DNA of 29,402 nt from a virus (IMGVR_UViG_3300042465_001330:1-29402), one strand, 5' to 3'. Numbered from the stretch's first letter, positions 1 through 29,402 are shown. Notes: generated by a model not told the origin, from the sequence alone. A program made the numbers and translations.

Positions 1-1
1 T

Positions 2-3000
2 ATTATCATTACTAAACCTAGCGATATATATTTTGACCGCGGATTAAAGACAGATAATAAAAATCTAAACAATAAGTTCTCGGGATATAGATCTCGTTTT
101 GAAACTATACAAAAGTTCCAACTTACTTGGTCAGATGACTTCTCAGATACAACCGTATCTAATGCTACAGGAGAAAACCAGTACGAGAAAACATTACCTA
201 GTACTTTATCAAATGAGGTAAGAAAAATAAATACCGCTGATACTATACAAGAGCTTACACAGGAAGGTATAGAGAATCCTACCGACTTGAGTATGAACCA
301 CTTAGCTAGATCAAGAAATCCTTTTGCAGGAACTCTTTTGATTCTAAATAGACTATTTGATGAGAATGGTAAGAAGCGTATCTACATATCTAGCTTTAAG
401 GACGTATACGAATCAAAGTTAGAATTATTAAATGCTTCCGGCGCAAGCGTAGCTTTAAGTAGAGTAGGAGAGTTAATTAGCGATAGCGGTATAGAATCAG
501 CTAATGCTGACGAGACTACTAAGTACTTACAAGACTTCTTTATGATGTTATTGTATGGTACTGCTGAAGCAACAAGACACGCTGATAAGGCTACTACATA
601 TATGATCCGTCTAATGGCTTACAACGAAAACGGAAAGAGACTTAAACATTTCTTTGATATGTCTTCGTTTGCCAGTAAGTCAGATCCTATGGGACCATCC
701 TTAGGTAAGATAAACTTTGTAAACAACATTATAAACTACATGTCTTCCGAATACGAACGCATGCAGAAACTAATAGACGGAGATGAGGCAGGTGATGCTT
801 TAATCGGTGACAAGACCTATAAAGAAATAGGTAGCAAGTTTGTAATATTTGAAAACGTAGTAGACGCTAAAGAGTTAAAAGAACTAGAAGACTTTAGAAA
901 TGCATCAATAAAAACAGCACAAGATTTTATAAAGTATCTTAATGCTGATAAAAACTCCGATCTCCGAAATAGAATTGAAATCCAAATCGGCAACTACCTA
1001 GATGGTCTTAAGAAGGATATGAAGAAGACTTTAGGTAAGATGAATTTCTTTAATAACAAGCCCTTATTAAATACTGCGTTATCTACTGTAGCATCTAGAG
1101 TCGTTATAGAGAGAGCAACCGAAGCGAAGATTGAAGAGTATACCGATGCTTTACTAGAAGGATATGTAGCGAATGACTGGACTAATAAGTTTGAAGTAAC
1201 TATGTTATTCTACGGTGATGTAGGATTAATTAAAAACGTAGATGATTTCTTTAAACGTAATGCGGGTATAGGTTCTACAGGAACAATACCTCGTACAGAT
1301 AAATATATGATCGATTATATTAACGATCGTTTGTCTAAGTTCAGTTACGCTAAAACATTAAAGCTTCCTGTAAAGTCATTTGGTAAAACAATGACTAGTG
1401 CTGTACTAGAAGATAAAATATCATCATCTGTATATCTTAAGGAATACATTAAAGCAGCTAAGGAAGAAGCTAAAAAATTCATAGATTCTTTAGACTTGTC
1501 TAAAGCAGATAAGGCTAAACGTCTTAAAGATACTTATGCTAATATTGAAAATAAGTTCAATAAGGCTTACGGTAAGATGACTGAGGCTGATGGTCAAGGT
1601 TGGATTACATTCGATGCTTATAGAGCTTTACTTATGTCTCTACGTAAGTGGTCTCCAGAACAAGAAAAACTATTTGTTAAAATATCTAAAGGTGAGACTA
1701 TAGATATAAATGAAGCACTTATGTTCTTCCCTGTTAAGAAGATGCAATATTGGGGACCGCTTTTAACCAAGGGTTTACCTGTTAAAGCATTCCATAAGTT
1801 TTCTTTAATGCCGCTTATTCCTAATATAATCGGTAATGAAAATTTGGGGATCCTACATCAGAAAATGATGGAGCAAAAGATTGATTACAGTTTAATGCTA
1901 TCTGGATCTAAACTTAATACTTTAACTAAAGATGGTAAGGTAGATAAGTTTTATAGTGATGCTACTTCAGCTGAAGATAGAAGTGTAGCCTTTGCGGATG
2001 CAGACTATACCTTTACACCTAATGAGATATTCCTAGATAACTTCAAGGACCAGGTAGACGTACACGATCACTATGATGGTAAGATTACTTTCTCTACACA
2101 GCTTCGTAAGCTTATTGAGAATGGACTTATGGCTAACGGTGTACCGACAGATTGGAGAACAGATATAAAAGATGATGAGGTTAGATATAACACGTGGGAG
2201 GCTGCGACTCCTGAAGAGAAGTTAAAGTCTAATAACTATAAAAAGATACTTAGATACGAGGCTTTACTTGCTAAACTTGTATCATTAAAGAAAGACCAGC
2301 TTAGTAAACGTATAGGTAAGAACAAAAAAGAACTAGTAAAATTTGTTAGGGAGAATCTTTCTCAAAGAGAGTTATCAGATAACGAACTAGACTTTATTGA
2401 CTACAACGGTATAACTAACGACTTTAAAAATGATTTAGACTTGTCTCTATCTGCTTCTCAAATTGAGAAACTATTAGTTGGTATTGTACAGAAGAAACTT
2501 GTAAATCAAAGAGTTACAGGTGAAGCTTTAGTTCAAGTATCCGGTGTAGGTTTTGAAAAGAGCAATGCTAAACTACGTAAAGCTACTAGTAAAGAAAGTA
2601 AGTTATACGGAGGTACAAATGGTCTTTCTACTTATCATATCGATAATGGTAAAGTTAGAGTATCTAAAGTAAAGATATCTTTACAAGGAAACTTTAAAAA
2701 GCTACTCTACTTAGATAGTGTTGTAGCTAAAGCAGAACAAGAAGGTATTGCAAAGATAGATGCGCTTAACGCTTTAATAAAAGATGAGAACTGGTTAGAC
2801 AAAGTAGTAGATCCTAAGAAAGAAATATATACAAAAGCTTTTGCTACTTTAGAAAGTTCTAAGGGTGACCGTAAATTATTCATACTTAGATCTGATTTAA
2901 CTCCAGAGATAGCGGCCCAACTTACACCTGATACAAAAGACGGTAAGCGTGTTAAAGGCAAAGAGTACTACGGCATTAAAATTCTTGGTGATTACTATTC

Positions 3001-6000
3001 ACATAACTTGCTTAAGTCTAAGGATGGAGAGAACCTAGATGTTATTGTTGTTGATAAGGTAGAAGATGCTGAAGCACAATACCAAGCCTATGTAGCAGGC
3101 GGTGCTAAGAACTTTACCGGCCTAGGTGATGTACAAAAACCTGATACTAATAGAGACTTTATTAGAATGGTTGCTGTACGTATTCCGGTACAAGGACTTA
3201 ACTCTATGGAGGTAATGGAAGTATTCGAATTCCTACCGGAATCATCAGGTAACATAGTTATTCTTCCAGCAGAGATTGTGGCTAAGTCAGGAGGTGACTT
3301 CGACATCGATAAGATGTTTACACTTATGCCTAACATCTCAGTTAAGTTAACTGATGACGGAACAAAGCAAGTACTTAAAAGTATGTCTGAACAGTTGGGT
3401 AGAACAATAACCGAACAAGATATTACAGACATTCAGAATAAGTATAAAAACGAGATGTTTGAATTCTCGGGAGAAGCATTTAGTGAAGAAGATGAGGATA
3501 TCTTAAATCTTTATGATTACCTAATAGATCAAAGTAAGATTAGTGTTTCTGTAAAACTGGATAAAGATGAGAATACTGTAAGAGGTGTGGAGAATGCTTT
3601 ATTAAAGGAGATGGGAGATATCTTAACCATGCCTGAAAACTTTGTCAACCTTGTTACACCTAACGGTATAGATATACTATCTGACATTGCGGAGGATATG
3701 GCGAGTAAAGTTAGAAAAGCATCTAAGGGTAAACAGCCGCTATCTAAAATATTTGAGCTTGGTCAGAATATGTACAAGCATCAATCAAATAGTATCGGTA
3801 AGGCTGTCTTAGGTATAATAGCTGTAGCTAATACATTTAATACTTTGTTTGCCCGTACAGGTCTTGTTATGTCAGAATCAAGAGTTCTTACATATACTAG
3901 CGATGGTAATCCAGTATCCATGAATCAAAATATTTACTTGAAACACAATACTATTAATGGTAGAATATCATTATCTAGTATGTATAGTAAAGACCTCGGT
4001 AATAAGGTAGCTGATGTAATCAACCAGATGATCAACGGAGCGGTTGACGTAGCTAAAGATGCTTGGATATTTGATATTCAAGGTAATAAAGAAGTTATAC
4101 CTTCTTTGTTATTTATGATTCAAGCCGGCGTACCTATTAAAGATGCGGTATACTTTGTATCACAACCTATTATTAGAGATTACATAAATAAAGTAAAGTT
4201 ATATAAGAGTCAGTTTGCTGTTCCTCTTGGTCAACCGGATACAGGAATGTATTTTAGATTAGAAGCAAGAAACAATATATTGTTTGATATCGCTAACGGT
4301 TTTACTAAAGATCCTTCACAGTACATTAATCCTTTAACTAATCGCTACGATAAAAGTTTAGTATTTGGTTTACTTGACGAATTTGCACCAGAGGTTAAAT
4401 CATTTAGCTCTGATGACCTATATAAAAATTTACAGAGATCTGAAGGTGAAGGATATACAGAAGTAGATAGAGCTGTATTTGCACATTTTCTACAGATACA
4501 AGAAATGGCTGGTCAGATTACACAGTTAACGCAAGGTCTGAAGTTTGATAACGACAGAACCTTAACCATGTCTGATGCTAGAATAAAACTAGATAAGATT
4601 GCAGAACTGTCTAATGGTATATCAGAAGAATCTATCAGAAGGATTGTAGAAGAATCACCTATCTCAGCATTTAAGATCCAAGACTATATCATAGAAAAGT
4701 TTGGAGGAATCTTTAAGCTTAAGGATGGAGCAGCTGTAAATAATATAATAGATAGAATCTTTGAACGTCAGCCAGATAATTCAAGTATCTACGCTAGATA
4801 TAAAAAGAATACTAAGATGGACGAGGATGAGTTTAGATTAAAGTATCGTGAAAACATCCTGACTTACTTATTCCAAAAAGATTTCTATACGTTTGATATA
4901 AATACTAAGTCCTACCAAAATCAGAATGTTCAATTCACAGTAGAGGAGGTAAGCAGTCTGACAGCTGGGGTAGGAGTTAAAAACGGTGTATTATATGTTA
5001 ATAAAAACGATATTAAAAAAACGTTTGATAACAAAGATTACTTGAAGAAGTGGACTTACGGAGCACCTCTTTCTGGCAACATACTTAGCATGTACGATAA
5101 TGTTACTGCTTTAGAGATGTTTACAAAGTTCTTATATGAAAGAGAGACGCTTAGAACATTTGAATCAAATTCTTTGGCTAACATTGAAACATCACCTGAA
5201 TATAGTTTTTACTATAAAGAATTTAGTAAAGAGACAGATGAAAAAATCAGATCTTACAAAGCGTATGAGTCTGTACTTAGAGATAGAGCTCTGACTAATA
5301 TAGGTTTACACGGACATTTGTTCTTTGGTCCTATGGCTTACGGTAGACAGATAATGAGACTCTCAGAGAAGTACCAAGATCTATTTAAGAAATACCCATT
5401 ACTAGATAACCTATCTGCAATAACAGTTAAGGCTGGTCTTGATACCTTTACAAATCTTAAGTTCTCAAATACGTTATTGACAAAAGATGACTACAATGAA
5501 TATGTAGTTAACTTTAATGAGCTATCTAATCCATCTGTAAAGAAGGTAGAGGATGATGTTGAGAATGAAAGAATCTCTAAGTTATTCCAGATGCTACCGT
5601 TATTTGCAATATTACAGTCAGGTTCTGATACAAAGAGTACTTATAGTTTGATTAGGGCGGTACCGTTTGAATCATACTTACCTCTTATTTCAAAACCATA
5701 TAAAGACTTTGTAGATTCTTCGTTGGATGAACAGACCTCAGTGCTTGCTGACTATACCTTACAGTTTGTTAAGAGCCAGTATAATAAGTCTAATAAGTTT
5801 AAAAACAAAATTAAAAACTGGGCTAAAAGTTCTGTGAAGGATTTAGAAATGACAAAGGATCTTAGAAATAGAATAATAAACTTAGATCCTAGTTTAGTTC
5901 CACCTGATCCGTTTAGTACTGATATCTTAGAAGATGAGGTAGATGAAAGCAGATTGGTAAAACTAAATGCTCCGGGCGGCGCTGTAGTAAAGATAAATCT

Positions 6001-8242
6001 AAATTCTTTAAAGATTGGATTTACTCCTAACAGCGAACAGTTAGATGCTCTTCAGAAAATGGTTGACTTTATAGAAGCCGACCCTAGTAATATATCTGCT
6101 CCAGAAAGAATGTTTTCTTTTACAGGATATGCTGGTACCGGTAAGACTAGTATCACAAAGATATTATTAAGCTATCTGAAGATGCGTGGAATCGGAACCG
6201 GTCTTACTGCAACAACACATAAAGCAAAGACTGTTCTTGCCAAGGCTACCGAAAACAAGACAGAAACTCTTCATAAGTTATTAAATCTACGACCTAGTCC
6301 TAAACCTCTTGAGGAGTTAGATTTAAGTGAATTAAACTTCCTTAGAGGAGAATCAAAAAAAGTAATACAGGATAAAGTAATTATTATTGATGAGTCTTCT
6401 TTTATTTCAGATGCTCTATTTGATTTTATAAAAGCTGAGCTTAATAATAGAGAAGACCTAAAAATAATTTTTATAGGAGATCCTGGGCAGCTTCAACCCG
6501 TAAAACAAAAAAATACATCTAAAGTATTTACAGATATTAGCAATGCTGTACAACTTACTAAGGTAGAAAGACAAGCCGGTGATAATCCATTAGGTCCAAT
6601 CTTAGATGGTATTAGAAGCAAGTTAGATTCACCTACAAGATTATTCTCTGCAGAGTCTGCAGTAAATGGTAATGAAGGTATAGCTTTCACTGTAGACAGA
6701 GAGTCTTTCTTAAAGGCTGCAGCAGAAGCATTTAGATCAGATAACTTTGCAAATAATAGAAACTTTGCAAGAATAATAACTTATACTAATGATGACGTAT
6801 CACAATTAAATAGAGATATTCGAAAATCTTTAGGCCTTACTGGAGAATTTAGACCAGGTGAAATACTAATGGCTTATAAGAATGCACAGTATTTCAAAGG
6901 AGATTACCAAATCAAGAATTCTGTAGACTATGTTATTTTAGAAAGTACTTATGTACCATCTAGAAAAATTGGAGAGCAGCACTTAAAAAATGCGATGTTT
7001 ACAGATAAAAAATTAAATACGCCGGTTGTTGCTGCAGGATATGAGGTACTAGTTCAGGATTTAAATGATCCAGAAGATGTCACAACTATGTTTATTTTAG
7101 ATCCATCTACAAGTGATGAGGCTTTGGAAAGACTTGCTGACCAAGCGGAGGCACTAAATAAACAGGCAAATAAAACTAACGTATTTAAAGATTTAAATGG
7201 TTTTAACGATTCATTCTTTAGTACTAAGAAGCTAGTAAGAAACGATAAAGAAAAAGTTAAGAAGGGTATTGATTATGGCTATGCTCATACAATTCATAAA
7301 TCTCAAGGTGCTACTTATACTAATATATTCGTAGACCTAGATTCTATATCAACTATTTCTGATCCTAGTCAAAGAAATAGAATGGATTATGTTAGTTTAT
7401 CTAGAGCTACAAATATAGCCTATGCTAAATTTAGCGGATCTACAAGCGAAAGTTTACCAGGTGAAATAGACTGGAACGATAGCTTCTCTAAGAAGTTTAC
7501 AGTTCCTATAGGTAAAGCAGGCTTTAAGTACGCATACAATATTGCTACATACTCTAAGATAAAGATTATGGAGGATCCTAAAACTGGTATCAGAACCTTT
7601 TCTTACAACTTAGAGAAAGAAACATTAAAATACATGATTGATGGTAAAGAAGTTACTATAACTAGGATGGTTCCGGTTAAAGGTATTCTTACAGAAGAAA
7701 CCGTAAGACAATTTGCAAATGACTATCCTAACGCTTTAGTATTATTTAATGACTATGATGGCAAGGGTAATCCTATTGGTACTAATAGTATCTGGAGAAT
7801 TCTAGGTTCTAATGCTGCAAGTATATTTACTAAAAGAGGACCCGCCCCAACAAAGATAGGATCAGAAAAGCATAACAAAGTAGCAGCTATGACTGATGAA
7901 ACTTTTGAAGAAAATAAGGCTCTTATAGATAAATCTTTAGAAGCAATTGAAGCTCAGCTTAATGCTCCAGGTGAACCTAAGTTTTTAATTATAGACGAGT
8001 ATGGTTTTGGTCAATACATGATAGGGTTTGTAGAAAACGAACCGACTGTACAAAAACCACAACTACCTGTTATAGCTAGGCAAACTTTCTTGTACCTATC
8101 AGAGCAATTATATCGTAAATTTGGTTATATAAATCCGCATTACCTATCCTTTAAAGAAGGTAGAGTATTAGTCCAGGAAGGAAATACTATTACTGATGAG
8201 GATATTATAGAAGAAAGAAAGTGTCAATTTAAAAGTAAATAG
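2..8242 (+). CDS. Giant phage RNA polymerase fused to an SF1 helicase (5' end outside the window)
   Basis: The reading frame is open from base 2, so the TTG/ATG pair near 287-295 is internal and the true start lies upstream; at least 2,746 residues are coded here. Bases 3179-3320 encode RIPVQG, SMEVMEVFEF and SGGDFDIDKMF. DFDID (3296-3310) matches the metal-binding aspartate motif of crAss-like single-chain RNA polymerases, which are related to cellular beta-prime and to eukaryotic RNA-dependent RNA polymerases. Bases 6000-7450 encode an SF1 helicase: Walker A GYAGTGKT (6125-6148), Walker B IIIDESS (about 6380-6400), GDPGQLQPV (about 6476-6502), IHKSQGATY (about 7290-7316) and YVSLSRATN (7388-7416), resembling RecD2/Dda enzymes. 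The last 240 residues are not recognised. By analogy with crAss-like phages the polymerase is probably packaged, injected and used for early transcription; what the helicase adds is inferred. The downstream gene starts two bases after the TAG stop. Confidence 0.9.
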   Translation: MIITKPSDIYFDRGLKTDNKNLNNKFSGYRSRFETIQKFQLTWSDDFSDTTVSNATGENQYEKTLPSTLSNEVRKINTADTIQELTQEGIENPTDLSMNHLARSRNPFAGTLLILNRLFDENGKKRIYISSFKDVYESKLELLNASGASVALSRVGELISDSGIESANADETTKYLQDFFMMLLYGTAEATRHADKATTYMIRLMAYNENGKRLKHFFDMSSFASKSDPMGPSLGKINFVNNIINYMSSEYERMQKLIDGDEAGDALIGDKTYKEIGSKFVIFENVVDAKELKELEDFRNASIKTAQDFIKYLNADKNSDLRNRIEIQIGNYLDGLKKDMKKTLGKMNFFNNKPLLNTALSTVASRVVIERATEAKIEEYTDALLEGYVANDWTNKFEVTMLFYGDVGLIKNVDDFFKRNAGIGSTGTIPRTDKYMIDYINDRLSKFSYAKTLKLPVKSFGKTMTSAVLEDKISSSVYLKEYIKAAKEEAKKFIDSLDLSKADKAKRLKDTYANIENKFNKAYGKMTEADGQGWITFDAYRALLMSLRKWSPEQEKLFVKISKGETIDINEALMFFPVKKMQYWGPLLTKGLPVKAFHKFSLMPLIPNIIGNENLGILHQKMMEQKIDYSLMLSGSKLNTLTKDGKVDKFYSDATSAEDRSVAFADADYTFTPNEIFLDNFKDQVDVHDHYDGKITFSTQLRKLIENGLMANGVPTDWRTDIKDDEVRYNTWEAATPEEKLKSNNYKKILRYEALLAKLVSLKKDQLSKRIGKNKKELVKFVRENLSQRELSDNELDFIDYNGITNDFKNDLDLSLSASQIEKLLVGIVQKKLVNQRVTGEALVQVSGVGFEKSNAKLRKATSKESKLYGGTNGLSTYHIDNGKVRVSKVKISLQGNFKKLLYLDSVVAKAEQEGIAKIDALNALIKDENWLDKVVDPKKEIYTKAFATLESSKGDRKLFILRSDLTPEIAAQLTPDTKDGKRVKGKEYYGIKILGDYYSHNLLKSKDGENLDVIVVDKVEDAEAQYQAYVAGGAKNFTGLGDVQKPDTNRDFIRMVAVRIPVQGLNSMEVMEVFEFLPESSGNIVILPAEIVAKSGGDFDIDKMFTLMPNISVKLTDDGTKQVLKSMSEQLGRTITEQDITDIQNKYKNEMFEFSGEAFSEEDEDILNLYDYLIDQSKISVSVKLDKDENTVRGVENALLKEMGDILTMPENFVNLVTPNGIDILSDIAEDMASKVRKASKGKQPLSKIFELGQNMYKHQSNSIGKAVLGIIAVANTFNTLFARTGLVMSESRVLTYTSDGNPVSMNQNIYLKHNTINGRISLSSMYSKDLGNKVADVINQMINGAVDVAKDAWIFDIQGNKEVIPSLLFMIQAGVPIKDAVYFVSQPIIRDYINKVKLYKSQFAVPLGQPDTGMYFRLEARNNILFDIANGFTKDPSQYINPLTNRYDKSLVFGLLDEFAPEVKSFSSDDLYKNLQRSEGEGYTEVDRAVFAHFLQIQEMAGQITQLTQGLKFDNDRTLTMSDARIKLDKIAELSNGISEESIRRIVEESPISAFKIQDYIIEKFGGIFKLKDGAAVNNIIDRIFERQPDNSSIYARYKKNTKMDEDEFRLKYRENILTYLFQKDFYTFDINTKSYQNQNVQFTVEEVSSLTAGVGVKNGVLYVNKNDIKKTFDNKDYLKKWTYGAPLSGNILSMYDNVTALEMFTKFLYERETLRTFESNSLANIETSPEYSFYYKEFSKETDEKIRSYKAYESVLRDRALTNIGLHGHLFFGPMAYGRQIMRLSEKYQDLFKKYPLLDNLSAITVKAGLDTFTNLKFSNTLLTKDDYNEYVVNFNELSNPSVKKVEDDVENERISKLFQMLPLFAILQSGSDTKSTYSLIRAVPFESYLPLISKPYKDFVDSSLDEQTSVLADYTLQFVKSQYNKSNKFKNKIKNWAKSSVKDLEMTKDLRNRIINLDPSLVPPDPFSTDILEDEVDESRLVKLNAPGGAVVKINLNSLKIGFTPNSEQLDALQKMVDFIEADPSNISAPERMFSFTGYAGTGKTSITKILLSYLKMRGIGTGLTATTHKAKTVLAKATENKTETLHKLLNLRPSPKPLEELDLSELNFLRGESKKVIQDKVIIIDESSFISDALFDFIKAELNNREDLKIIFIGDPGQLQPVKQKNTSKVFTDISNAVQLTKVERQAGDNPLGPILDGIRSKLDSPTRLFSAESAVNGNEGIAFTVDRESFLKAAAEAFRSDNFANNRNFARIITYTNDDVSQLNRDIRKSLGLTGEFRPGEILMAYKNAQYFKGDYQIKNSVDYVILESTYVPSRKIGEQHLKNAMFTDKKLNTPVVAAGYEVLVQDLNDPEDVTTMFILDPSTSDEALERLADQAEALNKQANKTNVFKDLNGFNDSFFSTKKLVRNDKEKVKKGIDYGYAHTIHKSQGATYTNIFVDLDSISTISDPSQRNRMDYVSLSRATNIAYAKFSGSTSESLPGEIDWNDSFSKKFTVPIGKAGFKYAYNIATYSKIKIMEDPKTGIRTFSYNLEKETLKYMIDGKEVTITRMVPVKGILTEETVRQFANDYPNALVLFNDYDGKGNPIGTNSIWRILGSNAASIFTKRGPAPTKIGSEKHNKVAAMTDETFEENKALIDKSLEAIEAQLNAPGEPKFLIIDEYGFGQYMIGFVENEPTVQKPQLPVIARQTFLYLSEQLYRKFGYINPHYLSFKEGRVLVQEGNTITDEDIIEERKCQFKSK

Positions 8243-8244
8243 AA

Positions 8245-11200
8245 ATGATTTGTTCCATTCCTAATCTAGATGAACTAACAGAATATGGTAAAAAAATAGG
8301 CCTAGGGCATATGTCATCGACGTATGCTCTTAGAGCTTTTATGACCTTTAATAGCAAATTACAGCTAGGGCAAGATCCTATTGTTCCCAATAAGGAACAG
8401 TTTAGAGGTATGTTAGAAGATCTAAATGTTTGGAATACCGAGGGTAGAGAACCCGTAATGACAGATAGACTTCACGGATTTGCTGATGTAATGAATGCTT
8501 TTCCCGAGTACAGAGTCTTAATGACTTCTATTAAACTTGATACGCAGTCACAGAGTTTGATTAAAGCCTCAGCTACAGTTAATCTATTAGCTGAAAAACT
8601 TAGTAGCAATCTGAATGTACCGTATGAATTTATTACGGAGGATGAGGCTATACGTCTTACTAAAAACTTAGATACTTGGAAAGGACAACCTGGGTTTTTC
8701 TATAACGGAAAAGTGTATCTTATACCTAATCTTGTTACGGAGAAAACCGTACTACATGAATTTGCTCACCCGCTTATACGAGCTATAAGAATGAGCAATC
8801 CTTCTTTGTTTAATAATCTTGTACAGAAACTTAGATCTACAGCTAAAGGTCAGGATCTAATAGCGCAGTCTAGAGATAGCTACGGTTACTTAGCAGAAGA
8901 TGACCCTACTATTTTAGAGGAAGCCCTTGTTAGATCACTTGCTAATACGGCAGAGGAAGATCCGAAATCGGCTTTTAGTAAATTTATAACTGATCTTTTA
9001 TTTGCAATAAAGCAGATAATCAGAAAGGTATTTGGTGATACAGCCAAAAAAATAAAAGTAGAAAATCTAAAAGAAGATACTACTATAGAAGAGCTAGCAG
9101 ATATGCTTGTGTTAGAACAATTTGATATAGACTTATCGACTATTACAAATGATGACGTAGTTCTTTATATGGAGGATGTGAATAAGTATGTAGAAGCTAT
9201 GAAGAATTTATCTACTAACGAGCTTCAGAAAAGTACAAACTTATTCTTTGAGATGGTTAAGAAACAAATCAAGCTCTTAGAAAAAAATAAAGACTATGAC
9301 GGAATGAAAGCAATCTTAAAGGATGCTTTCCAAAGACCTGACTTAGCAGAAATATTTAAAAACCTTGCACCGTACCAGGATATAAAAGCTGTTTACGAAA
9401 ACGAAATGAGTCAGCTTTACAGAGACGCCGAGTTTGCAAGAAAGCATACGGAGGCCTTTGTAAATAGTTTAATTAGAACTAAGTATATGGTAAGGAGATT
9501 AAACGATGCTTTAGTTAAGCTAGTTAAAGATCCTAATTCAAAACAAAATGTAGCTACTGTATTCTATTATAATAACGTTATTAGTTATTGGGAAAGCTTC
9601 TTGGGGGATTTCCAAAAGAAACTGGATGCTGACGCAGCCTTAGGAAACATCGATAGTGATAATCCTATATATGAATTAGTAGGATCTATTGCTACTGAGA
9701 TTAAGACTTCTAGAAACCACACTAGTAAAATATATTTTGCAGGTACATCTTCCTTAATAAAAGATACTCTTGCTCCGATGCAAACTCAAATTGATGAGAA
9801 GTTTAAGAATATGATGGAGGATCTTAAGAAAAGAAATGCTTCACCAGAAATTATAGCTCTTCGTCAAAAGGATTACTGGGGTTTAAGCGGAGATGCTTTA
9901 TCAAAGTTCTTGTCATTAAAAAATAAAGTAGAAGGAGGACAACCGTTAACAGCTTCAGAGAGTGAAGTATACGATAGATTAAAACTTATAAGCTATAAAG
10001 AAGGAGCATACTTATCAGAAGAAAAGATAGAATATCTTATGACTGGTGAATTAGGAGATGCACATGCTCTTAACTCTTTCTTAGAAGGTTACATATATAA
10101 TCAAGATCCTGTAGTATTTGGATTTGCCACTTTTGTTAAAAATAGAATGACAGAAGTATTTACAAGTTCTCAGGTAAGAGGTAATAAATTCTTATCGGAA
10201 GTAAAACCACTGTTAGAAGCAGCTGGATATAACCAGGCTAACCCTGCTGAATTTGGTAGACGGGTTACATTCCTAGATTCTAAAGGCGGCAAGAACCCGG
10301 AAACACAAGAGTATCAAGAAGAACTAGTACATACCTTATTAAATCCTTGGAAAGGATATCGTTATGCTATAGGTAAAATGCGAGATGAGATACGAGCTGA
10401 AGAATTAGTTGCTGCAGAAAGTGGAGATACTACTAAACTTATTGAACTTAAATTAAAGTTACAAGAAGAAGAGAGAAAGTATTTCCATCAAAAAAATACT
10501 AGGGCTTATTACGATAGATATAACATATTTAGAAAAGGACCAAATGACGTAATTGGAGCTAAAGCTGAAGCTATACGAGCAGACTTATTAGCAAAAATAC
10601 AGAACCTAACTTCAGGTATGGGAGTACAGTCTATAAACGAGAGACTTGATTCAGCTGAAGAACTAGAAGGATTATGGAGAGAGTATCGTCAATTATTCTC
10701 TAACTACCTACCTAGCGGTTCACTAAAAGATGAAGAAGGTATACAGATAGCGGAACGACTAAGAGAATTTAGAAATGCTTCTAAAGACTTATATAGAGAG
10801 GAGCTTATACCAGATTTATTTACAAACGCTCTTGCTGCCCATGAACAATACCTAATAGATTTAGGATATGAAAGAGGTGGAGCGGCGTTTAATAGACTGA
10901 GAACCAAGTGGTTATATAATAACAGTCGAGTTAAAGTAAAGGATTCTTATTTTGAAAAACAAAAAGAAATCCTAGATGAACTAAAAGATTTGACTTCATC
11001 TCTTCCAAAAGATACACAGACTCAGGAGGATTTAGCAAATCTATATGAAAGACTTATGCAGTTGATGTCTCCATTCAGAGATGAAGATATGCAGCCAGAA
11101 GCTACAGCAATGGATGTAAAAAACATTGCGGAGATTAAAAGAGTTCAGCAGCTGATCGAGATCACCAAGAAAGGTATAGCTAAGGCTAGCGGTTTAACTG

Positions 11201-13983
11201 CATTAGAACATGAAGAGCTTACTATATATTTCCAGAAGTTAAAGAATGGAGAAGATCTTCTAACAAGCGAGAGGTTAAGATTAAATGATTTACTTCTTAA
11301 AAAAGAAAACGAAGGTCTGCCTGAAAAAACAAAGAAAAGAATATACGAGTTGTATGCTGAACTAGCCGACTTACAAGAGTCTGTACCAACAGATTATTAT
11401 ATCGATATAATAAACAACTACATGTATCTTGTAGATCTTGAGGCCCTTCAAGAAAGAATGGGATTCAAGGACGTAGATAAAACAAATGCTAAGTTTTTAC
11501 TAGATGAAAGATTCCTAGATTTCTTAGACGAACAAAGCCCAGAGTTTGCAGAATGGTTTAGAAGTAATCACGTAATGCAAAAAGCTATAGACAGAGATGG
11601 AGAAGAATACCTTAAGATAGAGAGAGTAAAAGCTTGGAGTGTAACCAGACCAAAGTCTTCAGAATATTTAGAGTTATTTTCTTTTACAAATTCTCAAGGG
11701 CAGACAGAAGTTATATCTGGAATTCCCACAATGAATTACTATGATAGAGTTGTTAAGGACGAATACGTAACAAAGGTTGTTACTTTACAGGAAGCTATTG
11801 AAATGGGAGACGTTACGTTAGCTAACGTAGATGCTAAAGGTGACTTCCTTCCTAGACTAGATGTACCAGATAGTCCTTATATCAATGAAAAATATTTTGA
11901 AGTAGAGAAAGATAAGAACTTACATAGAGCCCTTGTAGCTTTAATGAAATGGCAAATGGATTTCCAAAAGGATAGTCCAAATCCATCAAAGCTATTCCTA
12001 GATGTACCTCGATATATGAGAAGCAACTACGAAGCTAGACTAAGCATGTTCTCTGCAGAAGGTAAAATGGAGAATCCTATTAGTAGCTGGTGGAAAAGAT
12101 TCCGAGCTTTATTTGTGGGATCAGCCGATGACTTTGATAGAGGATATGGTTTATCTGATCAACAGACTATGGCTAAGGGAGATTTATTTGATGATCAGTT
12201 TGCAGGAGTTCCTATTACCGGTTTATCAAATATTGAGTACGAGAACGTATCTCTAAATATAACAGAGTCTATGTTAAGATATATGATCTCTGCAGAAAAG
12301 CAAAGAGTCTTAATAGAGATGAACCCTATGGCTAGAGCTTTACAAACTGTACTATCTGATCCTGATAACACAGTAAGATCAATAAAAGGTCTAACCAAAA
12401 ACATGTTAGACAGTGCAAATCTTATAAATGCTTTTGAAAAAGGGGCCACTAAACTTACTAAAAAGGGAGAGAAATCTATAAGACAAAAAGCTATAGACAA
12501 TTTTGTAGAGAGAGAATTTGAAGGTAAGTTACAGAAAGGAGCTTTAGGAGCAGACTCTGATAATATCTGGATTCATAAACTAGCAGATAATATTATGAAA
12601 GCTTCTGCTTTCGGATACTTCGCTATGGATATTCCGTCAGCTATCAAGAACTCTTTTGGTTTAAGAATACAATCCTTAATTGAAGCTGCTGGAGGTAAGT
12701 ACTTTAACCATCAGTCTTATACTCAAGGAACAGCTTGGTCTAATAAAACAACTTGGGAAATAAGTTTAGAACTATATAAGTTTGGACCCAAGTCTTTAAA
12801 TACACAGATAGTAGAACTATTTGATCCATATCAAGGAAGATTTGAAGAGAAGTTTATAGAACATGGTTCTAGATCCTTAACCAAAGACGCTCTTGGAGGA
12901 TTATCCTGGATGACAAGCTTCCGTAAATGGACAGAATTAAATTCAACCCTTTCTATTTTTGGGGCTATGATGTACCACGAGAAATCTGTAGAGAGAACAG
13001 TAAACGGGGTAAAGCAACGTATAGCTTATATGGACGCTTGGGAAATTAAGGATGGTCAGATACAACTTAAAGAAGGAGTAGATCCGGAGTGGGGTATAAA
13101 CGGTAATAAGTTTAAAGCCTTTAAAAATAAAGTACACGGTGTAACCAATAACCTAGCAGGTTCCTTTGCTAAATTTGAATACGCTGAAGCAGATAGATAT
13201 GTGGCTTTCCGATTTGCTATTGCATTTAAACGTTGGTTCTTACGTATGTTCTTAAATAGATGGCAACACAGGGGAAGTCTTAGAGATCCTAGATATAGAT
13301 TTGATGCAGCTGTAGGAGATACAGCTATGGGTTATCACATTGAAGCCATACGTTCTTTTGGTAGAATGATTAAGACTAGAGGGGAATATGCTAATTTCTT
13401 ATCCGATGATGAAAAAGCATCTATGTTAAAGACTATAATGGACGTTGCTTATGTTGTAGCATTCAGTATGGCTATCTCTCTTATCTTTGGTTTTGATGAA
13501 GACGATGAAGATAAATTTGCTAAACTTAGATCAAAGTCAGGACCTTTGCCTATATTTGGTGTAGCAAAAGACCAAGGAGAGTTTAAGTTAGGGGGATGGA
13601 TGTCTAATCACTTACTCTATTTAACTATGCAACTTAAGAATGAGTCAGTACAATGGTTACCTATTCCAGGTTACGGAGCAGATAACTATATTGACTTGCT
13701 TAGTATGGAGTCAGTATCTATGACAAATACTTGGGATAACTATAAAAAGATTATAGCTTTCAGTGCGTTACATGCTGGACACGGACTATTTGGTACAGAT
13801 CATTCTAAAGCATACTTTGATCAGGACGAAGGTCCATATGTATGGATGCAGAAAGAAGGAGATGCATGGTACGAAGGATCTAAAGTTCTTACTTATTTTG
13901 GTAGATCTTTAGGTTTATCTGGTAAAACAGTATCGCCGGATATGGCTGTAATTAACTGGGTCAAAGGACAAAACTGGAGATAA
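8245..13983 (+). CDS. Giant putative virion cargo/ejection protein with a zincin metallopeptidase motif
   Basis: This 1,912-residue protein begins two bases after the RNA polymerase-helicase gene, in another frame, so it is a separate protein. Residues 171-176 read HEFAHP (8755-8772), an HExxH zinc-site motif, and a glutamate pair near residues 225-226 (LEEALVRS, 8914-8937) could give the third zinc ligand, as in gluzincins. The middle, roughly residues 320-1100, is rich in charged helices and likely coiled coils. Near the C-terminus there is a hydrophobic stretch (DVAYVVAFSMAISLIFGF, about 13441-13494) followed by an acidic run. Size, position next to the virion RNA polymerase, long helices and a late membrane-like segment fit the large cargo proteins that crAss-like phages carry and eject with their DNA. 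The protease could process virion proteins or act in the host; its activity is not shown. I recognise no whole-length family. Confidence 0.75.
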   Translation: MICSIPNLDELTEYGKKIGLGHMSSTYALRAFMTFNSKLQLGQDPIVPNKEQFRGMLEDLNVWNTEGREPVMTDRLHGFADVMNAFPEYRVLMTSIKLDTQSQSLIKASATVNLLAEKLSSNLNVPYEFITEDEAIRLTKNLDTWKGQPGFFYNGKVYLIPNLVTEKTVLHEFAHPLIRAIRMSNPSLFNNLVQKLRSTAKGQDLIAQSRDSYGYLAEDDPTILEEALVRSLANTAEEDPKSAFSKFITDLLFAIKQIIRKVFGDTAKKIKVENLKEDTTIEELADMLVLEQFDIDLSTITNDDVVLYMEDVNKYVEAMKNLSTNELQKSTNLFFEMVKKQIKLLEKNKDYDGMKAILKDAFQRPDLAEIFKNLAPYQDIKAVYENEMSQLYRDAEFARKHTEAFVNSLIRTKYMVRRLNDALVKLVKDPNSKQNVATVFYYNNVISYWESFLGDFQKKLDADAALGNIDSDNPIYELVGSIATEIKTSRNHTSKIYFAGTSSLIKDTLAPMQTQIDEKFKNMMEDLKKRNASPEIIALRQKDYWGLSGDALSKFLSLKNKVEGGQPLTASESEVYDRLKLISYKEGAYLSEEKIEYLMTGELGDAHALNSFLEGYIYNQDPVVFGFATFVKNRMTEVFTSSQVRGNKFLSEVKPLLEAAGYNQANPAEFGRRVTFLDSKGGKNPETQEYQEELVHTLLNPWKGYRYAIGKMRDEIRAEELVAAESGDTTKLIELKLKLQEEERKYFHQKNTRAYYDRYNIFRKGPNDVIGAKAEAIRADLLAKIQNLTSGMGVQSINERLDSAEELEGLWREYRQLFSNYLPSGSLKDEEGIQIAERLREFRNASKDLYREELIPDLFTNALAAHEQYLIDLGYERGGAAFNRLRTKWLYNNSRVKVKDSYFEKQKEILDELKDLTSSLPKDTQTQEDLANLYERLMQLMSPFRDEDMQPEATAMDVKNIAEIKRVQQLIEITKKGIAKASGLTALEHEELTIYFQKLKNGEDLLTSERLRLNDLLLKKENEGLPEKTKKRIYELYAELADLQESVPTDYYIDIINNYMYLVDLEALQERMGFKDVDKTNAKFLLDERFLDFLDEQSPEFAEWFRSNHVMQKAIDRDGEEYLKIERVKAWSVTRPKSSEYLELFSFTNSQGQTEVISGIPTMNYYDRVVKDEYVTKVVTLQEAIEMGDVTLANVDAKGDFLPRLDVPDSPYINEKYFEVEKDKNLHRALVALMKWQMDFQKDSPNPSKLFLDVPRYMRSNYEARLSMFSAEGKMENPISSWWKRFRALFVGSADDFDRGYGLSDQQTMAKGDLFDDQFAGVPITGLSNIEYENVSLNITESMLRYMISAEKQRVLIEMNPMARALQTVLSDPDNTVRSIKGLTKNMLDSANLINAFEKGATKLTKKGEKSIRQKAIDNFVEREFEGKLQKGALGADSDNIWIHKLADNIMKASAFGYFAMDIPSAIKNSFGLRIQSLIEAAGGKYFNHQSYTQGTAWSNKTTWEISLELYKFGPKSLNTQIVELFDPYQGRFEEKFIEHGSRSLTKDALGGLSWMTSFRKWTELNSTLSIFGAMMYHEKSVERTVNGVKQRIAYMDAWEIKDGQIQLKEGVDPEWGINGNKFKAFKNKVHGVTNNLAGSFAKFEYAEADRYVAFRFAIAFKRWFLRMFLNRWQHRGSLRDPRYRFDAAVGDTAMGYHIEAIRSFGRMIKTRGEYANFLSDDEKASMLKTIMDVAYVVAFSMAISLIFGFDEDDEDKFAKLRSKSGPLPIFGVAKDQGEFKLGGWMSNHLLYLTMQLKNESVQWLPIPGYGADNYIDLLSMESVSMTNTWDNYKKIIAFSALHAGHGLFGTDHSKAYFDQDEGPYVWMQKEGDAWYEGSKVLTYFGRSLGLSGKTVSPDMAVINWVKGQNWR

Positions 13984-13995
13984 CAACTTATAACT

Positions 13996-14544
13996 ATGAA
14001 AAAATATACTTACGCAGAACTAGAAGCAGAATTCAAGAGATTAGGTTACTCTTGGCCAGGCTTCCACCTTATTGGTGTTAGATCTAAAGCTAACGTCAAT
14101 AACAAATTTGATGATCATTTTTATATAGTACAGGGTCCACTACTTCACGATCCTGTTACTTGTACTACTAACCCAGGTAGACACTGGTTAATAAACTGGA
14201 TGAACCCTAAAGGAACAGCAGTGCTTAAACCAGGTCAGTATCTAGACACATGGAAACTAGGATTACATAAGGGCAAGTATGAGGCATTAGTACAACGTAA
14301 ACCTATTACTGTTTATCGTGATACAGACAAAGATGAGACTGCAGAAGAACAAGGTATAGAAGACACAGGGCTTTTCGGGGTAAATATACACCGCGCTAAT
14401 CCATCTGCTGTAAGCTCACTTATTGAGAAATGGTCAGCAGGATGTCAAGTACTTAACAACCCACAAGACTTTGCTAAGCTTATCAAGCTTTGTAAAGAGT
14501 CAGGTAAAGAATTCTTGACTTATACCCTATTAAGAGAATTCTAA
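13996..14544 (+). CDS. Putative endolysin (peptidoglycan-active, L,D-transpeptidase-like Cys motif)
   Basis: A 182-residue protein with no signal peptide. The C-terminal half contains FGVNIHRANP, then after a spacer KWSAGCQVL. A histidine followed by a Ser-x-Gly-Cys segment resembles the catalytic His and Cys of YkuD-type L,D-transpeptidase folds, which some phage lysis enzymes share. The N-terminal half has FHLIGVRS, NKFDDHFYIV and NPGRHWL, a pattern I associate with a phage lysozyme-like family found beside holins. The gene ends with TAATG, so its stop overlaps the start of the holin-like gene by one base. Its place right before holin and spanin candidates supports a role in cell wall breakdown at the end of infection. 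The exact bond cleaved cannot be read from the sequence. Confidence 0.65.
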   Translation: MKKYTYAELEAEFKRLGYSWPGFHLIGVRSKANVNNKFDDHFYIVQGPLLHDPVTCTTNPGRHWLINWMNPKGTAVLKPGQYLDTWKLGLHKGKYEALVQRKPITVYRDTDKDETAEEQGIEDTGLFGVNIHRANPSAVSSLIEKWSAGCQVLNNPQDFAKLIKLCKESGKEFLTYTLLREF

Positions 14545-14816
14545 TGAAGAAGTGGATACTATCTATACTAAGTAAAGACGGAGACCAAAGTTCTAAAAGA
14601 CTTGTAGGTCTTTACTGTATCTTAACCGGATCAGTAATGGCATGGATAGCTACGTTCTCAGAGTACAAAACCCCGGAGTATATGTATAACACAATTATGT
14701 TTATAGGAGGAGGAGTATTTGTAGGAACTATGTTAGAAGGAGTATTTACTCAAAAGATGAATTTACCTAAACCCCAAGAAGATGCTGGACAAAAAAATGA
14801 AGAAACTACTGAATGA
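14544..14816 (+). CDS. Putative holin, two membrane helices
   Basis: A 90-residue protein with a short charged N-terminus, two hydrophobic segments (about residues 20-42, VGLYCILTGSVMAWIATF, and 48-67, YNTIMFIGGGVFVGTML) and a hydrophilic tail rich in Lys, Gln and Glu. That layout and size fit a small two-helix holin or other inner-membrane lysis protein. It starts on the last base of the endolysin candidate gene and its 3' end overlaps the next gene, so the lysis genes are probably translated together. No signature residues are diagnostic, so the assignment rests on topology and position. Confidence 0.6.
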   Translation: MKKWILSILSKDGDQSSKRLVGLYCILTGSVMAWIATFSEYKTPEYMYNTIMFIGGGVFVGTMLEGVFTQKMNLPKPQEDAGQKNEETTE

Positions 14817-15147
14817 GATACTATTAACTTCAGTTATATTAGGAATTGCAATTTGGATAGGTGTACTTCTATATAAAGTAAAAATGTCTACTTTAGCAAT
14901 AGAAGAACTAAAACAAAAAGCTTTTGGGGCAGAGACACGCCATGCTATGGAGGTAGACTCTTTAAAGTTTAAGATGTTCCAAGACAGTCTAAAGATTGTA
15001 GACCTTCAAAGAATAAACTATATCAACACTATTAATCAACAAGATAAACAAGATAAAGATGAACGTGATCAAATTATTGCTACTATTCCTACTGCTACTG
15101 ATAAGCAAAGGGACCAACTATGGACAACTTACTCCCCAAAGAATTAA
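14782..15147 (+). CDS. Putative inner-membrane spanin subunit (Rz-like)
   Basis: A 121-residue protein, or 116 if the ATG at 14797 is used; both starts lie inside the end of the holin-like gene. It has one N-terminal membrane helix (about residues 13-33, LTSVILGIAIWIGVLLYKV) followed by a highly charged helical region that looks coiled-coil (LKFKMFQDSLKIVDL and onward). A single N-terminal anchor with a long periplasmic coiled coil is the typical architecture of an i-spanin. The next gene starts inside it at 15059, in another frame, and its predicted product has a secretion signal; this nested arrangement resembles Rz/Rz1. Spanin genes diverge too fast for sequence-based naming, so the call rests on topology, overlap and neighbours. 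Confidence 0.6.
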   Translation: MLDKKMKKLLNEILLTSVILGIAIWIGVLLYKVKMSTLAIEELKQKAFGAETRHAMEVDSLKFKMFQDSLKIVDLQRINYINTINQQDKQDKDERDQIIATIPTATDKQRDQLWTTYSPKN

Positions 15148-15355
15148 CTGGGATGGTACTAAGGGGATCTTCTTTACCGATAAACAAGAAGAGCAATTGC
15201 TCCAGATTGTTGTTGACTATGACTACGTCAAGGCCAGCTTGGCTCGGCAAAAAGAAATTAACAGTACCCTCACGCTTAGGATACTTGACAAAGAATACGA
15301 GATCAAGGAAGCTGGTAAATCAGTCAGAACTCTGCTCTCAACATTAAGTTGGTAG
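15059..15355 (+). CDS. Secreted coiled-coil spanin-like protein, N-terminal part
   Basis: This frame encodes 98 residues: a strongly hydrophobic signal (MNVIKLLLLFLLLLI, with likely cleavage after NYG), then YDYVKASLAR and EIKEAGK in a helical, coiled-coil-like region. It overlaps the Rz-like gene by 89 bases. The frame ends abruptly (SVRTLLSTLSW), while the -1 frame continues the heptad-like pattern and then supplies a membrane helix (15319-15477). One extra A in the AAA run at 15317-15319 would join the two parts into a protein of about 139 residues with a signal peptide, coiled coil and C-terminal membrane anchor, a layout common beside holins in Bacteroidetes phages. Either the gene is broken or misread here, or a ribosomal frameshift is used. 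No lipobox cysteine is seen, so a lipoprotein o-spanin is not supported. Confidence 0.6.
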   Translation: MNVIKLLLLFLLLLISKGTNYGQLTPQRINWDGTKGIFFTDKQEEQLLQIVVDYDYVKASLARQKEINSTLTLRILDKEYEIKEAGKSVRTLLSTLSW

Positions 15356-15477
15356 CGGTAAGAGATTCTTTAGCAGATAGTCAGGATAAGTTGTCAGTTT
15401 CTAGAAGAAATAATTGGATCTTTGGAGGAATCTCCGTATTTTTATTCAGTAGTTTGATATATACTATAACACACTAA
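15319..15477 (+). pseudogene. Out-of-frame C-terminal part of the spanin-like gene
   Basis: After the in-frame TAA at 15316-15318, this frame is open for 52 residues to the TAA at 15475-15477. It reads ISQNSALNIKLVAVRDSL, a continuation of the coiled coil, then a basic patch (SRRNNW) and a membrane helix (IFGGISVFLFSSLIYTI). It has no plausible start codon of its own and lies -1 relative to the preceding frame. It is best explained as the lost or frameshift-accessed C-terminus of the gene starting at 15059. Confidence 0.6.
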
Positions 15478-15488
15478 AACTATAACAT

Positions 15489-15614
15489 ATGAAAAAAGTA
15501 TCAATAGCAGCGCCAATGTATACTAACAAAGCGCGTAACGTACAGTCTAACTTTAAAAAAGGAGGATCTGTGGGATGTAAACCATCAATGAAAAAGATGG
15601 GTAAGAAAAAGTAA
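15489..15614 (+). CDS. Small basic protein, 41 residues
   Basis: The ATG at 15489 opens a 41-residue frame starting MKKVSIAAPMYTNKARNV, with a central KKGGSVGC and ending KKMGKKK. It is strongly basic and Lys/Gly-rich, similar in flavour to the other tiny proteins in this cluster. The stop is two bases from the start of the next small gene, which suggests co-translation. It fits the class of small basic proteins found between the lysis genes and the strand switch in crAss-like genomes, but its function is unknown. A nucleic-acid-binding or virion-associated role would be a guess. Confidence 0.6.
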   Translation: MKKVSIAAPMYTNKARNVQSNFKKGGSVGCKPSMKKMGKKK

Positions 15615-15616
15615 TT

Positions 15617-15763
15617 ATGGATAGCAATCATCAGTTTCTTAAAGCTCAAGTAAAAGCTTTCCATCCTAATTGGAATGATGAGCAAATAGATGCAGAAATA
15701 AAAAAGATACTAGCCGGAGAAAGCGAGGACGCAGATGACGGCTGTTTATACTGTGGATCTTAA
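15617..15763 (+). CDS. Small acidic protein with a C-terminal CxxC, 48 residues
   Basis: The frame starts with ATG two bases after the preceding stop and encodes 48 residues. The first half is helical (HQFLKAQVKAFHPNWND), the second acidic (AGESEDADDG), ending CLYCGS. The C-x-x-C pair could bind a metal or form a disulfide. It contrasts with its basic neighbours in charge. It is 13 bases upstream of the next gene and reads in the same direction, so it is probably in the same transcript. No family was recognised. Confidence 0.55.
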   Translation: MDSNHQFLKAQVKAFHPNWNDEQIDAEIKKILAGESEDADDGCLYCGS

Positions 15764-15775
15764 AAACATAAAATA

Positions 15776-16078
15776 ATGGCAAAGAAAATTTTAAAAAAAG
15801 CACAGGTTGGTTTAAATACAATCTCAGGTAGAGCACCCGTTATCAAATCAAAAACTTCTATTAATGATAAAACCGGAAATCGTGTTCAAAAAAGTAAAGT
15901 ATTAAACTACAAAGGTGAGCCAGTTAAAATTGTTAGCACTAATTATAATCCCGATACTGATCAGTATGGATCACGTCAGTCCTATAAAACAGGAATAGGT
16001 CAAGCTATTGGCTATATTAAAGCTAAAAGAGCCTTAAATCAAGAAAAGAAAGGTGGTACTATTAAAAAAAAGAAATAA
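15776..16078 (+). CDS. Small basic MAKK-type protein, 100 residues
   Basis: A lysine-rich 100-residue protein starting MAKKILKKAQVGLNT and ending GGTIKKKK. The start resembles that of the next protein (MAKKKLPKAQPGT), so the two share a short N-terminal element, perhaps through duplication or a common targeting role. The middle has a possible beta-hairpin (KVLNYKGEPVKIVSTNY). Its stop overlaps the next start in TAATG by one base. Likely a late or virion-associated phage protein by position; the function is unknown. Confidence 0.65.
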   Translation: MAKKILKKAQVGLNTISGRAPVIKSKTSINDKTGNRVQKSKVLNYKGEPVKIVSTNYNPDTDQYGSRQSYKTGIGQAIGYIKAKRALNQEKKGGTIKKKK

Positions 16079-16440
16079 TGGCAAAGAAAAAATTACCAAA
16101 GGCTCAACCCGGTACAATCGTTAAAAAGGGTCCATTTGGAAGAACCAAAACAATGGAAACTACTGGTACCCAATCTGATTATATCTTTAAAGATACAGTC
16201 CGTAATAGAAAAGGAGAGGTTGTAAAAGTAAAAGAAGGTGTTTATAAAGAAACTCCTACTGAAACTATTGATATGGGTAAGAAAACTAATCGCAAAGGTA
16301 AGGTTAGAGAATATAACCGTAGTACTACAAATGTAAATACTCCAGAGGAAAGAATGACTTTCCCAGGTATGAAGAAAGGTGGACCAGTTACAGCTCTTGA
16401 CCAAGTAGATAGAATGTATAAGTCTAAAAAGAAAAAATAA
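16078..16440 (+). CDS. Small basic MAKK-type protein, 120 residues
   Basis: A 120-residue, strongly basic protein. It opens MAKKKLPKAQPGT, echoing the previous gene, contains repeated short motifs of the form VRNRKGEVVKVKEG and KTNRKGKVREYNRS, and ends KKGGPV...MYKSKKKK. The repeated RKGxV motif hints at a small internal beta repeat. It overlaps both neighbours by one base (TAATG), which suggests translational coupling. I recognise it only as part of the small basic cluster near the strand switch of crAss-like genomes. Confidence 0.65.
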   Translation: MAKKKLPKAQPGTIVKKGPFGRTKTMETTGTQSDYIFKDTVRNRKGEVVKVKEGVYKETPTETIDMGKKTNRKGKVREYNRSTTNVNTPEERMTFPGMKKGGPVTALDQVDRMYKSKKKK

Positions 16441-16520
16441 TGGCTAAAGTAAACGTTACTGCGGGAGGAGAGAAGCATGTATCTATAAGAAGACTACTAA
16501 AAGAGGAGAAGGTAAAGTAG
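16440..16520 (+). pseudogene. N-terminal part of a frameshifted small basic protein
   Basis: The ATG at 16440 overlaps the preceding stop (TAATG), as elsewhere in this cluster, and reads MAKVNVTAGGEKHV before running into SIRRLLKEEKVK and a TAG at 16518-16520. The -1 frame from about 16481 reads IYKKTTKRGEGKVG and continues into the next entry. One missing base near 16480-16481 would restore a protein of about 84 residues. MAKVNV is also the start of the last rightward protein at 16665, which supports this as the true N-terminus. Confidence 0.55.
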
Positions 16521-16528
16521 GTAACATA

Positions 16529-16693
16529 ATGGTTAATCATCCTACTAAAGATAAAGGTGTATGGGATACCATAGACCTAACTAAAAAAGCAGGAGCTAAG
16601 ACCATTAAACAAGGAGTAGCCGCCACAAAAAAATGGCATAAAGAAAACCCTTATCCAAAACCAAATGGCAAAAGTAAACGTAGCAAAAAGTAG
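16529..16693 (+). CDS. Small basic protein, C-terminal part of a probable longer protein
   Basis: From the ATG at 16529 this frame encodes 54 residues (MVNHPTKDKGVWDTIDL..., ending GKSKRSKK). The frame is open further upstream to about 16448, and the residues just before the ATG (IYKKTTKRGEGKVGNI) look like coding sequence. The natural product is therefore probably a fusion with the MAKVNVTAGG start at 16440, interrupted by an apparent one-base loss. It may still be made from the internal ATG. It overlaps the start of the next gene by 29 bases. The function is unknown. Confidence 0.55.
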   Translation: MVNHPTKDKGVWDTIDLTKKAGAKTIKQGVAATKKWHKENPYPKPNGKSKRSKK

Positions 16694-16808
16694 CTATGCT
16701 CCCAAGGTGACTAAGGTTAGTCGCCCTGGGGTAATAGCTAAGTCTAAGACTAGTAGATTAAAGTCTAGTAAAAATTATAAGAAGGCCTATCGCGGCCAAG
16801 GGCGCTAG
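16665..16808 (+). CDS. Small basic protein, 47 residues, last rightward gene
   Basis: A 47-residue protein beginning MAKVNVAKSSYAPKVTK, with SKTSRLKSSKNYKKAYRG and ending GQGR. It is Lys/Ser/Arg-rich with no hydrophobic core, so it is probably disordered or nucleic-acid binding. It starts inside the preceding gene and its TAG stop (16806-16808) overlaps the stop of the convergent minus-strand gene, so it is the last gene of the rightward block. The first half of the gene also contains the hairpin at 16691-16740. I recall similar tiny proteins in crAss-like phages; no function is known to me. Confidence 0.65.
   Translation: MAKVNVAKSSYAPKVTKVSRPGVIAKSKTSRLKSSKNYKKAYRGQGR
16685..16740 (-). terminator. 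Probable intrinsic terminator of leftward transcription
   Basis: Bases 16691-16697 (tagctat) pair with 16734-16740 (atagcta), ccc at 16701-16703 pairs with ggg at 16728-16730, and ggtgacta (16706-16713) pairs with tagtcgcc (16718-16725, one G-U) around the four-base loop aggt. Read on the minus strand the hairpin is followed at once by CTTTTTGC (16690-16683). It lies about 65 bases beyond the last leftward gene. On the plus strand no T run follows, so it should act mainly on leftward transcripts. It is embedded in the coding sequence of an opposing gene. Confidence 0.6.
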
Positions 16809-17188
16809 ACACCAAGTACTTTCTTGATGTCCGGCTTAAAATAATGAGGACCTTTTAGGATCTTTCCGTCTTCCCTGTACACAGGTTTTCCGTCTTGTCC
16901 TAACTTACTTAGATTTGATCTGTGTATTTCTTTAAATACATCTTCGATCTTATCCTGGAGACCATGTTTAAGAATCGTCCCATAGATAATGTATAGCTGA
17001 TCACCGAGAGCATCAGCAATGCCCACCAAATCGTTGTTCCTAACTGCTTCAAGATACTCGTCATTTTCTTCAGCTTGTAAAGAATGACGTAACTCGGCTT
17101 GCTTTGTGAAACCAACGGTAGGATTTTTCGCATCTTTTTGATCGAATAAGTAATGAAATTCAGAAACCAGATCTATGAAGTCCCGCAT
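16805..17188 (-). CDS. MazG/HisE-like NTP pyrophosphohydrolase
   Basis: A 127-residue, mostly helical protein. AEENDEYLEA (about residues 40-49) and ADALGDQLYIIYG (about residues 58-70) give the ExxE...ExxD-like acidic pattern that binds magnesium in all-alpha NTP pyrophosphatases such as MazG, HisE and phage relatives. The end (KPVYREDGKILKGPHYFKPDI) matches the tail of MazG-like phage proteins as I recall them. Such enzymes hydrolyse nucleoside triphosphates to monophosphates and can clean or rebalance the nucleotide pool, or act on alarmone signalling. It is the last gene of the leftward block, 11 bases after another all-alpha pyrophosphatase-like gene. The substrate cannot be told from sequence. 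Confidence 0.75.
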   Translation of the reverse strand: MRDFIDLVSEFHYLFDQKDAKNPTVGFTKQAELRHSLQAEENDEYLEAVRNNDLVGIADALGDQLYIIYGTILKHGLQDKIEDVFKEIHRSNLSKLGQDGKPVYREDGKILKGPHYFKPDIKKVLGV

Positions 17189-17199
17189 GTATTTAGATA

Positions 17200-17700
17200 T
17201 TAGTAAGAGTTACAATCGCTATTGTATTTTAATTTATCTATGTCATGGTCACCTCCATTCTTAGCCATCTTGACTAAGCCTAGCATATCTACATTATTTG
17301 AATAGTCACTAGTCCACATAGACAATCTATCTACTGATTTCTGATAGGTCCTTTTACTACTAAGCTCTTCTTTAAGTTTACAGTTTTTTTCATTCTGCTT
17401 GTTAAGCATAGCCTCTAGTAGGATAAGATAATTGATTACATCGCCTATCTTCTCTGATACTACTTCAGATTTAACAGGTTTGTTATCAACTACTATATCC
17501 TTAATAGATACAAGATGTTTAGTCATGTAACTCCAGAGAACTTCAGCTGATGTGCTGTGGAGGGAAAATCCCCCCGCAGCTTCATCAAAGTTTCTAAATA
17601 CGTTATCATCTTTAGCGTATTCTTTATGCTTGGCTAGTAGAGTCTGACGAACTAAATCAATTCGCTTCTCTACTCTTTTGCTAAACTCCTCTCTTGTCAT
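17200..17700 (-). CDS. DUF1599-like (nucleotide modification-associated domain 1) protein
   Basis: A 166-residue helical protein. Residues 20-100 contain LLAKHKEYAKDDNVFRNF, AEVLWSYMTKHLVSI and EKIGDVINYLILLEAML. This pattern (KEYA..DNVF.NF, W....KH, EK.GD.INYL) matches DUF1599, an all-alpha family related to NTP pyrophosphatases and linked to modified-nucleotide pathways in phages. Its first four bases overlap the end of the upstream gene (ATGA). A second such enzyme follows directly, so the pair may handle phage nucleotide pools. The C-terminal 60 residues are less conserved-looking and rich in Lys, Ser and Asp. Confidence 0.65.
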   Translation of the reverse strand: MTREEFSKRVEKRIDLVRQTLLAKHKEYAKDDNVFRNFDEAAGGFSLHSTSAEVLWSYMTKHLVSIKDIVVDNKPVKSEVVSEKIGDVINYLILLEAMLNKQNEKNCKLKEELSSKRTYQKSVDRLSMWTSDYSNNVDMLGLVKMAKNGGDHDIDKLKYNSDCNSY

Positions 17701-18626
17701 AGGTCAGGTAAATCAAATTTCGGTAGATCCGATTCACCAAAGATACTAAATTCATCCTCTTCTACAACATCGCTAGTTACAGTTTCTTCTAACAACTCTT
17801 CAACAACAGTAGGTTCTTCTTGGCTTATAACATCAAAAATACTTAACTGATTCTCAGGTTCTTGTACAATATTTTGTACAGGATCTTGTACAACTGTTTC
17901 TACTGGTAATGCAAAGTACTCAGTAATAACTTTATGACACGTCGCCTGATCTTCAAACCAGTTCTTAGGATGTGACATACGCAAAGCTGTAGCTACAGAA
18001 TTGTAATAGTTCCATGCATTATCCCAGTTAGTGTTGTCCAATAGGGCAACTTCATCAACTAGGCGGTCGCGTACTGAAGATACCTGCTCTTTATTAAGAC
18101 ATTGCTCCTCAATAAACATACGTCCTGTTAATTCAGAATATGTACGTATACTAGCATTATATGTAACTAACATATCTCTTGCATGTAATAACTCAGTATA
18201 GTGAGCATTAGCCATATTAAGCTGGGTCTGAATCATTTGAATAGCTTCTTCATCAGCTTTACCCGTATGCTTTCTAGCATAGCTAGATAAGTTACCGGCG
18301 AAGATATAGTTACCAGTCTTTGGTATATATACCCCTATGCCACATTTAAATCTCATAGACTTGTCGTAAGAGTTACCCCATACGAACATCATCTTCATAT
18401 CAGGATCAGATCCTTGGTCTAGGATATACATCCCATTAGCAACGTTACCGCCAATACTTGCACGGTAAAGTTCTTGTTCTACATTAAAGCCACGTGCTGC
18501 AAGTTCTTCATGAACTTTATCTATAATAGATTTGTGGCTAATAGGAGTGTAGCGCCCACCGTGGTTAGGTAGGGCTACAGACTCCAAGTACTCGCGGGTA
18601 ATACCCGTTGGAATTCTTTTACTCAT
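17697..18626 (-). CDS. DUF932-like conserved phage protein
   Basis: A 309-residue protein with YTPISHKSIIDKVHEEL near the N-terminus, MMFVWGNSYDKSMRFKCG around residues 80-97, and NLSSYARKHTGKAD around residues 115-128. The order (SH..I.D...E, then NS.DKSMRF, then RKHTG) resembles DUF932 proteins found in phages and plasmids. From about residue 230 the tail is acidic and repetitive (QDPVQNIVQEPENQ, EEPTVVEELLEE), likely disordered. It ends one base before the PolB gene on the coding strand and overlaps the next downstream gene by four bases, so all are probably in one transcript. The biochemical function of the family is not known to me. Confidence 0.55.
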   Translation of the reverse strand: MSKRIPTGITREYLESVALPNHGGRYTPISHKSIIDKVHEELAARGFNVEQELYRASIGGNVANGMYILDQGSDPDMKMMFVWGNSYDKSMRFKCGIGVYIPKTGNYIFAGNLSSYARKHTGKADEEAIQMIQTQLNMANAHYTELLHARDMLVTYNASIRTYSELTGRMFIEEQCLNKEQVSSVRDRLVDEVALLDNTNWDNAWNYYNSVATALRMSHPKNWFEDQATCHKVITEYFALPVETVVQDPVQNIVQEPENQLSIFDVISQEEPTVVEELLEETVTSDVVEEDEFSIFGESDLPKFDLPDL

Positions 18627-18627
18627 A

Positions 18628-20619
18628 CTAAAATAAACTTAGTTGTGATTCTTTACTTCTTTTGAGAACGTTATCTATTTCTTTATAGATATTTTCAAGA
18701 TAGTATTCTTCGTTGATATCGTAGCTTACCCAATCTTTATCCTCATACTTATCCATAATAGTTTGCATCCACTTGCCAGATTCTAGTTGAATCTCTCTTG
18801 CATCTACAACATTACGTTTAACTATTTTACATCCCTTGTTAGATATATAATATCTAACAATCTTCTGAAGATTTGTATCTTGACGAATACCTTTTATAAA
18901 ACATGTCTCTACAAACTTCCAATCTCCCTTAGCCTTTACGCCTCCACAGTAATCTAATATCTTTCTATTAGACTGTAGAAACTTTTCGGGTAACGTATCA
19001 TGCACAAAGTAGTGATAGATAGCCTTAGGTATAATTAGAAAACTCTTGTTCTTATGTAAAGCTAGATCTGTAAATTCAAATCTACCCTTACACTTTGTAG
19101 GAGCATATAGATACTTATCATTTACGTGTTTAAATAAATGATGCGGATTCTTTTTCTTTAACTCCTCCCAATCTGATTTACTAACTTCCTTGTAGTTATA
19201 CACAGCAATATAGTTATTCACATCTGCCAGAATCATTTTCTGGTACTGATCGTGTTCTAACTGTAAGCTTGTTAGTTCTTCCCATTGTTTACAGATTTCT
19301 AGATACTTGTCTTTATATGTGGCTGGGATCATCATCTCAAGACCATCTGTATTCTGCATAATAGGAATGCTACCGGGGATACCCGTAGATAACATTTCGT
19401 ATAACATAGTCAGACTAAGCTGACCATTAATAGTAATCCTCATAGTAAACTCTGGGTCGTATAGAAAACTATTCTCATCATTACTTAAACCATAAGTACT
19501 GTTAAGAATAATCTTATACACATAGTTCCTAGGATCTTTCTTGGGTATCTTCTTTCTCTCTTCGAAGAACCATTCGTACTGCTCACAGAATTCAGATTGT
19601 GGTATATGCGCAGGAGACCACTTATTTCTGATAGCTAGATTAGGATAAAAACTAGTAACGTCAGACGTCATTATAATCATACCTTCCTTAGCCTCATATA
19701 TACCGGACTTAGCTGCACCATGTAAACCACCGAGACCATAGTCTGTTTTAACACCCTTGTGGGTAACAGAATATTTAAATCCACCCTTTGTTTCCTTAGG
19801 GTTTATTACCAGAGATTTAAACTTTTCAAATATATTATTAAACTCTCTACGTTTAAACGTGATATAAGGTAGGATAATATCCTTAACTATAATCTGATCT
19901 CGATCCGTTCGGAGCTTCTTCAAATCATACTTTCTTATACCAGTCTTCTTACTTAAGAAATACAAGAATAGTTCTTTAGATATCCTTGGTTCAGAAGCGC
20001 TGTAAAGATTAATACCATACTCGTTAGTTAAACTCTTACGTAAAAGAATTTGGTCACGACTTAATTCTAGAATAGCCTTCGTAGATAGTACGTCATTAAT
20101 ACAGTAAGTAATAATTGTATCTATCTCTTCTTTCGTTTTAATAACAGTGCTGTGATGTATAGGCATCTCTTGAATGTTATACCAATCCATAGAGTACTGA
20201 ATCCATTTAAGACTAGATCTCTTAGCGTTATTGTCCCAATGATTCAGCCTGTATAAATCTATCTGAGATATCTTTATATCTTTCTCTGAATACTTCGGGA
20301 ACTCTTCGTTATTAGATCGAGCAATAGTATCTTGTGCCTGTAAATAAAGAGCATATGCTATTCTTTCTGGAGCTAGATTTATAAGATCCTCCCCTTCTTC
20401 TAATAGAAATGCAGTTATCTGAGAGTCAAAGTTTATACCGTTAAAAGATATATGCCACTCCTTATTAGTAACGTTATCATTTAGAAATCGAAGAAGATCC
20501 ACGTAATCATTTTGTAAAGAATGAACTACAAATGTTTTTCTTTCTTCAGTTTTATAATGCTGAAACACTGCAACAAAACAGTTGATCAGAGTTTCGTAGT
20601 CCATTACCCAGTTATTCAT
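18628..20619 (-). CDS. Family B DNA polymerase with 3'-5' exonuclease
   Basis: The 663-residue replicative polymerase starts with the ATG at 20619; a TTG two codons upstream is less likely. Exonuclease motifs are in order: VMDYETL (ExoI, D-x-E), SFNGINFDSQ (ExoII, N...FD) and YCINDVLSTK (ExoIII, Y...D). Polymerase motif A is SDVTSFYPNL, motif B KIILNSTYGLS (K...NS.YG), and motif C NTDG in place of the usual DTDS; the catalytic Asp of motif C is kept. The length is short for PolB but in the range of phage enzymes. It sits between a short conserved gene and the DUF932-like gene in the leftward replication block. A terminator-like hairpin ends 10 bases before its start and may control how much polymerase is made. 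Confidence 0.92.
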   Translation of the reverse strand: MNNWVMDYETLINCFVAVFQHYKTEERKTFVVHSLQNDYVDLLRFLNDNVTNKEWHISFNGINFDSQITAFLLEEGEDLINLAPERIAYALYLQAQDTIARSNNEEFPKYSEKDIKISQIDLYRLNHWDNNAKRSSLKWIQYSMDWYNIQEMPIHHSTVIKTKEEIDTIITYCINDVLSTKAILELSRDQILLRKSLTNEYGINLYSASEPRISKELFLYFLSKKTGIRKYDLKKLRTDRDQIIVKDIILPYITFKRREFNNIFEKFKSLVINPKETKGGFKYSVTHKGVKTDYGLGGLHGAAKSGIYEAKEGMIIMTSDVTSFYPNLAIRNKWSPAHIPQSEFCEQYEWFFEERKKIPKKDPRNYVYKIILNSTYGLSNDENSFLYDPEFTMRITINGQLSLTMLYEMLSTGIPGSIPIMQNTDGLEMMIPATYKDKYLEICKQWEELTSLQLEHDQYQKMILADVNNYIAVYNYKEVSKSDWEELKKKNPHHLFKHVNDKYLYAPTKCKGRFEFTDLALHKNKSFLIIPKAIYHYFVHDTLPEKFLQSNRKILDYCGGVKAKGDWKFVETCFIKGIRQDTNLQKIVRYYISNKGCKIVKRNVVDAREIQLESGKWMQTIMDKYEDKDWVSYDINEEYYLENIYKEIDNVLKRSKESQLSLF

Positions 20620-20623
20620 AGAC

Positions 20624-20645
20624 AAAAATGGGGGATTACTCCCCC
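20624..20645 (-). promoter_or_regulatory. Terminator-like hairpin just upstream of PolB (possible attenuator)
   Basis: On the minus strand the sequence GGGGGAGTAATCCCCC (20645-20630) forms a six-pair stem (five G-C plus one A-T) with a four-base loop, followed by ATTTTT (20629-20624), then GTCT and the PolB ATG. It lies about 20 bases after the stop of the upstream 117-residue gene. This is the layout of an intrinsic terminator, but it sits inside an operon right before a start codon, so partial termination or translational control is more likely than a full stop. The hairpin also holds the only SD-like purine stretch (AGGGGGAG) near the start. Confidence 0.6.
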
Positions 20646-20665
20646 TTAAAATTACTTAATTAATA

Positions 20666-21019
20666 TTAAACCAAGTACTGCTTGTAGTCAAAATTAGCCT
20701 CGTTAATTGCGAAGTATGAAATAAACTTAGCAATCTCTTCAGTGTTCTCTAGATAATACTCTTGATAAGTCTCTAGAGTACGACGTTCACGTTTGAATGG
20801 TATACCATCTTTAGCAACCTTACGTAATTCTGGATCACCGTTAGCATCTAACTTTTCAACCATATGAAGATTATCTTTCTTCTCTTTACTGATTACAGCA
20901 AGAACTTTTAACTGTACATCGTAAATGCATTCTAAGTATGGACACTCTTCAGAAACTGGAATTAACCGAAAGGTTTTACCGTCTTTCCAGGTAGACGTAA
21001 TTAACATCATGTTATTCAT
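20666..21019 (-). CDS. Conserved phage protein upstream of PolB, 117 residues
   Basis: A 117-residue protein beginning MNNMMLITSTWKDGKTFRL, with ECPYLECIYD, KVLAVISKEKKDNLHMV and a helical C-terminus (TYQEYYLENTEEIAKFISYF). The beta-rich N-terminal half and helical end suggest a small globular domain. Its start context, TATGAATAAC, is the same ten bases as that of the PolB gene. A Bacteroidetes-type -7 box lies just upstream. I recall similar proteins next to crAss-like PolB genes, so a replication accessory role is possible, but no catalytic motif is visible. Confidence 0.7.
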   Translation of the reverse strand: MNNMMLITSTWKDGKTFRLIPVSEECPYLECIYDVQLKVLAVISKEKKDNLHMVEKLDANGDPELRKVAKDGIPFKRERRTLETYQEYYLENTEEIAKFISYFAINEANFDYKQYLV

Positions 21020-21038
21020 AAATTGGTTTTTTAAAATT

Positions 21039-21046
21039 CAAATATA
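21039..21046 (-). promoter_or_regulatory. Candidate Bacteroidetes-type -7 promoter element
   Basis: On the minus strand TATATTTG (21046-21039) matches the TAnnTTTG -7 consensus of Bacteroidetes. It starts right after the stop of the 186-residue gene and is about 20 bases ahead of the 117-residue gene that precedes PolB. No clear TTG at the expected -33 position is seen, so this is a partial match in AT-rich DNA. Confidence 0.35.
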
Positions 21047-21607
21047 CTAGAAAACTTTAAATACTTCTAGATCTTTTACTTTTACATATAAAGTTTCTTT
21101 ATCGAGATTAGGTTTAGAACATAGCTGTCCTACCTCTCTTAGTAACTTCTTTGGTACAGCTAACAACGTAGAATAGTTATCATAAAATCTTTCGGGATAT
21201 AAATAACTAGTCATGTGTAACTTACTAGAGGATTTATCACTGTAGTAATCTATCAGTTTGTCTTTAGTAAATGGATTCATTTCAGAATACCTGCCGACTA
21301 AGAAGTTATCAAAGTCATTCTTATACTTACTTAAGTCAAACACGTATGCGCTTTTATCATTCTCTAGCTCATAGTAAGTTTCGAATAGCTTATTATCGAG
21401 AAGTTTATCCTTCTCGAACTTCTCAAACTCTTGGGTATCTTTTCTTTCCCATACACAGATAAGTTTATTATCCGAGAAATCATAATAACCATCCCAACAA
21501 ATATAACTTTCTATCGGAGATGCGTAGGATAATCTCTTTATGTCTAGTAAAGGATACAGAAAAATTTTAGACTTCTGTACATATTCTTTGTTAAGAGTTT
21601 TGATCAT
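21047..21607 (-). CDS. Uncharacterised protein, 186 residues
   Basis: Not recognised. The 186-residue product is rich in Tyr, Asp, Lys and Phe (e.g. YICWDGYYDFSDNK, YVFDLSKYKNDFDNFL) and ends with a likely beta strand (TLYVKVKDLEVFKVF). A run of Trp/Tyr near residues 37-42 and a basic/aromatic middle suggest a compact alpha/beta protein. It has no signal peptide or membrane segment. It starts three bases after the stop of the PD-(D/E)XK nuclease gene, so the two are probably co-expressed and may work together in DNA replication or recombination; that link is inference from position only. Confidence 0.65.
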   Translation of the reverse strand: MIKTLNKEYVQKSKIFLYPLLDIKRLSYASPIESYICWDGYYDFSDNKLICVWERKDTQEFEKFEKDKLLDNKLFETYYELENDKSAYVFDLSKYKNDFDNFLVGRYSEMNPFTKDKLIDYYSDKSSSKLHMTSYLYPERFYDNYSTLLAVPKKLLREVGQLCSKPNLDKETLYVKVKDLEVFKVF

Positions 21608-21610
21608 AGT

Positions 21611-22588
21611 TTACAAGATTACATTACCTTCCTTATACTCATAAGGTAAGTCATAATTACGTGATGTATAGTGGTAGTCTACAACTTTTAATACATCATC
21701 TAATCTATCTAACCATTCTCTAAGCGTTACTGAACTAACTTCAAATGCATAACTCTGGTTAAGTTTATCAACCACTATGAAATGAAACTTAATATTGTAG
21801 CTACTTAGATCTGGCATAGATTTTCTTACGAGTCTTACATACACGGCTGCTTGTAGCCAATATTTATAATACTCGATTGTCTCAGGGAAATCTTGTAGCA
21901 TTTTACCTGTAGTTTTCAGGTCAGTAATATAGATAACTTTTTCTTCATGGGATACACGAATGTTATCTACTATACCCTTAAGGCCAAACGTATAGTTATC
22001 AAGATCAGCCAGGAGGGGAACCTCGCTTTTGGAATCAGGATTACCAATTCCCAGCAAGCTCCATGCTTTTTGATTCTGTTTAACCTCATCTACAGATAGC
22101 TTTACTCTTTGAAGAGTATCGTTATCAATGACAAGTTTATCACCCTTAGTTCTGAGAAATTCATAGTAACTTTTATTTTCATCAGTTACCATTTTCTCAA
22201 CTCTTTGTGCATCTGTCTTAAGACTCTGATGTAGATTTACTTCTTGTAACACTTGTATGATATCTGATTCTAGATCTTCTAATGACATATCTAGATAGCC
22301 ACCTATACTAGCTCTTACAAAAACTTTATCAATAATTTTCTTTGCACTATCTCCAGGAAGTTTGCCGGGAGATATCACAAACTTTTCATCAAACTTATCC
22401 TCTTCTAAAAGTAGACAATGAAGCAGCGACCCATCAACTAGGTGCTGCTCCATTTTGTCCTCCCTTTGGTTAAGGATATAATGATTATAAAATGATCTTG
22501 GGGAGAACAATAACTTATTCATCCCCGAATAACTAAAGTGAAACTTCTTGCTGTAGAAGTTCTCCTCCGCTTGGAAGTCTGTCAACAT
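21611..22588 (-). CDS. PD-(D/E)XK nuclease (RecB/Cas4/exonuclease VIII-like)
   Basis: A 325-residue protein with the full motif set of a RecB-like PD-(D/E)XK nuclease: FSYSGMNKLLFSPRSFY near the N-terminus, a histidine in GSLLHCLLLE (about residues 53-62), GIVDNI with the metal-binding Asp, ITDLKTTGK with the D-x-K pair, and QAAVYVRL matching the QxxxY motif. Such enzymes resect or trim DNA ends in phage replication and recombination. The start overlaps the end of the upstream paralogue gene by 56 bases; this ATG is kept because the conserved SYS/SP region begins only about 18 residues in. It lies in the leftward replication block, upstream of PolB. Confidence 0.85.
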   Translation of the reverse strand: MLTDFQAEENFYSKKFHFSYSGMNKLLFSPRSFYNHYILNQREDKMEQHLVDGSLLHCLLLEEDKFDEKFVISPGKLPGDSAKKIIDKVFVRASIGGYLDMSLEDLESDIIQVLQEVNLHQSLKTDAQRVEKMVTDENKSYYEFLRTKGDKLVIDNDTLQRVKLSVDEVKQNQKAWSLLGIGNPDSKSEVPLLADLDNYTFGLKGIVDNIRVSHEEKVIYITDLKTTGKMLQDFPETIEYYKYWLQAAVYVRLVRKSMPDLSSYNIKFHFIVVDKLNQSYAFEVSSVTLREWLDRLDDVLKVVDYHYTSRNYDLPYEYKEGNVIL

Positions 22589-23660
22589 ATCCTTTGTCTT
22601 TAAATATTTTATCTACTTTTGCTTGAGCCTCCGGAGTAAGGCGGATGTCCACAACTTCGTAGTGATTACTATAAGTTGCAGAACCTTCAGCGTACTCTCT
22701 CTTGATTATCTCTAGTAACTCTGGAGTTAACAAACCTTTCTCAATACTGATGTCAAAGATTCTATCCTTATCAAATCTGTACTTGTTATAACCCATCCAC
22801 TTAGTAAGAGACTTAAATGCTACAGTGTTTTTATAACTGTGGTTATCTATAATACCTCTACCAAACTCCTCTAGTAACAAAGCAAGATACATAAAGCTCT
22901 GCTCATAGTTACTGTTGGCCATAATAGTTAGACCCATAAGGTGATTAGTTTTATCTTGACTTTTAAACATAGATCTTACAGACTCATAAGCTTCTTTGTC
23001 TATTACTGTTTCACCAAGTAAGCTGATTAAATCTTTCTGGTCATAAGCCTTAGCAGAAAACGGTGGAGTATAGATACTAATGTCTTCTATAAAACTCATA
23101 CTGTTTCTACTTATAGGTGAATGATTAAAGTCCACAGCTTCAAAGCGATACTCATAGCCATTACCCCAGTAAGTTTTATGCTTACTAGGCATCTTATGAT
23201 GATCCTTGTAGATAATATTAAGCTTATTTTTGTCGTCTAGTATACAATAAATAATCTGTTCAGTAGCAAGATAAGCGTTTACTTGTGCAAGTATTTCTTG
23301 AGCATTACAAGTATCCTTAAAGTTAGATAAGAAATACTTGAGGCCAGTTACTTTAACATAGTCATTATAACTGTGCTTAATGTTAGAGTCATAGAAATCT
23401 TGACACGTAATAATTACATCTGCTTTATTAAGATCTCTTACAATCTTAATCCCTTTGTCCTCAAGAAATGGGCGGACCCTTTCTCTAGGAATATTTACCT
23501 TAGGAGTAAAGTAAATAGATTTTACATTAGTTAGGTCTAAACCTTGTTGTATACATGATGCAGGTGTGGTATCAGACCACCTTATAGAATCTGGTACACC
23601 GCTATCGTTTACATATATATCTACTAAATCTAGTTTAAAACTAGAACTAGTTTCCGCCAT
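22533..23660 (-). CDS. Uncharacterised protein, second of a tandem paralogous pair
   Basis: From the ATG at 23660 this gives 375 residues (MAETSSSFKLDLV...); an upstream ATG at 23687 would add nine but overlap the preceding gene more. The N-terminal part has a Rossmann-like pattern (SIYFTPK, then IVRDLNKADVIITCQ), and residues 230-350 are helical (EAYESVRSMFKS, YEQSFMYLALLLEEFG, DRIFDISIEKGLLTPELL). The upstream gene shows the same order of motifs, so the two look like diverged copies. It has no Walker or nuclease motif. The function is unknown; the position in the replication block and conserved fold-like pattern suggest a phage-specific DNA or protein-binding role. Confidence 0.65.
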   Translation of the reverse strand: MAETSSSFKLDLVDIYVNDSGVPDSIRWSDTTPASCIQQGLDLTNVKSIYFTPKVNIPRERVRPFLEDKGIKIVRDLNKADVIITCQDFYDSNIKHSYNDYVKVTGLKYFLSNFKDTCNAQEILAQVNAYLATEQIIYCILDDKNKLNIIYKDHHKMPSKHKTYWGNGYEYRFEAVDFNHSPISRNSMSFIEDISIYTPPFSAKAYDQKDLISLLGETVIDKEAYESVRSMFKSQDKTNHLMGLTIMANSNYEQSFMYLALLLEEFGRGIIDNHSYKNTVAFKSLTKWMGYNKYRFDKDRIFDISIEKGLLTPELLEIIKREYAEGSATYSNHYEVVDIRLTPEAQAKVDKIFKDKGYVDRLPSGGELLQQEVSL

Positions 23661-24768
23661 TAGGCGCAACGCTTTTGCTCTCTTCATTTTTAGGAGTATT
23701 TTCGTTAATATAATCTTGGTAAGACTTAGTTATCATAATGTCTACACCAAAGAAGTTTCTGAGTTTCTCTAGGTTATCCTTAAAGTACTTGGTTTGTTCC
23801 CTAGCTTCATCATAAAGAATCTCGATATAGTTATCCTCGGTAAGACACTTATTATCAAGTAAGTACTTAAGAGTCTCTTTATATGATTGTCTACTAATAG
23901 AACTAATATTAAAGCTCTTCCTAAATATATCTAGGTTCTTTCTATTCATAGCTGACTCAATTCGGTAACTATGTTCTTTAAGAAGCTTTACTATATAGTG
24001 TCTAGACTTATCATAGTCACAGTTAAATAACATCTCAGCAGCTAAGCTTCGGTCATCATTACCGCTAGTCTCAAACATAATATTTAGGGTATTATATATA
24101 TCTGCGTCTATAACAACACGCTCTATAGAATTGAATAACCTTTCTTCATTTACAACAGGTACACTACCTGATAAGATTCTATGTAAGATTGCTACACACT
24201 CTCCAGATACTACATTGTATCTATGATCTGTTGCATAGAGCGGTCCCCAAGAATCCTTATGGTTATAATACCTGTTGGTAAATAATAGTTTACCATTAAT
24301 AGGAGTTTCCAAATCAGGAAACTGTGGGAACTTAGCTTGCACAGTAGCAATATCAAAATCACCATTGATAAAGAAATGCTTAAGATCAATACCCTCAGTA
24401 CCTAGAGTTTGTGCAGGCTCCTGGTTTATAGGCTTTAAGATATTATTCTCATTACCTACAAATAAGTCTGCCTTAGAAATATCACTAGTTATAGTAAACC
24501 CATGCATCTTACATATCTCTCTGATATGCACTTGCGTATACATACAATTGGGGAGAACATATACCTTACTCTTTTTGGGAAGGTTAGGCATTTCTCCACC
24601 TGTTAATAGTTTTTGAATCTTTGGTAGATCATCATCGGTTACACTATACATGTTATATAACACAACAGTATCTTTAGGATAAGCTATGATGGGCATAGCC
24701 TCCCCGATAAAGGGAAGCTGCGCCAACATAGTAGATGTAACCGGATTAGAAGTTAAATCCGCTTTCAT
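23647..24768 (-). CDS. Uncharacterised protein, first of a tandem paralogous pair
   Basis: A 373-residue protein beginning MKADLTSNPVTSTMLAQL. Residues 65-115 contain SKVYVLPN and ITSDISKADLFVGNEN, matching SIYFTP...DLNKADVIITCQ of the next gene. A later helical part (VVIDADIYNTLNIMFET, YDKSRHYIVKLLKEHS, YKETLKYLLDNKCL) matches the same region of its neighbour. Its start shares one base with the stop of the MoxR-type ATPase exon 2 (TAATG), so it is probably translated with that gene. Identity between the pair is low, which points to an old duplication. No known family was recognised; the K-A-D element after two short strands resembles a nucleotide-independent Rossmann-like fold. Confidence 0.65.
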   Translation of the reverse strand: MKADLTSNPVTSTMLAQLPFIGEAMPIIAYPKDTVVLYNMYSVTDDDLPKIQKLLTGGEMPNLPKKSKVYVLPNCMYTQVHIREICKMHGFTITSDISKADLFVGNENNILKPINQEPAQTLGTEGIDLKHFFINGDFDIATVQAKFPQFPDLETPINGKLLFTNRYYNHKDSWGPLYATDHRYNVVSGECVAILHRILSGSVPVVNEERLFNSIERVVIDADIYNTLNIMFETSGNDDRSLAAEMLFNCDYDKSRHYIVKLLKEHSYRIESAMNRKNLDIFRKSFNISSISRQSYKETLKYLLDNKCLTEDNYIEILYDEAREQTKYFKDNLEKLRNFFGVDIMITKSYQDYINENTPKNEESKSVAPNGGN

Positions 24769-25529
24769 TATTTTACCGCCATTTTAACGATCTCGCTATT
24801 TAACATGAGCTTAGTAAACTTGGCTTTGTTGCCATTAATAATACCTTTCACAACTGCATACTTAAGGTCATTAGTGAACAAGTCCTTATCTGTGATAAAG
24901 TTAGTTACACGGTCAATGATCTTTTGGTCTACAGTATTACCATTAGAATAGTGAATAGTATAGTTAATCAAGCGATGTGCTAGTACACTAGCGATATCTG
25001 CACGATAATCATTACCATCTACTTTACCCATAGCAGTACCCATCTGACCTTTGATATGCTCCCAGTTAGTATGCGTTAACATATCTTTAGGAGAAACCAT
25101 TTGGTCAAGCTTGTTATGGATAAACGTAGTAAACAAAGTAGCAAACTCTGCGCCTACGCTACCCTCACCAATCATTTGGATTAGTGGTAAGCTATCTTCA
25201 AACTTCTCTAGGCTAGAGATACTATTGAAGAAAGTAGTAATACTACGAGCATTAGTCTTCTGAGTTACAGTCTCAGGATGCATCAACAAGAAGTTAATAC
25301 AGCGAGAGTCAATCTCATTTTGCTCTGCCCAACGAGCCCAGCATTCTACATCAAACTTTAAGTTAGTAGTAATAAAGCGAGTCTTTTGAGCCACGTCAAT
25401 ACTAGTAACATTATAGTCACCATTGTCTGGATTAGTAGTTAATACAATATGCCAGTCCTTTGGTAACTTCCAAGAGATATAAGTTTGACGGTCAATTAAT
25501 TCCATACACGCCTGCAGAAAACGAGAGTC
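24768..25529 (-). CDS. MoxR-type AAA+ ATPase, exon 2 (C-terminal part)
   Basis: With the intron removed at 25530-26549, exon 2 adds eight residues (DSRFLQAC) ahead of the ATG at 25505 and then 245 residues. Joined to exon 1 the frame is intact and gives a 402-residue protein. Exon 2 carries the ATPase sensor 1 (IVLTTNPDNGDYN) and QKTRF, which likely includes an arginine finger, as in MoxR-type AAA+ proteins. The rest is the helical lid and C-terminal region. MoxR-type ATPases act with vWA-domain partners to remodel proteins or complexes, and such a partner gene lies just upstream. Without splicing this part could only be made from an internal start and would lack Walker A and B. Confidence 0.85.
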   Translation of the reverse strand, partial: DSRFLQACMELIDRQTYISWKLPKDWHIVLTTNPDNGDYNVTSIDVAQKTRFITTNLKFDVECWARWAEQNEIDSRCINFLLMHPETVTQKTNARSITTFFNSISSLEKFEDSLPLIQMIGEGSVGAEFATLFTTFIHNKLDQMVSPKDMLTHTNWEHIKGQMGTAMGKVDGNDYRADIASVLAHRLINYTIHYSNGNTVDQKIIDRVTNFITDKDLFTNDLKYAVVKGIINGNKAKFTKLMLNSEIVKMAVK

Positions 25530-26549
25530 CTAACTTGTTATCAATCAAGCATTTAACTTGATTTTCTATACCTTTATATATACGTATAGTCCAGACTATA
25601 TCTTCACACATACTTGTGTGTTGGGTGCTCGTGTTCCTATTATATTCCAGTAAACTGGTTTCAAGGATTAGTCGTTGAACCTTCAAAGAACTTTTAAATT
25701 CTAAGCTCGGCTGCTGATTGTCTTCATAAGTAAAGATGTCCCAGCAATTCTCCCAATTACGTGCCCACTCTCGTTTTAAATTTCCATATGTAACCATAAG
25801 CTTGTGTTGTAATATTTCTACAACATGCTGAAACATTAGTACAATGTGAATCAAAATTTCCATTTAATTGTAAATCCCTAACTGCATCAGCAATTGATGG
25901 GTATTCGCATATAAAACTACCAAATGAATCACATTTTTCTACTGTTTTAGCTTTAGCTTTATGACTATTGTTACTATATGAAATCTTATTTGTTTTTTCA
26001 TATGACCAAAAATAACCGTAGGCTGACCTAGAAGAAGTATTTCCTCTAGCTGCAGAAGCAATCATGCTGCTGTTTTTGCCTAACTCTCTTTCAGCAGATG
26101 CTGCAGAAAGATGTTCTTTAATAAAACGTCCGTCTAGAGTATATTGATAAACCTTCTTACATTTATAAGATCCTTGTTGTAATACGGGATCTTGTTCAAT
26201 GTTAAGCTCAGGTTTTAAAGTATCAATATAAAACTTCTCGCGAGTAAGTAAATCTTTTTGCTCACAGTATTCTAAGACTTTAAAAAAACAACTCTTCTCA
26301 CCATACTTTTTAAAATGATTAACTAGTATAATGTTAGCATGTTTTCCTGTTCTAAGTCTCCTCCTATGACAAAATAACCTTTTACTTATGCATACAGAAC
26401 TTCCTATATAAGTTTTGTTATTTATTAGTAACATATAGATACCTGACTTTGAATAGTTTTTAGTCAGATTCTTAACAGCATATAGACTTTCCATACGCCA
26501 AATATACAATATTCTTGATGATTATACTAAAAAATATTTATAATTTTTA
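25530..26549 (-). ncRNA. Group I self-splicing intron in the ATPase gene
   Basis: The 1,020-base insertion splits the ATPase right after the Walker B segment. The 5' exon ends in T (GTGCT, 26550) and the intron ends in G (25530), as group I introns require, and splicing joins GCT to GAC in frame. The minus strand shows conserved core elements near the 3' end: CAATCAGCAGCCGAGC (25720-25705), ACGACTA (25675-25669, 5' half of P7) and AAGATATAGTC (25604-25594, 3' half of P7). A homing endonuclease gene occupies the 5' two-thirds. A possible guide sequence GGCGT (26499-26495) could pair with the 5' exon end and give the expected U-G at the splice site; this last pairing is tentative. Confidence 0.85.
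25757..26494 (-). CDS. GIY-YIG homing endonuclease with NUMOD repeats, inside the intron
   Basis: A 245-residue protein from the ATG at 26494 (a TTG five codons upstream is less likely). The N-terminal GIY-YIG nuclease shows SGIYMLLINNKTYIGSS, then KRLFCHRRRLRTGKHAN and an acidic residue in TREKFYIDTLKPELN. Two C-terminal DNA-binding repeats of the NUMOD1/IENR1 kind follow (VYQYTLDGRFIKEHLSAASA...AYGYFWSYE and CDSFGSFICEYPSIADAV...AYGYIWKFK). Such enzymes cut intron-free alleles and copy the intron into them. The gene sits between the 5' splice site and the intron core and stops just before the core. Its own expression must occur from the unspliced RNA or an internal promoter. Confidence 0.9.
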   Translation of the reverse strand: MESLYAVKNLTKNYSKSGIYMLLINNKTYIGSSVCISKRLFCHRRRLRTGKHANIILVNHFKKYGEKSCFFKVLEYCEQKDLLTREKFYIDTLKPELNIEQDPVLQQGSYKCKKVYQYTLDGRFIKEHLSAASAERELGKNSSMIASAARGNTSSRSAYGYFWSYEKTNKISYSNNSHKAKAKTVEKCDSFGSFICEYPSIADAVRDLQLNGNFDSHCTNVSACCRNITTQAYGYIWKFKTRVGT

Positions 26550-26573
26550 AGCACGAGTATAGTCATCAAGAAT
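26511..26573. repeat. 18-base inverted repeat across the exon 1/intron junction
   Basis: The arms are 26511-26528 (attcttgatgattatact) inside the intron and 26556-26573 (agtatagtcatcaagaat) in exon 1; 17 of 18 bases are complementary. The 27-base interval holds the 5' splice site. In the pre-mRNA the arms can form a stem with the splice site in its loop. The arm in the exon encodes the ILDDYT of Walker B. Confidence 0.75.
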
Positions 26574-26996
26574 TAAGATACCGCCTTCTTCTTTACCTTG
26601 GATCCACTCTGGAGTAGCATGAGACATGCGCTTCTCTCCAGTTGGTACATACTTATTCTGAATATACATTGGCATTACATTCTCGGGTATCCACTTAGAC
26701 ACCTTCTTGCCATCATCAGTAGTCTTAGCTACTTCAAATTCTTTAATAGGAAAACCGGTTAAGTCACCAATCTCCTCAATCTGAGCAAGATTAATCTTAA
26801 CAACATTAAGACCTAGGTCCTTACCTATCTCAAGGATGGTACTTGTCTTACCAATACCAGCCTCACCCTCTACAGCAATTGCTACTGGAACTTTACCATT
26901 AGCCTGCAGATATCTATTGTTATCTACAATATGATTTACAAAAGTCTTTAACTCGTCTGTGTTAAGATTTACCTGTGTTGATTGTGCTTTACTCAT
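26550..26996 (-). CDS. MoxR-type AAA+ ATPase, exon 1 (N-terminal part)
   Basis: Exon 1 encodes 149 residues from the ATG at 26996. It has Walker A (GEAGIGKTST, about residues 44-53) and Walker B (ILILDDYTRA, residues 140-149), with an extended segment between them that includes DLTGFPIKEF, characteristic of MoxR-like ATPases. Read without splicing it runs into a stop codon right after the Walker B motif. Joined to exon 2 the DDYTRA-DSRFLQ junction reads naturally through the region following Walker B. The gene starts five bases after the vWA/DUF2201-type gene, so the two form a MoxR-vWA pair. Its role in the phage is not established; a chaperone-like action on phage or host complexes is the usual inference. 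Confidence 0.88.
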
Positions 26997-27001
26997 TTTA
27001 C

Positions 27002-28204
27002 TTAGTTTAATTTAATTTTAGGCCCGGGAAGTTGCTCATTCATATTAGATCTAGAAGAGATTACCCATAGCATTTTACCTCTTGGTTTTACAGTACAGTG
27101 GCACTCGCCATCTGTTAAATAAATCATACAGCTATAATGACCTACGTGCTCATTATAATACTCTATTACTGGGTCAAACTCGGTACCGCCGCGCCCAAAT
27201 ATTTCTACAGTGTCTCCAGCCTTATAGGGCTTAATACTATTAATCCTAGTGTCACATTGTAACACCGTGATATCAGTACCTGTTTTATACATATGATCAA
27301 TCTCGTGGAAGAACTCTCTTAGTTCATCATCACATACAGAACCGCTGGTATCTATAGCAACTAGGATGTGTCTCTTAGGCTTGATCTTAAGACCCGCCAT
27401 ATCTTCAAAGCGCTTGTTGAATTTTCTTCTAAGCTTCTTTGTAAATACATTTTGAGAACCTCCCGCAAACCTTCTAAGATAACCTTTCCAGTCAAACTTA
27501 GGTGGCTCAGCGCTGCTCATCTTATCTAACAATCCTTGCATCTCTCCAGGTACATTACCGCGAGACTTAACTTGCTCTGCTACTTCCTTAAGAGTATGCT
27601 CTAATTGTTTTTCTATAAGCTTCTTCTCAGCTTCTGGTAGATCTTCAAAGTCTTTCCATGTGCTATGATCAGGAACTGGGTCACCGTCTTCATCATGACT
27701 TTGTCCATTACCCATAGCATCTAGAATCTTTTCTAGCTTGCTTTTACCACCACCATTTTGCTGCTGTTGGTTCTTAGCCTTAGATAAGATTTCATAATAC
27801 TCTCTACAACCAGCCTTAGGGGGTAAGTTGTATTGTTTAAATGCATCACTATCTATAGTACAACCGCCTTCTGGGAGATACTGCTTATCAATATACTGAT
27901 TGATCTCCAGGTCCATAGCTATGTTAGCTAGTTTTTTGTCTGCAAAGTTATCATGCATAGTAAGATGGAAGAATGCTATATGCAATAGCTCGTGCTTCAA
28001 GAGACCTATGCGGTGCTCATGACTCAGGCTATTCCAGAATTCCTCATTAATACTAAGCTGATAGTTAATACTGTTCTTACTCACACCTGCGGTAGGAACT
28101 CTCTTTTCCCAAAGCTTGTTTAGTCCAATGAGAAAGAGCCCGTAAAAAGGCTCCTTCAACATTAGTTCTTTACTTGCTTTAGCTAGACTCTCATGTTTAT
28201 CCAT
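27002..28204 (-). CDS. vWA-like protein with DUF2201-type metallopeptidase-like N-terminus
   Basis: A 400-residue protein. Residues 67-80 read LLKHELLHIAFFHL, an HExxH-like site (HELLH) followed by another His, as in the DUF2201 N-terminal domain. The middle is charged and probably flexible (KNQQQQNGGGKSKLEK). Residues 280-400 form a vWA-like domain with HILVAIDTSGSV, a MIDAS-type DxSGS motif, plus a later conserved GRGGTEFDPVI and IYLTDGECH. This architecture is the usual partner of MoxR-type ATPases, and the ATPase gene follows directly. Together they may remodel a target protein or complex. The first eight bases overlap the end of the upstream gene. Whether the metal site is catalytic is uncertain. 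Confidence 0.82.
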   Translation of the reverse strand: MDKHESLAKASKELMLKEPFYGLFLIGLNKLWEKRVPTAGVSKNSINYQLSINEEFWNSLSHEHRIGLLKHELLHIAFFHLTMHDNFADKKLANIAMDLEINQYIDKQYLPEGGCTIDSDAFKQYNLPPKAGCREYYEILSKAKNQQQQNGGGKSKLEKILDAMGNGQSHDEDGDPVPDHSTWKDFEDLPEAEKKLIEKQLEHTLKEVAEQVKSRGNVPGEMQGLLDKMSSAEPPKFDWKGYLRRFAGGSQNVFTKKLRRKFNKRFEDMAGLKIKPKRHILVAIDTSGSVCDDELREFFHEIDHMYKTGTDITVLQCDTRINSIKPYKAGDTVEIFGRGGTEFDPVIEYYNEHVGHYSCMIYLTDGECHCTVKPRGKMLWVISSRSNMNEQLPGPKIKLN

Positions 28205-28610
28205 GCTTCTTAGTTAAAGTGATTTTATAATTATTCATAAAGACAAACCCTGCATCTTTAAGTTGTGTCTCTATCTCATTAGCAAAACGAGATATAGCAA
28301 AGCCTTCTTGTAAAGGATCATCTTTCTTTGTCTGAGCAATCTGTATAATAGTTGCCCAATCTACATTCTTGAAGTTTTGATCTTTAATAACAGCATACTT
28401 ATTTACTGCAGCAGCTATCTCATCTGTAAATAGCTTTTCTCTTTGGTGAGCAGTAGCTTCCTTATATAACATAAGGATATATACAATGTTAACATCTACA
28501 TCTAGATTCTCTAGGATACTGTGCGCAACGTTAATGTTGTCACCATCTGATGAACGAGCCATACTAAGTAGGTTAGTATACTCTGCTTCACTTAACTTAA
28601 CTTTAGTCAT
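28197..28610 (-). CDS. Uncharacterised protein, 137 residues
   Basis: Not recognised. A mostly helical 137-residue protein (VKLSEAEYTNLLSMARS near the start, IVYILMLYKEATAHQ and INKY-like helices in the middle) with one mildly hydrophobic stretch but no clear membrane segment or signal peptide. It ends in a short basic tail (KITLTKKHG). It overlaps both neighbours by eight bases, which suggests translational coupling with the vWA protein gene downstream. The helical, repeat-like pattern suggests a protein-interaction role; it could be an adaptor for the MoxR-vWA pair, but that is inference from position. Confidence 0.65.
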   Translation of the reverse strand: MTKVKLSEAEYTNLLSMARSSDGDNINVAHSILENLDVDVNIVYILMLYKEATAHQREKLFTDEIAAAVNKYAVIKDQNFKNVDWATIIQIAQTKKDDPLQEGFAISRFANEIETQLKDAGFVFMNNYKITLTKKHG

Positions 28611-28944
28611 TTATCTTTTGGGTTTTTAACATCCACAACGGTGGCTTGTCTAGATTAGTAATCCATTCTTTAGCACTCGGGATGTACCCGTTGCAATCTT
28701 CTTTTACATGTTGCTCACCTATATAACGTACCATAACTTTTTTACCATCTGAGTTAGTTATATAAGTACCAAATATATATTCACATTCAAAGATACCTTC
28801 ACTGTGATGTCTGAATAACCTATGACGGCTATCACCTAGCCATTTCTTAGTAGCATCAAACCAGTTATGGATATCTATGTAATCTTCTATTTGCCCACCC
28901 CATTTATTAACAGAGCTACGGGCATGATCATATGAATGAGCCAT
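28603..28944 (-). CDS. DUF6915-like conserved small protein
   Basis: A 113-residue protein starting MAHSYDHARSSVNKWGG, then IHNWFDATKKW, DSRHRLFRHHSEGIFECE, TNSDGKKVMVRYIGEQHV, and ending IPSAKEWITNL. The HARSS...WGG, RH...RHH.EGIF and GEQHV..D motifs match a small family I recall as DUF6915, found in phages and many bacteria. The cluster of His residues could bind a metal, though this has not been shown to my knowledge. Its ATG shares one base with the stop of the upstream gene (TAATG). The function is unknown. Confidence 0.7.
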   Translation of the reverse strand: MAHSYDHARSSVNKWGGQIEDYIDIHNWFDATKKWLGDSRHRLFRHHSEGIFECEYIFGTYITNSDGKKVMVRYIGEQHVKEDCNGYIPSAKEWITNLDKPPLWMLKTQKIND

Positions 28945-29300
28945 TAGTAATCTATAGTTTCAATATCTATACTCTCGTATGCTTCCGCAGTTGTTCTTAC
29001 ATAACCGTTTACAGAAACCTCACTGTCTTCTACATCAATAGATACATTACCGTAACCACCATCGTTGTTATACCAATCCCAGTTATAGTGATTATTTAAG
29101 ATATGGTAACCAAAGTCTTCTAGTTCTCCAGAGAACATCTCATTTACTTTTACATACTCATCTGTACCATATCTAAATGGTTCAAAATCTATATCACTAA
29201 TAGAACCTGAGTCACCTGACCCATCATAGTTTATGTATACACGGGTAACACCCTCATCTCGTAAACGTGAGATAAGTGCACTTAATTTAATACTTGCCAT
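28944..29300 (-). CDS. Small acidic protein, possibly DUF6878-like, 118 residues
   Basis: A 118-residue acidic protein. It has VYINYDGSGDSGSISDI near the N-terminus, a helical middle and a beta-rich end (NNDGGYGNVSIDVEDSEVSV). The pair 'Y.G.GDSG.I' and 'N.GG.G...IDV' resembles the DUF6878 family as I recall it; this is a moderate match from memory. Many Asp/Glu residues may bind a cation. It lies just downstream of another leftward gene (one base gap) and shares TAATG with the next. No enzymatic function can be read. Confidence 0.6.
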   Translation of the reverse strand: MASIKLSALISRLRDEGVTRVYINYDGSGDSGSISDIDFEPFRYGTDEYVKVNEMFSGELEDFGYHILNNHYNWDWYNNDGGYGNVSIDVEDSEVSVNGYVRTTAEAYESIDIETIDY

Positions 29301-29301
29301 A

Positions 29302-29402
29302 TTACTTTTGTTTATAGAATTTTCCCAATATATTAGCGTTTAACCAGAAATCTTTCTCTAGTACTTCGCACATAAACTGGTGCTTTACTTCTTGATAAGA
29401 AA
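29302..29402 (-). CDS. C-terminal end of an unknown leftward gene (5' part outside the window)
   Basis: A frame on the minus strand is open from the window edge to the TAA at 29304-29302 and encodes the last 32 residues (SYQEVKHQFMCEVLEKDF..., ending KFYKQK). The stop is one base from the ATG of the next gene, which fits the close packing of this block. It looks helical and basic at the end. Too short to assign. Confidence 0.55.
   Translation of the reverse strand, partial: SYQEVKHQFMCEVLEKDFWLNANILGKFYKQK

Follow-up and report, generated by a model that had tools for sequence, protein, structure and literature searches.

A probable mobile group I intron with a GIY-YIG endonuclease in an AAA+ ATPase gene of environmental crAss-like phages

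With a probability of roughly 93%, the viral DNA stretch of 29,402 nt analysed here (the window) holds a mobile group I intron whose homing target is the gene of an AAA+ ATPase, in a clade of crAss-like phages from the environment (Table 1). The ATPase frame on the minus strand meets a stop at the first intron codon (GCT followed by TAA) and resumes 1020 nt on; exon 1, with Walker A (GEAGIGKT) and Walker B (LILDDYTRA), ends in LDDYTRA at a GCT codon, and exon 2 opens with GAC, the start of DSRFLQAC. Removal of 26549-25530 leaves a single in-frame AAA+ ATPase of 402 codons, and the DSRFLQAC-type junction, which had been proposed as a test of the join, is found uninterrupted in homologues. Thus the splice sites of the original prediction (26550/25529) and its other coordinates hold, as does its warning that simple gene calling would report two truncated ATPases, since plain ORF calling gives products of 149 and 245 aa. 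The earlier claim of a group I intron was borne out by the Rfam covariance model RF00028, which matched 25799-25573 with 58.4 bits (E 1.4e-12), above its cutoff of 50 bits. Moreover, the two P7 halves, GACTA at 25673-25669 and TAGTC at 25598-25594, are identical in all 12 related introns compared, as judged by inspection because P7 is a pseudoknot and beyond what RNAalifold draws. For 12 cores from all four insertion sites described below, RNAalifold predicted 53 pairs, 37 of them with double changes that kept the pairing. The intron is far beyond chance, because intronless homologues join exactly at this point and this intron recurs at the identical position in another phage. These comparisons confirm 26549-25530 as a group I intron that would be spliced.

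Table 1. Coordinates of the intron, its predicted RNA and promoter elements, and neighbouring genes in the window
Feature	Position	Strand	Basis or remark
Group I intron, 1020 nt	25530..26549	-	begins TAA, final omega-G; RF00028 58.4 bits
Exon 1 of AAA+ ATPase, residues 1-149	26550..26996	-	in-frame join; contiguous homologues
Exon 2 of AAA+ ATPase, residues 150-402	24768..25529	-	in-frame join; contiguous homologues
Ribozyme core (Rfam match)	25573..25799	-	RF00028; covariation
P7 5′ half GACUA	25669..25673	-	invariant in 12 introns
P7 3′ half UAGUC	25594..25598	-	invariant in 12 introns
P1 5′ strand, exon CGUGCU with splice-site U	26550..26555	-	pairs with 25765-25760
P1 3′ strand (IGS) GGCACG, in last HEG codons	25760..25765	-	P1-exon 1 covariation in related introns
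P10 guide strand AAAACGAGAGU	25767..25777	-	complementary to exon 2 25528-25518; 11 bp
P10 exon strand ACUCUCGUUUU	25518..25528	-	co-converted tract; common to L023, unlike L001-L009
Inverted copy (17/18) of exon 1 26573-26556, AGTATAATCATCAAGAAT	26511..26528	-	candidate operator and/or hairpin arm
Exon-1 homing-site flank, template of inverted copy	26556..26573	-	18 nt
Putative -7 box TATATTTG	26499..26506	-	4 nt spacer; predicted start on A of HEG ATG
GIY-YIG homing endonuclease, 245 aa, with NUMOD1, in P1 loop	25757..26494	-	TIGR01453
DUF2201 metallopeptidase/VWA gene, upstream neighbour	27002..28204	-	DUF2201_N 67.1, DUF2201 59.2 bits (Pfam)

The splice sites are also indicated by the RNA itself, through a 6-bp P1 and an 11-bp P10 that both come from one guide. 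The ligated exons, CGTGCT followed by GACTCTCG, pair at 13 of 14 positions with the 14 nt at 25773-25760 (CGAGAGTGGGCACG), and the next-best candidate elsewhere in the intron makes only 10 of 14 pairs. P1 is formed by the 3′ part of the guide and the end of exon 1, the splice-site pair being U.G; the 5′ part of the guide, lengthened to AAAACGAGAGT, forms P10 with exon 2 at -14.7 kcal/mol, compared with -6.3 for the flanks of intronless relatives. A long complement between exon 1 and the intron was considered for P1 and rejected, because it is without U.G, whereas CGUGCU/GGCACG has the U.G and fits both P10 and the empty-site join. P1 and IGS were absent from the original prediction; the guide was located here at 25777-25760, ~780 nt downstream of the 5′ splice site. 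It falls inside the last codons of the endonuclease gene (HEG), which thereby fills the P1 loop. Among related introns inserted after codon 150, a change of exon 2 from CAC to CAA (L143) is paralleled by GG to GT in the guide, and TTTATG to TTTATA in the exon (L184) by GCATAAA to GTATAAA, and the outermost P1 pair is U-A, A-U or G-C (L128, L178, L163). This covariation across ~780 nt supports P1 and P10, although flank and guide may have moved together. In the precursor RNA, P1, with its U.G, would anchor the guide to the exon-1 end and P10 would anchor it to the beginning of exon 2, and the ribozyme would ligate GCU to GAC and restore the ATPase; we infer splicing from structure, covariation and reading frame.

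The intron is distributed as a mobile element would be. Among 80 viral contigs chosen as nearest relatives in exon 2, the ATPase gene of 76 has no group I intron, and the window-type intron is missing in L001-L022. The ATPase of L001, uninterrupted at the site, is identical to that of the window at 99% of protein positions and 96.4% of DNA positions. The second carrier, L023, has an intron at the window's site that is 97.0% identical, and fully identical over its last ~320 nt, whereas the exons of the two phages are only 76-86% identical, with 83% as the summary figure; on the exon-2 tree the nearest neighbours of the window are L001 and next L002, neither of which has the intron, and L023 is not its sister. 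At the site, the window and L023 read GCT followed by GACTCTCGTTTT, while L001 to L009 read GC[AT] followed by GA[TC]AGCAGATTC, with encoded residues unchanged. The window and L001 differ at 43 DNA positions, 9 of them inside 13 nt (-1 to +12), and at each of the 8 differences from -1 to +11 the window has the letter of L023; the donor-like tract ends before -19 and +14. Exon flanks that change with intron presence in this way are indicative of co-conversion together with P1/P10 constraint. Patchy presence, near-identical empty alleles, higher identity of intron than of exons and the accompanying flank suggest a mobile intron, and we infer homing from this distribution and the co-conversion footprint. 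Alternatively, the flank differences may have been selected after insertion for better P1/P10 pairing, as every flank change betters the pairing with the guide and guide and exon covary within the introns after codon 150. We consider this unlikely, because 8 donor-like differences in 12 nt, against 2.8% elsewhere, are better explained by one event, and because the L001-type alleles have A instead of U before the site (GCA), so that there is no splice-site U and the flank had to travel with the intron from the start for splicing. Under co-conversion, the GIY-YIG endonuclease would cleave the DNA of intronless alleles around the site, and repair would then copy the intron with a short, guide-fitting exon flank.

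The GIY-YIG homing endonuclease that had been proposed inside the intron was recovered by TIGR01453 with 79.7 bits (cutoff 56.05), and Pfam gave NUMOD1 with 27.4 bits, above its cutoff, and GIY-YIG with 21.9 bits, slightly under its cutoff of 22.6. With its frame open over 245 codons and both GIY and YIG motifs present, the gene is apparently intact, and its product would cleave the intronless site. A degenerate intron that has lost splicing or homing, or one that splices in a dispensable ATPase, is very improbable: the sequence is metagenomic only and the Pfam GIY-YIG score falls short, but the open HEG with its motifs and TIGR01453 score, the core that is 100% identical to that of L023 over ~320 nt, and the perfect match of the 11-bp P10 to the exon all speak for a working element.

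The introns apparently bring their own start signal for the HEG. Flavobacterial sigma-A promoters carry TAnnTTTG at -12 to -5, and 5.5% of mapped mRNAs in Flavobacterium psychrophilum are leaderless (PMC9723704). The leader in the window reads TATATTTG-GCGT-ATG; all 60 introns after codon 150 have TATCTTT[G/A]-N4-ATG, those at codon 48 have TATATTTG or TATCTTTG followed by TAAC-ATG, and those after codon 78 in L195-L200 have TATATTTG-TAT-ATG. The box sits 12 nt further up in the first intron of L023. Two cases count against a uniform box: L052 has TATCTTGT-AGAC-ATG, which is compatible with the SM5 variant TAnnTTGY, and an intron in another ATPase (L105) has TATATTTA. The chance of a box at this spacing from the ATG is 0.2-2.5% per representative leader, for a box that was noticed after the fact and for sequences that share descent within one site. 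Hence, with nearly all HEGs 3-4 nt after this Bacteroidota-type sigma-A box, the HEG mRNA is predicted to start at or beside the AUG. That the box is mere AT-rich leader sequence is a reading we doubt: the two strands of the window contain 46 copies of TAnnTTTG, but the spacing to the ATG is constant at four sites in leaders that have otherwise diverged, and the box was found before none of 54 other genes (~47 nt each) and none of 5 HEGs of the gut phage cr109_1. A promoter within the P1 loop probably drives the HEG and yields an mRNA that begins at the AUG of the gene, and an own promoter would make translation from the precursor, where ribosomes would cross the guide, unnecessary. If true, such AUG-start transcription inside the P1 loop would be a simple way to separate HEG translation from ribozyme folding, and would suit a host free of Shine-Dalgarno sequences.

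In the putative HEG promoter, positions -34 to -17 are covered by an inverted copy of exon-1 sequence that lies in the leader, and its score is reached by at most 0.1% of shuffled sequences. In T4, operators that resemble homing sites overlie the promoters of the three intron endonucleases, and their hairpins form only on long transcripts (PMC2988022). The inverted copy is thus a candidate operator, confined to the window and L023, and the endonuclease may repress its own gene through it, as I-TevI does; no homing-site copy was found in the leaders of the other introns here. We give even odds to the copy being either a functionless accident of fold-back replication or an RNA hairpin only. Its restriction to two introns suits that explanation, as does its folding with exon 1 in the precursor (z -2.3; the short transcript would lack the copy), and so does the arm in L023, which matches the exon of the window (18/18) better than its own (16/18) and may thus stem from a gene resembling that of the window; the copy's exact position over the putative promoter and the resemblance of the layout to the T4 intron operators (PMC2988022) favour an operator.

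Scans with related HEGs found further introns in the ATPase gene, which is a hotspot with four insertion sites. Apart from the site between codons 149 and 150 (window and L023), a related intron lies between codons 150 and 151, three bases downstream, in 60 contigs, and 7 contigs each have an insertion in codon 48, inside Walker A, and between codons 78 and 79 in the motif GDLxGxP; some contigs have two introns. Each of the four insertion points lies between invariant columns of the ATPase family, which agrees with the tendency of group I introns to occupy conserved sites (PMC2814812), and the intron of the window is in the most conserved part of the gene. On the exon-2 tree, presence of the intron after codon 150 requires at least 9 changes, and of two near-identical sequences one may have the intron and the other not (L080/L178 and L064/L053). 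The flanking exon letters change with the intron at each of the sites: GCG stands at codon 149 in 38/38 genes with this intron against 2/55 lacking it, GGG at codon 77 in 5/5 intron genes against 0/55, and CGN at codon 152 in 30/38 intron rows against 5/55, most of the other intron rows being alignment spill into the intron; the Fisher values (4e-24, 2e-7 and 4e-12, respectively) overstate independence, as the rows are related. When 50 related records were searched with RF00028, hardly any introns turned up outside the ATPase, which says little because the model is insensitive: it gave two introns in the neighbouring gene only 31.5 and 19.8 bits. A wider generalization is conceivable, though we hold it more doubtful than probable: an intron family with this one ATPase gene as home and four sites, each member a self-contained unit of ribozyme, 18-19 nt exon guide, co-converted flank and P1-loop HEG with a host-type promoter and an mRNA from or beside the AUG, the window type repressing itself through a copy of its target. 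The near-identical empty and filled alleles, the short tract and the exon letters that follow the guide form an unusually clear natural record of homing, and yield specific predictions of the exon join, the HEG transcript start and the cut site. Moreover, the annotation of a conserved phage gene is corrected, which gene callers split into 2-3 pieces in at least 70 public contigs.

The td intron of T4 with I-TevI is likewise a UAA-starting group I intron in a phage gene that encodes a GIY-YIG endonuclease. Its HEG is located in L6, whereas that of the window lies in the P1 loop, in another host gene, and has a predicted Bacteroidota-like promoter with a start on the AUG and no Shine-Dalgarno hairpin. 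An internal endonuclease promoter, a homing-site-like operator (15/20 in td) and co-conversion are described for td (PMC2988022) and would have putative counterparts in the window. An HEG in a P1 extension is found in the nuclear rDNA S1389 group I introns of myxomycetes (PMC8395846), which differ in having His-Cys endonucleases and rRNA host genes in eukaryotes. The kind of intron is already known, as the Delta and Zeta crAss-like gut phages have group I introns in core genes, including the AAA ATPase ATP_43b (Yutin 2021, PMC7886860); those phages are from the gut, whereas the present clade is environmental and its other genes are almost without detectable introns. The ATPase family of the window appears to differ from ATP_43b, as the two candidate ATPases of the Suoliviridae gut phage cr109_1 share only the P-loop with it, on the assumption of which gene is ATP_43b. 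A DNA match in cr111_1 was also dismissed as the same intron host, being an intron in thyX and not in the ATPase, and gp059 of cr111_1, beside a ‘metalloprotease’ gene, is not the ATPase. The Jug phages of Bacteroidota carry many group I introns that interrupt essential genes (PMC12363816), but these are huge gut phages with introns of ~206 nt on average and mostly stand-alone endonucleases. A literature search that covered few subscription journals returned no description of an intron in this ATPase gene, of a phage HEG in P1 or of AUG-start HEG transcripts; what appears to be new is the ATPase with four sites, the HEG within the P1 loop together with a long guide, the exon flanks that match it, and the -7 box in its fixed place.

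The source is supported as a crAss-like phage, in agreement with the original prediction, by a crAss-type large RNA polymerase subunit that resembles gp66 of Cellulophaga phage phi14:2 and crAss cr108_1 (tblastn to the phi14:2 catalytic subunit, E 3e-16; DFDID motif present); the window has no terminase or capsid gene for placement in the order. The ATPase had been called MoxR-type. That it is AAA+ stands (PHROG 1297, 2e-36), and MoxR is plausible but weak, since no Pfam AAA model scores above cutoff for the window protein, single family members give AAA_5 in 10/15 and MoxR-type AAA_3 in 5/15 cases (~1e-4), the nearest solved structures are midasins, and the neighbour is a DUF2201/VWA gene. 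That neighbour is uninterrupted in the window; L022 and L023 have introns in it that bear ORFs and are of another type than the ATPase intron, the one in L022 following codon 73 (within HExxH) and the one in L023 lying close to codon 99.

The gene next to the ATPase, which encodes a metallopeptidase/VWA (DUF2201/VWA) protein, is interrupted by introns in two related contigs, L022 and L023, within HExxH in the former and at AMDLEIN in the latter. Both carry LAGLIDADG-like ORFs sited inside the intron core, and the Rfam group I intron model RF00028 detects them weakly (19.8 and 31.5 bits, respectively). L105, and also L106, bears a group I intron in another AAA ATPase, where it interrupts the P-loop (GNPGV^AKTKT) at the codon position that the codon-48 introns occupy in the ATPase gene; its GIY-YIG ORF appears to extend through most of the ribozyme core. 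The 8-kb contig L104 holds two group I introns without ORF, separated by ∼280 nt, in an apparent DNA polymerase gene; a tRNA and a cis-regulatory RNA of the DUF805b type lie on this contig as well.

Coordinates of the features described
Record	Position	Feature
L022	∼3449–4546	DUF2201/VWA intron
L023	∼1441–2520	DUF2201/VWA intron
L105	∼1540–2570	P-loop intron
L104	3761–4518 (minus)	two ORF-less introns
NC_055880.1	45862–46858	split thyX of crAss phage cr111_1
Window	287–8242	2651-aa protein
Window	21046–21019	TAnnTTTG box

In crAss phage cr111_1, thyX is annotated as two thymidylate synthase genes; it is split by a group I-like intron that contains an endonuclease ORF, and a TACCTTTG box is located 27 nt upstream of the endonuclease ATG. 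In the window a further TAnnTTTG box (TATATTTG), outside the intron, precedes a gene start by 27 nt.

Among introns at site 150 of the ATPase gene, that of L174 exceeds the rest in length by ∼475 nt and has an additional insertion upstream of the core. In the ATPase relatives L045–L051, L068, L070 and L073, the N-terminal ∼100 residues give two matches, as if this part had been duplicated. In the 2651-aa protein of the window, an RNA polymerase-like portion containing a DFDID motif is fused with an SF1 helicase similar to Dda.
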